DNA from: Planctomycetaceae bacterium
GTDB taxonomy: Bacteria > Planctomycetota > Planctomycetia > Planctomycetales > Planctomycetaceae
Assembly (NCBI GenBank): GCA_024742875.1
Contig: JANSXP010000019.1
Span: 1-64,000, forward strand
Length of the DNA: 64,000 nt
Reading direction: 5' to 3'
The translations under genes and the position numbers were made by a program. The notes beneath the pieces were generated by a model. The model was not told the origin of the DNA. It saw only the letters and a program-made list of their open reading frames with translations, and did no database searches. Numbering within the stretch: position 1 is the stretch's first letter; every line of letters starts with the position of its first letter. Shown piece by piece: positions 1 to 64,000 of this stretch.

Positions 1-857
1 CCGCTTTCCAGCAGCCGCCGGGCCAGCAGACACCCCTGGCCAAACGGGTTGCGGCCATACGCGTCACGCAGCACGTCGTCCTCGTCATCCAGTTTAAAGG
101 CGGCGATGGATTCCGACTGCATCATGCGGACCGCCTGCTGATACGACTCCAGGTGACTCACCCCGGGGCCATCCGGTCGTTTTGCCAGGAAACGCCCTTC
201 CATGCCGGCCAGCAGCTTTAGGCGGGCATCGGTTTGTGCGGTGGTGATGCCGTCGCGGGCATTCAGATTGGCCACCTCAAAAGAGACGGCACTGTCTTCG
301 CCGCCCGCCATCTGCGCGTTGACAACCAATGGTGACCAGCCGGGCCCGAGAAAGCCGGGGCTGTACGCGGCCGGACTGAAGGCGCGAAACGGATTCACAC
401 TGATGTATGCCGGCAGATCGCAGTTGGCATCGTTCAGTTCCTTACCAAGAAACGAGCCGACCGTCGGATAGCGGATGGGCCCCTGCGGCAGGTAGCCGGT
501 GTGCATGAAGTAAGTCGCGCGTGTGTGGTCGCCTTCTTTGGTGGACATGGAACGCACGATGGCCAGTTTGTCGGCGATGCCGGCCACCTGAGGCAGGTGC
601 TCGCTGATCCTCACGCCGGGCACGCTGGTATCAATTGCCGTAGTGGGGCCGCCGTTCTCTTCTCCGGGCTTGGGGTCAAAGGTTTCCATCTGGCTGGGGC
701 CACCGGACATCCACAGCAGAATGCATTTTTTCTTTCGCTCTGTGCCGGGCTGTGCGGCGCGTGCGGCCAGGGCGGGCATCAGGGAAGAGGCCGTTGCGCC
801 CAGCAGACCCAGCCCGGCGTACTTGTTGAACATGCGGCGTGAAAAGGAGGGATTCAT
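1..857 (-). CDS. DUF1501 domain-containing protein (partial, C-terminus beyond window start)
   Basis: Minus-strand reading from 857: MNPSFSRRMFNKYAGLGLLGATASSLMPALAARAAQPGTERKKKCILLWMSGGPSQMETFDPKPG..., a Tat/Sec-like leader followed by the typical DUF1501 'LWMxGGPSQxxTFDPKPG' motif; open to the window edge. Confidence 0.9.
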   Translation of the reverse strand, partial: MNPSFSRRMFNKYAGLGLLGATASSLMPALAARAAQPGTERKKKCILLWMSGGPSQMETFDPKPGEENGGPTTAIDTSVPGVRISEHLPQVAGIADKLAIVRSMSTKEGDHTRATYFMHTGYLPQGPIRYPTVGSFLGKELNDANCDLPAYISVNPFRAFSPAAYSPGFLGPGWSPLVVNAQMAGGEDSAVSFEVANLNARDGITTAQTDARLKLLAGMEGRFLAKRPDGPGVSHLESYQQAVRMMQSESIAAFKLDDEDDVLRDAYGRNPFGQGCLLARRLLES

Positions 858-922
858 GATCACAGTTCCTGTGGAGGTGACTGATGTCGGAACGGAGTCG
901 TCCGTTCCGCGGCGGCAGACCC

Positions 923-2518
923 TTAGTGATTCAGCAGAAACTCGCTGCTGTTGAGCAAAGCCCAGAAGACGTCTGTCAGTGCGGCGTCGGCATCACCGGT
1001 GGCGCCGCCGCCTTTGACATATTCGACCATCGCGGCCGTTTCTTCGTTGGTTGGCTGGCGGGATAAGGCTGCCAGGTACAATGTTTCCAGTTTCTGTTCG
1101 GCCGTCATGGCAGGAAATTCCACAACCGCCCGCAGGGTGCGGCTTTCGTCCAGACTGGTCGCATTGCCAATGAATTCTCCGTTCATCATCGCCAGTGCCT
1201 GCAGAATGGTGGTTTCTCGATCCATGGAGGACTCGGCCGCATCCCGAAACAGATCCACAAACTGGGCACGCGGTGTATCCATCGCAATCACAAAGGGATT
1301 CTCCGTGCGGAACGGCTGATAGAATCCTGTTGCTTCTGCCAGACTGTCAAACAGCTGTTCGGGCGTCAGGCCTCGCAGGGCCGAGCGGGCAAAGTGGATG
1401 GGATCTTCCTGAGACTCATGCGTCTGTTCGCTGGACAGTTGATAGACGCGCGTGGCCGTGATGATGCGAACCACGTGGCGATAGTCATATCCGCTGGCGA
1501 TGAATTCCTGGGCCAGCAGGTCCAGGACCTCCGGATGCGAGGGCGGGTTGTTTTCGGAAAAGTCGTCCACCGGGTCGACGATGCCGCGGCCGAAGAACTG
1601 ATTCCACAATCGATTGACGGCCATGCGGGCAAAGTAAGGATTGTTGTCCGCCACAATCCAGTCGGCCAGCGCCTCGCGCGGAGACACCACTGACTCTTCC
1701 CAGTTGGGGGCGGTGCCTGTCAGAAATACGGCCGGCACCACTTCGTCCGTACCGGGAATGGCAATCGTGCGACGATCGCGATCTTCATTCATCACGGCCA
1801 TCATGTTGACCGGTTCGTCTTCGTCCGTTTCCGGTCGGGCGAAGCCGGAGTAGAAGGCTGCCATATTCCAGAACTGTGTCTGACTCCACTGGTCGAACGG
1901 ATGATCGTGGCACTGTGCGCAGTCCAGCCTCACACCCAGGAACGCGCGGGCCGTGCCGGAGGCGAGGTTTTCCGGTTTCAATTCCCGCACGGCAAAAAAT
2001 GCGTCGGGGCTGGTGGTGGCAAACAGGGCCGGTCCGGCATTGGCGTTCAGTTCGGCCGTGATGATTTCACGGACGATCTGGTCATAGGGCGTGCCTTTGG
2101 AAAAGTGTTCCCACAGCCACGCCTCAAAGCCGGGGATGACGCCGCGAAACTGAGGCTGATCGTTGGCCTGAGGAATCAGAGCGTTGCGCCACACCGTGGT
2201 AAAGTTGCGAACCGACGCCGGGCTGTCCAGCATGCGTTCCACCACCTGTGCTCGTTTGTCAGGCGATTCATCGGCCAGAAATTCACGCAGTTCGGACACG
2301 GCCGGAATACGGCCCGCCAGATCCAGTGACACGCGCCGCAGGTATTCGGCGTCCCCGGCCGGCTTTGCAGGCGTCACACTTTCCGCCTGCCAGGCCGCTT
2401 CAAACAGGCTGTCGATCCTGTCAGCGGTGCTCTGCACATTTGACTGTTCGGCAGATGCGGCACACGGCAGCAGGCTGAACAGGGCGAATGCGGCAATCAG
2501 AAATGGGGGCCGACACAT
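923..2518 (-). CDS. DUF1549/DUF1553 domain-containing protein
   Basis: ORF 923..2665; likely start MCRPPFLIAAFALFSLLPCAASA at 2518 (signal peptide). Motifs 'AEYLRRVSLDLAGRIPAVSELREFLAD', 'FLGVRLDCAQCHDHPFDQWSQTQFW', 'NRLWNQFFGRGIVDPVDDF'. Adjacent to DUF1501, the usual planctomycete pair. Confidence 0.9.
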   Translation of the reverse strand: MCRPPFLIAAFALFSLLPCAASAEQSNVQSTADRIDSLFEAAWQAESVTPAKPAGDAEYLRRVSLDLAGRIPAVSELREFLADESPDKRAQVVERMLDSPASVRNFTTVWRNALIPQANDQPQFRGVIPGFEAWLWEHFSKGTPYDQIVREIITAELNANAGPALFATTSPDAFFAVRELKPENLASGTARAFLGVRLDCAQCHDHPFDQWSQTQFWNMAAFYSGFARPETDEDEPVNMMAVMNEDRDRRTIAIPGTDEVVPAVFLTGTAPNWEESVVSPREALADWIVADNNPYFARMAVNRLWNQFFGRGIVDPVDDFSENNPPSHPEVLDLLAQEFIASGYDYRHVVRIITATRVYQLSSEQTHESQEDPIHFARSALRGLTPEQLFDSLAEATGFYQPFRTENPFVIAMDTPRAQFVDLFRDAAESSMDRETTILQALAMMNGEFIGNATSLDESRTLRAVVEFPAMTAEQKLETLYLAALSRQPTNEETAAMVEYVKGGGATGDADAALTDVFWALLNSSEFLLNH

Positions 2519-2761
2519 GGGAGTCTTTCCGAAACGCTCAAACACAGAAAATGACCTGGCCACAGGATCATCAACCAGACACGATTTGTCCACAATTGTA
2601 AGAAGAATCGGTCGGCTCATGGAAAAGCGAGCGTTTCGCAGCGAACGTTCTTCAAACTTGGGCAAAGTTGGGGAATGGGAAGCGTTTTTTCAGCCGTTTT
2701 TGTCTGCTCACGCCCGTGATGGTCGCCACAAACGCACTGCAGACGGTCAGTTTGCGGTCGG

Positions 2762-3400
2762 TCATTCTGAAGCCGGCCTTTGGGCAGACGACTGAGCGGC
2801 CCGCAACTGCGTCGAGCTGATATCCACACGAAACTCGGTTTCGGTCAGCACGTCAAACAGACTCTCAAAGCCCGCGGGAATCGGCAGCTGTTCGCGACCT
2901 CCAAACTGGGGCCGGCCATCCACGCGCGTCAGCCGGCCGCCCACCAGAAAGCGATGCCCCCGCTGCTGCAGTCGCCGGAGTGCCTCATCCCGCTGCGACG
3001 CACTGTCGTTGTAGAATCGGGAATCCAGCAGCCGTTCCGCTGTGTCAAATCCCATCACAAACGGGCACCCGGGGAACAGCACACCCTTTTCCAGAAACCG
3101 CCGTTCTCTGGTCAGCACGACTGTTTCGCCGGCGAACTGCTGCAGGCGATCCTTGACGGCCTGCCGGTCGATGTCCGGCTTGTCCACGTTGGTCAGGGAA
3201 ATTTCAAAGACCACGCGCCGCTGCAGACTGCGTTCTGCGAGTTGCCGAAGTTGTCGATGACCATCGTGCAGCGGATTGAACGAACCGGGAAAAACGGCTA
3301 CATCAGCCAGCCGTTCGTACGTCACAGCGCGGCCCTCTTTCCAGACCACGACGGGACAGCTGGCTGAGGGCAGGACAACAGAGGATTCTTCCGGAGGCAT
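2762..3400 (-). CDS. Nucleotidyltransferase-fold protein (nicotinate/nicotinamide-nucleotide adenylyltransferase-like)
   Basis: ORF 2762..3514; probable start at 3400 (MPPEESSVV...) or a downstream GTG. Contains 'VAVFPGSFNPLHDGHRQL', the GxFxPxHxGH signature of the nucleotidyltransferase superfamily. Confidence 0.7.
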   Translation of the reverse strand: MPPEESSVVLPSASCPVVVWKEGRAVTYERLADVAVFPGSFNPLHDGHRQLRQLAERSLQRRVVFEISLTNVDKPDIDRQAVKDRLQQFAGETVVLTRERRFLEKGVLFPGCPFVMGFDTAERLLDSRFYNDSASQRDEALRRLQQRGHRFLVGGRLTRVDGRPQFGGREQLPIPAGFESLFDVLTETEFRVDISSTQLRAAQSSAQRPASE

Positions 3401-3402
3401 GT

Positions 3403-3933
3403 ATGACAGACGTGTTTGACGATGACCTGGCGGCAGAGGTGGCCACCGCACTGCTGGCTGACGAACATCGTATCGTATTTGCCGAAAGCTGCACGGCCGG
3501 ACTGCTGGCCGCATCTGTGGCCCGTATTCCGGGCGTGTCCCGCGTGCTGGCCGGCAGTGCGGTGACCTATCAAATTCCCACCAAAACCGCCTGGTTGAAT
3601 ATCGACCCGGACACGGTGGAACAACATGACGTCGTCAGCGAACAAGTCAGCCGTGAGATGGCGACAGGAGCCCTCGCGCTGACACCCCACGCGACCATCA
3701 GCGCCAGCATCACGGGGCACCTGGGGCCCGATGCTCCCGCCTCGCTGGATGGCACAGCCTTTACGACTGTCTGCCTCCGCACAGCGGCCGGACTTTGCAG
3801 TCATTGCCGGAGGTTGCAACTGGTGACCCTGCAGACCGATGGTCTGCCGCAGCGACGGGCGCGACAGATCGATGCCGTTGGCCAGGTGCTGCGGTTCGTC
3901 CTGGAATGCCTGCGACAGAAAGACGCCGCATGA
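3403..3933 (+). CDS. CinA C-terminal domain family (nicotinamide-nucleotide amidohydrolase-like)
   Basis: 'AESCTAGLLAASVARIPGVSRVLAGSAVTYQIPTKTAWL...VSEQVSREMATGAL...SASITGHLGPD' matches the CinA/PncC C-terminal domain signature. Confidence 0.85.
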   Translation: MTDVFDDDLAAEVATALLADEHRIVFAESCTAGLLAASVARIPGVSRVLAGSAVTYQIPTKTAWLNIDPDTVEQHDVVSEQVSREMATGALALTPHATISASITGHLGPDAPASLDGTAFTTVCLRTAAGLCSHCRRLQLVTLQTDGLPQRRARQIDAVGQVLRFVLECLRQKDAA

Positions 3934-4538
3934 AACCCACGGTGCTGAAGCTCGGCGGCAGTTTACTGGATGTGCCGGATCTGGCGGATCGTGTGTTGCA
4001 CCTGGTGGATCAGGAACAGCTGCACCCGGCGATCGTGGTGACCGGTGGTGGCAGGCTGGCGGATGTCGTTCGTCTGTATGACGAACAGTGGGGACTGTCG
4101 GCAGACGTGAGTCATCAGCAGGCCATTGCCACCATGGGCATCAATGCGGCCGTGCTGCGCAGTCTGCATGAACGCTTTGTTGACAGCGTGAATCCGGCAC
4201 CACAGGCTGTCGGCGTTCCCGCGCCCGATCAACTACTCAAACAATGGGAGGCTGCCGGCAAAGCGAACCTGCCCGCCTCATGGGCCGTGACCAGTGATTC
4301 GATTGCTGCCTGGCTGGCCGCCCGCTTCGGGGCCCGTCAGCTGATTCTTCTGAAGTCGACGGATCCGTCGGCAGACGGCAGGCCGCCCGACATCCATCAA
4401 CTGCAGCAGACAGATTTGGTTGACCGCTGGTTGCCGCACGCACTGGGAGACGTGCCACAACTGTGGTGGTGCAATCTGCGAAATCCATCGCCTCAGTTGA
4501 TCTGCGTTGCAGCGCAGCCTGGTGGAGAGCGGCTTTAG
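3930..4538 (+). CDS. Amino-acid-kinase-fold protein (MfnE-like/uridylate kinase superfamily)
   Basis: Start ATG at 3930 overlaps the cinA stop (ATGA). MKPTVLKLGGSLLDVPDLADRVLHLVDQEQLHPAIVVTGGGRLADVVRLYDE...; 'KLGGS' and 'VTGGG' are amino-acid-kinase superfamily motifs. C1/methanofuran role is inference. Confidence 0.7.
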   Translation: MKPTVLKLGGSLLDVPDLADRVLHLVDQEQLHPAIVVTGGGRLADVVRLYDEQWGLSADVSHQQAIATMGINAAVLRSLHERFVDSVNPAPQAVGVPAPDQLLKQWEAAGKANLPASWAVTSDSIAAWLAARFGARQLILLKSTDPSADGRPPDIHQLQQTDLVDRWLPHALGDVPQLWWCNLRNPSPQLICVAAQPGGERL

Positions 4539-4563
4539 GATGAGCGGCCTGGTGAAGAGCGGC
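4517..4563. repeat. Direct repeat (17-bp unit, 16/17 identical, 30-bp period) flanking a stop codon
   Basis: gcctggtggagagcggc (4517-4533) and gcctggtgaagagcggc (4547-4563), either side of the kinase stop at 4538. Confidence 0.85.
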
Positions 4564-4573
4564 CGCAGCAGGG

Positions 4574-5824
4574 TCATAGCGAGCGGGGAGGATGAGGCCG
4601 CACTCCGGCCACGGCTTCGGCGACATGCTCGCAGCCGGCTGTGGGGTCCTGGGTGACGGGCGCCGTGGGCGTGCCGTCCGTCGCACAGTCACGCCGAATG
4701 CCACCCCGCAGCACGGAGCGTCGGCTGGTGCCGCCGGCAAAAATTCGCAGTGCGTAGCGGGCCTCGGCGTCGCCTCCGGTGGCGGCCGCAATGGTGGAAC
4801 GCACGACAAACGATTCCGGGTTGGCAGAAATACGCCGCAGATAACGGGCCTTTTCTTCCGGAGTGCACGTGCGGCCAACAAGCGGCTTCATCACGTCCAT
4901 GGAGTTATCTGTGCGGAAGATATAATCGTCGGGCGACTGCTCGGCCTGCATCAAACCGATGGGGCTGGCGGGAACGGTTGGCACCGTGGGCAGCAGTGGT
5001 TCGGTTCCCAGATAGTACCGAATCATCGAGGGAATCAGCGATGTGATCATCCGTCGATTAAACAGCCCGGTGCCTGGTGCGTTGAGCACCCGCACCATGC
5101 CCCGCTGTGCGGCGCGGACGATTCCCAGCACACCCTGCATGGAATCCGTGCGGTAGCAGCTGCTGTCCAGGTCTTCGTCCTGCAGCCGGCGAATCACAAG
5201 CGCAACAGGCTGCGTGCTTTGGCCACTGAGGTAACCGAGCCGGCCCTGTTCCATTTGCAGTCGCTGCTGTGTGGCAAACGGGATTCCCAGAAATTCAGCG
5301 AAGAAGCGATTCTCACGATAGACCGTATTGAAGGTGCCGGAGCCGAGCACAACAGCCTGCTGCCCATCGGGCAGCTTGCGCTGCAGATCCTCGCGGACAC
5401 TTCGCTGAAAGTTGGCGAACGCGTAGTTGGCGCTCGACGCGGCACTCGCGTCGCTGAGCAACTGACTGTAGCGATACAGTCCAAACGGGCAGCAGTAGTG
5501 ATCGTCAGCGAACCAAAAGTCACCGCGGGAATCACACACCAGATCAGCCGATCCCAGCCAGACGCGTCGCTGGAAGCTGGGCAGATACCCGTGCAGGTGC
5601 TGGCGTTCTGCTTCCATGACGGCCGCGATGCTGCTGTCCGCCGCGATCTCGGACTGAAAACGAAAACGGCCCGACAGGTCAGCAAGAAACAGCTCCACCG
5701 CTTCCAGTCGCTCCCGGAATGCGGCGTCAATCCGACTCCACGTCTCATCGCTGATCCCCGGATCGCTGGTGTCCGAGGATGAGAGTCGGCGGAATTTCAA
5801 ATTTGGATTGTCGTTACGAATCAC
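4574..5824 (-). CDS. Circularly permuted ATP-grasp family protein (stand-alone, divergent)
   Basis: 'RRLQDEDLDSSCYRTDSMQGVLGIVRAAQRGMVRVLNAPGTGLFNRRMITSLIPSMIRYYLGTEPLLPTVPT' aligns by eye with '[74 protein letters not shown]' of the gene at 59563..61047. Confidence 0.75.
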   Translation of the reverse strand: MIRNDNPNLKFRRLSSSDTSDPGISDETWSRIDAAFRERLEAVELFLADLSGRFRFQSEIAADSSIAAVMEAERQHLHGYLPSFQRRVWLGSADLVCDSRGDFWFADDHYCCPFGLYRYSQLLSDASAASSANYAFANFQRSVREDLQRKLPDGQQAVVLGSGTFNTVYRENRFFAEFLGIPFATQQRLQMEQGRLGYLSGQSTQPVALVIRRLQDEDLDSSCYRTDSMQGVLGIVRAAQRGMVRVLNAPGTGLFNRRMITSLIPSMIRYYLGTEPLLPTVPTVPASPIGLMQAEQSPDDYIFRTDNSMDVMKPLVGRTCTPEEKARYLRRISANPESFVVRSTIAAATGGDAEARYALRIFAGGTSRRSVLRGGIRRDCATDGTPTAPVTQDPTAGCEHVAEAVAGVRPHPPRSL

Positions 5825-6309
5825 CGTCTTGACCCCTGCGTCCGATTCACTGGAACCCGGGCACTGGTAGCTGACTTCTCGTAAAAGTTACTTCAGGCGA
5901 ACTGTGGTCTGCCACAGCTGTCGGAACGAATCCTCTGGCCCAATCCACAGGCTCCTGAAATCGCTCCGGCGGTAACAAACACACTCCCATCCGATCTTTT
6001 GCGGATTGAGGTCCATCTCCGTCGTGACTGATACGGGCACGTCCTGCACCGTACTTACTCCTGACTTCCTTCGGGTTTCACGATGCAAACGACATGCCAG
6101 AGCGATCTTCTTCGGACTCCCACACTGCGGATGAGGCGGACCACAGTTCCCTCAGGGGAAATTTCGGTGTGCACTTCTTCGTCCGGCTTCGGTGCAGGGC
6201 TGTGAGACGCAGGTCACGAACAGCGTTTCTGCGGGCAGCCGTCGGTGTGCGGTGAGCGGTTGCGTCTGCCCAGGCTGCCACACAATTTTTTTGCGAATGG
6301 CCGTCAGGG

Positions 6310-8058
6310 CTAATGGCCGGCCGGCTGGCCGTGTTTGCGTTTGTCGCTGCCGCCGACGCTTACGCCCGATTTCTGGGCAACCGCCTGACTGGCCGCCAGG
6401 CTCTCTGACGCAACCACTTTGTGACCTCGCTTACCCAGCTCCCCCTGCAAGCCGGCATGCAGGTCCGGCTCCAGGCGGATCACATTCGGCGCCCACTGAT
6501 GGTGAAATCGGGGGCTGTTGACCGCTACGGCAGGAGGCTGCCCGAAGACGAGGTGATTCAGAGTGACCTGCAGCGTGGCGGAAATGATTCGCGGCCCGCC
6601 GGAGGCACCTGCTGAGAAGACGGCCCGCCCGTCTTTCACCACGATCATGGGAGTCATGCTTGAAAGCGGTTTCTTGCCCGGCGCAATGGTGTTGGCTTCA
6701 CTTTGCATCAGTCCGTAAACATTTGGTTCACCAGGGCGGGCGGCAAAGTCATCGATCTGGTTGTTCAGCAGGATGCCCCATTCCGGCACCACCACAAAAC
6801 TGGCGAATGTGGTGTTGATGGTTTCGGTGCAGGCGACCGCGTTCCCGTGGCTGTCGACCACAGAAAAGTGGCTGGTGCCGCCGTCTTCCTGACCGAAGAA
6901 CCGACCATAGGCCTCCGGGGGGAGCGTCCTGGTCATGTCGATCCGCGAGGCGATTCGTGCGGCATAGTCATTGCTGATAAGCCGCTCAATAGGCACATCA
7001 ACAAAGTCCGAATCTCCCAGATACTCAGCTCGATCGGCGAAGGCATGTTTCATGGCTTCGGTCACGACGTGTACATAGTCCGCGCTGTTGTGCCCCAGCG
7101 ACGCCAGTGATCGGCCGCTGTCGCGTTCCCAGTGCTGCAGCGTGTTTAGCGTCTGCAGCAGCGCGACTCCTCCACTGGACGCGGGCGGCATGGCCAGCAG
7201 ACTGAACCCATGAAACTCGCCACTGAGGGGCTGGCGAATCACGGGAACCTTCGTGGATGCCAGATCATCCAGCGTCAGCACGCCGCCCTGCTCACGACTG
7301 GCACTGACAATCGCCATCGCCACTTCACCCTCGTAAAACGCCCGCTCGCCTTCGGCGGCCAGCTTCTTCAGCAGCGGCAGCTGGGGCGAATGAAAGCGAT
7401 CTCCCGCCTGCCAAATGACGCCGTTGTTCAGATAGTGTTTTTTGAGAGCGGCGAACTTCTTTTCATAGTCGGGATAACGCCGCAGTCTGGCCAGAGTGCT
7501 CGCCTGCACGCTGATGTCATGCTGATCAATGGTCACGCCCTGTTCGGCCAGTCGAATGGCGGGTTCCAGCAGAGTCTTTAGCGGCAGCGTGCCGTACTCG
7601 CGGGCAGCCAGACACAGGCCGGCCACGGTTCCGGGAATACCGCAGGCACGACCTCCGCGAACACTTCCCGACTCTCGATCGTCCCCGGGACCGGCCGTCG
7701 AAAACATGTCCCGACTGGAAGCCGCAGGGGCACGCTCTCGATAATCAATGGCCACGGCCTGCTGTCGTTCGGCATTCCAGATCACCATGAAGCCGCCGCC
7801 GCCAACTCCGCAGCTGGCCGGCCGCACCACGGACAGGGCAAACGAGGTGGCGATCGCCGCGTCCACCACATTGCCACCACGGCGCAGCATTTCGGCGCCC
7901 GCCTGGCTGGCCGCCTGATGGTCGGCGGCCACCACGCCGTGCTCAAACGAGGCCGTCGTCTGCGCAGCAGCCTGCTGGCCAGGCAGCAGGCCGTTCAGAA
8001 TGATGAGGGCACAGGACAGGGCCGTCAAAGAACGTCGATCGGGCAGCAAACAGCTCAT
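6310..8058 (-). CDS. ggt: Gamma-glutamyltransferase family protein
   Basis: Start ATG at 8058 (MSCLLPDRRSLTALSCALIILNG..., signal peptide). 'HQAASQAGAEMLRRGGNVVDAAIATSFALSVVRPASCGVGGGGFMVIW', 'DGGTSHFSVVDSHGNAVACTETINTTF' (catalytic Thr region), 'KKPLSSMTPMIV'. Confidence 0.92.
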   Translation of the reverse strand: MSCLLPDRRSLTALSCALIILNGLLPGQQAAAQTTASFEHGVVAADHQAASQAGAEMLRRGGNVVDAAIATSFALSVVRPASCGVGGGGFMVIWNAERQQAVAIDYRERAPAASSRDMFSTAGPGDDRESGSVRGGRACGIPGTVAGLCLAAREYGTLPLKTLLEPAIRLAEQGVTIDQHDISVQASTLARLRRYPDYEKKFAALKKHYLNNGVIWQAGDRFHSPQLPLLKKLAAEGERAFYEGEVAMAIVSASREQGGVLTLDDLASTKVPVIRQPLSGEFHGFSLLAMPPASSGGVALLQTLNTLQHWERDSGRSLASLGHNSADYVHVVTEAMKHAFADRAEYLGDSDFVDVPIERLISNDYAARIASRIDMTRTLPPEAYGRFFGQEDGGTSHFSVVDSHGNAVACTETINTTFASFVVVPEWGILLNNQIDDFAARPGEPNVYGLMQSEANTIAPGKKPLSSMTPMIVVKDGRAVFSAGASGGPRIISATLQVTLNHLVFGQPPAVAVNSPRFHHQWAPNVIRLEPDLHAGLQGELGKRGHKVVASESLAASQAVAQKSGVSVGGSDKRKHGQPAGH

Positions 8059-9497
8059 GCGACAGCTCCGCTTTCGGTCAGTTGTTGCAGCAGTTCGGCG
8101 GCCACAAAGATGGAACCGGTGCCGCACACAATCCCTGATTCTCCCGCCAGGTCGCGGGCCCGCTGCAGCGCCTGCAGCGGGCTGTCGGCCGTGGTGGGTC
8201 CGTTGTTCGTCCGGCAGGCCAGTTGCAGACGATCAACCGTCTGCAGCAGTTCTTCTGCCGTCACGGCCCGCGGGTTGTTTTCAAATCGTGTCAGGATGAC
8301 ATGATCAAAGTCTGGCATTACCAGCTGCAGCATCGTTTCGATATCTTTGTCGCTGCTGCTGGCAAAGATGAGCACGCGGGTCTGGTCGGGGGTGGTGAAT
8401 TCGTCGAATGTCTGCAGCAGCGCGGTGATGGAATCCGGATTGTGCGCGGCGTCCAGAATGACGGGCGGCGGTCCGGGACAGATCTGAAATCGCAGCTGCC
8501 ACTGCACACTGGCCAGGCCGGCTCCGATGGTGGCGGCTGAGATCTGACCGCACATCGCAGACAGCCTCGGCCACCGGGACCGCCACTGCTCGCGCTGTTC
8601 GCGAAGGAAATCGGCCGCTGCGGTCGCCAGTGCCGCATTGCGCATCTGGTGCTCCCCGTGCAGCGGAACATCCAGGCGTTCATGAGTGCCCCAGGGATTG
8701 GTCGTGCGAAAACTGTTGATGGCTGCTGCCGAAGTTTGCGCCGGGTCCTGAGAAACCTTCGAGCAGTCAAACTCCACGCCGCCGCGATAGGCGGTCACAT
8801 CCAGTGCTTCGCCGCGTTCGGCAAAGACAGACAGCACATCAGGCTGCGTGGCCCAGGTCAGCAGCGGCACGCCGGGTTTCTTGATGCCCGCTTTTTCGGC
8901 CGCTATTTTCGGCAGCGTATCGCCCAGAATGTGAGTGTGGTCCAGACCGATGTTGGTGATAATGGTCAATACAGGACAGCATACCGTTGTGCAGTCAAAG
9001 CGACCGCCCAGCCCGGTCTCCAGCACAACCACGTCGACATCGTTGTCATCGAAGAACATCCACGCCAGCAGGGTGGCCACTTCAAAGTACGTCACGCCGG
9101 CGTCCATCAGTTCCGGATCGGCCGACTCCAGTGCCACTTTGAGTCGGGACACCAGCGAAACCAGTTCTTCGGCGGTGGGCATGGCGCCGTTGATTCGCAT
9201 CCGTTCTTCAAAACGCTCGATATGCGGCGAGGTGAACAGCCCGGTCTTCAGGGACGAAGCCCGCAGAATGGAGGCCAGCAGAGCGGACGTGGATCCTTTG
9301 CCTTTGGTGCCGGCAATGTGAACAGCGGGGATCCGTTTTTCGGGAGAGTCAATTAATGCCAGCAGACGTTCCACACGTTCGAGGCGGAAGTGGGCCGACG
9401 TGCGGCGGGGGCGAATCCGCTCATAGTCGATGCGCTCGTAAATCCACCGCGTGGCATCATCGTAGGTGGCAATGGGGTTGGACTGCGGTTCGACCAT
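8055..9497 (-). CDS. folC: Bifunctional folylpolyglutamate synthase/dihydrofolate synthase
   Basis: ORF 8055..9590; likely start MVEPQSNPIATYDDATRWIYERIDYERI at 9497. 'HIAGTKGKGSTSALLASIL', 'TNIGLDHTHILGDTLPKIAAEKAGIKK', 'ILDAAHNPDS'. Stop overlaps the ggt start (ATGA). Confidence 0.92.
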   Translation of the reverse strand: MVEPQSNPIATYDDATRWIYERIDYERIRPRRTSAHFRLERVERLLALIDSPEKRIPAVHIAGTKGKGSTSALLASILRASSLKTGLFTSPHIERFEERMRINGAMPTAEELVSLVSRLKVALESADPELMDAGVTYFEVATLLAWMFFDDNDVDVVVLETGLGGRFDCTTVCCPVLTIITNIGLDHTHILGDTLPKIAAEKAGIKKPGVPLLTWATQPDVLSVFAERGEALDVTAYRGGVEFDCSKVSQDPAQTSAAAINSFRTTNPWGTHERLDVPLHGEHQMRNAALATAAADFLREQREQWRSRWPRLSAMCGQISAATIGAGLASVQWQLRFQICPGPPPVILDAAHNPDSITALLQTFDEFTTPDQTRVLIFASSSDKDIETMLQLVMPDFDHVILTRFENNPRAVTAEELLQTVDRLQLACRTNNGPTTADSPLQALQRARDLAGESGIVCGTGSIFVAAELLQQLTESGAVA

Positions 9498-9668
9498 GTC
9501 AAAGGCCACGCCGTCGTTGCAGCGTCGAAGGGCAACAAACAAACACGCCAGTCGTCTGGCGATCAGGCGAACTTTGGCAGGCCCTGGCACCGTTGTCCAT
9601 GCTGTCGCCCCGGGTGCAAAAATGAATCAGCGGATTTCCAGACCGTTTCCGTCGGGCGTTTTGATCGT

Positions 9669-10988
9669 TCACAGGCTGTACCAACCCGTGAGGGCCTTAA
9701 TCTGACCCATTTTGGCGAGCTGTCGCACGCGCTGCAGCGAGGACATCGTGCCCAGCGCGGGCGAATAGCCGAAGTTGTGGTCGGCTGTGGCCAGCGCCGC
9801 CTGCACGTCGGTCAGTTCCAGCTGTGTGCGTTTTAGCCTGGCAGCCCGCAGTCGCGCCAGCCACATCACCACCGGATACATCAGCGCCAGCCCCCGAAAA
9901 CCGTCCACCAGACCGGTGTCAAAGTGAGCCGGACCGCAGAAGTGGATTCCCTGGACTTTCACTCGAAAATACCGGGTCAGCAACTCATCGATATCCGCTC
10001 GACGCCCGTCGAACGCTGACTCCAGCTGTCCGAATTTGACGAAGGTGGTGGTTTGCTCGGGGACATCTCCAAACGCGGTTGCGACGGACGCGGAACCCTG
10101 CAATCCAGGCACGCTGCCCATGCCGGTCGCGTATTTGAGAGCTGCTGACAGCAGGCCGACCCGCGCTGACCAGCCCTGGCGGACGAGTGCTTCCGTGTCG
10201 TGACGGGCATACTGCGCAGCCAGCAGGCGGAACATCGTGCGCCCCAGTCGCGTCGGTTTTTGCAGCGGCAGGTCATTGTCCGGCTGCGCCTTGACGGACG
10301 CTTCTGTCACCAGCGTCAGGTATTCCGTCAGCTTTTCCCCCTTCACGGTCTGGAACTGCGACTGCTCGACCAGATCCAGCCACGACAGAGTTCTCATCAG
10401 CCGCACCACCAGGTGCACGTCGTCTGCCGCAAGTGATTCGTCAAGTGCCCGCAGCAATTGATGAAAGTCGGCCCAGCTGACCGTCTGCTCGCCGTGGTCG
10501 CCGCCGCGGTGGATGTACGGTGGCTCGTGCTCGCGTTTTTTGCCGGAGACAATTTCCTGTCCCAGTGTGGCGAGTGTCTGCCGCTGTGACTCAACGCCGT
10601 CTCCAAGGTTGCGGACGACGGACGGGCAGCTGAACCGCAGGCTCACCGTCAGGTTTTCGCGACCCGCCGGATGATAGGCATATGGATACACGCGGCACGC
10701 CAGTGGTTTGGCCGGTTCTCCAAACTTTGCGTGGATACGACACAGCCCCTGGTCATCGAGAAACACACAGGCACCATCATCCTGATGAGCCAGCCGATAC
10801 CGACCGCGACCGATTTTCTGGATAATGGGCCGCGCCATGGACACACCGTCAGCCTGCGTCCACTTCTGCCCTTCGATACGCCGCTTTTCGTCTTCCGTGA
10901 TTTCGATCAGGTGTTCCCGACAGCAGCCGCCACAATTGTGACAGCTCCAGTTCTGCAGGACGGGAAGTTCCAGGCGGGCGTTGCTCAT
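9669..10988 (-). CDS. YkgJ-type cysteine cluster protein
   Basis: 'SCHNCGGCCREHLIEITEDEKRRIE...CVFLDDQGLCRIHAKFGEPAKPLACRVYPYAYHPAG', the CxxCxxCC...C...C...CRxYP pattern of the zinc/iron-chelating cysteine cluster family. Confidence 0.85.
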   Translation of the reverse strand: MSNARLELPVLQNWSCHNCGGCCREHLIEITEDEKRRIEGQKWTQADGVSMARPIIQKIGRGRYRLAHQDDGACVFLDDQGLCRIHAKFGEPAKPLACRVYPYAYHPAGRENLTVSLRFSCPSVVRNLGDGVESQRQTLATLGQEIVSGKKREHEPPYIHRGGDHGEQTVSWADFHQLLRALDESLAADDVHLVVRLMRTLSWLDLVEQSQFQTVKGEKLTEYLTLVTEASVKAQPDNDLPLQKPTRLGRTMFRLLAAQYARHDTEALVRQGWSARVGLLSAALKYATGMGSVPGLQGSASVATAFGDVPEQTTTFVKFGQLESAFDGRRADIDELLTRYFRVKVQGIHFCGPAHFDTGLVDGFRGLALMYPVVMWLARLRAARLKRTQLELTDVQAALATADHNFGYSPALGTMSSLQRVRQLAKMGQIKALTGWYSL

Positions 10989-11054
10989 ACGTACAAATTA
11001 AGACATGACGGCTTGTCGCGGAACTCACCGCACGGACTGACAGGCAAAGGCGCA

Positions 11055-11087
11055 CGAAAAAGCCCGCCGGAACGTTCTCCGGCGGGC
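11055..11087 (-). terminator. Rho-independent terminator downstream of the Cys-rich secreted protein gene
   Basis: Minus strand reads GCCCGCCGGA-GAACGT-TCCGGCGGGC-TTTTT: perfect 10-bp GC-rich stem (11062-11071 / 11078-11087) followed by a T5 tract (11057-11061), about 30 bp after the stop at 11116. Confidence 0.85.
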
Positions 11088-11115
11088 CGTCACTGCTGTT
11101 GGTGCTCGCGGCTGC

Positions 11116-12189
11116 CTACAGTCGTACGCGGCCGGCCGGCATCGGCACAGAGATCCAGCGGGGAGCCGCCTGTTTGGGTTCTGAGGACGATACGCGTGTT
11201 GTCGCAGGAGCACGACGGGCGAATCCCGGTCGCACAACATCGTGCAGGCTGCTGCGTGTGGCCGACTGCGAGGCAAAAATCATGCGTCGTCGAGGTGAGA
11301 CGGAGACCGGACGTTCCGGCGGCAGCAGATCTTCGTCATCTTCGGCGGCTGTGCCGCCTGTTTCAGAGTCGCCTTCGCCTGCGGCGGGTGTGGCCCCGTC
11401 TTCGCCGCCCGCTGGTGCACCTTCACCTGTGCCCGCTGGTTCACCTGCCCCTTCACCTTCCAGAGGGTCACTCACGGGAGGCTTATTGGCAGAGCGATCA
11501 ATGACGCCGCTGTCAGCATCCGAGTCGTCGGCCGGTGGATCGGCGCCAAATTCCCGCGGTTCGTCCATCGGCGGTTTGCGTGACTCCGATTCCCCAAACA
11601 TGTTGTCGGAACCAAAGTTGTCGTCCAAAGGATCGGGGGCCGTGCGACGGTTTGGTTCCCAGTCACGACTGCCGCCGGTGGCTCCAAAGTCGTCGGCTGG
11701 ATCAGGCCGCGATGATCGACCACCTGCGCCGAAGTCGTCATCCAGCGGTTCACGATCGCGGCGGTCACGATCGTACTCGGAATCTCGAAACGTCTTATCG
11801 CTGAGTGGATCCGGTGTAGGATCAGTGATCACACTGCCGGATGGCAGGCAATTGGCGGAGCAGCCTGTCGTGCCACACGTAGAACAGCCGCCGCAGCAGG
11901 AACTCATACCGCACGTGTTGCAGCAACCATTGGAGTAACCCACATAACCGGCCGAGTATGGCACGCCGCACGCACCACTGGCGCAGCCGCCGTAGGGGGC
12001 GTAAGAGACGCCGGCAGGCGCGTAACCCGCGTATCGGTAGGCAGGGTAGGCTGGGTAGCCACATCGGTTACCCCAGCCATTCCCCCAACCGTAGTACCCG
12101 GTGGAATAGGTGGGATAAAACGGAAACAGACACGCGCTGCTGGATGCAGTGCAGACAAACAGCGCCAGCGCTGCGGCAAGTGTTCTCAT
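11116..12189 (-). CDS. Secreted Gly/Tyr/Cys-rich low-complexity protein with acidic Pro/Asp-rich C-terminal region
   Basis: Signal peptide MRTLAAALALFVCTASSSAC followed by 'GYYGWGNGWGNRCGYPAYPAYRYAGYAPAGVSYAPYGGCASGACGVPYSAGYVGYSNGCCNTCGMSSCCGGCSTCGTTGCSANC' and a D/E/P/G-rich tail. Confidence 0.75.
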   Translation of the reverse strand: MRTLAAALALFVCTASSSACLFPFYPTYSTGYYGWGNGWGNRCGYPAYPAYRYAGYAPAGVSYAPYGGCASGACGVPYSAGYVGYSNGCCNTCGMSSCCGGCSTCGTTGCSANCLPSGSVITDPTPDPLSDKTFRDSEYDRDRRDREPLDDDFGAGGRSSRPDPADDFGATGGSRDWEPNRRTAPDPLDDNFGSDNMFGESESRKPPMDEPREFGADPPADDSDADSGVIDRSANKPPVSDPLEGEGAGEPAGTGEGAPAGGEDGATPAAGEGDSETGGTAAEDDEDLLPPERPVSVSPRRRMIFASQSATRSSLHDVVRPGFARRAPATTRVSSSEPKQAAPRWISVPMPAGRVRL

Positions 12190-12493
12190 AGTCTCTGGCC
12201 CCCCGGCCGTCGATTCATCGGGCTCCCGGCAAAACTCGCACCGGGCGTGATCTCAATCGTCGAACATGCGCCCGAAAAAAGGACCCAATCGCCGCAGTTT
12301 CGGTGAACGTTCGAACCGGTAGTTTTACCCTCGCTGGTCGACAATTGTCAAACAGTGGATTCGTCCAATGCCCCACTGTCAGCGATTCCCCGCCGCAATG
12401 TCCCCGCCAACCGCGACGATCGGACACAGGTCAGCTGGTTTCGGCGGTAAAACGGGGGGCAAGGGCCAGCAGCCCCGGCAAATTACTGGCCGG

Positions 12494-12511
12494 GACCAGA
12501 CTGGTCTGGTC
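12494..12511. promoter_or_regulatory. Near-perfect palindrome upstream of cfa (candidate operator)
   Basis: GACCAGAC-TG-GTCTGGTC; 8-bp arms with 2-bp spacer, about 95 bp upstream of the cfa start. Confidence 0.35.
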
Positions 12512-12604
12512 AGCCATCCCTGCCGTCAACTAGATTCCGCAGAGCAAAAATGCTGACTGACAAAGGATTGCGTACGGTCTTTGACCGCTGCAGGAAGCAC
12601 CACT

Positions 12605-13951
12605 ATGTTCGGAAAAGAAGCCCGCCAGCGGCGGCAGCTGCGTCGCGCCACGGAATTGTTCCAGTTTCTGGCGACCAAACTCAATGCACCCGTCTCGGTC
12701 CGACTCTGGGATGGATCGGTTGTTCCTCTGGGTGAGGATGTGAAACCCGGCTACGAGATCATCATCTCCAGCCCCGGCGTCATCGGCACCCTCATCCGCA
12801 AACCCACGCCGGATACGCTGCTGCGGCTGTATGCACGCGGCGTGATTGATTACACGGGCGCGGATCTGGTGACCTTTATTGAAACCGCGCGGGTCAAGAA
12901 CAGTCGCAAGAAGACGAAGGGGCTCCCGCTGGCGCTGATCGCAAAATTTGCCAGCAGCTTTCTGCTGGAAAAAGGCGAGCCGACCACGGTGGAGCACAGC
13001 TTTGCCGGGGATGAAACGGGGCTGTCGCGAGAGCAGAAAGACAACAAGGACTTCATTCAGTTTCACTATGACGTCAGCAATGACTTCTACAAGCTGTTTC
13101 TGGATGAGCAGATGGTCTACAGCTGCGGTTACTTTCGTGACTGGGACGAAACGCTGGAGCAGGCCCAGACAAACAAGCTGGACATGATCTGCCGCAAGCT
13201 GCAGCTGAAACCCGGAGAACGCATGCTCGACATTGGCTGCGGCTGGGGAGCGCTGATCTGCCATGCCGCCAAACACTACGGCGTGCAGGCCCATGGCATC
13301 ACACTCTCAGAAGAGCAGCTGGCGCTCACGCGGGATAAAGTGGCCCGCATGGGACTGGAAGGTCAGGTCACAGCAGAGCTCAAAGACTATGCGTATGTCG
13401 AAGGTCCGTTCGACAAAATCTCCAGCATCGGCATGGTGGAGCACGTGGGCATCGACAACATGGCCGGCTACATGGAGAAGGTCGCTTCGCTGCTGCCGGA
13501 TCGCGGTATGTTCTTAAACCACGGCATCACGCGACCCGGCAAGCTGTCGGACAAAGCCTTCCGCAGGATGTCTCCCGAACGCCGTCTGCTGGCCAACTAC
13601 ATTTTCCCCGGCGGCGAACTGGATCACCTGGGGCACATGATTCAGGCCATGGAGGCGAAACGCTTTGATGTGCATGATGTGGAAGGCTGGCGGGATCATT
13701 ACTCGCTGACGTGCCGGCACTGGTGTCGCCGTCTGGAAGCCAACAAAGACGAAGCCATCCGGCAGATCGGCTCCGAGAAGTACCGCATGTGGGTACTGTA
13801 TCTGGCTGGCTGCGTGTTTGCACTGGGTGACGGAGGGGCCCGCATCTACCAGACGGTCGCCACCAAACAGAAGGCCAAAGGCCTCAGCGGTATGCCGTGC
13901 ACCCGCGAGCATCTGTACGGCACCGACTGGCCGCAGGCAAAAGCTGCGTGA
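12605..13951 (+). CDS. cfa: Cyclopropane-fatty-acyl-phospholipid synthase family SAM methyltransferase
   Basis: Start MFGKEARQRRQ at 12605. 'YDVSNDFYKLFLDEQMVYSCGYFRDWDETLEQAQTNKLDMICRKLQLKPGERMLDIGCGWGALICHAAKHYGVQAHGITLSEEQ', classic CFA synthase motifs. Confidence 0.92.
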   Translation: MFGKEARQRRQLRRATELFQFLATKLNAPVSVRLWDGSVVPLGEDVKPGYEIIISSPGVIGTLIRKPTPDTLLRLYARGVIDYTGADLVTFIETARVKNSRKKTKGLPLALIAKFASSFLLEKGEPTTVEHSFAGDETGLSREQKDNKDFIQFHYDVSNDFYKLFLDEQMVYSCGYFRDWDETLEQAQTNKLDMICRKLQLKPGERMLDIGCGWGALICHAAKHYGVQAHGITLSEEQLALTRDKVARMGLEGQVTAELKDYAYVEGPFDKISSIGMVEHVGIDNMAGYMEKVASLLPDRGMFLNHGITRPGKLSDKAFRRMSPERRLLANYIFPGGELDHLGHMIQAMEAKRFDVHDVEGWRDHYSLTCRHWCRRLEANKDEAIRQIGSEKYRMWVLYLAGCVFALGDGGARIYQTVATKQKAKGLSGMPCTREHLYGTDWPQAKAA

Positions 13952-14176
13952 GTAAGGGGGCGGGTGAGTGAGCTCCGCTTCCGGATTCGAGTCTGAACGC
14001 CTTCAGTCTGATCGTGCTCCGCGCGACAGGCAATCGTCTGATTCAAGCGTGGGGCCGACCATGTTTGTCTACAGCAGAGCGGAGCGCAGCCACCTGGCAC
14101 AATGACCTGGCGCAGCGACGTCCGCAGATTCGTCGTCCCACGCCATGGTCCGTCGGGACTCTTGCACGGGCACCGG

Positions 14177-15574
14177 CTAGGCGATGGCCCAGCGGCGGAC
14201 GCGCCACTGGGCGATGGCGAAGAAGGCGGCGGCCATCAGCAGAATCACGAGAATGTGGACTGAGAGCGTCGCGAAGATGCTGGAGTCCGGATCGTAATAC
14301 CACAGCACTTTGAGGAAGCCGTCCAGCGCCCAGCCGTTGAAGGTGAGCTTGGAGGTTTCACGAACAAACGACGGCAGAAACGGGCGGGGAATCATGCTGC
14401 CACCGAAAGCCGACATGATCAGGATCACGGTGGTGGAGATGCTTTCCAGTTGTTTGCGCGAGCGACACAGCGTGGCCAGCATGATGATGAAACTGGCCGA
14501 TGCCATCGCCGTGACGATGGACATCACCATTGTGCCCACCAGAACGGGGGGCTGGCTGAGATCCACGCCAAATGCCAGCACGGCAAAGAGGAACATCACG
14601 ACCAGTTGTGCGACCCCGGTAAGGACGAAGAACACCCAGTGTGAGGTGAGCAGCTGGGAGATGGACATCTGACCGGAAATCATGCGTTCCAAAGTGCCGT
14701 TTTCCTGATACTCCAGCAGAGCCGAAGCAGAACCCGCCATGGAGAACATCAAAAACATCACGGCCACGCTGGCCGCGTAGTAGGCGATTACTCCGGCCGA
14801 TTCGGATTTCTTTGACTTCGGTGCGTCTTTCTTTAAGGCCTCCCGCGCTGAGACGGTGTCGATTTTGACCAGCCCGTTGCTCATCGACAGATCGGTGCCG
14901 GAAGCTGCCTGGGTGTTGTCGGCAGAGTCAGATCCCGTGTCAGATCCTGTGTCACTTTGCTGCAGCAAATTTTTGATCTGTTCCACGGCAGCGGACTGCT
15001 GCTGTGAAAACGGGCCGCCGAAGTTTTCGAACTGTTCCAGTCCGCGTTCCACCAGCACGTCGGGGACGGCCGTGAAGGCGGCGCCCTGCAGCACGCCGGA
15101 CAGCATGTTCTGAGCGAGAGGGTTGGCGGAATCGTAGACCACTTTAATGGCCGGTCGGTCGCCACTAAAATTCGCCAGTGTGCTTTCCAGGCCGTCAGGG
15201 AAAATGACGGCGGCATCCACCGTATTGTTGCGGACAAGCCGGACCACATCGTCTTCCGACGGGAGGATGGGATCTGCCGCGTCGGCCGCTTTGTCGTCTG
15301 CCGCTGGAGCCAGCAGTTCGCTGGCGGAAAGCACATTGACGGCCGTCATATCGGCGAGGCTGTCAGCCATGGAGCGCGCTGTTTTTGACTGATCCAGATC
15401 AAGCACGGCCACACGAGTGGCGGCTGGCTCGCGGCCGCCCGAATCGCTCCCGCTGCCACCAAAAATGATCGCAAACACGCTGAAGAAGATAATGGGCAGC
15501 AGAAAGACCAAAAACAGGGCGACTCGGTCACGCACCAGGGTGGTCCACTGCGCTTTCAGCATTGCGATAATCAT
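14177..15574 (-). CDS. ABC-2 type transporter permease
   Basis: Start MIIAMLKAQWTTLVRDRVALFLVFLLPIIFFSVFAIIFGG (15574); large extracytoplasmic loop, then multiple TM segments 'VIAYYAASVAVMFLMFSMAGSASALLEYQENGTLERM'. Confidence 0.88.
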   Translation of the reverse strand: MIIAMLKAQWTTLVRDRVALFLVFLLPIIFFSVFAIIFGGSGSDSGGREPAATRVAVLDLDQSKTARSMADSLADMTAVNVLSASELLAPAADDKAADAADPILPSEDDVVRLVRNNTVDAAVIFPDGLESTLANFSGDRPAIKVVYDSANPLAQNMLSGVLQGAAFTAVPDVLVERGLEQFENFGGPFSQQQSAAVEQIKNLLQQSDTGSDTGSDSADNTQAASGTDLSMSNGLVKIDTVSAREALKKDAPKSKKSESAGVIAYYAASVAVMFLMFSMAGSASALLEYQENGTLERMISGQMSISQLLTSHWVFFVLTGVAQLVVMFLFAVLAFGVDLSQPPVLVGTMVMSIVTAMASASFIIMLATLCRSRKQLESISTTVILIMSAFGGSMIPRPFLPSFVRETSKLTFNGWALDGFLKVLWYYDPDSSIFATLSVHILVILLMAAAFFAIAQWRVRRWAIA

Positions 15575-15684
15575 AAGTTCTCCCGGCGGCGGCCGCTGAT
15601 GTGTGCTGTGGTGCGTTGATCCGTCGAACAGAAACTTCCGACGATCCGCCACGGCACGATTCCGGTGGTCGTCTTAGTGCCGCA

Positions 15685-16605
<921 letters not shown>

Positions 16606-16773
16606 GGAACGCAAATCCGGTTTCGGAAAGAGACAGCCACGCAACGGCATCGTTTCCCGGGCGGATCACTTTAGTTGAAAGTTCCCTGCCGGGAATCGCC
16701 AATCGGGGCCGAATTCCCGATTCCTGGGGACGCCCGGCGGCTGATCGCGATGGCTGCGGTCCTCAGACCAGCG

Positions 16774-18753
16774 TCAGCGTGGTTCTGTTTTCAGCACCGG
16801 CGCCTTTTGCGGCTCGGCAGGTGTCGTCACATAGCGGACGGCCACGCTGGCCAGCGATCGACCCCGCTCATCCTGCCGTGTCACCAGCTGACCGGCGGAC
16901 GTGAATCGCTGTTTTTTGAATTCTCCTTTGAGCGTGCGGATCCAGCCGACCAGCCGGCCCTGGTCGTTGTAGTCGTATTCGTCCACCCACTGCCGTCCCG
17001 TTACGAAGGCAGGGTCCGCATAATTGCTGTTGTAGACCACTTTTTTGATACGTCCGTCGGGCGTGTAGGTCCGCTGCTCGTTGTTGGGGAAGTAGTAACT
17101 GAGGATCGCCGGGGGCGAATAGAACGTCCCGTTGTGGACAAACAGCCCAATATCCACCCGATTGGTTTTCATGGGGGATCCTGGCTGCACGGCAAAACGT
17201 TCGTGGTAGTCGATTTCGATGTCCACCAGTGCCGGGTCCGAGCTGACCGGGCGAATTCGCACCTTGTCCGCTTCGCCCTGCAGCAGCACCCAGTGATACG
17301 TCAGGTCACGTTTGTTCAGGTCCAGCCCGCTGGCTTTCACGCGAATTTTCTTCGTGGGCACCATCGAACGAAAACTGCGGGCCACCGCCAGCGGCGTATC
17401 GAACAGCACCTCGCGGTCGGCAATGTCAAAATAGTCACGTCCCACAATCCCCAGATCGTCCCGGACCATGGTGAGCCGGCCGAAGGGCGGAATGTCGTCC
17501 GGCTGGATCTCGTGAGCGAGTCGCACCATGCGTTCTATGTTCAGCTGTTTGCCGTCAAAAACAACCGGGTGAGCGCGTCCGGACAGATAGTCTTCGTCCG
17601 ATTTCACAAACCGCTGACTGCGTCGCAGGATCATCTGCACACAGTGAAACACGCCGCCTTTGGTCTGCAGCATTTCGAACACATCCGGTCGCAGGGCGGC
17701 CACGGTGGCAGCGACCGCCGTCATGAAGGGCTTGTCAGAATACGAGGACCCCTGAGAGATGATCATGTAGGGCGTGTTGGCGGCATAGACGTCGCCTTTG
17801 TCGGGATCGTAGTCGCGGTGTTCCGGATAAAGATACAGCTGGTTGCGACTGAACCGTTCCGCGACCAGCGTCATCAAAGAGGAATTGGTGTAGGCCAGAC
17901 GTGGCTGACTGCGCCACATAAAACTGCCAGTCAGCGCGGTGGAAGAATTGCCGAATGTCACCATGTTGAAGGCACACTGTGTTTGAAAACCGTTGTCCAG
18001 TCCGGCCTTCTTTGCGGACGGGGAATATTTGACGCGGGACAGCTGAGGAAACTCTTGCCACGCCATATCTGAGTGTTTGCGGTCGTGGTTGTCGTACAGC
18101 ACCTGGCTGAGGCCCACGGCGGTTCCGTCTTCGGCCCATTCGGTGAGCAGCTGGCCGACCACATCCGTGCGACTGGTGATCGGCTGCGTCTTCTGTTTTT
18201 CTGAGGGCGTGAAGCTGAACAGAAAATGATCTGATCCGGCCAGTTTGGCATTCTCTTCATCCACCATGGCGATGCCGTTGCGGATGGGCGACGTCGGATT
18301 GGGCAGCGGCGGCTGCCGCAGGTGGCGGATCAGCGCGGGCCACGCGGATTCGGATTTGAGTTTTCCCAGCTGCGGATCACCAGAGACGGCCAGTGGGTCG
18401 CGAAGTCCCAGATCAGCGGCCGTGTTCAGATCTCGCAGGGCGGCCTCGCGTTTGCCCAGCGCCGCACGCGACTGGGCGCGGTGAAAATAGAACAGGGCGG
18501 CCACAGATTGCGGCAGTTTGTTCACCGCCTGCGTGCACAGTTGCTCGGCAGTTTCAAAGTCACTCTTCTCCAGCGCGGTCCTGAGGCTGGCCGCCAGTTC
18601 GGCGGCGGTGGTCCGCAGCTGCGGCCACTGAAAAATGCTCGGTCGCGACGGTGGGGGAATGTCAGATTCGTCAACACGGCTCACCTGAAAAGTGATTGCG
18701 AGCAGGACGGCAGTAACAGCGGCAACAGACATAAATCTGCGATCTGGCTTCAT
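16774..18753 (-). CDS. Exported protein of unknown function with TPR-like N-terminal region and YD-repeat-like C-terminal segments
   Basis: Start MKPDRRFMSVAAVTAVLLAITFQVS at 18753; 'ETAEQLCTQAVNKLPQSVAALFYFHRAQSRAALGKREAALRDLNTAADLGL' (TPR-like); 'VDEYDYNDQGRLVGWIRTLKGEFKKQRFTSAGQLVTRQDERGR'. Confidence 0.65.
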   Translation of the reverse strand: MKPDRRFMSVAAVTAVLLAITFQVSRVDESDIPPPSRPSIFQWPQLRTTAAELAASLRTALEKSDFETAEQLCTQAVNKLPQSVAALFYFHRAQSRAALGKREAALRDLNTAADLGLRDPLAVSGDPQLGKLKSESAWPALIRHLRQPPLPNPTSPIRNGIAMVDEENAKLAGSDHFLFSFTPSEKQKTQPITSRTDVVGQLLTEWAEDGTAVGLSQVLYDNHDRKHSDMAWQEFPQLSRVKYSPSAKKAGLDNGFQTQCAFNMVTFGNSSTALTGSFMWRSQPRLAYTNSSLMTLVAERFSRNQLYLYPEHRDYDPDKGDVYAANTPYMIISQGSSYSDKPFMTAVAATVAALRPDVFEMLQTKGGVFHCVQMILRRSQRFVKSDEDYLSGRAHPVVFDGKQLNIERMVRLAHEIQPDDIPPFGRLTMVRDDLGIVGRDYFDIADREVLFDTPLAVARSFRSMVPTKKIRVKASGLDLNKRDLTYHWVLLQGEADKVRIRPVSSDPALVDIEIDYHERFAVQPGSPMKTNRVDIGLFVHNGTFYSPPAILSYYFPNNEQRTYTPDGRIKKVVYNSNYADPAFVTGRQWVDEYDYNDQGRLVGWIRTLKGEFKKQRFTSAGQLVTRQDERGRSLASVAVRYVTTPAEPQKAPVLKTEPR

Positions 18754-18763
18754 AAGGTAAGAC

Positions 18764-20446
18764 TCAGGAAGAAAGGGACTCCTGAAACCTGTTTTCGAAC
18801 TTCGGGTCGGGCAGCAAACATGGGTGTTTGTACTGTTCCTCACTGCCGCTGGACTTGCGGAGACGATTGCGACGGAATTGTTCCCAGTCCGATGCACTCA
18901 CCTGCTGACATCTTATCCCGGCAAGTCGACCGGATTCACGTTTGTCCTGATATTCGCAGTTGAGTTGTCGCAATGCCTGCTCCACGTCCGCCGCGACCTG
19001 CTCCGGCGAGAGGCTTGCACCGGACGCATCAATATACAGTTGATATCCGGGTGGTTCTCCCCAAACGGGCGACAGCGTGAAACGTCCCAGTCGTTCTGCA
19101 TGTCCGGAACGACGCACGGCCTCGATCACCTGCGACTCGGACAGCTTCTCGCCGGTGATGCTCGACATGGAACTTCCCTTGTGCAGAAATTCGAGCAGGG
19201 GCGTGGTGCCATAATGTCCTGTGCACCGAACAACATCACGAATGTTGTAGCGGTACAGTCCGCTGCACGTGGTCAGCAGGATGAAGTATTCGCAGCCGGC
19301 CGTCAGCCGATGCGCGGGCAGGATGGTGGGGGAGGTGGTCTGTGACTGTTCGACCGGCAGAAACTCGAAATAGTGTGACTCGACGTCCAGAAGGCCGGCC
19401 GAAGTTTCATCGGCAATGGGAATGGTCATCCGACCTTCGCTGGCGTGCAGGCCATGATCCCGCACGGGTATCGAACCGAAGCGGGCCGACAGGGCATCAC
19501 GAAACGCGCCCGCGCTGCCGCCGGTCCATACTCCCAGGCAGCACAGAGACGGCCATACGGCGGTCGGCTCAAAACATCCGTGCTGTTCAAGAATGTGCTG
19601 CAGCTGCGCGGCGCGTGCCGCATTGGGACGCATTCTTCGGGTCAGTTGCTGCTGCACGGCCGGGGGAATTGTTTCCGCTGACAGTGTGCCGTCATGAATG
19701 TCACGCAGCAGCCGTTCGGCGCGATCTGCGGCAATATTGAGCAGGCGAATGAGCGTGGCCGGATTGGCGGTCACCATCATGCCCACCCAGGGCTCGGCCA
19801 GCGCAAACCTGAGTGCGGCGTGGTAGCGGTCTTCGGACTGTGTGATTTTGGCCGTGGCCCCTGGCACCACATACAGCCTGCGGACGATTGGCTTCTGCAT
19901 GGAGGTCACCAGACCGCTGATGTTGCCACACGGCGTGCCGTCTGCGGCAAAGAACGATTCGTGATCGCTGGACAGCTGCACCATCCGCAGCTGTTTCAGT
20001 TCGGGGTGATCCTGATGGGCGCCAATGCCCCATCGCTGCCAGCCGGTCCGATAACACTTCAGGAAATGGTCTGTGACGGGAATCAGTTTGGACTGCCCGG
20101 TGGTGCCGCTGGTGGTGGCAAACATCAACAGGCGGTTGCCGGATCCCAGCAAAGCCCGATGGTCGCCGGTCTGCATCTGCTCCACGGACGGGCGAATCGA
20201 CTCATAATCGGACACCGGCATGCGGGTAGCAAACTCATCCGGCGTCAACTCCGGAGACAAACCGTGTGTTTGCGAATAGCGGCTGTCCGCATTCAGCCGC
20301 AGGATGCGCTGCAGCGTGGCCGTTTGAATGTGTTCGCAGTGGTTGTGGGCGGCCTGCAGAAAACGATCGCGATCGCGCAGCAGGCGGCGGCGCAGGATGC
20401 CCCCGATGGCGGCTCGAATTCGATTTCGCAGCGGGACAGACTCCAT
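18764..20446 (-). CDS. GH3 auxin-responsive promoter family protein (putative acyl-adenylating amido synthetase)
   Basis: ORF 18764..20488, likely start MESVPLRNRIRAAIGGILRRRL. 'MPVSDYESIRPSVEQMQTGDHRALLGSGNRLLMFATTSGTTGQSKLIPVT', 'YFEFLPVE', 'CSGLYRYNIRDVVRCTG'. Confidence 0.85.
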   Translation of the reverse strand: MESVPLRNRIRAAIGGILRRRLLRDRDRFLQAAHNHCEHIQTATLQRILRLNADSRYSQTHGLSPELTPDEFATRMPVSDYESIRPSVEQMQTGDHRALLGSGNRLLMFATTSGTTGQSKLIPVTDHFLKCYRTGWQRWGIGAHQDHPELKQLRMVQLSSDHESFFAADGTPCGNISGLVTSMQKPIVRRLYVVPGATAKITQSEDRYHAALRFALAEPWVGMMVTANPATLIRLLNIAADRAERLLRDIHDGTLSAETIPPAVQQQLTRRMRPNAARAAQLQHILEQHGCFEPTAVWPSLCCLGVWTGGSAGAFRDALSARFGSIPVRDHGLHASEGRMTIPIADETSAGLLDVESHYFEFLPVEQSQTTSPTILPAHRLTAGCEYFILLTTCSGLYRYNIRDVVRCTGHYGTTPLLEFLHKGSSMSSITGEKLSESQVIEAVRRSGHAERLGRFTLSPVWGEPPGYQLYIDASGASLSPEQVAADVEQALRQLNCEYQDKRESGRLAGIRCQQVSASDWEQFRRNRLRKSSGSEEQYKHPCLLPDPKFENRFQESLSS

Positions 20447-20511
20447 CCGCTCTCCGGGACTGTGGGCTGAGGGGACGACAGTGAGCAAAATCGACCATCG
20501 TCGGACAGCGC

Positions 20512-20844
20512 TTAATCGTACTGCTTTAAGTCTTTGCCGCTGATCGGCTGATCACGGGTAATGGTCTCCGGTCCCTTGCCGGCCCGTTTTTCGTATACAC
20601 CATCGCCCGCTTTGACGTATTTGGTGAAGCCCAGCTTATCGAGCTTCTTGTCGTCCTTCATCTTTTTGGACTGCGACATCTCGGTCCACGTGCCGCCGAC
20701 GTAAAACGGCTGGATGATTCGCTGCACGGGTTCGCCTGTTTCGGGATGTTCGGTGAGTGCCGGGTCTTTGATGCCCTGCACCACTTCAAACTGCTCCCCG
20801 GAGGAACCGTCTTCGTTGATTACTTCGTAAACGTAGGTCGGCAT
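20512..20844 (-). CDS. FmdB-like small protein lacking the zinc-ribbon cysteines
   Basis: Start MPTYVYEVINEDGSSGEQFEVVQGIKDPALTEHPETGEPVQRIIQPFYVGG at 20844 resembles FmdB/YdaR-type proteins (MPxYxYxCxxCG...FExxQ...CPxCG) but with no Cys residues. Confidence 0.65.
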   Translation of the reverse strand: MPTYVYEVINEDGSSGEQFEVVQGIKDPALTEHPETGEPVQRIIQPFYVGGTWTEMSQSKKMKDDKKLDKLGFTKYVKAGDGVYEKRAGKGPETITRDQPISGKDLKQYD

Positions 20845-21138
20845 GTCGTGTTTCCTGAATGCTCTGATGCCGGTGGAAAACGGAGACCTTCCGTCACCGG
20901 CGGCAGGAGCACTGCGACCGACGATCATATACCGGATCGCCGGTGAGGAAAATCGCGGACCCACCATTTCATCACGATCCCCGATCTGCGGACGCGGTGC
21001 ACCGCATCATCGTCAGATTCCCGACGTCACGGATTGGGATGGGGCGCAGCGATGAGACTTCGCGAAGGCCGACGTTTCCCAGGTCAGACCCGCTGGCGGG
21101 CCCAGAGTGCCGATGCCCTGAGATTCTGTTCGTCTAAT

Positions 21139-24100
21139 TCAGTCGGTCGATCTGCGCAATCGTAAACCAGACAACAGCGGCCAGCCCTGACGCGGGACGA
21201 ATTTCAGCGAGAGCGATTTTCCCAGCCCCACACCCGACAGGCGGATGACCCGCGCGCGTGCGGGATCGGGCGTGATCGTGACGTTGGTGGCCACGACCCG
21301 CTCGCCCACCTGAATGTCAAACACCCGATCCTGTGTTTCACCTCGCGGCGCGGCAAACACGAGTTCCACGTCCCATGGCTGCAGCGTCTGCTCTTGTGCC
21401 GGGTTCTCGCCTGGGAGATCGGCGTCGATCACGAGTCGCGTTGCCTCTTTGTTGCCGCCGCGGCTGGAGACTGCCGTGCGGCGACCGTCTCCCCCAATGA
21501 CAAACACCATCGGCTGATCGGCTTTCCAGCCAGGCTGCTGAATGATCTCCCGGACAATGGCGGACAGATCGGGCGTTCGCTGAGCTGCGTCCGCGTCCCC
21601 TGTTTTGTTCCACGCGGGGGGATCCCAGGTGACCTGTGTTCTGGTCAGCGTTCGAGAGGAGACGTCGTGTGATGCGGTGGAAAAACGAGCCGCGTCCGTG
21701 GATAGCTCACCGGCAATCCACAGGGAAGTGGGGTCCGAGGACGGTTCATCACAGGTGAACTGCAGCCAGGCCCCCCGAATTTCGCCAAGGGCGGCCTGCG
21801 GCAGTGGCACCGTCTGGAAACGCAGTCCCACGGTCTGCGGACCATCGTCTTCGGTCAGTTCCAGGTCGCTGCTGCCCAGGCCCACACTGCCATCGGACGA
21901 CTCTTCCGCGTCGTCGCTGGGATGGCTGATGCGAATGCCGTCTGCCAGATCGATCTGTTTGGTCAGCTGCAGACGGATGGTCAGTTCCGTCAGGTGATCG
22001 ACGCCCGACGACGTGATCCACGACCGCGGATCTTCTGCGCGGGAGGCCGCGTGCTGGCTGTAGGGTCTGGCTTCCGCGTTCATCTGCACCTCAAAAGGTG
22101 GGGAAGCGCCCGCGCGGGCCGGGTACTCCAGCCACAGCACGCCGTCTTTGTCGCGGCGATCACCGGCCGCCCCCAGGTTGAAGCCGACTGAGGTGACTGC
22201 CACAGGGGCCTCTGCCGGGTTGGGGGCTTCAGCGCTGGCCAGCGAGTTGACACTCCAGAACTCCATGCCGGGCATATGCACGAGTGCCAGTGACGTTTGA
22301 TTCTGGTAAGAGCAACTGCAGGTCCGCGTATAGTCCGGAGCATTCAGCACGCCGTTGGCCACCACCAGATTGGACGTGCAGCCGGACTTAAAGCCCCCCA
22401 GATTGCCCGTGCCCGAATTCGTGGTCAGGTCATAGTACCCGGCCGCCCCGGAGCGAAACGTCAGCATGTTTTCACTGGCGATGATGTTGTTACAGCCGTA
22501 CGCCCGCGTCATTTTCCAGGGCACCATTTCTCCAGTCAGTGGATGAGGCACCATGTGCTGACTGCCGTCAATCAGCGAAAACGCACCGGCGGACTCCGCG
22601 TACGAATTGGCATTGGTGATGATCAGGTCATTATGCAGGATGCAGGGGCCCGCGTACTTCAGGCTGTCCTTTTTCCAGTGAATTTCGCCACTGGCCGCTT
22701 TGTAGACCCGCATCCCCTGACCCACTTCGGCGTAAAGTCGGTCACTGGCGGCGGCCCCAGCCTGCAGCAGCAGGTCGTGTTCCTCGGAGTAGCCCAGCCA
22801 TGTGCCAAAAACGCCCTCGTGCACCTCCCAGACGGGCGCTCCGGTGGTCGCATCAAGGCACACAATGCGATAGCTGTCCGGCAGGGCCAGTCCGCGCCGT
22901 CGCATGGCCTGCTCCACCTGCGTCGGATTTTTGTCCAGGCAGTAGATGCGGTCACCGCCGGCCACAATGCCGTTGTGCCAGAAGCTGTGGTTGGCGTTGT
23001 GGCGCCATAACTGCTTCCCCGTCCTGCGATCAAAGCCAATCAGACCGGCACTGGCCGCCCGATCAAAACTCTTGCTGCCGAAGCCGAGCCGGTTGCCCTT
23101 CAGCTTTTTGTCCGCCTCAAACTGCAGGTCGTGCCGCTGGCGATAATTGGCAAACCCCACACCACCGAGTAATACATCGCCGTAGACTCCCAGATAGCCC
23201 CACTCCGGCTGCGAACCGTCGTCAGCAATCGGCATTTCCACTTTGCCAATATCACGCCCCGTCGCGGGATCGAGCATCAGGCAGGAAGCTCCGATCAGCA
23301 GGTACACGCAGTCTTCGGTGACCACATAGTTGGTGCCGCGGCCATTAGCGCCCGGGATGTGCACCTGGTTGTATTTAGGATTCAACGGCGTGTTTTCGTA
23401 CGTCGCATCGTAGTACACATCATAGGTGCCCAGATCTTCAAACTCCCGTTTCCACAGCACGCGGCCCGTGTAGACATCGCGACAACTCAGGCTGTTCATG
23501 CCCTGAATCACCAGTCGCCCGCCCACCACCTGTTCGGGCGGCCCGTGTCCGTGTCGTGGCAGCACGTCCATATTGCTGCTGCCGCCAAACCACAAAATGC
23601 CCAGCGGCAGTTTGACGCGGCTGTCGTCTGACTTGACCGTGTTGGCGATGTCGCCGTACTGATGCGTCCAGTCAGAAGAGCCGGGAAGTGCGCCGGCCCG
23701 CATCAGGCTTACGTCGGGATCGCCGCTGCCGAAAGTTACCACCGCCTGCTCCAGCTGCAGCTCAGTCAGCTGGCCGGCGATGTTGGGGGCATCAGCGGCT
23801 GCGTTCACGACCGTCAGTACGCCGCCATAAGGACGCACGGAAGGCCACATTGCCGCGACGGCATCGTCCTGGGCGGCAACTTCCGGTGTGGTCATTACGA
23901 CATGCGCCACGTAGCGGGGCGCTCGAAACGTCTGCGGTGTGCCGACGTGGCCCGTGATTTTTCCCAAAAGCCCGCGACTGTTGAGCGACTTTCTCAAAGC
24001 GTCAATCCGCGCCGCGCTGTCATCCACCACGGCCAGCTGCACGAATGGACTCAATTCGATCATTGCGGCGAGTGCCGGGTCGTCCGCCCGGCCAAACCAG

Positions 24101-25512
24101 AACGCGTAACCCTCGGCCTGTCCGCGGCTCAGGACACGTTTGGCAACTTTGATCTGCTGTTGTGTCAGTTTCGCTGTTGGGGCTGTTGTTTCTGTGAGTG
24201 CGGGAATGTTTTTCGGCTCGCCCACACAGACAATGGAGCCGGCATCCCCAACCACGATCATTCGCCTGGCGGCCACCAGCACGCGGGCAATCGACTCGTC
24301 TGTCTGCAGTGCATCCACGTCCAGCGTCTGCCGGACCTGTGGGCTGGCGTCAGTGGAAATAAGCGACAGCGTGCGACCTGACGCTGCCACCAGCGTGCTG
24401 CCCGCGAGAATCAATTCGTCCTGACCGGCTGCCTCCACTTCCCACAAGGGCTTGCGGGCCGTTTTGTCTTCGTTCGTGACGTCGAAAGCGCGAATCACGC
24501 TGCGATCGCCGTCCTGCTCGGCAGAGTACAGCACACCCCCGGCAATCACCGGCTCATTGGGAGTAAAGGCTGTTTTCTTTCCCGACGTCAGATCGAACGC
24601 ACGCGTCCCTTTTTCCCGAGTGTGCACATAGTAGTGACGTTCATCGGCCGTAACGAAAGATCCGCCCGTCCCTTTGCCGCCGGCGTTGATTTCAAAGTAC
24701 TTCAGTTCTCCCGTACGGCGGTCAAATACGGCCGGCACGCTGCGCCCGCCGGGGACGATCAGGAATTCGTCTGTCGCCACGAAGGCGCCCTGCGGTGCCA
24801 CTCCGGCAAAGGAAGGAGCACTGTGTGGCTGCTTGATGTACTGGGCGCCCGTGCTGTCGTTGACCCAGTTCACGTCGCCCGTTTTCGCATCCAGCGAGTA
24901 AATGAACGTGCCCATGAACGGCCAGATGCTGGCCGCAAAATAGACATCGCCGTCATACACCACCGGCCCGCCGCGCGACGGCCAGGCAGAAATCAGACGA
25001 CTGTTGCCCAGCGCCTTCTGCGAATTGGGTGCGCCGCGAAACTTCCACTGCAGCTGACCATCGGCCGCATTGACGCAGTACAGAAAACCGTCATCACTTC
25101 CAAAATAAATGCGGCCATCGTGCCCCACCGGCGGCAGTCGCACGGGACCTTCGGTGAAGTACGTCCAGACGACGCGGCCTGTCTCCACGTCGACCGCTTC
25201 CAGTTTGTCCTGGTCGTTGTAGCCAACACATAAAAGGCCCGCATAGACAATCGGCTCGAACACGCGATCATAGGTCATCAGATCCAGATTCAGCGGATCG
25301 TCCCACGCCTGTTTGCGTGCCGCCTGTCGGCGGACCCACTGCACGGTCATTTCCCCGGGCAGTTCATTGTTGACAGCCGCAGTACGGGCCGCATTGCCCC
25401 GCCACATTGGCCAGTCCTGGCTGCCGTCTTCCGCTGATGCGCGATGGGCCGCCCAGGTCAGACTCAGCAGCAGCCCGCTGAAAAGAGCGGTCGTGGTTCG
25501 AACAGAATTCAT
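21139..25512 (-). CDS. Giant exported PQQ-type beta-propeller protein with degenerate methyltransferase-like insert and DNRLRE-like C-terminal region
   Basis: ORF 21139..25620; likely start MNSVRTTTALFSGLLLSLTWAAHRASAED at 25512. N-term 'DWPMWRGNAARTAAVNNELPGEMTVQWVRR', repeated 'GRIYFGSDDGFLYCVNAADGQLQWKF'; insert at about 23800-24150; C-term 'AWLQFTCDEPSSDPTSLWIAGELS...RTQVTWDPPAW'. Confidence 0.82.
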   Translation of the reverse strand: MNSVRTTTALFSGLLLSLTWAAHRASAEDGSQDWPMWRGNAARTAAVNNELPGEMTVQWVRRQAARKQAWDDPLNLDLMTYDRVFEPIVYAGLLCVGYNDQDKLEAVDVETGRVVWTYFTEGPVRLPPVGHDGRIYFGSDDGFLYCVNAADGQLQWKFRGAPNSQKALGNSRLISAWPSRGGPVVYDGDVYFAASIWPFMGTFIYSLDAKTGDVNWVNDSTGAQYIKQPHSAPSFAGVAPQGAFVATDEFLIVPGGRSVPAVFDRRTGELKYFEINAGGKGTGGSFVTADERHYYVHTREKGTRAFDLTSGKKTAFTPNEPVIAGGVLYSAEQDGDRSVIRAFDVTNEDKTARKPLWEVEAAGQDELILAGSTLVAASGRTLSLISTDASPQVRQTLDVDALQTDESIARVLVAARRMIVVGDAGSIVCVGEPKNIPALTETTAPTAKLTQQQIKVAKRVLSRGQAEGYAFWFGRADDPALAAMIELSPFVQLAVVDDSAARIDALRKSLNSRGLLGKITGHVGTPQTFRAPRYVAHVVMTTPEVAAQDDAVAAMWPSVRPYGGVLTVVNAAADAPNIAGQLTELQLEQAVVTFGSGDPDVSLMRAGALPGSSDWTHQYGDIANTVKSDDSRVKLPLGILWFGGSSNMDVLPRHGHGPPEQVVGGRLVIQGMNSLSCRDVYTGRVLWKREFEDLGTYDVYYDATYENTPLNPKYNQVHIPGANGRGTNYVVTEDCVYLLIGASCLMLDPATGRDIGKVEMPIADDGSQPEWGYLGVYGDVLLGGVGFANYRQRHDLQFEADKKLKGNRLGFGSKSFDRAASAGLIGFDRRTGKQLWRHNANHSFWHNGIVAGGDRIYCLDKNPTQVEQAMRRRGLALPDSYRIVCLDATTGAPVWEVHEGVFGTWLGYSEEHDLLLQAGAAASDRLYAEVGQGMRVYKAASGEIHWKKDSLKYAGPCILHNDLIITNANSYAESAGAFSLIDGSQHMVPHPLTGEMVPWKMTRAYGCNNIIASENMLTFRSGAAGYYDLTTNSGTGNLGGFKSGCTSNLVVANGVLNAPDYTRTCSCSYQNQTSLALVHMPGMEFWSVNSLASAEAPNPAEAPVAVTSVGFNLGAAGDRRDKDGVLWLEYPARAGASPPFEVQMNAEARPYSQHAASRAEDPRSWITSSGVDHLTELTIRLQLTKQIDLADGIRISHPSDDAEESSDGSVGLGSSDLELTEDDGPQTVGLRFQTVPLPQAALGEIRGAWLQFTCDEPSSDPTSLWIAGELSTDAARFSTASHDVSSRTLTRTQVTWDPPAWNKTGDADAAQRTPDLSAIVREIIQQPGWKADQPMVFVIGGDGRRTAVSSRGGNKEATRLVIDADLPGENPAQEQTLQPWDVELVFAAPRGETQDRVFDIQVGERVVATNVTITPDPARARVIRLSGVGLGKSLSLKFVPRQGWPLLSGLRLRRSTD

Positions 25513-25653
25513 GGCGTACGTCCCGGGGCTTGCGAGTGTCCTGTGCGGCGGTCGACGGTGCAGCACAAGTGTGGGCACCGACATCGCGCCGTTGATCGTG
25601 CGGCACAGGCCCGATTGCACTGCACCACGGGGAAGGGAGCACAGAAGGGAACG

Positions 25654-26658
25654 TTAATTCTTTGATTTTCGTCCCGGTGGAATCGTCAGTAGTTTGGGGG
25701 CCAGCGCTTCGGTGTCCACGCTTTCGATCGGCTCACTAATCAGCACCTCTCCCAGTGCTTTCTCCCAGTCCGCCCGCAGCAGCAGGTCAAAACCGGGATT
25801 CTGGTTTTTCACCTGGCAGGAACATGGCCCGGCCATAAAGGACGAGGCCGTGCGAACCGTGTCGGCGGCGATGCCTTTGCCCACCAGCGCGTACAGCACG
25901 CGGCCGCGGCCAAACACCGGAAAAGCGAGTGGCTGATCGAAGCTGGTCAGGTCTTCTTCGCTGTTCAGCAGCGACTGCAGCAGAAACTGCTCTGCCGGGG
26001 CATCGCGTTTGAGAATCACCGTGGAGAATTTGATCTGCAGCGGCACCTTCACCTTTGTCAGAACGTCTGGCGCCACCTCCAGTTCCTCGGGAGTCGGCAG
26101 TTCCATCCACTGTTCGTCGGCCGCCAGCTGGTCCTGCAGTCTCTTCAGAGCCGCTTTGTCGTCCGCATCCCGACCACAGGGAACAAAAATCCAGACAGCC
26201 GAATCGCCCTGCTGCAGCTTCTCACGCACCTTTTTCCGCACGGGAGAATCGAGCATCATGTCTACGCTGTCGGTGCTGATTTTGCACTCGTGCATGGGCT
26301 GCGTCCGGCCGACGCCGTTCGCTGCCGGGTAGTAGACGAACATCGCCGATTTTGCACTGCCCGCCTCATACCTGCTGCGCACCGCTGCCGGTACGCTCTT
26401 ATCGTCAGGCCCGGCGACCGTGACTTCGATCATTGGCGACTGGCCTGCGGATTTGGCATCGGCGGCTGTCTGCAGGGCTTTCACGGCCGCCTGCTGCGAC
26501 GCGTTCAGATCTCCCTGATGAATGACGAACACCTGATAGCGGTCGGCATTCCAGCGTTCCAGCGCGTAACGGAACACGGGCACCTGGCAGGCCAGCAGCG
26601 GCACACTCAGAGCTACAGCAAGCAGCGGGATGCGGATGGTGGGTCGAAACACGCTCAT
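25654..26658 (-). CDS. Exported/lipoprotein-like protein of unknown function
   Basis: MSVFRPTIRIPLLAVALSVPLLACQVPVFRYALERWNADRYQVFVIHQGD...; signal/lipobox-like 'LLAC'; conserved-looking 'GPCSCQVKNQNPGFDLLLRADWEKAL'. Start overlaps the upstream stop by ATGA. Confidence 0.75.
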   Translation of the reverse strand: MSVFRPTIRIPLLAVALSVPLLACQVPVFRYALERWNADRYQVFVIHQGDLNASQQAAVKALQTAADAKSAGQSPMIEVTVAGPDDKSVPAAVRSRYEAGSAKSAMFVYYPAANGVGRTQPMHECKISTDSVDMMLDSPVRKKVREKLQQGDSAVWIFVPCGRDADDKAALKRLQDQLAADEQWMELPTPEELEVAPDVLTKVKVPLQIKFSTVILKRDAPAEQFLLQSLLNSEEDLTSFDQPLAFPVFGRGRVLYALVGKGIAADTVRTASSFMAGPCSCQVKNQNPGFDLLLRADWEKALGEVLISEPIESVDTEALAPKLLTIPPGRKSKN

Positions 26659-29600
26659 TGGTCGTTCCCCTCGGATCGGCTGGCCGCGGCCACCGCTTCG
26701 TTGCGTCGAATCTCAATGCCGCACAGCGGCAGCAGTGTGTCCAGTTCCGAGTAGTCAAGATCTGTCACCAGTCGGTCCTGCACGGGGACTTCAAACGTGC
26801 AGGTCACCAGGGGGGCCCCATCCACCTGCCCCCGTTTTCGTACGGCGACCGACGTGGAACGTGATTCCCCATTGGCGGTGACCTTCAGCTTTTGCAGGTC
26901 GGCCGCTCGGGTCCGGGCAAAGTGCAGCATGACCGTGTAGCTGGCAGGAGCGTCCTGTTTGGAAAGCAAATCCGCTTCAAAATGTGACAGGCCCCGGGCA
27001 CCAGAGGCATACAGCCATGGCTGCTCACAGGCCGCGAACGCGGGGTTACTTTGATTGCGACTGAACCAGCCGCCACCGTCAGCGAACTTCGCCCTCATGT
27101 CGAACACATATTCCAGTCGGCCACGACTGCTGGGCCGGGGGAAACCAAACCACTCGCTGCGGGACTCGTCCATGTGGTCGCCGGGAGCCCCCAGATTGAC
27201 GGCCAGCCGCCGCACGGGAGTCGCACTGCCAACCGCACTGAAAATGCCCCATGATTTGCTTTCCGTTTTGGGTTCCAGCACCACGGTGGAGGCAATCGAA
27301 AACTGACACACACAGCCCGCGCTGGCTTCCGGAATCATCACCAGTCCGTTGCCTGGAATCGCGTTGACCCAGCAGCCCAGTCGCTGTCCGGCAAAGTGTT
27401 TGGTGCCGCTGTCGTTGTACAGGTCGTAGTAGCCAATAAATCCGGAACGGAAGAACATCATGTTGGGTGTGGCCGTGATGACGCCGCAGTGGTGCCCCGG
27501 GCGGCTGAATCGCCAGTCGCTGTCTTCACCGGTCATCGGATGCGGTCGCTTTTTGGTCTCGCCGGTCGCCAGATTGAAGGCCCAGGGCTCTGCAAAAATC
27601 TCGCCGCCAATCACGGCCGGCCGATTCATGTAGTTGGCATTCTTCGACCACTGTTCCTGCCCCGTACTGGCGTCGAGGACCAGCAGTTTGCGTTTCTCAA
27701 ACTCACCCGCCAGAAACTGCCGCCAATAGTGGCCATTGGCGTTGGCGCCGCACAGCACCAGATAGCCGTCGGCGTACATCACTGTCAGGCTGCCACCACC
27801 GGCGCTGACGTTGGTGGTGTCGGTGACGTTGACGGGACGCTCCCACACCTTCTTTCCCGTTTTGCGGTCGATGGCCACGGCCAGACGCAGGTCGAGGCGT
27901 TTCATTTCCTCTTCGGCTTTCTTCGCTGCTTCGCCCGTCAGGTTCTTCAGTTCCCCCTTGTCGCGGCGGTACAGCGCCTGCCGTTCTTCGGGCGTGATGG
28001 AACTGTCAATGAAGTACACATGGTCCGGGCCAATGGCGATGGTCGTATGCAGAATGTTGCTGCCACGATACACCCAGGCCAGTTCTTTGCTTTTGGTGTC
28101 AAAGGCAAACACGGCGTCGGTCTGCGTTTTGACGGTCAGGCCGCGGCGGCGCAGTTTGGCTTCCAGTTCTTCACGAATCGTGCTGGTGCCGAACAACTGG
28201 TTCTGATCGTACGCCACATACGCCCACGCCCGATCGATGCCATCAGGGGAGGGAGGCGTCTGATAGTCGGCGACCACCTGTCCGGTGGCCCCATCCAGTT
28301 CCCTGCATTTGTCTTCCACGGCCACAAACAGAGATTGCTCGCTGGCGGCCAGATTGTGGGTCTCGCGGTTGTTGAAGACACCCGTGCGAATGGCGCCTGG
28401 GTTGGCAAACTCCCACAGGAAATTTCCGTTGTACGCATCGTACGCCATGACACTGTCAACCCCCTGAATGAACATGCGTCCGTTGGTGGACAGCGGCGCA
28501 CCGGCCGCTTCGTGGCGGTTGATCATGGAACTGGGACCGGGATCGCCGTACCACAGCACTCCCAAACCGTCCTTCACGCGGGCGTCATCGCTCAGCGACG
28601 TGTTGGCCGCGTTGCCATACTGATGCGACCAGGCTCCGGCGCCTGGTAACTGGCCCCGCGTAAACGCCACCCAGTTGTCCGGCGATGAGGTTTCTCCATG
28701 CACCGACTGCAGCATGGCGGACGTCCACTGCAGTGCGGCCGCTTTGTCTTTTTGGGCGGACAGCATCATCACACCGCCACAGGGTTTCAGAAAACGCGCC
28801 AGAGCCTCGGCTGTGGCCGGCATCCGACCGGTGGTCAGCTGTGTTTCCGAGACAACCAGATTGGCAAAGTAATTGGAAAAGGGAATGCTGGTCTCATCGC
28901 AATGCACAACCGTAACACGCGAGCCATGCAGTCCGGCCGCTTCCAGTGTTTTCCGTGCCGCCTCGGCCTGGGCGGCGTCGTCTTCCACGGCGAAAATCGT
29001 CAGGCGGCTTTGCTCGGCCAGTGCCGCCGCCAGGCGACCTTCCCCGCAGCCGACAACCAAACAGAATCCGGTTGTCTGCTGACTGTGTTTCAGGATTTGC
29101 GCCGCGGCCGTTTTCATGGACTCCTGACGGTCATCATCAAACGCGATCCCGGCTTTGGCCGGCCAGTTCGCCGTGGGGCCGCTGCCCCTGCGGAAGGCGT
29201 AAATGCATCCGGTTTCCGTGCTGACGGTCAGCACGTCGTCGCTGGCCGCCAGTCCCGTCACGTTGCCATCAACGGCGGACTTCCAGACGATCGTGCCGTT
29301 GTGGCGATTCATCATCCAGACCTCATCCTGTCCACCGGCCACCAGGTAATCAGCCGTGGCAATCAGCGCATCATCAAAAGCGCAGGGCACTTCCCAGACG
29401 ATGCCCACTCCGGCGTACTCTTTCATTTTCTGTTTGGCGGTCGCCAGTTTTTTCGGATCCCTGCGATCGGAGCGAGCCCGCAGGAACCACTTTTGTTTTT
29501 CCTGACTGGCACGCGCGTGTTCGGCACGATCCACGCAGAACACTTTTTCGCCGTCCATCAGATAGGCCCGGTCATCCGCCAGCACCATCTGTCGGCCACC

Positions 29601-30596
29601 GATGTACGATTCGCCCACCGCGCCGCTGGCCTCATCCATGGCCAGGAAATGGTGCGGACCACCCGCGTACACCTGCCCGTCGCCCAGCAGCGCTTTGGTG
29701 CCGCCCACCACGCCACCGGCGTCAGTCCGCCAGGAGTACTTCCTCTGGAACACGATGTCGCCCGTTTCTCGCGACAGGGCGACCGGCAAAGAACGGCCGG
29801 ACGGCACAAACAGGGTGGTCTCATTGGCCAGCAGGTATCCCTGGGGGGACAAGTCATTGCGGCCCGCGTTCTGCTGGCTGATGGTGTCGTTCTTCCAGAT
29901 GATCTCCCCGGTCTGTGCGCTGGCAGCGACCATATAGATCAGTTCGTGGGGAAACACGCCGGCACCAAAGTAGGCCACGTCGCCATCAATGAGCACGCCG
30001 GTACGCACGGGCCAGCGAGAGATCATTTCTCCCCGCGCCAGCAGGCGATCATCTGCGGGGCCGACCCTCTGTTTCCATGCCAGCTCGCCCGTCTGCTGAC
30101 GGACGCAGTACACCCAACCGTCGTCCGATCCAAAATACACGTTGTCAAACGCCAGTGAGGGAGCCAGGCGAATCGGGCCGTCGGTGGGGAAGGTCCAAAC
30201 CGGTTGTCCGGTGACGGCATCCACACAGTACACGTTATTGTCGACCGTGCTGCCAAAGTAAACGCGATCGCCACCAATGACCGTCTGGATGGACGAATCA
30301 AACGCCACCCGATGGCGCATTTCATGGCCTTCAATAGGTGCGCTGCGAGGACCGGCCCACGCTTTGACGATGGGGGCCGGCGTGCGATAAACCCAGGCAG
30401 GATGCAGTTCGCCGGGCAGCTTCGCTCTGGTGAAGCCCGCGCGATCGGCGCCATTCAGATAGGCGGGCCAGTCGCCGGCGTTCAGCCTGCTGGCACCTGG
30501 CAGCATGACCGCAGCCATGATGGCGAGTTGCAGTCGATAGCAGGCCGCGCTGGAGAACGATGTTCTTACACAACTGAGAAGCGTCAACATACTCAA
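26655..30596 (-). CDS. Giant exported PQQ-type beta-propeller protein with embedded class I SAM methyltransferase-like domain
   Basis: Signal peptide ...LAIMAAVMLPGASRLNAG-DWPAYLNGADRAGFT; propeller repeats 'DNVYCVDAVTGQPVWTFPTDGPIRLAPSLAFDNVYFGSDDGWVYCVRQQTGELAW'; insert 'FCLVVGCGEGRLAAALAEQSRLTIFAVEDDAAQAEAARKTL...FLKPCGGVMML' (about 28730-29130). Confidence 0.85.
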   Translation of the reverse strand: MSMLTLLSCVRTSFSSAACYRLQLAIMAAVMLPGASRLNAGDWPAYLNGADRAGFTRAKLPGELHPAWVYRTPAPIVKAWAGPRSAPIEGHEMRHRVAFDSSIQTVIGGDRVYFGSTVDNNVYCVDAVTGQPVWTFPTDGPIRLAPSLAFDNVYFGSDDGWVYCVRQQTGELAWKQRVGPADDRLLARGEMISRWPVRTGVLIDGDVAYFGAGVFPHELIYMVAASAQTGEIIWKNDTISQQNAGRNDLSPQGYLLANETTLFVPSGRSLPVALSRETGDIVFQRKYSWRTDAGGVVGGTKALLGDGQVYAGGPHHFLAMDEASGAVGESYIGGRQMVLADDRAYLMDGEKVFCVDRAEHARASQEKQKWFLRARSDRRDPKKLATAKQKMKEYAGVGIVWEVPCAFDDALIATADYLVAGGQDEVWMMNRHNGTIVWKSAVDGNVTGLAASDDVLTVSTETGCIYAFRRGSGPTANWPAKAGIAFDDDRQESMKTAAAQILKHSQQTTGFCLVVGCGEGRLAAALAEQSRLTIFAVEDDAAQAEAARKTLEAAGLHGSRVTVVHCDETSIPFSNYFANLVVSETQLTTGRMPATAEALARFLKPCGGVMMLSAQKDKAAALQWTSAMLQSVHGETSSPDNWVAFTRGQLPGAGAWSHQYGNAANTSLSDDARVKDGLGVLWYGDPGPSSMINRHEAAGAPLSTNGRMFIQGVDSVMAYDAYNGNFLWEFANPGAIRTGVFNNRETHNLAASEQSLFVAVEDKCRELDGATGQVVADYQTPPSPDGIDRAWAYVAYDQNQLFGTSTIREELEAKLRRRGLTVKTQTDAVFAFDTKSKELAWVYRGSNILHTTIAIGPDHVYFIDSSITPEERQALYRRDKGELKNLTGEAAKKAEEEMKRLDLRLAVAIDRKTGKKVWERPVNVTDTTNVSAGGGSLTVMYADGYLVLCGANANGHYWRQFLAGEFEKRKLLVLDASTGQEQWSKNANYMNRPAVIGGEIFAEPWAFNLATGETKKRPHPMTGEDSDWRFSRPGHHCGVITATPNMMFFRSGFIGYYDLYNDSGTKHFAGQRLGCWVNAIPGNGLVMIPEASAGCVCQFSIASTVVLEPKTESKSWGIFSAVGSATPVRRLAVNLGAPGDHMDESRSEWFGFPRPSSRGRLEYVFDMRAKFADGGGWFSRNQSNPAFAACEQPWLYASGARGLSHFEADLLSKQDAPASYTVMLHFARTRAADLQKLKVTANGESRSTSVAVRKRGQVDGAPLVTCTFEVPVQDRLVTDLDYSELDTLLPLCGIEIRRNEAVAAASRSEGNDQ

Positions 30597-30668
30597 CTCC
30601 GGTCAGGAGGGCGTGATGATCGTAAACAGCCGGTCGCGCCTGTGGGTGGGTGTTCTGTGGCAGGAAGC

Positions 30669-30707
30669 CAGTCGTGAGATCAGTCGTGGCAGATCAGTCG
30701 TGGCGAT
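30669..30707. repeat. Short tandem repeat (about 13-bp unit, three imperfect copies)
   Basis: cagtcgtgagat cagtcgtggcagat cagtcgtggcgat. Confidence 0.85.
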
Positions 30708-31022
30708 CAGAGGCGGCGCAACCTGGCGGTCGGACGTCTGAGTATACAGACTCAAAGCGTGTTGCCGACTGACCGGCGATAAGTTCGTGCAAAGTTAACT
30801 GCACTTGCGCGCAGCTTTCATAAATGCAGAGCGGGTTGCCGTCCGTCCCTAAAAACCGACTGCGCACACTGGCGGGCTGTGCAGTCCCCGCCTATCCTGA
30901 CATCAGGGCGCTGATGCGGAACCACGCAGTGCTGACCGTGATCACGGTCGCCGCCTTCGCTCCGCCTGATCCCCCCCTTGTGACACTGCCTTCCGTCGTT
31001 TCAAATTCTGTTGGATGCTGCC

Positions 31023-32540
31023 ATGGCGAAGTCCTCAGTCGCTTTTCTGGTCTCAGTGGTCGCTGTGGTGGCGCTGATCTGGGCTGTCTCCGGTGTCGAC
31101 AATCGTCCCGCTCCCGCTGATGCTACGAGCGGCTCCGAGGGTGATGAACGGCCTGAGGTGACGCTCTATTGCGCAGCCAGCAATCGTGCGGTGATGGAAG
31201 AAGTTCGCACCGCTTACGAAGAGGAAACGGGACGTCGAGTGACCATCCAGTATGGTCCGTCGCAGACGCTGCTGTCACAGCTGGAGATTGCCAAAACGGG
31301 AGACCTCTATCTGCCAGCGGATGACAGCTTTTTGAAGACAGCGGCCAAGAAGGGCATCGTGAATGAGATGCTGCCGCTGGCTCGCATGCAGGTTGGTCTG
31401 GTTGTTCCCAAAGGGAACCCGCAAAAAATCGCCTCACTGCAGGACGCCATCGACCAGAAGCTTCGCATTGTCCAGGCGAATCCCGATGCCGCGGCGGTCG
31501 CCAAACTCACGCGTCAGTTTCTCAAACAGGCGGGGACATGGAAACAGCTGGATGAAGCCACGACCGCCTATCGCACCACAGTGACGGATGTGGCCAATGA
31601 TCTGCTGGTGGGCGCGGCGGACGTGGGCATTGTGTATGACGCCGTGCTGCACACCTATCCCAAACTGGAGTTCGTCAATGTGCCCGAGCTGGCAGACGCG
31701 GCTTCGGAGATTGCCGTTGGTGTGCTGGACTTTTCCAGCCAGCCGGCCGCCGCCCTGCACTTTGGACGCTACGTCACGGCCACCGATCGCGGATTGAAAA
31801 ACTATGCAGCGCACGGCTTTCAGACGTCGGCGGGAGATGCCTGGGCGGAGGTCCCCGAGCTTTCCGTTTACGCCGGTTCCATGCTGCGGCCAGCCATTGA
31901 AGACACGATTGTGGAGTTTGAAAAACGCGAAGGCGTACGGGTCTCGCGAGTGTACAACGGCTGTGGCATTCTCGTTTCGCAGATGCAGGCCGGGCAGCAT
32001 CCGGACGCGTATTTTGCCTGCGACAAAGAGTTCATGAATCAGGTGACCGATCTTTTTCCCGAACCCGTGGACGTGTCACAGAATGAGCTGGTGATTCTCG
32101 TTCAAAAAGGCAACCCACACGGCATCGTATCGCTGCGCGATCTTGGCAAAGACAATCTGAGGGTGGGGATTGGCCACGAAAAGCAGTGTGCCATGGGCTG
32201 GATCACTCAGAACACACTGAAGGAAGGTGGCATCCAGACGGAGGTGATGGCCAACGTGACCGTGCAGACGCCGACCGGCGATATGCTGGTCAATCAGATG
32301 CTCACGGGCTCACTGGACGCGGCGGTTGTCTACCTGAGCAACGCGGCGGGCGCGGGTGAGAAACTGGACGCTCTGCAAATTCAGGGCATCGAATGTTCGA
32401 CGGCCACGCAACCCTGGGCGGTGGCGGAGCAGTCAAAGTATCCGCAGCTGGCCTCCCGACTGTTCGCAACCATCTGCTCTGACGAAAGCCAGGAGATCTT
32501 TGCCGCCGAAGGCTTTCGCTGGCAGCTGCCTGAGCGTTAG
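31023..32540 (+). CDS. Extracellular solute-binding protein with two tandem ModA-like domains
   Basis: First half 'VTLYCAASNRAVMEEVRTAYEEETGRRVTIQYGPSQTLLSQLEIAKTGDLYLPADDSFL'; second half 'LSVYAGSMLRPAIEDTIVEFEKREGVRVSRVYNGCGILVSQMQAGQHPDAYFACDKEFM...TPTGDMLVNQMLTGSLDAAVVYLSNA'. Confidence 0.85.
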   Translation: MAKSSVAFLVSVVAVVALIWAVSGVDNRPAPADATSGSEGDERPEVTLYCAASNRAVMEEVRTAYEEETGRRVTIQYGPSQTLLSQLEIAKTGDLYLPADDSFLKTAAKKGIVNEMLPLARMQVGLVVPKGNPQKIASLQDAIDQKLRIVQANPDAAAVAKLTRQFLKQAGTWKQLDEATTAYRTTVTDVANDLLVGAADVGIVYDAVLHTYPKLEFVNVPELADAASEIAVGVLDFSSQPAAALHFGRYVTATDRGLKNYAAHGFQTSAGDAWAEVPELSVYAGSMLRPAIEDTIVEFEKREGVRVSRVYNGCGILVSQMQAGQHPDAYFACDKEFMNQVTDLFPEPVDVSQNELVILVQKGNPHGIVSLRDLGKDNLRVGIGHEKQCAMGWITQNTLKEGGIQTEVMANVTVQTPTGDMLVNQMLTGSLDAAVVYLSNAAGAGEKLDALQIQGIECSTATQPWAVAEQSKYPQLASRLFATICSDESQEIFAAEGFRWQLPER

Positions 32541-32597
32541 TGTTCGCTGTCGTTTGTTGTCGCCCACTGTTCTGTACCGCATTCACAGCGCTGATTC

Positions 32598-33629
32598 ATG
32601 GCCCAGCCGCCCCGATCCGAAGAGCAGAAAGATCCTCACACGGATGCTGCTGCGCCGGTCGCGCAGGCTGCAACTGCTACGACTGCTGCGCCCGCCGGCC
32701 CGGTCCCGGCGGCCGTCTCCCGCAAATCCAGCTCGCTGCCGGATGTCGTGTTCTTTTTGACGATGGGGGGGCTTTCGGCCTGTTTTATTCTGCTCATCGT
32801 CCTGCTGATTGTGGCCGACGTGATGTTCACAACGCCGGCCAATTTCTGGGCCGCACTCACCAAGCCGGAAATTCAGGCCGCGTTTCGGCTGACGCTCATT
32901 ACATGCACTCTGGCCACCATCCTGTCGTTATGGGTTGCCACGCCGCTGGGCTATCTGTTGTCCCGCTATCGTTTTCCCGGGCGCTGGCTGGTGGACACAA
33001 TCGTTGATATTCCCGTGGTGCTGCCGCCGCTGGTACTGGGGCTGAGTCTGCTGATCCTGTTTCACTTTGAGATTCCCTTCGGGGGAGGGAGCGATGCGGC
33101 CACCACGCTGGTTGACAGGAATGGTGGCGTGGACAGCGGCAACGGAGCGTCGTCCAGCTGGCAACTGGAACGCTGGCTGCGAGACGATGTGGGCTTTCCT
33201 GTGACTTACGAATGGCCGGCTGTCGTGCTGGCACAGTTTGCGGTGTCGTGCGCGTTTGCGGTGCGCACGATGCGGGTGACCTTCGACCAGATCAACCCTC
33301 GCGCCGAGGATGTGGCGCGCACGCTCGGCTGCAATCGAGCGCAGGCCTTTCTGCGAATTGCTCTGCCGCAGTCGTGGCGGGGAATGATTGCCGCGGCCAC
33401 CATTTCGTGGGCGCGGGCACTGGGAGAATTTGGTCCCATTCTGGTGTTTGCCGGGTCCACGCGATTTCGCACCGAGGTGCTCTCGACCACCGTCTTTCTG
33501 GAATTGAGCATCGGGCAGCTGGATGCGGCCGTCGCCGTCTCACTGCTGATGGTGGGCATCGCGGTGGGCGTCCTGCTGGGCCTGCGCTGGCTGGGCGCGG
33601 GGGTCGCGTTTTCCGCGCAGCAGCACTGA
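32598..33629 (+). CDS. Molybdate/sulfate-type ABC transporter permease (ModB-like)
   Basis: Multiple TM helices; EAA-loop-like 'NPRAEDVARTLGCNRAQAFLRIALPQSWRGMIAAATISWARALGEFGPILVFAGSTRFRTEVLSTTVFLELSIGQLDAAVAVSLLMV', typical ModB/CysT. Confidence 0.9.
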   Translation: MAQPPRSEEQKDPHTDAAAPVAQAATATTAAPAGPVPAAVSRKSSSLPDVVFFLTMGGLSACFILLIVLLIVADVMFTTPANFWAALTKPEIQAAFRLTLITCTLATILSLWVATPLGYLLSRYRFPGRWLVDTIVDIPVVLPPLVLGLSLLILFHFEIPFGGGSDAATTLVDRNGGVDSGNGASSSWQLERWLRDDVGFPVTYEWPAVVLAQFAVSCAFAVRTMRVTFDQINPRAEDVARTLGCNRAQAFLRIALPQSWRGMIAAATISWARALGEFGPILVFAGSTRFRTEVLSTTVFLELSIGQLDAAVAVSLLMVGIAVGVLLGLRWLGAGVAFSAQQH

Positions 33630-33685
33630 TCGATGCGCCTTCACGAAGGCACGCTTTTGCGGCGGGGGTGCGGTTGATGGTGCCG

Positions 33686-36247
33686 TTACAAAATGGCCAG
33701 AGGATTGCGGCGTTCTTCCAGCGTGCCTCGGGTGACGCCCACACGATTGCTGGCCTGCAGTTGCGTCCAGACTTCCCCGCCGTTGATTTCTCCTGCCAGT
33801 AACTGGCGATACAGCGTGAGGATTTTGCGAATTCGCGGTGCTTCATCGTACAGCAGTTCGATGCGGAAGGTGAAGAGCGCCCGCTGCTGCAGCAGCGGAG
33901 TCACTTCCGCCGAACTTTGCGGCGTGGCGTTGAACAGAGTGTTGCGGCAACCCACATCGGCCGTGAGAGGATGCTCCATGCCGATGCGATCCCGCAGTTC
34001 CACTTTATGAAAATCGCACGGTCGTCCGCAGTTGGTCTTGTTCGTGCCTGGCGACAGCACCGAGCAGAACACGCAGTGCTCCATATGAAACATGGGCATG
34101 TGCTGATGGATGACGATTTCCAGCCATTGCGGCGGGACCACCTGCACCAGGTCCAGCAGCTGATCACGATTCATGTCGTAGGAGGCGGCCACTCGCTGCA
34201 GCCCCTGACCGATCAGATAGTCTGCCGTGAGCTCGTTGGTGACGTTGAAAGAAAAGTCTCCCACAACCGGCAGACCGGCCTTTTGAAAGAACGCGAGTCC
34301 TGCCAGATTCCGTACCAGTACGCCCGGAGGGTCGTGTTTCTGCATCGCGCGGAACAGTCCTATTTCCCCCGGCTTTTGAATGCGGGGCGTGGCCGGCCAG
34401 ACATCCCGGCCCGCGTCACGGCCCAGCTGCACGGCCTGCCGATATTCGCGAATGTCGGCAAAGTCGACATACACGATACCGAACCTGGGAGACGTCGACG
34501 AGGGCGGCGCAGTACTGGCAGACAGTTCGTCCATCACTGCCAGTACGGACGACAGCTGATTCAGATTGCGGCACAGCACGTTGATGACGGGAGCGACTGG
34601 CTCATCACTGCGCGGGGCGGTGATCTGGTGTTGCAGCGCAGGCAGCACGCGATCGGGGGCCACCTGATAAGGGGGTCGCAGGTCGGCCTCGTTCAGTTCT
34701 TCAATCATGCGGCGGCGCAAAAGTCCCAGCACGCTTAATGGCACCATGGGCTGTCCGTCAATTCTGGCCCTGACATCGTCAAGCCTGTAGACCGTGGCGC
34801 CAAGGCGTCCCAGCTGCTCCCGCAGTGTGGCTTCCGTCAGTGGGTGACGTCGCGCCTGTTCGAGTGGCTCGTCACTTGTCAGCTGGCAGCCGGCTCCACT
34901 GGCCGCGAAGGCCTGAACGACCAGCGGTTGTCCCACAGCCGCGGTGACCGTGAGAGTCAGTGGCACACGTCTCCGTGCATCCGGCCCGGAGAATGTGGCC
35001 CGCAGTCGCCTGTTCAATCGGGGGTCATCCGTTTTCCACACTCGCAGACCCGGCTGCAGTTCCTCCAGATTCACGCCACTGCGATCAAACGTCAGCTCCG
35101 CAATGCCGCCTTCCACTTCCCCGGACACCGGCTGGCCGCCCTGCAGAACCTCAAAGACGCGGCCGCCCTGTTCGGAGTCGGTTTCCCGGTCGCCTTCAAA
35201 TACCACGCCGTCGCCGGCCGCCACGAAACTTTCCAGCTGAACAGTCACACTGCCGTGCCGGACAGATTCCACCGTGCCCAGCAGCACGCCTCGTTTGGTG
35301 GAACTGGTGGCCGGCACGAGCATTTTGTGGTCGCAGCCTTCCAGCCAGCCGGGACTGAATCCGCGGGAGAAGGACATCTCCACATCGTTGATTTCCCGCG
35401 CAGAAAACTGTCGAGACTGCCCCGCGACCGCCGCATCAATGGCAGCGCGATAGTGCTGCACTGTGTTGGCCACGTACTCCGCCGTTTTCAGTCGGCCTTC
35501 GATCTTGAAGGAGCACACGCCTGCGTCGATCAGGTCGGCCGTGAGCGCATAAGCGGCCAGATCCTGCGGACTGAGCAGATACTTCTGGTCACCCAGTGCC
35601 ACATCCTGTCCGTCGCAGATCAGATCATAGGACATGCGGCAGGCCTGAGCGCACTGGCCGCGGTTGGCGCTGCGGCCTCCCAGAGATTCGCTGGTCAGGC
35701 ACTGTCCCGAATAGGCCACGCACAGCGCGCCGTGGACGAAGGTTTCCAGCGGCATGTCGGTTTGCTGTCGCACGTTGCGAATTTCGTCAATCGACAGTTC
35801 CCGCGGCAGGACCACGCGTTCGATGCCCAGACTGCGGGCCGCCTCGATGCATTCGCCGCTGGTGAGTGTCATCTGTGTGGAGGCGTGCAAAGCCAGATCG
35901 GGACTGATGGCTTTGACGAGTCGCGCCACGCCAAAGTCCTGCACCAGGACGGCGTCCACCTGAGCTTCGGCCAGCCGACGAATGACGTCTTCCAGTCGCG
36001 GCAGTTCATCCGTGAACGCCAGCGTATTGAGAGTCACATAGCCACTGACGCATCTGCGATGCAGAAAGTCCATCACACGATCAACATTCTGCAGGTCAAA
36101 GTTGGTGGCGCGGGCGCGGGCGTTAAATCCGGAATCCAGTCCCAGATAAACGGCATTCGCTCCGTTCTCCACGGCGGCTCGCAGACAGTCCCAGTCGCCC
36201 GCAGGTGCGAGGAGTTCGGGGCCGGACATTGGCAGTGCATCATTCAT
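33686..36247 (-). CDS. U32 family peptidase / RlhA-like RNA hydroxylase
   Basis: Start MNDALPMSGPELLAPAGDWDCLRAAVENGANAVYLGLDSGFNARARATNF; 'FVHGALCVAYSGQCLTSESLGGRSANRGQCAQACRMSYDL' (U32 signature Cys cluster); C-term 'LSPGTNKTNCGRPCDFHKVELRDRIGMEHPLTADVGCRNTLFN'. Confidence 0.9.
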   Translation of the reverse strand: MNDALPMSGPELLAPAGDWDCLRAAVENGANAVYLGLDSGFNARARATNFDLQNVDRVMDFLHRRCVSGYVTLNTLAFTDELPRLEDVIRRLAEAQVDAVLVQDFGVARLVKAISPDLALHASTQMTLTSGECIEAARSLGIERVVLPRELSIDEIRNVRQQTDMPLETFVHGALCVAYSGQCLTSESLGGRSANRGQCAQACRMSYDLICDGQDVALGDQKYLLSPQDLAAYALTADLIDAGVCSFKIEGRLKTAEYVANTVQHYRAAIDAAVAGQSRQFSAREINDVEMSFSRGFSPGWLEGCDHKMLVPATSSTKRGVLLGTVESVRHGSVTVQLESFVAAGDGVVFEGDRETDSEQGGRVFEVLQGGQPVSGEVEGGIAELTFDRSGVNLEELQPGLRVWKTDDPRLNRRLRATFSGPDARRRVPLTLTVTAAVGQPLVVQAFAASGAGCQLTSDEPLEQARRHPLTEATLREQLGRLGATVYRLDDVRARIDGQPMVPLSVLGLLRRRMIEELNEADLRPPYQVAPDRVLPALQHQITAPRSDEPVAPVINVLCRNLNQLSSVLAVMDELSASTAPPSSTSPRFGIVYVDFADIREYRQAVQLGRDAGRDVWPATPRIQKPGEIGLFRAMQKHDPPGVLVRNLAGLAFFQKAGLPVVGDFSFNVTNELTADYLIGQGLQRVAASYDMNRDQLLDLVQVVPPQWLEIVIHQHMPMFHMEHCVFCSVLSPGTNKTNCGRPCDFHKVELRDRIGMEHPLTADVGCRNTLFNATPQSSAEVTPLLQQRALFTFRIELLYDEAPRIRKILTLYRQLLAGEINGGEVWTQLQASNRVGVTRGTLEERRNPLAIL

Positions 36248-36615
36248 GGCGTGCACTGTGTCAGCCAGGTAGCCTGCCTGCAAATACACCTGACGGCTTT
36301 CCGTGTGATTCGGCACAGTTGGCTAGTGTTGCTGGTCTCACGAACGGAGCATTTGGTGGGAACGTCGTGTGGACAGTTTCCCCCGCTCGCGTACCGGTTG
36401 CGGCGGGGATTTGGAATTGGCGATTTTGAAGTTTTCCCGTTTTTCTGATGTCGTCGCAACATTTCGATTCGTCTGTTTGCGAAAGCGCAAACACGTCTAT
36501 ACTTGAATCTGCGGGCACGGCCCCGCGTTGGGCGGCCGGGTTGGACGTCCGTCCCGTCAGCGCGTGCCGGGCATCAACGGCCCATCACGCTCCAGCAATC
36601 GATAAGTCACCTCAG

Positions 36616-37161
36616 ATGCCACTGCAAGCTTCCCGACCTGATGTCGCCGATATGGTGCTTCGCACCTTTCAGCGTCCCATTCATCCGGAACTGTTTGATT
36701 CCCAGAAACAGTGCGGTATCCGATTTGGCCATCGCACGGCCGAGTTTCGCCTGGGGACGACCGGTCATCTGATTGAATTTCGCGTTGACGATTCGGTGCT
36801 GACTGAGGTGGCGATTACCAAACACGAGCCGCTGCCGGAAACTCTTAAAGTGGTCGACCGGCGGTTGATTGGCTACCGCACCCACATGATTGATCTTCCA
36901 GGCGTGCGTTATCACTGCAGTTACCAGCTGGAACATGTGCCGCTGGACATCTATCTGCAGCTGCACCGCGAGATGGAGGCGGATGCGCGAAAAGCCACCC
37001 TGGCGCTCACCATTCCCGGTTCGAGTCCCCAGAGTCCGGACAGCCTGAGTGTTCTGTCCTGCGATATCCTGTCCGAAGGCCTGATCGTGCACACGTTCCA
37101 CACCTTCCCGGACAACGCCGCCATTCTCAAGACTCAAACGCTGTTTGAGACTATCGAGTAG
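36616..37161 (+). CDS. Conserved hypothetical protein (possibly DUF2617-like)
   Basis: ORF 36448..37161 with likely start MPLQASRPDVADMVLRTFQRPIHPELFDSQKQCGIRFGHRTAEFRLGTTGHLIEFRV at 36616. Family assignment tentative. Confidence 0.55.
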   Translation: MPLQASRPDVADMVLRTFQRPIHPELFDSQKQCGIRFGHRTAEFRLGTTGHLIEFRVDDSVLTEVAITKHEPLPETLKVVDRRLIGYRTHMIDLPGVRYHCSYQLEHVPLDIYLQLHREMEADARKATLALTIPGSSPQSPDSLSVLSCDILSEGLIVHTFHTFPDNAAILKTQTLFETIE

Positions 37162-37345
37162 TCGTCGTCGAGTTGTTGTCGCTGCAGGAAAGAATCGCTC
37201 CCGGTCTGCGATCGCATGATGTGTGCTGACACGCTGACGGGCTGGGAGTCGCTGCAATGCTCGATCGTTTGCGGGAGATTGTGTTTTGCCCCCTGGGGTG
37301 TATGCTGTTATCTCCCGGGACGTCGCGACGCAGCAGGACATCAGC

Positions 37346-38161
37346 ATGAGCGAATCGGATTTTCTCTCCCAGTGCACAAGGTTCGAGCACACGTTTGACG
37401 GTGTGACCCATCTGGTTTTTGTCACCGGTTCCGGCCCGCCGCTGATTCTGCTGCACGAACTCGACGGGTTCAATGTGCCGTTCATCAAACTGGCGGAGAG
37501 ATTCTCCTGTGATTTCACCGTCTACGCTCCTTTGCTGTATGGCCGCGTGGGACGGCCGGAAGCGAAAAGCAAAGTGGGGCAGATCGTTGACGGCTTCCGC
37601 GGCTATTGGTGTATGCGCAAAGAGCTGTCCTTTCTCGCGACGGGCCGCACCGGCGTGATTGCCGGCTGGACGCGACATCTGGCGGAACGCGTCTCGCGAG
37701 AGTCTGACGGCCGCAGTGTCGGCATTGTGGGAATGTGCATGACGGGCGGTTTGGTCCTGGCGACTATCTCTCATCCTGCGATTGGTGCCGGCGTGTCAGC
37801 GCAGCCCAGCCTTCCACTGGCGATGTCTGTGCTGGGGACGATGCGTCGCCGCAGGGACTTTGGTCTGTCACCTGACGAAGTCGCGGCCATCAATCAGACG
37901 GAGACTCCCTTGCTGACGCTGCGATTCAGCGGGGATAGAATCTGCCCGGAAGAACGCATCTCGCAGATGGCAAAACAGATTCCGCACATGCAGGGACCAC
38001 CCGATTTTTTAAATGACGTCTGTGACCATCCGACTCTGACGGCCTGCTTCCGTCATCAACCAAAGAATGGGGCCGCTGAGGCTTCGGAAAAAGCCATTGC
38101 GGCAACGATCACCTTTTTGGCAGAACATCTGAATGTGGGGACGGACGAACCACGGTGTTAG
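37346..38161 (+). CDS. Dienelactone hydrolase family alpha/beta hydrolase
   Basis: Start MSESDFLSQCTRFEHTFDGVTHLVFVTGSGPPLILLHELDGFN; nucleophile motif 'VGIVGMCMTGGLVL' (G-x-C-x-x-G). Confidence 0.8.
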   Translation: MSESDFLSQCTRFEHTFDGVTHLVFVTGSGPPLILLHELDGFNVPFIKLAERFSCDFTVYAPLLYGRVGRPEAKSKVGQIVDGFRGYWCMRKELSFLATGRTGVIAGWTRHLAERVSRESDGRSVGIVGMCMTGGLVLATISHPAIGAGVSAQPSLPLAMSVLGTMRRRRDFGLSPDEVAAINQTETPLLTLRFSGDRICPEERISQMAKQIPHMQGPPDFLNDVCDHPTLTACFRHQPKNGAAEASEKAIAATITFLAEHLNVGTDEPRC

Positions 38162-38175
38162 CGAACCACGGTGTT
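38146..38175. repeat. Short tandem duplication (14-bp unit, 16-bp period) spanning a stop codon
   Basis: cgaaccacggtgtt (38146-38159) ag cgaaccacggtgtt (38162-38175). Confidence 0.9.
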
Positions 38176-38512
38176 GACAGACAGTAGGGTTGACCACGCG
38201 GCGGGGCCGGTTGACAGCCCTCAGGACAAATTTCGTTCTGCATGTGTCGGAAATTGTCTGCCACAGATCGTCGGAGTGCCGGGAGGCAGCCGCGGACAGG
38301 CTGTGTGTGTTGTCACGCACACGCAGAGGCGCTCGCGTTTGCGGGCAGTGCCACGTTTTGGCGTGTACCCTCTGCGACGTCGGGCCGCCGCGCCGTGGCG
38401 CACACGGACTGCGGAACTGCCGAACCGCCGGAATTTACCCGGCGACAGACGACGTCTATGATAGCACCTTCATCCGCGATGGCGGTGCTCCCTTATATTT
38501 GAGTAGACAACG

Positions 38513-40528
38513 ATGGTCACAAAGCGAAACCGAGTCGATGAAACCCTGCGGACTTTGGCGCTGGGCCTGCTGTTGCTCACGGGACATCTCGCAGCGGCCG
38601 CACAGAATACTTCGGGCAGTCCCTCGATGCGACCTCCCAGCGTTGTGCTGATTCTGGCTGATGATCTGGGCTACAGTGACACCACCCTGTACGGCACCAC
38701 GTCACTGTATCGCACGCCGAACATCGAGCGTCTGGCAAAACGCGGCATGACGTTTAACCGCGCCTATTCTTCCAGCCCGCTGTGTTCGCCCACGCGGGCC
38801 AGCGTGCTGACGGGGCTGTCTCCGGCCCGGCACGGCATCACGGCGCCCAACTGCCACACGCCCAAAGTGGCCCTCAGGCCGCTCGTCAAATCCACAGGTC
38901 CCCCACAGCGTTTTTCCACCGTGCCCGATTCTGCCACGCGGCTGGACACGCAGCACTACACGCTGGCAGAAATGCTCCGCGATCACGGCTACGCCACTGG
39001 ACACTTTGGCAAATGGCATCTGGGGCCGGAACCCTATTCGCCTCTGGAACATGGTTTTGACATTGACATTCCGCACCACCCGGGACCGGGCCCCGCGGGC
39101 AGCTACGTCGCCCCCTGGAAGTTCGCGGATTTTGATCATGACCCGGACATCCCTGATCAACATCTGGAAGACCGCATGGCCAAAGAAGCGGTCGCCTTCA
39201 TGGAGGAGCATCAGCGCGAACCGTTCTTCCTGAACTACTGGATGTTCAGCGTGCATGCCCCGTTTGATGCCAAAGCCGATCTGATCAGGGCGTACAAAGA
39301 GCGGATTGATCCCGACTCCGCACAGCGCAGTCCCACCTACGCGGCCATGATAGAAAGTATGGATGATGCGGTGGGCACGCTGCTGGACACACTTGATCGG
39401 CTGCAACTCGCGGACAACACCATCATCATTTTTGCCTCTGACAACGGTGGCAATATGTACAACTTTGTCGATGGCGGGACGGCCACCAGCAACGCGCCTT
39501 TGCGCGGTGGCAAAGCGACGATGTATGAAGGGGGTGTGCGTGGCCCGGCCATTGTCGTGCAGCCTGGGAAAATCGCGGCCGGATCACGCAGCGACCAGAT
39601 CATCCAAAGCAGCGATTACTATCCCACGCTGCTCGAGATGCTGCAGCTGCCGGCGGCGCCCGGGCAGACGTTTGACGGCATCAGTATTGTGCCCGCACTG
39701 CAGGGCGGCATACTCCGTCGGGATTTCATTTTTACGTACTTCCCGCATGCCCCCAGCGTGCCGCAGTGGCTGCCTCCATCAGTCAGTGTGCACAGTGGCA
39801 ACTGGAAGCTGATTCGCATTTTTCATGGCGGCCCCAACGGGGCCCACCGCTATCAGCTGTTCAATCTGAAGCAGGACCTGGGAGAAAAACGGAACGTGGC
39901 GGATCAGTTTCCCGATGTGGTGCGAAAACTGGATGCCTCCATCGAGCAGCATTTGGCTCACACAAAGGCGGCGCGCCCGCTTCTCAATCCCAGCTATGAC
40001 GGCAGTTACAATCTGACGAAAGAAGGCGTGGCCGTACTGAAGGGCAAGCCGGGGCAGCCGACTGCTAAAGCGGGGCGACGGAAAGGGCCCGCTGCCGGAT
40101 CGAAAAAACGGCAACCGCTGGTGGCCGGCTGGCAGGCTGGTGGCACCTGCTCTTTGGTCAGTTCGCCTGACGGTTTGACGGTGAACAGCAGCGGCAAAGA
40201 TCCGTACTTCAGTTATCAGCTGAAACAGCGGCTGCCCGCCGGTACCTACCGCCTGCAGATCACGATGAAAAGCCAGTCCGGCGGTGGCGGACAGCTGTTC
40301 TGGCGTGAGGATGGCCAGCCGCGCTACTCCAAAGAATTCAGCCGTTCGTTTGACGTGACACATGACGGAAACCTGCACGCTTACGAACTGACGTTTGACA
40401 CACGTCAGCCGCTGGTGTCTGTTCGCGTCGATCCTTCACGCCGCGCCGGAGACATCACGGTCACCAGCATTTTACTTACCAACGCTGCCGGAGAGCGCGA
40501 AAATCTGTTGCCGACCGAGACTCGTTAA
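38513..40528 (+). CDS. Sulfatase (arylsulfatase A-like, Cys-type) with C-terminal beta-rich extension
   Basis: '[21 protein letters not shown]', formylglycine motif '[23 protein letters not shown]', 'HFGKWHLG'; about 150-aa C-terminal extension after a Lys/Gly-rich linker. Confidence 0.93.
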
Positions 40529-40670
40529 CGGCGGCACCACCGTGTCTGGCTGACGAGCAGCCCGTTTTCGGCAGTTCGCCGTTTTTTTGCAGATTGTCAG
40601 TGGCGCTGCCGGGCGGGAGCGCAGTTCTTAAGACAGGCAACTGTTCAACTACTGCAAAAAGGGCTCGGTC

Positions 40671-41426
40671 ATGAAACGATTTGTCATTCTGATCTACGGG
40701 CTGTTGTGCTACGCCATCGGGCTGGGGAGCCTGGTGTACATGATGGGCTGGCTGGGAAATGTGGTCGTTCCACGGTCGATCGACTCCGAACCCACGGCAC
40801 CGTTGATCACGGCCGCCGTGGTCAACCTGGGACTGTTCGTGATGTTTGGCGTGCAGCACAGCGTGATGGCGCGTCCCTTTTTTAAACAATGGCTGACGCG
40901 GATTGTGCCAGAGTCTGCCGAACGCAGCACCTTCATTTTGTGTTCGGGGGTGGCCGTCACGCTGCTGATGATGTTCTGGCAGCCGATGGGCATCACGATC
41001 TGGGAATTCGAGAATACCGTCGCTGTTCGTGTCATCTGTGCCGTGTTTGGTTTGGGCTGGGCCATTCTGGTGGGCTCCACGTTTGTGCTCAATCATTACG
41101 ATTTGTTTGGGCTGCGACAGGTGTGGCTGCAGTTTCGACAGCAACCCTACACGGTGCTGCCGTTTGCCACGCCTGGACCCTACCGACTCGTGCGGCATCC
41201 CATCTATGTGGGCTGGATTGTGCTGGCCTGGGCGGCTCCCGTGATGACGCTGGCTCATTTTGCGTTTGCCGCCCTCACAACCTGGTACATCCTGATGGCG
41301 ATTCCCCTGGAAGAACGCGATCTGAAGTCGTTTCACCCGGTTGACTACGAGCGATATCAGCAGTCCACTCCGATGTTGATTCCCCGTCTGTCCGGTGGGC
41401 GTTCCGAGTCGGCCGCTTCCCTGTAA
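40671..41426 (+). CDS. mddA: Methanethiol S-methyltransferase-like (MddA/NnrU-type membrane methyltransferase)
   Basis: 'QHSVMARPFFKQWLTRIVPESAERSTFILCSGVAVTLLMMFWQPM', 'LVGSTFVLNHYDLFGLRQVWLQFR', 'PGPYRLVRHPIYVGWIVLAWAAPVMT', 'LEERDL' typical of MddA/isoprenylcysteine-type membrane MTases. Confidence 0.75.
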   Translation: MKRFVILIYGLLCYAIGLGSLVYMMGWLGNVVVPRSIDSEPTAPLITAAVVNLGLFVMFGVQHSVMARPFFKQWLTRIVPESAERSTFILCSGVAVTLLMMFWQPMGITIWEFENTVAVRVICAVFGLGWAILVGSTFVLNHYDLFGLRQVWLQFRQQPYTVLPFATPGPYRLVRHPIYVGWIVLAWAAPVMTLAHFAFAALTTWYILMAIPLEERDLKSFHPVDYERYQQSTPMLIPRLSGGRSESAASL

Positions 41427-41524
41427 GCTGCGGAGCTGCCGTATCGCGGCAGCCAGGGGCAGTCATCAGTCATCGGTGGCCCCTTTTTTCCTGATTGGTG
41501 ATGTGAAAGGGACGAACTATCGCA

Positions 41525-42178
41525 GTGCGTCCGCCAAACCTTCAGAATGCACGTATGACCAGCGACTGTGAAACAGAGGCCCTGCTCGAACGTGCGGATG
41601 CCGGAGATCCGCACGCTCTGGGGGAACTGCTGGAACGCCACCGCGAACGCCTGCTGCAAATCGTCAGTTTTCGGATGGATGCCCGCGTGAAACCCAGAGT
41701 GGACCCCGCGGACGTGGTTCAGGACGCTTTTGTCGAAGCCACTCATCGTGTCACGCAGCAGCAGCGGGACGCGCGTTTGCCTGTATTCCTGTGGCTGAGG
41801 CTGCTCACGCTGCAGTGTCTGGCCGTCCAGCATCGTCGACATTTGGGTGCGCAGGCGCGAGACGCGGATCGAGAGGTTTCCATATTCACAGGTCCCCTGC
41901 CGCAGGCGACCTCTGCTGTGATCGCCGCCCAGTTGCTGGGGGGACTGACGAGTCCCTCTCAGGCGGCCATCCGCATGGAGACCCGGCTGGCGGTGGAAGA
42001 GCGACTCAATCAGATGGACGCCACCGATCGGGAAGTGCTGGTGCTGCGACATTTTGAGAAACTGTCCAACCACGAAACCGCACGCGTTCTCGGGCTGCAG
42101 CCATCAGCCGCCAGCAATCGATTCATTCGAGCCTTGAAAAAGCTCAAGACTCAACTGCAGGAAGTGGGGCTGGGCTAA
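41525..42178 (+). CDS. ECF-type RNA polymerase sigma factor
   Basis: 'LLERADAGDPHALGELLERHRERLLQIVSFRMD...VDPADVVQDAFVEATHR' (region 2) and 'LNQMDATDREVLVLRHFEKLSNHETARVLGLQPSAASNRFIRALKKLK' (region 4). Confidence 0.92.
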   Translation: MRPPNLQNARMTSDCETEALLERADAGDPHALGELLERHRERLLQIVSFRMDARVKPRVDPADVVQDAFVEATHRVTQQQRDARLPVFLWLRLLTLQCLAVQHRRHLGAQARDADREVSIFTGPLPQATSAVIAAQLLGGLTSPSQAAIRMETRLAVEERLNQMDATDREVLVLRHFEKLSNHETARVLGLQPSAASNRFIRALKKLKTQLQEVGLG

Positions 42179-45100
42179 TGTCTGCCAGTGATCATCCCCG
42201 CGATGCCTCGGCCGCGGATCAGGCCAGCGGTGCACAGCATGCCGATTTTCAGAATGCCGCCTGTCTGGTGGATGAACTGGCGGAAGATTATCTCGCGCGA
42301 CTGCGGTCGGGAGAACGGCCGACCATCGCCGAATACACGTCCGCCCATCCGCAGCTGGCCGCTGAGATTCAGGACGTGTTTCGCACGCTGGCTATGCTGG
42401 AGGACTTCGCCCCCGATCATCGTCACGAGTCCGGTCCTGTGCGTGCCGGCAGGATGCCCGATCAGGTGGGCGAATACCGCGTCCTGCGTGAGCTGGGCCG
42501 TGGTGGGATGGGCGTTGTCTATGAAGCCGAACATCTGGCGATGCGGCGGCGCGTCGCGCTGAAGGTGCTGCATGCACGGACGTTGCATCAAACGCACGAT
42601 CTGCAGCGTTTCCAGCGGGAGGCGCGGGCGGCCGGCCGACTGCACCACACAAATATCGTGCCTGTGTTTGAAGTGGGGACCGATGGGGACACTCACTATT
42701 ACGCCATGCAGTGCATCCGCGGGCAGAATCTCGATCTGGTGATTGCCGATCTGAAACGATTGCAGCAGCCGGCGAGTGACCAGGCCACTGCGGTGGTGCA
42801 CGCTCAAAGTGAGTCAGCGGCCACTGCGGCCGCCTGTCTGCTGACGGGCAGTTTTCAGGCGTCGGATGTGTCGGCGACTGGGGGATCGGACGGCGAAGAA
42901 CTCGTGGACCGGGCGGACGAACGTGTGAAAAACAGCGGGCAGGATCCTGTCGCCGCCAGCCGGTCGTCCCATCGGCCCCGGCACACGCTTCGCCAGGGAG
43001 CATCCGGAACGGCGGCGGACACAGAACCGATGACGCCGTTATCGCAGGAAGAACTGCAGTCGTCAGAGCTGTCACGCATTGGCGAGCCGACGGAGAGCTA
43101 CTTCCATCGTGTGGGGCGTATCGGCGCTCAGGTGGCGGAGGCACTGGCCTACGCGCATGAGCACGGCATCCTGCATCGTGACATCAAGCCGGCCAATCTG
43201 ATTCTGGACACGGAAGGGACCGTGTGGGTCACCGACTTTGGCCTGGCACGCAGTGAAGAGGACAATCTGACGAACACCGGAGACATTGTCGGCACGCTGC
43301 GGTATATGGCGCCTGAACGACTGCGGGGGCGAGCTGATGGCCGCTCGGATGTTTACAGTCTGGGCCTGACGCTGTATGAGTTGTGCACACTGCGCTACGC
43401 GTTTGACAGCGCCGATCGCTCTGATCTGCTGCGGCAGATCAACCGAGCCGACATCCTGCGGCCCCGCGTGATCAATCCGGCCATCCCCCGCGATCTGGAA
43501 ACCATCGTTCTGAAGAGTCTGCAGCAGGATCCGTCTGCCCGGTATGCGTCGGCAGAGCTGCTGGCCGAAGACCTGCGGCGATTCGTTTCGGATGTCCCCA
43601 TTCTGGCGCGGCGGGCGTCGTTGACCGAACAGACCATCCGCTGGATGCGTCGCAATCCGGTGCTGGGCAGTCTGGTGAGCACCATCTGCCTTCTGCTGTG
43701 CGTCGTGGTGGCCGGCGCTGTCTGGTTTGCGGTCGATGCCGGCCGACAGGCCATCCGACTGGCTGACGAAACCAGTCGGGCCCGCGCGGCTGAGCGAGAC
43801 GCGCAGGCCGTCAGTCTGGAGTCGCGACGGACGCTGTTTGATTCGTTCCTGAATCAGGCCCGCGCGAGTCGCTGGAGTGGGCGTCGTGGTCAGCGGTTCG
43901 AAACACTACGGGCCGTACGTCAGGCGGCCGAACTGCTGCCCACCCTGCAACTGACAGGGCAGGATGTTCGGCGGCAGCAGGCGCTGCTGCGCAGTGAGGC
44001 CATTGCCGCGCTGCCGCTGGTGGACGTGGAACGGCAGACCGTGTGGCCGGCGGACAGCCGAGCTCGCTGCACGGTCAGCCCGGATGGCCGCCGCGTGGCG
44101 TCCTGCGATTCCCAGGGGCGTGTGTCTGTGTTTGATGGTCGCACCGGTCAGCCCGTGTGCCGGCTGCAGGGACCTGTCGTGACGGGCTGGCGGACCGTTT
44201 TCAATCAGGACGCCACGATTCTGGCTGTGCTGTTTCATCCGGCGTCGCCCGCGAAGGATTATCAGCTGCGCGTCTGGGACACCACAAGCCGAGAGGAACT
44301 GCTGGCGATTGACGCGGGTGTCGATCGCTGCGTGCTCGATTTTCATCCGGATGGTTCGCTCATCTTTATGCGCGACGATTTGTCACTGTCCCGCTGGGAG
44401 CGAGGTGGCGGCCTGACGCCACTGGGCACGAGGCTCTTCAGCCAGCCCAGTCATCTGCTGATCGATTCGTTCGGCCGTTTGCTGACGGCGATTGGCCGTC
44501 GGGTGGAAATTCGCAGAACCGTCACTGACAAGCTGCCCGACCGCACCGTCGAATTTCCCGGGCGAGTGCATGTGTTCGCTCTGCACAAACATCGTCTCGC
44601 TGTCGCATGTGCCGATGATCGGGCTTACCTGCATGATCTGACTACCGACGAACGACGTTCTTTCGAGGGGCACCTCAGCAATGTCACGTCGGTTCGCTTC
44701 GCCGCAGCAGGAAAGCTGTTGCTGACCGGCAGCTGGGACGAACGTCTGCATGTTTATGACAGTACCACCGGGCAGCGGCGTTTGCAGCTGGAAGGCTACG
44801 ACCTCGCCCAGGGACAGCACATGATCACCGATCGTGTGCATCTGACCAGACCCGCCATTGAGCACGGCATCTGGAAATTTGCCAGCGGTGACGCGTTCGA
44901 TTTCATTCCGGTCTCGACGGACGGAGATTTTCGCGACGTCGCCGCGCATCCCAGCCAGCCTCACGTGATTGCTGTCGCAGGTCCGGATCTGAGTTTCTGG
45001 AACACGGACACTCACACGTGCCTGGCTCGTTTTGCCATTCGCTGTTTTGACGCCGAGTTTTCGGCGGACGGGCGAGCGATCTATGTGGGGGGCGTTGGCA

Positions 45101-45858
45101 GCGATCCGTGCTACCGCTGTCAGCTTTCGGACCTGGGGCAATCCGCCGACGACCCGTCCCGGTGGCAGATCGACGCGCCCAAAGTCCTCGACTGGGTTCC
45201 CGCCGCCATCACACCGGGGCTGGGTCAGCATCTGGCTTTGAACGCTGCCGGCAATCGCATGGCAATCAAGCACGGGGCGACTGATGTCGTGATTATGGAT
45301 TTGGTCGCTCGGCAGGAGGTGGCGCGAGTCGGCGGCCATGCGCGTCGCGCCACGCTAAGTTTAAGTCCCGATGGCCACACGCTGGTGACCGGAGCCTGGC
45401 ACGGCAGTGGAGTGCGCGTCTGGAATCTGCAGGACGGAACTGACCGGGATTTGCTGCCGGACTCCGGCAATTCGTGGTCGCAATTCACTCCGGACGGCCG
45501 CTGGCTGTTTGTTTCCAGTGAGCAGGGGTGTTTTCGCTGGGAGACTTCCACGTGGCAGCGACTGGCTCTCAACGACGAGCGGTTTGACAGCCGGGAACGT
45601 CCCGTGGCGATCAGCCCTGACGGTCGCCTGGCCGTGCTGACCAGTACCCGCTATGTGCCGCGACTGGTGGATGTGGCGTCCGGAGAGACCATCGGCTTGC
45701 TGCAGGCGCCGGTGCGTGGCGTGGGATTTTCTGCGTTTAACTGCGACGGAACGCGTCTGCTGAGTGCGGTCGACAGTGGCGTCAAGATCTGGGACATCAC
45801 TGCCATCACCCGCGAACTGACAGACTGCGGTCTGTCGCTGTCCGCCAAGGGGCACTGA
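42178..45858 (+). CDS. Serine/threonine protein kinase with C-terminal WD40-like repeats
   Basis: 'YRVLRELGRGGMGVVYEAEHLAMRRRVALKVL', 'ILHRDIKPANLILDTEGTVWVTDFGLARSE', 'GTLRYMAPERLRGRADGRSDVYSLGLTLYEL'; TM region 'VLGSLVSTICLLLCVVVAGAVWFAV'; WD40-like C-term. Start overlaps the sigma stop (TAATG). Confidence 0.93.
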   Translation: MSASDHPRDASAADQASGAQHADFQNAACLVDELAEDYLARLRSGERPTIAEYTSAHPQLAAEIQDVFRTLAMLEDFAPDHRHESGPVRAGRMPDQVGEYRVLRELGRGGMGVVYEAEHLAMRRRVALKVLHARTLHQTHDLQRFQREARAAGRLHHTNIVPVFEVGTDGDTHYYAMQCIRGQNLDLVIADLKRLQQPASDQATAVVHAQSESAATAAACLLTGSFQASDVSATGGSDGEELVDRADERVKNSGQDPVAASRSSHRPRHTLRQGASGTAADTEPMTPLSQEELQSSELSRIGEPTESYFHRVGRIGAQVAEALAYAHEHGILHRDIKPANLILDTEGTVWVTDFGLARSEEDNLTNTGDIVGTLRYMAPERLRGRADGRSDVYSLGLTLYELCTLRYAFDSADRSDLLRQINRADILRPRVINPAIPRDLETIVLKSLQQDPSARYASAELLAEDLRRFVSDVPILARRASLTEQTIRWMRRNPVLGSLVSTICLLLCVVVAGAVWFAVDAGRQAIRLADETSRARAAERDAQAVSLESRRTLFDSFLNQARASRWSGRRGQRFETLRAVRQAAELLPTLQLTGQDVRRQQALLRSEAIAALPLVDVERQTVWPADSRARCTVSPDGRRVASCDSQGRVSVFDGRTGQPVCRLQGPVVTGWRTVFNQDATILAVLFHPASPAKDYQLRVWDTTSREELLAIDAGVDRCVLDFHPDGSLIFMRDDLSLSRWERGGGLTPLGTRLFSQPSHLLIDSFGRLLTAIGRRVEIRRTVTDKLPDRTVEFPGRVHVFALHKHRLAVACADDRAYLHDLTTDERRSFEGHLSNVTSVRFAAAGKLLLTGSWDERLHVYDSTTGQRRLQLEGYDLAQGQHMITDRVHLTRPAIEHGIWKFASGDAFDFIPVSTDGDFRDVAAHPSQPHVIAVAGPDLSFWNTDTHTCLARFAIRCFDAEFSADGRAIYVGGVGSDPCYRCQLSDLGQSADDPSRWQIDAPKVLDWVPAAITPGLGQHLALNAAGNRMAIKHGATDVVIMDLVARQEVARVGGHARRATLSLSPDGHTLVTGAWHGSGVRVWNLQDGTDRDLLPDSGNSWSQFTPDGRWLFVSSEQGCFRWETSTWQRLALNDERFDSRERPVAISPDGRLAVLTSTRYVPRLVDVASGETIGLLQAPVRGVGFSAFNCDGTRLLSAVDSGVKIWDITAITRELTDCGLSLSAKGH

Positions 45859-45937
45859 TGAGCAGCGGCCACCCGAATCCACAAACGGCGGAATTCCACT
45901 CCCTGTCGAATCGTCCGACTGACTGCTCGAACACAAA

Positions 45938-45968
45938 CAGCCGTCGAGTTCCGTGAAGACGACGGCTG
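45938..45968 (+). terminator. Hairpin downstream of the kinase gene (possible terminator, no clear U tract)
   Basis: CAGCCGTCG-(13 nt)-CGACGGCTG perfect 9-bp stem about 80 bp after the kinase stop; a second overlapping hairpin GCTGCC...GGCAGC (45965-45990) is mutually exclusive with it. Confidence 0.4.
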
Positions 45969-46152
45969 CCGGATTCGAGTCTCTGGCAGCATGTTGTGTC
46001 GACTTAGTGACAGGTTGCTGCCCGAATGGCCCCAATTTCTTGTCCGGCTCTGGGCAACAAGGGGGCAACAAAATCTGAAAAGTCACAATTTTTTGTCGGC
46101 TGGCATCTGCTACTGCGAGTGACGTGTCACACGCCAGGCAGTCGGCTGTCGG

Positions 46153-46664
46153 TCAGGACGCGGTGGTCGAATTTGCCTCGTCGGTCCCGCGCTGGCGACG
46201 TCGTCGGTACCAACCACCGACGCCCAGGCAGAGAATCAGAGGCGCCATGCCAGGCTCAGGAACACATTGCTGTGTGCCGGCCATGAAACCGCATTCACCT
46301 CAGCGGCCGTCAGGGCATTGTCGTAAATCCGAAATTCGTTGATGCTGCCAATCAGGAATGGATCCGCGAATTGAGAACGCCCCAGGTAGTTGCTCGTTGT
46401 GTTTCCCAGACTCGACGGGGTGAGTGTGACTCCAGAACTGGTGGCGACCAGGCTTCCGTTGATGTAGATGCCGGCGATATCTGTCGCTGCATCAATTGTC
46501 ACTGCATAGTGGGTTTCCATATTCAGCGGGAACTGATCTGCACTTATGACCGACTGTTGGCCCGGTATTCCGGTGGACGAGATCGAGAATTCCATGCCAT
46601 CTGGACCGCCTGCGTCCGTGGTCAGGAACATGTACTCAGTGGTGTTGACGCTGGTGGCCACTGA
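46153..46664 (-). pseudogene. C-terminal half of a LamG/concanavalin-like PEP-CTERM protein (frameshifted)
   Basis: Minus frame 'NTTEYMFLTTDAGGPDGMEFSISS...THYAVTIDAATDIAGIYINGSLVATSSGVTLTPSSLGNTTSNYLGRSQFADPFLIGSINEFRIYDNALTAAEVNAVSWPA', then in another frame 'GTQQCVPEPGMAPLILCLGVGGWYRRRRQRGTDEANSTTAS*' (PEP-CTERM). Confidence 0.8.
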
Positions 46665-46945
46665 AATGACGGCACCCGCAACCACCACGGCAGAGCTGAT
46701 CCACCAATATTGCTTCACCGAAGATGCCACAGACTTTGTCGGCAGTTCCAACGCGACATTACACGGCGGTGCCTCGATTGTCGGTGGCCAGCTGGTGCTT
46801 GACGGTGTTGACGACTACGCCTCGCTCCCCATTGGTGCCACGATCGCTGCCGCCAATTCAGTGACCATCGAAGGTTGGGCAACGGTCACAGAAAATCGAA
46901 CCTGGTCGCGGCTATTCGACTTTGGAAGCGCTGTAAGACCAATCA
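46665..46945 (+). pseudogene. N-terminal half of a LamG/concanavalin-like protein on the opposite strand (inverted fragment)
   Basis: Plus frame 'TAELIHQYCFTEDATDFVGSSNATLHGGASIVGGQLVLDGVDDYASLPIGATIAAANSVTIEGWATVTENRTWSRLFDFGSAV', canonical LamG N-terminal half, ends abruptly. Confidence 0.8.
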
Positions 46946-47335
46946 GTGAAGTCTCATTGGGGGGTACCTCGTCGCTCAACCAAAAGATTCACGACCCGAT
47001 CGGATTTTCGCTGGTGGCAGCGATAAGCTAACGGGTGCAGTGACGAGTGACTCCCTTTCTTCCCACGCATGCATCAATTTGAGGGCGATCACTGCCTGAA
47101 TCTGTGATCTGTTACCAATAGTTGGCGGCAAACCAGAGACAGAAACAAAGCGTTGCTGGGGGGGAGTACGCCCCTCGGATTGCATGCATACTGGACCGCT
47201 GGTGCAGGCCGTGTTTTTGCCGGGCCATCCATGAGGCAGGGAGCTCAGAGGGAATTCGGTGGCGCAAGAGAACGAAATTTGACGATGACGACGATAGCAA
47301 GACGCCTGCTAATTCTGACAATTTGCTGATCTGTA

Positions 47336-48973
47336 ATGAATCTTACGCGCGCCACCATTGTCCTGCTGATGAGCACCGGAGTATTCTCGGTGCGTCTATC
47401 GGCCGATGAACCGCAGCCGACACCCCCTGTCGCGGACAGCTCCGTCCAGCAGCAGCTCGACGCTCAGGCGGCAGAAATTGCCGAATTGAAGTCCCAGCTG
47501 AAGGAGCTGACAACGCTGCTGCGACAGCAGACCGCCGGCCCGCCGACGGTGCCCGCTTCCTGGCAGGCGTCACCAGCTCAGTCGCCGCCAGTGGCCGCTC
47601 CTCTCGTGCCGCCGGGGGAGGACCATTCCGCCGCGCAGCTTTCGTCGGTGGTCCCGATGACAGCACCTATGGTGGGCTGTGGAGATGACTGCTCGCCGAA
47701 AATTGACAAACAGAAAGTCCCCGTGCAGGCCGCCGTGCCCGCGCTCGATTCCTGTGGCGAGCCGAGTGGGATCGACAGCGTGCTGTTGCGTTATGTGGCT
47801 GACTATGACAAAGGATTTATTATCCGTGGCATTGATCCTGAGGCGGATCCGTTTCGATTGAAGGTCAATGGCTGGATTCAGGCTCGCCATGTGGGCTTTA
47901 CACGAGACGCAAACTTCTGGACTGACAACGCGGGCGTTACTCGTCCCATTCGCAATCGCAATCACTTTGACATTGAGCGAGCGCGACTGGTGTTCTCGGG
48001 CAATGCCCTGGACAAACGGCTGTCCTATTTTCTGCAGCTCGATGGAGACGCTGATGGACGCGACACGGTGGACTTTTTCGACTACTGGTGGGCGTGGACC
48101 TTCAGTGACGAACTGCGGGTGCAGATCGGTAAACGCAAAGTCACGGCCGGCCGCCAGTGGCTGCGGGGAGCCCGCAACACGCGTCTGAGCGAACGACCGG
48201 TGGCCACAGACTTTTTTCGGCCCGACCGAACCATTGGTATCTTCGCCACTGGCACGATCAACGACCGCTTCAACTATGAAGCCATGGTGGGCAATGGCTA
48301 TCGCACGGCCAACCGCAATGCCACCGACTTAAACAACGACTTTGCTGTGGCCACCACCGGCTGGTGGGACAACGAAGGCGGATTCGGCAAGTATCTGACC
48401 GACCACGAATGCTCTGAAGATCTGAAGTATCGCGTCGGCTACAGTTTTGCGTATGCCGCACAAAACAGTGTTTCACCGGTCGGGGTGCCGTTGAGCGAAT
48501 CCGACTTTGTGCGGCTGGCAGACGGCACGCGGCTTGTGCAAACCGGCGCCCTGGCACCGGGCGTGACGGTCAACCAGTTCGACACCTACTACTACGCTGT
48601 TGACCTGGCCGCCAAGCATCGGGGCTGGAGCATTAACAGCGAAGTCTATTTCCGCTTCCTGCAGGATTTGGGTGGAGATGGACCGTTGCCCGTCAGCCAG
48701 ATTCACCAGCGCGGTTTTTACGTGGAAGGCGGACGCATCATCCTGCCGGAGAAGCTGGACTGGAATGTGCGTTTCTCACAGGTCAACGGAGACTTCGGCA
48801 GTGCGTCTGAGTATGCGGGCGGCTTCAACTGGTTCCCGCTCAACACACGACGGCTGAAAGTGTCGTTTGATGTAACGTATGTGGACGGCAGCCCGCTGCA
48901 GAACACGGCCACCGAAATTCTGGCCGGCGATGAGGGCACGCTGTTTCGCACGCAGTTTCAGGCAGAATTTTAG
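47336..48973 (+). CDS. OprP/OprO-type porin
   Basis: Signal peptide, coiled-coil 'QQQLDAQAAEIAELKSQLKELTTLLRQQ', then 'FRLKVNGWIQARHVGFTRD...NHFDIERARLVFSGNALDKRLSYFLQLDGDAD...DYWWAWTFSDELRVQIGKRKVTAGRQW', C-terminal Phe 'RTQFQAEF'. Confidence 0.85.
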   Translation: MNLTRATIVLLMSTGVFSVRLSADEPQPTPPVADSSVQQQLDAQAAEIAELKSQLKELTTLLRQQTAGPPTVPASWQASPAQSPPVAAPLVPPGEDHSAAQLSSVVPMTAPMVGCGDDCSPKIDKQKVPVQAAVPALDSCGEPSGIDSVLLRYVADYDKGFIIRGIDPEADPFRLKVNGWIQARHVGFTRDANFWTDNAGVTRPIRNRNHFDIERARLVFSGNALDKRLSYFLQLDGDADGRDTVDFFDYWWAWTFSDELRVQIGKRKVTAGRQWLRGARNTRLSERPVATDFFRPDRTIGIFATGTINDRFNYEAMVGNGYRTANRNATDLNNDFAVATTGWWDNEGGFGKYLTDHECSEDLKYRVGYSFAYAAQNSVSPVGVPLSESDFVRLADGTRLVQTGALAPGVTVNQFDTYYYAVDLAAKHRGWSINSEVYFRFLQDLGGDGPLPVSQIHQRGFYVEGGRIILPEKLDWNVRFSQVNGDFGSASEYAGGFNWFPLNTRRLKVSFDVTYVDGSPLQNTATEILAGDEGTLFRTQFQAEF

Positions 48974-49020
48974 TCGCCTGATCGCCCGCTGTTCACCAGC
49001 GTAAGCGAAATACACTGTTC

Positions 49021-49048
49021 GCGTGGTCCCATCAGCGTGGTCCCATCA
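49021..49048. repeat. Short tandem duplication (14-bp perfect unit x2)
   Basis: gcgtggtcccatca gcgtggtcccatca, followed by a degenerate gcgcggtctacca. Confidence 0.9.
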
Positions 49049-49055
49049 GCGCGGT

Positions 49056-49322
49056 CTACCATGCGTGGCCGTAGCCGCCAGTCACCTGCAGGTTGTTTTC
49101 GATAAAGCGTGAGCCCGTCAGCCCGCGTACGCTTTCCTGAATTCGCTGCTTATCGTGCCAGCAGTCAACCGTACCGCTCAGCAGGACTGCGTCGTCATCA
49201 AACTGAATGTCGACGTTGCGAGCGTTCAGACGAGACACCGCTGTTTTCATCATGTCCAGCAGATGATGTTCGGTGTCGATGCGAAGATGGCCGTTGGACA
49301 AAGCCGGTGAGGAAGTCGCCAT
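49056..49322 (-). CDS. BON domain-containing small protein
   Basis: ORF 49056..49415, likely start MATSSPALSNGHLRIDTEHHLLDMMKTAVSRLNARNVDIQFDDDAVLLSGTVDCWHDKQRIQESVRGLTGSRFIENNLQV (49322). Confidence 0.65.
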   Translation of the reverse strand: MATSSPALSNGHLRIDTEHHLLDMMKTAVSRLNARNVDIQFDDDAVLLSGTVDCWHDKQRIQESVRGLTGSRFIENNLQVTGGYGHAW

Positions 49323-49582
49323 GGAAACCACGTTTTCCCGCGGGAGATTCGAATGATTGAGTGCCCCGCCCTGAGCGTTCCTGATCCACCCGAAGTATCG
49401 ACCTTGTTTTGCCACGGATGACGGGAACGTTTGGCGAAACCCCTTGGGTGAGCAATTGCCTGGTAAACCCTGTCAGATATTCCGGTTAGGTAATGCCTGC
49501 GAATCTCCTGTTCAGCAGCCCGGAGGGGAAAGTCCCAGCGCCGATTGCGTCGCCCTGGGATCAGCCGACATAGAGGCTGCCG

Positions 49583-50461
49583 TTATTCGTCCGTCGCCAG
49601 TCCCGCGACCTGCAGCGCCAGATTGTAGATTTCACTGGTGTCCAGCAGCACGTCGCTGGATTCAAACAGCTGGCGGATGGCCTGTTTGTGCACTTTCATC
49701 TTGGTCCCACCCACTCCCAGCGCTCCATAGCAGACGGTTCCCTCCACTTGTTTCGCCTTGTCTGTGGCACCCACGTCGGCCAGGCCGGTGGGCGGGACGG
49801 CGTTCAGGTCAATGGCGACCTGCAGGTCGGGCAGTGCGGCCAGGCTGCCTTCGGGGAGGAAGCAAATGCCAGCGGCGCCAGCGGCGACCACCAGCTGTTT
49901 GCCGGCACACAGCGCCTGAAATTCTTCTGTTGTGGAACCAGCGGCCGGCTGCAGTTGTCCGCTGCTGGTGTGGGCGGCAATCGCTTCACAGGCAGCCGCC
50001 GCCCGATCCTGTGAACGTGACACGAGGGTGACGTTGCAGCCTTCTGCTGCCAGCAACTGACCAACACGCTGTCCGACTGGTCCAGTGCCTCCCAGCACAA
50101 GGGCGGACGTGCTGTTGAGTGGCAGATGCTGTTTGGCGGCGACAACGGCCGCGGCAGCCGTCGTGTTGCAACCGTTGGAGTCCATCATCACGGAGACCCG
50201 CATGGGGCCGAAAAACGCCTTTTGCACGTGCTTCATCAGGGCTTCGCCCTCTGACACGCTGCTGCCGCCGACGAAGATGGCCGTGTTCTTCAGGTCCGCA
50301 GGACCGCGCGTGAAGATCGCCCCGTGCACCAGTCCGGTGACGTTGTCGCCGCTGATGCCGCCATAGGAAAACAGTTCTTCGGCGCCCGCATCAACCGCCA
50401 CAACGCGGTCGAATGTACTGGGCTGCTCATCGGTGTCGAACTGGATCAGGATCTTCTTCAT
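49583..50461 (-). CDS. mtdB: Methylene-tetrahydromethanopterin dehydrogenase
   Basis: Start MKKILIQFDTDEQPSTFDRVVAVDAGAEELFSYGGISGDNVTGLVHGAIFTRGPADLKNTAIFVGGSSVSEGEALMKHVQKAFFGPMRVSVMMDSNGCNTTAAAAVVAA...VLGGTGPVGQRVGQLLA; matches the MtdB pattern. Confidence 0.88.
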   Translation of the reverse strand: MKKILIQFDTDEQPSTFDRVVAVDAGAEELFSYGGISGDNVTGLVHGAIFTRGPADLKNTAIFVGGSSVSEGEALMKHVQKAFFGPMRVSVMMDSNGCNTTAAAAVVAAKQHLPLNSTSALVLGGTGPVGQRVGQLLAAEGCNVTLVSRSQDRAAAACEAIAAHTSSGQLQPAAGSTTEEFQALCAGKQLVVAAGAAGICFLPEGSLAALPDLQVAIDLNAVPPTGLADVGATDKAKQVEGTVCYGALGVGGTKMKVHKQAIRQLFESSDVLLDTSEIYNLALQVAGLATDE

Positions 50462-50525
50462 GGAAATCTGCACGCGCAAACGAAATCGAAAGCAAAGGGC
50501 GTCGCTGGCCGGTCAGTCGGGAAGC

Positions 50526-51392
50526 TTACTCCCGCGGGCGTCGCTTTGCCTGACTAGCGCGACGGAAATCTGCAAAAACATGTTCGGCCAGAAGTGTGGA
50601 TTCGGCCGACAGTTCGTCGATGCGGTTGCGAAAGATGGCGAACGCACTGAGGGAGGGTACGGCAACCCCCAGTCCCAGCAGCGTGGTCACCAGGGCGCGG
50701 TAGATGCCCGGAGCCAGTTCCGATACCTGCGGGTTGGCCTTTTGTTCAAATTCCAGAAACGCCTGGATCATGCCCCAGACGGTTCCCATCAGGCCCAGCA
50801 TCGGGGCGATGGTGCCGATGACAGACAGATATTCTATGCGTCGAAACAAACGTGCCGATTGTTCGACGGCCGTATCTTCCATGGCCTTCTCCACCGACGC
50901 ATACCCCAGTGAAGTTTCTGCAAGGCCCGCATGCAGCAGACGACCCAGGTAGCCGGAATGCTGCTCGCACAGTTTTTTGGCATCATCCACTTTGCGCTTG
51001 GCCAGACAGGCGTGCACCTCTTCGGCCAGTCCGGGCGGCATCAGAATGCTGCGGCGGATGTTCATGATGTGATCAGCAATCAGTGCCACCATCACCAGAC
51101 TCAGCAGCACGATCAAATAACCCACCCAGCCGCCGGCACGCAGCATGCCCTGCAGAGTCAGTCCGCCAGGTTCCGCGGGTGTCTGGTTCTCACCTGGCTG
51201 CGGACCAGTGGTGTTCGTTTGCACGTTGGGTGGCAATTCGCCCTGAGCGGCGGTCGCCACCGGTGAGAAGACGGGGGAAAATGCCAGCACGCAGACAGCC
51301 AGCAACAACAGCAGTGTCAGCCAGCGGGATGGCGACGGGGCCTGGGGGGACAGCGTCGGTATTTGTGCCGCTTGCATTGTATTCGTGGGCAT
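50526..51392 (-). CDS. MotA/TolQ/ExbB proton channel family protein
   Basis: N-terminal signal; 'RAGGWVGYLIVLLSLVMVALIADHIMNIRRS', 'RIEYLSVIGTIAPMLGLMGTVWGMIQAF', 'LAPGIYRALVTTLLGLGVAVPSLSAFAIFRNRID'. Confidence 0.9.
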   Translation of the reverse strand: MPTNTMQAAQIPTLSPQAPSPSRWLTLLLLLAVCVLAFSPVFSPVATAAQGELPPNVQTNTTGPQPGENQTPAEPGGLTLQGMLRAGGWVGYLIVLLSLVMVALIADHIMNIRRSILMPPGLAEEVHACLAKRKVDDAKKLCEQHSGYLGRLLHAGLAETSLGYASVEKAMEDTAVEQSARLFRRIEYLSVIGTIAPMLGLMGTVWGMIQAFLEFEQKANPQVSELAPGIYRALVTTLLGLGVAVPSLSAFAIFRNRIDELSAESTLLAEHVFADFRRASQAKRRPRE

Positions 51393-51497
51393 CCATTCGC
51401 GTTCTGGCTGAGTGAGTGACGGTCACGGCGGTGCATTCTAGGCAGACCGCCGGTTGGCGTGAACCCTTGCCACAGATTCCGCCCGGCCGGTGGAGAT

Positions 51498-52382
51498 TCA
51501 ATCCGCGTCCAGCGGTGCCACGTCGACACTGACTGACAGCGTGGGCTCGCCGCCGCCCAGAAATACGCCTTTGATGGGCACCACATCGCTGTAGTCTCGC
51601 CCGCTGGCCACCGTGACGTGATCGGTGGAACACAGGCAGTTGTTGGTGGGATCAAAGTCCACCCAGCCGAGTGTTTCGCCGCAATAGACGGACAGCCACG
51701 CATGCGACTGATCAGCGCCCACCAGTCGCGGCTTGCCTTCCGGCGGCAGTGTTCGCAGATAACCACTCACATAGCGAGCCGCAATTCCGTGTGACCTCAG
51801 ACAGGCCACCCCCACGTGCGCGAAGTCCTGGCAGACGCCGTGACGCGCCTCAAAGGCCACACTGGTGGGCGTGTCCACCTGAGTGGCGTCTTTGTCGTAA
51901 CGAAATTCCTGATAGATGTGTTTGGTCAAAGCCAGTGCCGCTTCCACGATCGGGCGATCGGGCGGCAGGTCAGCGGACGCCCAGGCGTGGAAGTCTGCCG
52001 AACGACGAATGCGGGGCGAATCAAACACAAACGGGATGACGTCCAGCCAGCGGGCATCCGTCCGGTCGGCTAGACCGGCAACAACCTGCCGGCACGTCGG
52101 CGATGTGACCCCGGCCAGATCCGAGCGGTCCTGCACGCTCACCTCGCTGACCGCTTTGATCACCAGTTTGGCGTGACTTTCTTCCAGTGAAAATCGCTGC
52201 ACCACATTGCCGAACATATCCTGCCGCTGATGGATGCGGGCAGGTCCGGGCTCAATGGCAAGCTGATGCTGATGGACGATGAGTCCCGGACACTCATGCG
52301 GTGTGAGCATCACCACGTTGTGGCACACACTCACCGGCGTGGAGTATTTGTAGGACGTGGTGTGCGTGATGCGATACTTCAC
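51498..52382 (-). CDS. Transglutaminase-like family protein
   Basis: 'MKYRITHTTSYKYSTPVSVCHNVVMLTPHECPGLIV' N-domain; 'RHGVCQDFAHVGVACLRSHGIAARYVSGYLRTL...QSHAWLSVYCGETLGWVDFDPTNN' (Cys-His-Asp). Confidence 0.93.
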   Translation of the reverse strand: MKYRITHTTSYKYSTPVSVCHNVVMLTPHECPGLIVHQHQLAIEPGPARIHQRQDMFGNVVQRFSLEESHAKLVIKAVSEVSVQDRSDLAGVTSPTCRQVVAGLADRTDARWLDVIPFVFDSPRIRRSADFHAWASADLPPDRPIVEAALALTKHIYQEFRYDKDATQVDTPTSVAFEARHGVCQDFAHVGVACLRSHGIAARYVSGYLRTLPPEGKPRLVGADQSHAWLSVYCGETLGWVDFDPTNNCLCSTDHVTVASGRDYSDVVPIKGVFLGGGEPTLSVSVDVAPLDAD

Positions 52383-54973
52383 GATCCCGCCTCCATGGTG
52401 CCGCGGGAATCACGATCGGGATGCTGCACGCCAAAATGCCGCGGCAGCCCGGCGTGAATCAGAAAACGGCTGGACACGGCGTCAGAAATCCGCGGCAGAT
52501 CGGCATCGAGCTGATCCAGCAGGCTCACCAGCTGTCGCCGTCGCCCGCTGTCGTTCTGTTCGGCCAGTGCGTAGACGTCGCACAGTTTGATGGTGCTGGC
52601 CAGATGCACGGCCATCCGCTGTTCCGGGTTGAGCTGCGCCTGATGGAGGTTGCCGGGCATGGCATCCAGATGCTCGTTGATGCGAATCAGCTGATAAATC
52701 ATGGACCGCGGATTGGTGGTGTCGGTCATCAGCAAATCAAGCACGACCGGCACCTGAAACGTCGACAGATAGCGATTGCGGTAGGTCATCAGACTGTCAG
52801 AGACCGTCAGCAGCGATTCCAGCATCTCCGCATCGCCCCGCTGGGGGGCGAGAAAACTGCGGAGCAGTGCGCTGGTCTGGGTGACACGTTCCAGTCGCCG
52901 ACCCAAATCAAAAAAGCTCCAGCCCAGGGTGCGCGTCATGCCTTCGCCCACCAGTCCGTTCAGGGCGGCCAGCTCAGCCAGTGTGGTTTCCAGCAGGTCG
53001 GCCATATCCACTGACGTGCGATCGATGCGTTCGGATGCTTTCTGCAGGCCGTCCTGCAGACGGTCCACCGCCTGCCACATGTCCAGCGAGATACGATCCC
53101 GCACCCGCAGGGCCGTTCTCAGGGCATTGTTGACAGAAGACCGCAGTGACAGCGGGCGTTCCACATCCAGCACGCAGTCCGGCAGCGAGGAGGCTGCGTC
53201 AGAAATGGTGCGGCTGAATTCCGGCACGACGTGGTCCGGGTCCACCTGACCGGAGGTGGCCAGATAACGCAGCAGCGGCAGGTTTTCGGGACCATCGGTG
53301 TCTTCGGACTCCAGGCTGGCATACAGCGTTCGCAGCACACGGGCCGACTGCGCCGCGCGTTCGGCATAGCGTCCCAGCCAGAAAAAGTTGTCCGCCACGC
53401 GGGACGGCAGTTCTGATCCACTGCGGCGAGGAGCCAGCAGGGACGACGATCCCTCCAGCAGACTAAACGGCTCCACCGGCTGCTCAGACAGAATCCACAC
53501 ATCCTGACTGCGTTCCCCGGCCGTCATCGTGAAGTTCAGACTGTCCGAATCGGGTGACACCCGCGCCAGTCCGCCGGGCAGACTGCGAAAGCCGTCTTTG
53601 GTCTGCAGCTGAAACGTCCGCAACCCCACATACCAGGACTCCACGCCGTCATCGGTCAGCACGGGCGTGGTGGAGCGATCGATCATTTCCTGCCCCACAA
53701 AGCGTTCGGGGCTGGCTTTGATCTGCGACATCAGCACGTCTTTGGCCGTGGCATTCAGTGATCGCACCACCGTGGGACGCACGTCGGCCATGCGGTAGGC
53801 CGGACGAATCAGCATGCGATCGAAGTTTTCCAGCACGTACCGACACCAGTCGTCACGGCCGCACCACCATGTGGCGACCGACGCAATGGCCAGATCTTCG
53901 CCCAGCAGATGCCGCGAGACGGCCGGCAGAAACGGAAGAAAGGCGGGCGATTCCACCAGTCGAGTGCCCACGGCATTGGCCACCGCCACCTTGCCTTCCC
54001 GCACGACATTCAGCAGAGAAGAAATGCCGATCTGCGAAGCGGGGTTCAGTTCCACCGAATCACAGTCGTCATCATCGAGGCGACGCAGCAGCACTTCCAC
54101 CGGCAGCAGTCCGCCGAGTGTCAGCAGCTGCACGCGATCATTCCGCACGGCCAGATCATCGCCTTCGGCCAGCGTGTAACCCAGATAGCGGGCCAGATAC
54201 GAGTCTTCAAAATAGCCACGACTTTGCGGACCTTTGGTCCACAGTACGATTCGAGGGTTCTCTTTGAACCGCGGCGCGAGGCGACGCAGTTCTTCTTTGA
54301 GCGAAGCATAAAACGGGGCCAGTCGACAAACGGGCAACTGGCGAAAAATGCCCGCCAGCATGCGCGATGTGGTGATGCGATTTTCCAGCACATAGCCCAG
54401 GCCAAACGGCGAACGCGTGCGATCACCGGTGGCCCACCACTGGCCCGAAGGATCGCGTGCTAAATCTGTCACGCAGTAGGTCAGCAGCCGTTCCTGCGAC
54501 AGCGGGAGATTCTGATAAGCCGGGTACCAGCCGGGATGCCCAAACACCAGTTCGGGCGGGATGATCTGATCTTTCAGCAGCCGTTGTTCGCCCAGCAGGT
54601 CGCGAAGCAGGGCATCCAGCACGCGGGCGCGCTGCTGCAGCTGTGCCGTAACCGTTTGCCATTCGGATTCTGCCAGCACCATGGGGATGGCATCCAGCGC
54701 CCACGGCCGCGAGACCAGGCCGTCTTCTTCGTACGGATTGTACGTGATGCCGTTGCGTTCGATTTGAGCCTGCGCCTGGTTCCAACGGCTGCGCAGTCGC
54801 TCCATGCCCATTTCGCCCAGCTGCTGCAGCAGCGGTTGCCAGGAGGGCCGAACCTGGCCTGTGGACGTGACGGCTTCGTCAAAGATGCCTCGCGGTGGGG
54901 CGTATTGGCCAAACAGCGGGGATGAAGAGGGTGGGGAGTTCAAAAACAGAGTCACTGACAGGGGCAAAGGCAA
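52379..54973 (-). CDS. Circularly permuted ATP-grasp fused to alpha-E domain
   Basis: N-term 'RPSWQPLLQQLGEMGMERLRSRWNQAQAQIERNGITYN...', 'TKGPQSRGYFEDSYLARYLGYTLAEGDDLAVR', 'RRLDDDDCDSVELNP'; C-term alpha-E 'SRVADNFFWLGRYAERAAQSARVLRTLYASLE'. Stop overlaps the next start (ATGA). Confidence 0.9.
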   Translation of the reverse strand: MPLPLSVTLFLNSPPSSSPLFGQYAPPRGIFDEAVTSTGQVRPSWQPLLQQLGEMGMERLRSRWNQAQAQIERNGITYNPYEEDGLVSRPWALDAIPMVLAESEWQTVTAQLQQRARVLDALLRDLLGEQRLLKDQIIPPELVFGHPGWYPAYQNLPLSQERLLTYCVTDLARDPSGQWWATGDRTRSPFGLGYVLENRITTSRMLAGIFRQLPVCRLAPFYASLKEELRRLAPRFKENPRIVLWTKGPQSRGYFEDSYLARYLGYTLAEGDDLAVRNDRVQLLTLGGLLPVEVLLRRLDDDDCDSVELNPASQIGISSLLNVVREGKVAVANAVGTRLVESPAFLPFLPAVSRHLLGEDLAIASVATWWCGRDDWCRYVLENFDRMLIRPAYRMADVRPTVVRSLNATAKDVLMSQIKASPERFVGQEMIDRSTTPVLTDDGVESWYVGLRTFQLQTKDGFRSLPGGLARVSPDSDSLNFTMTAGERSQDVWILSEQPVEPFSLLEGSSSLLAPRRSGSELPSRVADNFFWLGRYAERAAQSARVLRTLYASLESEDTDGPENLPLLRYLATSGQVDPDHVVPEFSRTISDAASSLPDCVLDVERPLSLRSSVNNALRTALRVRDRISLDMWQAVDRLQDGLQKASERIDRTSVDMADLLETTLAELAALNGLVGEGMTRTLGWSFFDLGRRLERVTQTSALLRSFLAPQRGDAEMLESLLTVSDSLMTYRNRYLSTFQVPVVLDLLMTDTTNPRSMIYQLIRINEHLDAMPGNLHQAQLNPEQRMAVHLASTIKLCDVYALAEQNDSGRRRQLVSLLDQLDADLPRISDAVSSRFLIHAGLPRHFGVQHPDRDSRGTMEAGS

Positions 54974-55101
54974 CGGAAGAGGGAAGACTCTAGTTCGTGC
55001 GTCCCTGTTTTGCCATCACGATGCAGGTGCGATGCCGGCGGCCCGGCGGAATCCCGCCGCGAGCCTGTCTTCAGGCCAGGTTTGTCGGGTGGCTGTGTTT
55101 G

Positions 55102-58100
55102 TCAGGTCATCGGCGTGCGGCGCATGTCCAGCGTCATGGGGAAGGCGGGATTGGGCTCCACCGGTGGCACCCGAAAATCGCCCGGAGTATGTCCCATCGG
55201 AAAGAACCGCGCTGCCCGACGGGATTCTGCCTCGTAGGCATTCACGGGGAACACGTCCGAATTGCGGCCCGTCGGATTCTCCACGTAGTAGGTGCAGCCG
55301 CCGACGGAACGCTGCGACCACTGATCCAGCAAATCGAACACCAGCGGCACATGCACGGGGATCGTTGGATGCAGACAACTGGGCGGACACCACGCGCGAT
55401 ATCTCACGCCGCCGACAAACTCTCCCGGCACACCGGTGGGATGCAAAGGCACGCGGCGGCCGTTGCAGGTGACCACATAGCGGTCTCCCGTCATTCCGGT
55501 CACTTTCACCTGCAGCCGTTCCACAGACGAATCCACAAAACGAACGGTGCCGCCGGAGGCCGGTTCTTCGCCCAGCACGTACCACGGCTCAATGGCAGAC
55601 CGCAGTTCCAGGTGCAGGCCGTCGCACTCCAGCTCTCCAATGCGGGGAAAACGGAATTCAAACTGCGGCGCAAACCAGGCGGCATCAAAATCAAAGCCAC
55701 AGCGGGACAAATCGCTGATGACATCGGCAAAGTCGCGCCACACAAAATGGGGCATCAGGCAGCGGTCATGCAGCTGCGTGCCCCAGTGCACCAGCGGTTG
55801 GTCGTAGGGCGTTTCCCAGAACCGCGCCGCCATCGCCCGAATGAGCAGCTGCTGTGTGAGGTTCATTTGCGGGTGCGGCGGCATTTCAAAGCCCCGCAGT
55901 TCCAGCAGGCCCAGTCGGCCCGTGCTGCTGTCCGGTGAATACAGTTTGTCGATGCAGAATTCCGCGCGATGCGTGTTGCCCGTCAGATCGATCAGCAGAT
56001 TGCGAAACAGTCGATCCACCAGCCACGGAGCCGCTTGCTGACTGCGGTCGGGCACCAAAGAAAAGGCCAGTTCCAGTTCGTAGATAGCATCCGCCCGACC
56101 TTCATCCACTCGCGGCGCCTGACTGGTGGGGCCGATGAACTTTCCGCTGAACAGATACGACAGCGAGGGGTGATTGAGCCAGTAGCCGACAAAGCTTTTG
56201 AGCATATCGGGACGCCGCAGGAAAGGACTGTCAGCTGGCGTGACGCCACCGAGCACAATGTGATTGCCGCCGCCGGTGCCGGTGTGTGTGCCGTCCAGGT
56301 CAAATTTGTCGGTGCCCAGTCGAGTCTGCCGCGCCTCGTCGTAGATGCCTTCGGTGATGTCCACCAGTTCGTCCCACGAGCCGGCCGGATGCACGTTCAC
56401 TTCAATCACGCCCGGATCAGGGGTGACTTTCATGTTCTGCAGACGCACATCGTGCGGCGGCAGATAACCTTCCAGCACAACCGGCATTTGCAGCGATTCG
56501 GCCGTGGCTTCAATCAGCGTCAGCAGTTCCAGATAGTCTTCCAGCACTTCCACCGGCGGCATGAAAATGTGCAGCCGTCCCTGCCGCGGTTCCACGCACA
56601 GCGCCGTGCGGACCACCTGCTGCGGGTCGGTTGCGTTCGGCTCGCCGTCTGTTGGGCGGCTGCCGATGGCCGGCTGCTGCTGTGACACGCCCACCTGCCC
56701 GGTGACTTCCGGCTGGCCGGGCAGCCACGACTGCGGCCGTTCGTCAAACTCCGGCAGCGGGCCCTGATCCAGCAGCGGGTCGGGGGGCTGCAGCACGGGC
56801 TGCTGGCTTTGTGGCACCCACGGCAGACTGTCCAGCGGCAGTCTCAGGCCAATGGGCGAATCGCCGGGCAGCAGAAACATGCGGTCCGGACGCACGGGCC
56901 AGGGGCCCGTCATCCACGGCCGATCTTTGGCTTGCCACCACGGACGTCGCAAAGGCAGCACAAAGCCCACAGGCTCGCCCACGCCTTTGGCAAACACGTC
57001 CGCCAGACGAGCGCGTTCTTCCGGATCCTGCAGTTTGGAATCTTCCGGCGACACGTTGACGGGCAGCCGCTGTTCCTTCAGCAGGTAATGGGCCACGTCT
57101 TCGTAGACGGCCACGATGTGTTCGCTGGTGACGCCCAGAGCTTTGGTCAGTTGCTCGGCAAACCGCTCGGCATCGGCAACGCCAAACCCATAATCACGAT
57201 CCACATCGGCAATCAAATCCGCGTTCCGCCAGGCGGGCACGCCGTCTTTGCGCCAGTAGCAGCCCAGCGCCCAGCGGGGCAGCGATTCTCCCGGATACCA
57301 TTTGCCCTGGCCGTAATGCAGGAAAGCGCCGTCCGCAAATCGCGATCGCAGTTTCTTGATGAGGATTTCCGACAGCCGCCGCTTCTCCACGCCGACCGCC
57401 GCTGTGGTCCACTCTTCCCCCTCCATGTCGTCGATGGACACAAACGTGGGTTCGCCGCCCATGGTCAGTCGCACATCGCCGTCGTTCAGACGTTCATCCA
57501 CCTGGGTGCCGGTGGCCAGAATCTTCTGCCAGTCGTCATCGGAGTATGGTCGGGTGACGCGCGGATCTTCATGAATGCGGGTGACGGACATCGCAAAGTC
57601 GAATTCCACTTCGCATTCGTCCAGAGCGCCACTGATCGGTGCCGCCGAAGTGGGTTCCGGCGTGCAGGCGAGCGGCAGATGGCCTTCGCCCGCGAGCAGG
57701 CCCGATGTGGGATCCAGTCCCACCCAGCCGGCGCCAGGCAGATAGACTTCCGCCCAGGCGTGCAGATCGGTGAAGTCCACTTCGGTGCCGCTGGGCCCAT
57801 CCAGAGATTTCACGTCGGGAGCCAGCTGAATCAGATAGCCACTGACAAATCGTGCCGCAATGCCCTGATGTCGCAGCAGCTGCACGAGCAGCCACGCCGA
57901 GTCGCGACACGATCCGGTCGCGCGTTTTAGCGTTTCCTCGGGCGTCTGCACGCCGGGTTCCATGCGAATCTGGTATTCAATCTGCCGCTGCAGCTGCGCG
58001 TTGAGGTCCACCACAAAATCGACTGTCCGCCGCGGTGTGCGATCGATGCCCGCCAGCAGTTCGGCCGTGAGGGGACCGGGCGACTCGCATTCCAGAAACG

Positions 58101-58446
58101 GCTGCAGTTCGCGTTTCAGATCGGCCGGATACTCAAACGGAAAGGTCTCCGCCGATTCCTCCACAAAGAACTCAAACGGATTGATGACCGTCATTTCGGC
58201 AATCAGATCCACTTCCACGCACAGCGACTTCGCGGGTTTGGTGAAGACGGCCCGCGCCTGAAAATTGCCGTGCGGGTCCTGCTGCCAGTTGAGGAAATGG
58301 TCTTCCGGTGTGATCTTCAGCGAGTAGCTGAGCACGGGCGTACGACAGTGAGGGGCCGGTCGCAGACGGGCGATCTGCGGGCCGAGGTTAATCAGGCGAT
58401 CGTACGTGTAAGTCGTTCTGTGATTCAGAGCAACGCGAATGGTCAT
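55102..58446 (-). CDS. Transglutaminase-DUF2126 fusion protein
   Basis: 'MTIRVALNHRTTYTYDRLINLGPQIARLRPAPHCRTPVLSYSLKI', 'ATGSCRDSAWLLVQLLRHQGIAARFVSGYLIQL...DLHAWAEVYLPGAGWVGLDPTSG'; DUF2126 'LTMGGEPTFVSIDDMEGEEWTTAAVG...GTGGGNHIVLGGVTPADSPFLRRPDML'. Confidence 0.93.
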   Translation of the reverse strand: MTIRVALNHRTTYTYDRLINLGPQIARLRPAPHCRTPVLSYSLKITPEDHFLNWQQDPHGNFQARAVFTKPAKSLCVEVDLIAEMTVINPFEFFVEESAETFPFEYPADLKRELQPFLECESPGPLTAELLAGIDRTPRRTVDFVVDLNAQLQRQIEYQIRMEPGVQTPEETLKRATGSCRDSAWLLVQLLRHQGIAARFVSGYLIQLAPDVKSLDGPSGTEVDFTDLHAWAEVYLPGAGWVGLDPTSGLLAGEGHLPLACTPEPTSAAPISGALDECEVEFDFAMSVTRIHEDPRVTRPYSDDDWQKILATGTQVDERLNDGDVRLTMGGEPTFVSIDDMEGEEWTTAAVGVEKRRLSEILIKKLRSRFADGAFLHYGQGKWYPGESLPRWALGCYWRKDGVPAWRNADLIADVDRDYGFGVADAERFAEQLTKALGVTSEHIVAVYEDVAHYLLKEQRLPVNVSPEDSKLQDPEERARLADVFAKGVGEPVGFVLPLRRPWWQAKDRPWMTGPWPVRPDRMFLLPGDSPIGLRLPLDSLPWVPQSQQPVLQPPDPLLDQGPLPEFDERPQSWLPGQPEVTGQVGVSQQQPAIGSRPTDGEPNATDPQQVVRTALCVEPRQGRLHIFMPPVEVLEDYLELLTLIEATAESLQMPVVLEGYLPPHDVRLQNMKVTPDPGVIEVNVHPAGSWDELVDITEGIYDEARQTRLGTDKFDLDGTHTGTGGGNHIVLGGVTPADSPFLRRPDMLKSFVGYWLNHPSLSYLFSGKFIGPTSQAPRVDEGRADAIYELELAFSLVPDRSQQAAPWLVDRLFRNLLIDLTGNTHRAEFCIDKLYSPDSSTGRLGLLELRGFEMPPHPQMNLTQQLLIRAMAARFWETPYDQPLVHWGTQLHDRCLMPHFVWRDFADVISDLSRCGFDFDAAWFAPQFEFRFPRIGELECDGLHLELRSAIEPWYVLGEEPASGGTVRFVDSSVERLQVKVTGMTGDRYVVTCNGRRVPLHPTGVPGEFVGGVRYRAWCPPSCLHPTIPVHVPLVFDLLDQWSQRSVGGCTYYVENPTGRNSDVFPVNAYEAESRRAARFFPMGHTPGDFRVPPVEPNPAFPMTLDMRRTPMT

Positions 58447-58526
58447 AGGGGCAGACAGAGGTTGAGTTCAGGCGAAGGAGCAGAGGCTGTCAGCGTCTGG
58501 CGGAAAGATCAGGGCTGGCTGCAGCG

Positions 58527-59495
58527 TCACTGCTGCTGCTGGGGCACGGACGCAAAGGCTTTGCTGGCGAAGTAGGTTTCGTGCACCTTTTCTCCAATCA
58601 CATTCAGCGACTGCTGCAGCGAGTCCGTAAACTCGTGCACGCCGTGATCGATGATGAAGGACGCTGTGGTGTTGGCAAAGCTCTCCAGCAGTTCGTCGGC
58701 CTGCCGCACCACTTCGTTGTGTTCTTCTTCCACGGGACCGGCAATTTCCGACAGCGAGTTGCGGACCTGCTGCACAGAAAACCGCATCGCCCGCGGGAAC
58801 TTTCGATCAAGCACCAGAAAATCGACAATGCGTTCCACGGTCAGCGCGTGGTAGCGCTTGCGGTACATTTCAAAACTGCACGTCGAACGCAGCACGGCAG
58901 ACCACAGCAAATCATCAGAGGGTGTGTCCACATCCCGCAGGCGGCGATGCAGGGTGAAGTATTTGACGTCCAGAATGCGGCTGGTTTTGTCAGCGCGTTC
59001 CAGGAATCGACCGATGTTGGCAAAGTGCCAGGCGGTGCCGCGGGACATCGTGGCCTCCATGATGCCAGTCATCTTGTAGCACTGCTGCACCGTGTTGTCG
59101 TAAAAGTCGGCGTTGCAGAAATCCTCGGCTGCACACGACGCCTCCTTGACTTCGTGGTACAGCGTGTTGAGCTGCTCCCAGGCTTCCGAGGAAATCGCCT
59201 CCCTCACAGTGCGTGCATTTTCCCGCGCTCGTGAGATGGCCGTGGAGATGGAACTGTGATACTGCCGATCGAACGTCAGAAACTGCAGCACATTTTCGGA
59301 TGTGAAGGCGCCGTAGTGCTCGCGAAAATAGTCTTCATCGCCCGTGGCTCGCACCAGCGGTTCCCACTGCGCGATGCCACTGCCGGGATGATCCAGACTG
59401 CAGTTGATGGTCACTTCCAGAAAACGAGCGATATTCTCCACCCGCTCGACATAGCGAGCCATCCAGTAAATGGAATTGGCAACTCGACTCAGCAT
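58527..59495 (-). CDS. Alpha-E domain-containing protein
   Basis: 'MLSRVANSIYWMARYVERVENIARFLEVTINCSLD' and 'RGTAWHFANIGRFLERADKTSRILDVKYF', classic alpha-E domain. Confidence 0.93.
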   Translation of the reverse strand: MLSRVANSIYWMARYVERVENIARFLEVTINCSLDHPGSGIAQWEPLVRATGDEDYFREHYGAFTSENVLQFLTFDRQYHSSISTAISRARENARTVREAISSEAWEQLNTLYHEVKEASCAAEDFCNADFYDNTVQQCYKMTGIMEATMSRGTAWHFANIGRFLERADKTSRILDVKYFTLHRRLRDVDTPSDDLLWSAVLRSTCSFEMYRKRYHALTVERIVDFLVLDRKFPRAMRFSVQQVRNSLSEIAGPVEEEHNEVVRQADELLESFANTTASFIIDHGVHEFTDSLQQSLNVIGEKVHETYFASKAFASVPQQQQ

Positions 59496-59562
59496 GAGGT
59501 GACACTCATTTCTGTAATGACGGACATTGGGCCTGAAAATAGACCGGTAACAACAGACATCG

Positions 59563-61047
59563 CTACACCGTCAGCGATTCTTCCGGCTGATGCAGGTCCG
59601 TGCCGTCCGGGGCGATGACCCACGTATCCTTGCTGCCGCCGCCCTGCGATGAATTCACCACCAGCGACCCCTTCTTTAAAGCCACCCGCGTCAGTCCGCC
59701 CGGGAGCACCCAGACCTCTTTGCCGTATAGGGCATAAGGCCGAAGGTCGACATGACGTCCTTCAAAGCGATTGCCGATCAGTGTGGGCACGCGCGACAGG
59801 GCGAGCGTGGGCTGGGCGATGTAGTTGCGGGGATCTGCTTTGATCAGTTCGGCAAACTCGGCCTGCTGTGCGGCCGTGGAATGCGGCCCCACCAGCATGC
59901 CGTAGCCGCCTGCTTCGTTGGCCGCTTTCACCACCAGTTCGTTTAAGTGGCTGAGAACGTATTTGCGATCTTCTTCCCGCTGGCAGATGTAGGTCGGCAC
60001 GTTGGGCAGCACGGGTTCTTCGTTCAGGTAGTAGCGAATCATCTCCGGCACGTATGTGTAAATGACTTTGTCATCCGCCACGCCGGTGCCCGGCGCGTTG
60101 GCCAAAGCCACTCGCCCCTGGCGATACGACTCCATCAGCCCCGGCACGCCCAGCATGCTGTCTTCCCGGAACGCCTGCGGATCCAGAAAGTCATCGTCGA
60201 TACGGCGGTAGATGACGTCCACCTGCTGAAACCCTTCGGTGGTCCGCATGTAGACAAAGCCGTCCCGCACCACCAGATCCTGCCCCTGCACCAGTTCCAC
60301 GCCCATCTGCTGGGCCAGAAATGAGTGCTCGTAATAAGCGGAATTAAAAATGCCAGGCGTGAGCACCACGATGTTGGGCTCCGCCACATCGTTGGGGCAC
60401 AGCTCCATCAGCGTGTTGTACAGCTGACTGGGATAGTCGGTTACCGGGCGGACGCGGGAATCGGTGAACACCTGCGGAAAGCTGCGTTTCATGACCATGC
60501 GGTTCTGCAGCACATACGACACGCCCGACGGGCACCGCAGGTTGTCTTCCAGTACGTAAATGGCGCCGTCGCCATGGCGAATCAAATCCGTGCCCGTAAT
60601 ATGACACCACACGCCGTTGGGCGGATTCAAACCTTCGCACTGCGGCCTGTAGGATTTGGCCTTCGCCAGAATCTCCTGCGGCAGGATGCCCTCTTTGACG
60701 ATCAGCTGATCATGATAGATGTCATCAATGAAGCGATTGAGCGCGGTGATCCGCTGTTTCAGGCCCGCTTCGATGTGCTGCCATTCAAACGCTTCGATGA
60801 TGCGGGGCACGATGTCAAAGGGGAAGATCTTTTCTGTGCCCGATTCGTCGCCGTACACAGTAAACGTAATGCCCATGCGGAGCAGCGATTTTTCGATCGC
60901 GTTTTGTCGCCTCCGCAGTTCGCCGTCCGGCAGACCATTGATGGTCTTGATCAGCAGTTCTGAACCGTCACGCACCACGCCGGCTGCCGTGAAGGATTCA
61001 TCTTCGAATCCTTCGGTCTGGTAATCATCAAAGGTCAAAGCAGGCAT
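59563..61047 (-). CDS. Circularly permuted type 2 ATP-grasp protein
   Basis: Start [19 protein letters not shown] at 61047; '[59 protein letters not shown]', '[56 protein letters not shown]'. Confidence 0.95.
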
Positions 61048-61398
61048 GGGGGACTTCGCGAGCGACGGAAAAGACGGTGATGGGCCCTTGCCGCTGCGAT
61101 TTTCCACAGAAACGAATGGCCTGCCGCCCTGAGATGCAAAAACGATACCAGAACACGTGGTTTGCCCGGTGCGTCCGTGTGACGGCCCTCGCAAAAGACA
61201 TCGACTCCGGGTCGACCATCTGCACAGAAGTGCGGATCTGTGCAGACGCTTATCATAAGCGGGCTGTCGCTGGAGGTCGGCCGTCACCCGCAGTTTTCTT
61301 GACGGTATTCATTCACACAACGCCGCTGCCACGCGATCGCCGCGGCGACTGCCGCATTGTTGGGCGATGCTGTCACACATTCGCCCGCCGCGTGAAGA

Positions 61399-62817
61399 TC
61401 ACTTGATGCGGCCGCGATACTCGGGGCGGTCCTTCCATTTGGCGTACCACGGCTTGTACAAATCGGTTTCGGCCCACTGTCGGGGACCAGGATCGGCGGG
61501 TACCACTTTGCCTTCCGGATAGTCCCGGCCCTCGACGCTTTGCTCCACGGATGCATTCCACGCATCCAGCTGACGCTTCATGCGGGCGAAGACGGCCGGC
61601 TCGGTCTTTGCCAGATCGGTGGCTTCGGCGTGGTCTGTTTTGAGGTTGTACAGTTCCAGTTTGTCGGATTTCCCGCTGGGCTTGACGATCTTGTAGTCGT
61701 TGTCGATCAGTGCCAGACGATTCGTGTGACGAAAACCCATCGGCTGCGGCCGCGTGGTCAGATCTTCGGTGAGCAGCCGTTTCAATGACACGCCATCCAG
61801 CGGCCTCCCGCCGTCATGACGAATGTCGGCCACATCCAGCACGGTGGGCAGAATGTCCATGGTGCAGGCCGGGTGCGATGTGACACGCGGTTGGGCAATG
61901 CCACCTGGCCATTCGATGATACTGGGGACTCGCAGTCCGCCTTCGTAAACGCTGCCCTTAAAGCCTCGCAGACCGCCCACGGTATCCGGCTGGATTTTGG
62001 GCAGTCCGCCGTTGTCGCTGCAGAACCAGAACAGCGTGTTGTCGGCCACGTTGAGCTTTCGCAGGCCGGCGCGAAGTGTGCCGATGCTGCGATCCATGGC
62101 CACCAGTTCGCCGTAGTGGTTGGCCGAGTCCTTCTTCAGATCACCAAACGCCGCTTTGTCTTTGTCGAACGCCACAAATGGGCTGTGCGGAGTGCCGTAC
62201 CAGATGACCACAAAAAAGGGCGCGTCGCCATCGCCGACTTTTTTGATGTACTGCAGCGCCTCATCGACAATGATCTCAGAGGAATCTCCGGTGAACTCTT
62301 CAAAGGTTCCCTGGCGACTCATCACCGGATTCATGTCAAAAAAGTTGGTCACCGACAGCCACGTCTCAAAACCAAAGGGGCCGGGGCCGCGAATGTCATC
62401 CTTTAAAATGGGCACGCCTGGTCCCCGCAGCCCGTTCAGATGCCACTTGCCAAAATGGCCCGTGCGGTAGCCCGCCTCGGCCAGAATCTGCGGCAGCGTG
62501 ATTTCCTGCGGCCGCATCGGCACGCCATGGTTGGTCACGCCCGTGCGATCATTGGTGCGTCCGGTCATCACGGTTGCGCGCGTCGGCGAGCAGTTGGGCG
62601 CTCCGGCATAAAAGCGATCGAATCGCAGTCCGGCGGACGCCATCGCGTCCAGATGGGGCGTCTGCAGCCGCGGATGGTCGTAGTAGCCGGTCTGCCCCCA
62701 GCCCATGTCGTCGGCCATCACGAGCACAATGTTGGGACGGTCAGCCGCAATGGCCACAATTGGCAGCCACAGGCCACACAGAACGCCGCCCAGCAGGCGG
62801 AAAACGAGACTCGGCAT
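61399..62817 (-). CDS. Sulfatase (arylsulfatase A-like, Cys-type)
   Basis: Start MPSLVFRLLGGVLCGLWLPIVAIAADRPNIVLVMADDMGWGQTGYYDHP; 'GAPNCSPTRATVMTGRTNDRTGV'; 'HFGKWHLNG'. Confidence 0.93.
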   Translation of the reverse strand: MPSLVFRLLGGVLCGLWLPIVAIAADRPNIVLVMADDMGWGQTGYYDHPRLQTPHLDAMASAGLRFDRFYAGAPNCSPTRATVMTGRTNDRTGVTNHGVPMRPQEITLPQILAEAGYRTGHFGKWHLNGLRGPGVPILKDDIRGPGPFGFETWLSVTNFFDMNPVMSRQGTFEEFTGDSSEIIVDEALQYIKKVGDGDAPFFVVIWYGTPHSPFVAFDKDKAAFGDLKKDSANHYGELVAMDRSIGTLRAGLRKLNVADNTLFWFCSDNGGLPKIQPDTVGGLRGFKGSVYEGGLRVPSIIEWPGGIAQPRVTSHPACTMDILPTVLDVADIRHDGGRPLDGVSLKRLLTEDLTTRPQPMGFRHTNRLALIDNDYKIVKPSGKSDKLELYNLKTDHAEATDLAKTEPAVFARMKRQLDAWNASVEQSVEGRDYPEGKVVPADPGPRQWAETDLYKPWYAKWKDRPEYRGRIK

Positions 62818-63221
62818 AGGGCACTCCAGGTCAGAATTGAGCGAACACTCCATTGTGTCGTCTGGTCTTTGGTATGCCAGCGTACCGTCCTGCTGGCTGC
62901 GGGAGTGCGGAACGCGGCCCGCGGTTCGTTTTGACCGCCCGGTCGGGGCGGATGGGCGTCGGTGGGGGGCTGCGGGAACTTGACAAAACATTGGGACAGA
63001 GCGGATTGTGACGCAGAAAACGCTGGGCCGACGCGCTCATCTGGCAGATGCTGCCGAACGTCCGGCACATCCCGAAAAGTCGCCGACCCGCAGGCGGATT
63101 CTTCTGCCGATTTGCCTCCCCGCCGCATTTGATGTCGACCTATGCTTCGATCGTTCGATGGGCTCAAAGTCTCTGTCAGACTTCGTGACCGCCCATCGGG
63201 CCCTTCAGGCCCCTCTGCTGG

Positions 63222-64000
63222 ATGAATGCTATGAGTCGTCGTCTAATCACGCTCCCTGTGCTGCTGCTGCTCGCCGTTCCTGGCTTTGCTCAGGACCGAC
63301 AGCTGCCCTATCAGGCGGAAGTCATCGCCAACGAAACCTACGCCCGCAGCGGAGGCGGCGAACGCTACTACCCCACGATGTCGCTCAAACGGGGCGATAC
63401 CGTCAAGGTTCTGCGGCATGATCCGGGTGGCTGGTACATGATTGAACCGCCGCGCGGCAGCTTCAGCTGGGTGCCCAGTCGCTATGTGCGGGGCGTCAAC
63501 GGCGCCACGGGCGAAATCACGGATGACAACGTGGCCGTGTTTGTGGGCAGTGCCTTTGGTGATGAAACCAGTGTCTGGCAGCGAAACATGCGGGCCGGAG
63601 AAAAGGTCACTATTCTTGGCCAGCAGACTCTCGATACACAGTCGGGCCCCATGCAGATGTACAAAATCGCGCCTCCCAAACGAGAGTTCCGCTGGGTCAA
63701 AGGCAGTGACATTGTTCCCACGGATAAGTCTGTCCGCGAAGCCCGGGACCGCAACCCCTATGAAGTGCCTTCCGAAATTGCCCGCGAGCAGAAACGACGT
63801 CCTGCCGTGCCGACGGCTCGCAGTCCGGAAGGTTTCACCACGCCGGACAACACGGCTCCCTCTTTTGCGCCCAGTCGCCAGCTGGCCAAACTCAAACGTG
63901 TTCGCGAAGAACAGCGGGCGCTGCTGGAGCTGGATCAGAAGTTTCGTTTCATGATTACCTCGCCCGCTTCTGAGTGGGATCTGGATCAGCTGGAACAGGA
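63222..64000 (+). CDS. Exported protein with two SH3b-like segments (partial, runs off window end; absent from supplied ORF track in this frame)
   Basis: Reading from 63222/63231: MNAMSRRLITLPVLLLLAVPGFAQDRQLPYQAEVIANETYARSGGGERYYPTMSLKRGDTVKVLRHDPGGWYMIEPPRGSFSWVPSRYVRGVNGATGEITDDNVAVFVGSAFGDETSVWQRNMRAGEKVTILG..., open to 64000. Confidence 0.8.
   Translation, partial: MNAMSRRLITLPVLLLLAVPGFAQDRQLPYQAEVIANETYARSGGGERYYPTMSLKRGDTVKVLRHDPGGWYMIEPPRGSFSWVPSRYVRGVNGATGEITDDNVAVFVGSAFGDETSVWQRNMRAGEKVTILGQQTLDTQSGPMQMYKIAPPKREFRWVKGSDIVPTDKSVREARDRNPYEVPSEIAREQKRRPAVPTARSPEGFTTPDNTAPSFAPSRQLAKLKRVREEQRALLELDQKFRFMITSPASEWDLDQLEQ

Follow-up and report, generated by a model that had tools for sequence, protein, structure and literature searches.

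What is a methyltransferase fold doing in a protein that leaves the cytoplasm, outside which S-adenosylmethionine (SAM) is not expected? The question is raised by P0001, a 1313-residue protein encoded on the minus strand (26655..30596) of the window, i.e., the 64,000-nucleotide stretch of Planctomycetaceae contig JANSXP010000019.1 analyzed here. The initial annotation had described a class I methyltransferase (MTase)-like domain lodged between the β-propellers of an apparently exported protein, and had called the arrangement paradoxical. The peptide quoted there is present in the minus-strand translation, with FCLVVGCGEG starting at residue 511 (window 29066) and GGVMML at residue 607 (28778). 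The placement of the domain at 28730-29130 was correct, while its extent is slightly wider, at 28647..29150 (residues ~483–650).

The P0001 reading frame as translated begins at TTG. Two codons on, at window 30590, an ATG preceded by GGAG is the likely start; it would open a signal peptide (MLTLLSC...GASRLNA, 30477..30590, minus) comprising a hydrophobic stretch and an AxA-like site in front of GDWPAY, the cleavage site being approximate. The features that follow lie on the same strand. An N-terminal β-propeller (residues ~42–478, 29163..30473) is recognized by PQQ_2, by an all-β repeat in the structural model, and by Foldseek matches to BamB and quinoproteins; then come the MTase-fold domain, with motif I GCGEG at residues 516–520 (29037..29051), and a second β-propeller (residues ~653–1130, 27207..28640). 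The C-terminal β-rich domain (residues ~1131–1313, 26655..27206) rests on model secondary structure up to residue 1230 and has no family assigned. A model of residues 42–1230 (pLDDT 90.1, pTM 0.92) reproduces this order, with the MTase domain at residues ~489–647 and the β-rich part last; the pTM makes the predicted placement of the domain between the propellers a confident one. In Pfam searches PQQ_2 (E=1.8e-33) flanks Methyltransf_25 on both sides.

The MTase-like domain proposed from motifs is borne out by independent methods. Methyltransf_25 matches residues 513–607 with 40.5 bits (cutoff 27, E=4.5e-10) and Methyltransf_11 scores 31.7 bits (cutoff 21.2). AlphaFold, given an alignment of 105 sequences, models residues 475–662 with a pLDDT of 93.7 and a pTM of 0.89, in the alternating β/α order typical of class I MTases. 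The best PDB match by Foldseek is 3dlc (E=5e-12), and nearly all top matches are class I MTases, joined by spermidine synthases of the same fold; the domain profile, run against PDB sequences, also finds 3dlc (E=2.6e-15). Both AlphaFold and Foldseek thus describe the seven-strand, Rossmann-like α/β fold of this class. Pfam, AlphaFold, and Foldseek together indicate that the insert is neither a chance motif, which the above-cutoff Pfam scores and the confident model rule out, nor an extra propeller blade or other non-Rossmann fold, the outcome that had been named as refuting the proposal. An assembly or fusion artefact is likewise ruled out, as dozens of genomes show the same architecture.

By fold, then, the P0001 domain is a class I MTase, and the host protein belongs with the planctomycete BamB-like propeller proteins. 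It shares with the Methyltransf_25/11 enzymes (3dlc MMP1179; RebM, 3bus) not only fold, strand order, and the motif I region but also the acidic residue of β2, the post-motif L(K/R)PxGG, and a significant sequence match. Unlike those enzymes, it is exported and embedded between propellers, has FANL for the usual FDxV, and in most orthologs has lost the middle glycine of motif I. The resemblance to BamB/PQQ_2 proteins consists of an exported propeller with PQQ_2 repeats and the propeller fold; BamB, tetrathionate hydrolase, and PQQ alcohol dehydrogenases head the Foldseek matches of the whole model. P0001 differs from these proteins in having two propellers, the MTase-fold insert, and a near-invariant set of four cysteines. 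The curated BamB model TIGR03300 scores P0001 at 67 bits, far short of its cutoff of 285, and the match to the PQQ-dependent dehydrogenase model TIGR03075 is also below cutoff.

Export is the other half of the paradox, and it too withstands scrutiny. A simple heuristic, which is not SignalP, was applied to the 107 members in which the mature start (DWPxYRxDxxRSG-like) is conserved and preceded by sufficient sequence. An uncharged hydrophobic stretch of 11 residues lies no more than 42 residues before the mature start in 98 of these, versus 80 of 2140 interior control segments (3.7%), and small residues occupy positions −3/−1, forming an AxA-like site, in 98 of the 107. Inspection of the nine failing members revealed a misplaced anchor in several, rather than a missing signal peptide. 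Orthologs of P0001 carry canonical signal peptides where P0001 has its signal-peptide-like N-terminus. Export of the family is therefore supported by the sequences, as Sec-type rather than Tat, and the signal peptide whose absence would have undone the proposal is conserved family-wide. That P0001 might stay inside, its N-terminus misread or serving as an anchor and its MTase domain working as an ordinary cytoplasmic enzyme, is in our opinion very improbable. Compared with its orthologs, P0001 does have a less typical signal peptide, with a longer n-region; against this reading, however, stand the excess of hydrophobic stretches over controls, the AxA-like sites, the laminin-G domains found in two members of a sister group, and the position of the MTase domain in that group, directly after the signal peptide and ahead of any propeller. 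Sec substrates cross the membrane unfolded, and a Tat-like signal region occurs in only 1 of the 107 members. For these reasons the suggestion that the domain acts before export is unlikely, and export through Tat of an MTase already folded and loaded is rejected.

The survey of other planctomycetes that had been recommended finds the architecture recurrent. The domain profile matches in 86 of 150 genomes of the same family (E<=1e-5) and in 54 of 294 sampled across the phylum (E<=1e-7), with up to 21 matches per genome; among the matches listed from both samples, the domain resides in large open frames. Orthologs in the same genus and family have it in the same place as P0001, whose own genome contains four loci of the domain family. 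The exported propeller-MTase family is thus Planctomycetota-wide, the genomes sampled being those of Planctomycetota.

The decisive question is whether the SAM site is kept. From tree order, length, and architecture we set three groups: A, the orthologs of P0001 (n=42); B, an exported sister group of mostly ~1000–1060 residues (n=27; L154-L172, L097, L135, L137, L142); and C, in which a signal peptide is followed by the MTase domain (n=10). In group A, motif I mostly reads G-x-E-x-G: the second glycine is replaced by Glu in 35 of 42 proteins, the first is Asp in 9 of 42, and the third is present in all 42. The complete GxGxG that is typical of class I MTases is found in P0001 and three close orthologs, and the remaining 38 of 42 lack it, so that motif I, which had been offered as a sign of SAM use, does not serve as such for the ortholog group. 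Glutamate at the end of β2 is nevertheless invariant (42/42), as is the alanine of the FANL motif, whose asparagine is present in 41 of 42. COMT-type enzymes can accommodate a bulky side chain close to the second glycine, and Glu at that position alone does not exclude SAM.

Group B is different. A DxGCGDG-type motif together with the β2 acid occurs in 23 of 27 members, a three-member subclade having lost the motif (GATNA, GANNA, or GAENA), and Pfam MTase scores are likewise above cutoff. Group C has a complete GxGxG in 7 of 10 members and the β2 acid in 4 of 10; over the family as a whole, the acid is kept in 95 of 105. Judged from these alignments, the common ancestor probably had a canonical SAM site, which is, as far as its residues tell, maintained in group B and altered in the group of P0001, where SAM-dependent catalysis appears doubtful. 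The paradox that motivated this analysis thus holds for the superfamily, given that group B keeps the site, and is weaker for P0001 itself.

A second line of evidence comes from the constraint on neighboring domains. Close orthologs are 42–57% identical in the MTase domain versus 77–86% in propeller 2, which is thus under stronger constraint. Four cysteines of this propeller (Cys1037, Cys1075, Cys1095, and Cys1097) are each unchanged in 66–68 of 69 aligned members, and His658, Arg694, and His695 in 64–66 of 69, where mean column identity is 27%. The cysteines, encoded at 27306-27488 (minus), form a possible disulfide set or metal site. We infer that the functional center of P0001 is located in propeller 2, marked by these Cys, His, and Arg residues, and that the MTase-fold domain, being directly N-terminal to it, may cap or orient this propeller.

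The genes around P0001 provide further context. P0003 (25654..26658, minus), an exported or lipoprotein-like protein, shares 4 bases with the 3′ end of P0001. Homologs occur at 14 related loci and also beside group C genes, and in L110 the P0003 homolog is fused to an MTase-propeller protein; P0003 is likely a partner of P0001. Its family is marked by the motifs ACxVPVFRYALERW and GPCSCQVKxQNPGxD, and searches with P0003 found no relatives in Pfam or PDB. Located 5 kb from P0001, the paralog P0002 (21139..25620, minus) carries a degenerate MTase-fold insert without intact motif I, which gives no MTase match in Pfam and is detected by the domain profile at 176 bits. According to the alignment, the P0002 clade has kept the fold and lost motif I (FGRADDP and similar). 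Gene order of the P0001-P0003-P0002 type recurs in L022 and L025. Divergently upstream of P0001, at 31011-33629 (plus), lie a ModB-like permease and a ModA-like binding protein that is duplicated in tandem and carries the conserved cysteine motifs YNGCGIL, ACD, and QC. Related ModA/ModB-type sets are found near loci of groups A and C (L022, L025, L193, L194, L195), and the link of this transporter to the MTase-propeller genes is suggestive only. Beyond P0002 are a GH3-family protein (18764-20488, minus; Pfam GH3, 208 bits), of a family best known from plants, and, overlapping its frame, a 707-residue protein without a Pfam match (16774-18897, minus).

Current annotations probably label proteins of the P0001 type just as BamB-like or PQQ propeller proteins. 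A planctomycete subcellular proteome study reported 28 BamB paralogs of 43–193 kDa in Tuwongella immobilis, and does not mention an MTase domain among its many BamB paralogs (PMC8567305). In the largely open-access literature searched, there was no description of the exported propeller-MTase-propeller architecture, and no precedent for a periplasmic class I MTase. A precedent for an MTase-like domain in a protein of other function is the N-terminal domain of Dre2/anamorsin, which is not a methyltransferase; the likeness shown is one of fold, and Dre2/anamorsin is a cytosolic eukaryotic Fe-S protein without propellers (PMC3440578).

Taken together, these observations lead us to favor, with slightly better than even confidence, the view that the domain of the P0001 group is a repurposed, non-methylating module, a pseudo-methyltransferase, that serves the second propeller. 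From its sequence, P0001 is a Sec-exported protein whose two BamB-like propellers hold a class I MTase-fold domain between them. In its group the fold, the last glycine of motif I, and a ribose-binding-type Glu at the end of β2 are kept and the motif I loop is altered to G-x-E-x-G; SAM use has presumably been lost. The domain would pack on or cap propeller 2, holding a ligand other than SAM or being purely architectural, and P0001 would work together with P0003. Two of the alternatives offered in the initial annotation, another ligand or cofactor and a structural domain, are supported. Against repurposing, the invariant β2 Glu could mean that a ribose-containing ligand, even SAM, is still bound, and the intact motifs of P0001, its three close orthologs, and most of group B, if read as functional, point the same way.

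The main rival, which we regard as considerably less probable, sees the domain as a module that, once exported, binds a nucleoside-type ligand (candidates include SAH, methylthioadenosine, a dinucleotide, and a quinone-like cofactor), transfers no methyl group, and acts as a sensor or as a cofactor holder for the propeller enzyme. Retention of motif I with the acid in most of group B, of GxGxG in most of group C, and of the β2 acid across nearly the whole family would reflect selection acting on an extracytoplasmic pocket. The kept subset varies, however, the acid being lost in 6 of 10 group C members and the second glycine in the group of P0001, so that no one ligand site is common to all groups. 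It is improbable that the protein is a genuine extracytoplasmic SAM-dependent methyltransferase using SAM that cell lysis sets free or that the planctomycete itself exports; the canonical site and Pfam scores of group B speak for it, but motif I is mostly missing in the orthologs of P0001 and lost in the clade of P0002, and the missing periplasmic precedent also weighs against it. Just as little probability attaches to a decayed MTase domain acting purely as a rigid linker between propellers. Its fast divergence among near orthologs and the persistence of the fold in P0002-type inserts would fit a spacer, but positions whose strict conservation the fold does not obviously require (the β2 Glu and the NYFANLIVSD strip) and the motif I retained by sister groups would not.

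A repurposed module in P0001 leaves a broader possibility, which we consider rather unlikely: that the secreted family, in its GCGDG-keeping group B, has retained the ability to bind SAM or a related nucleoside once outside the cytoplasm, P0001 being a diverged relative. If true, this would amount to a system of extracytoplasmic SAM-type chemistry or sensing. The contrast between motif-losing group A and motif-keeping group B is open to direct experimental test. Phylum-wide and strongly amplified, the family either shows repeated recruitment of an enzyme fold for use outside the cell or points to chemistry of nucleosides or SAM within the planctomycete envelope.
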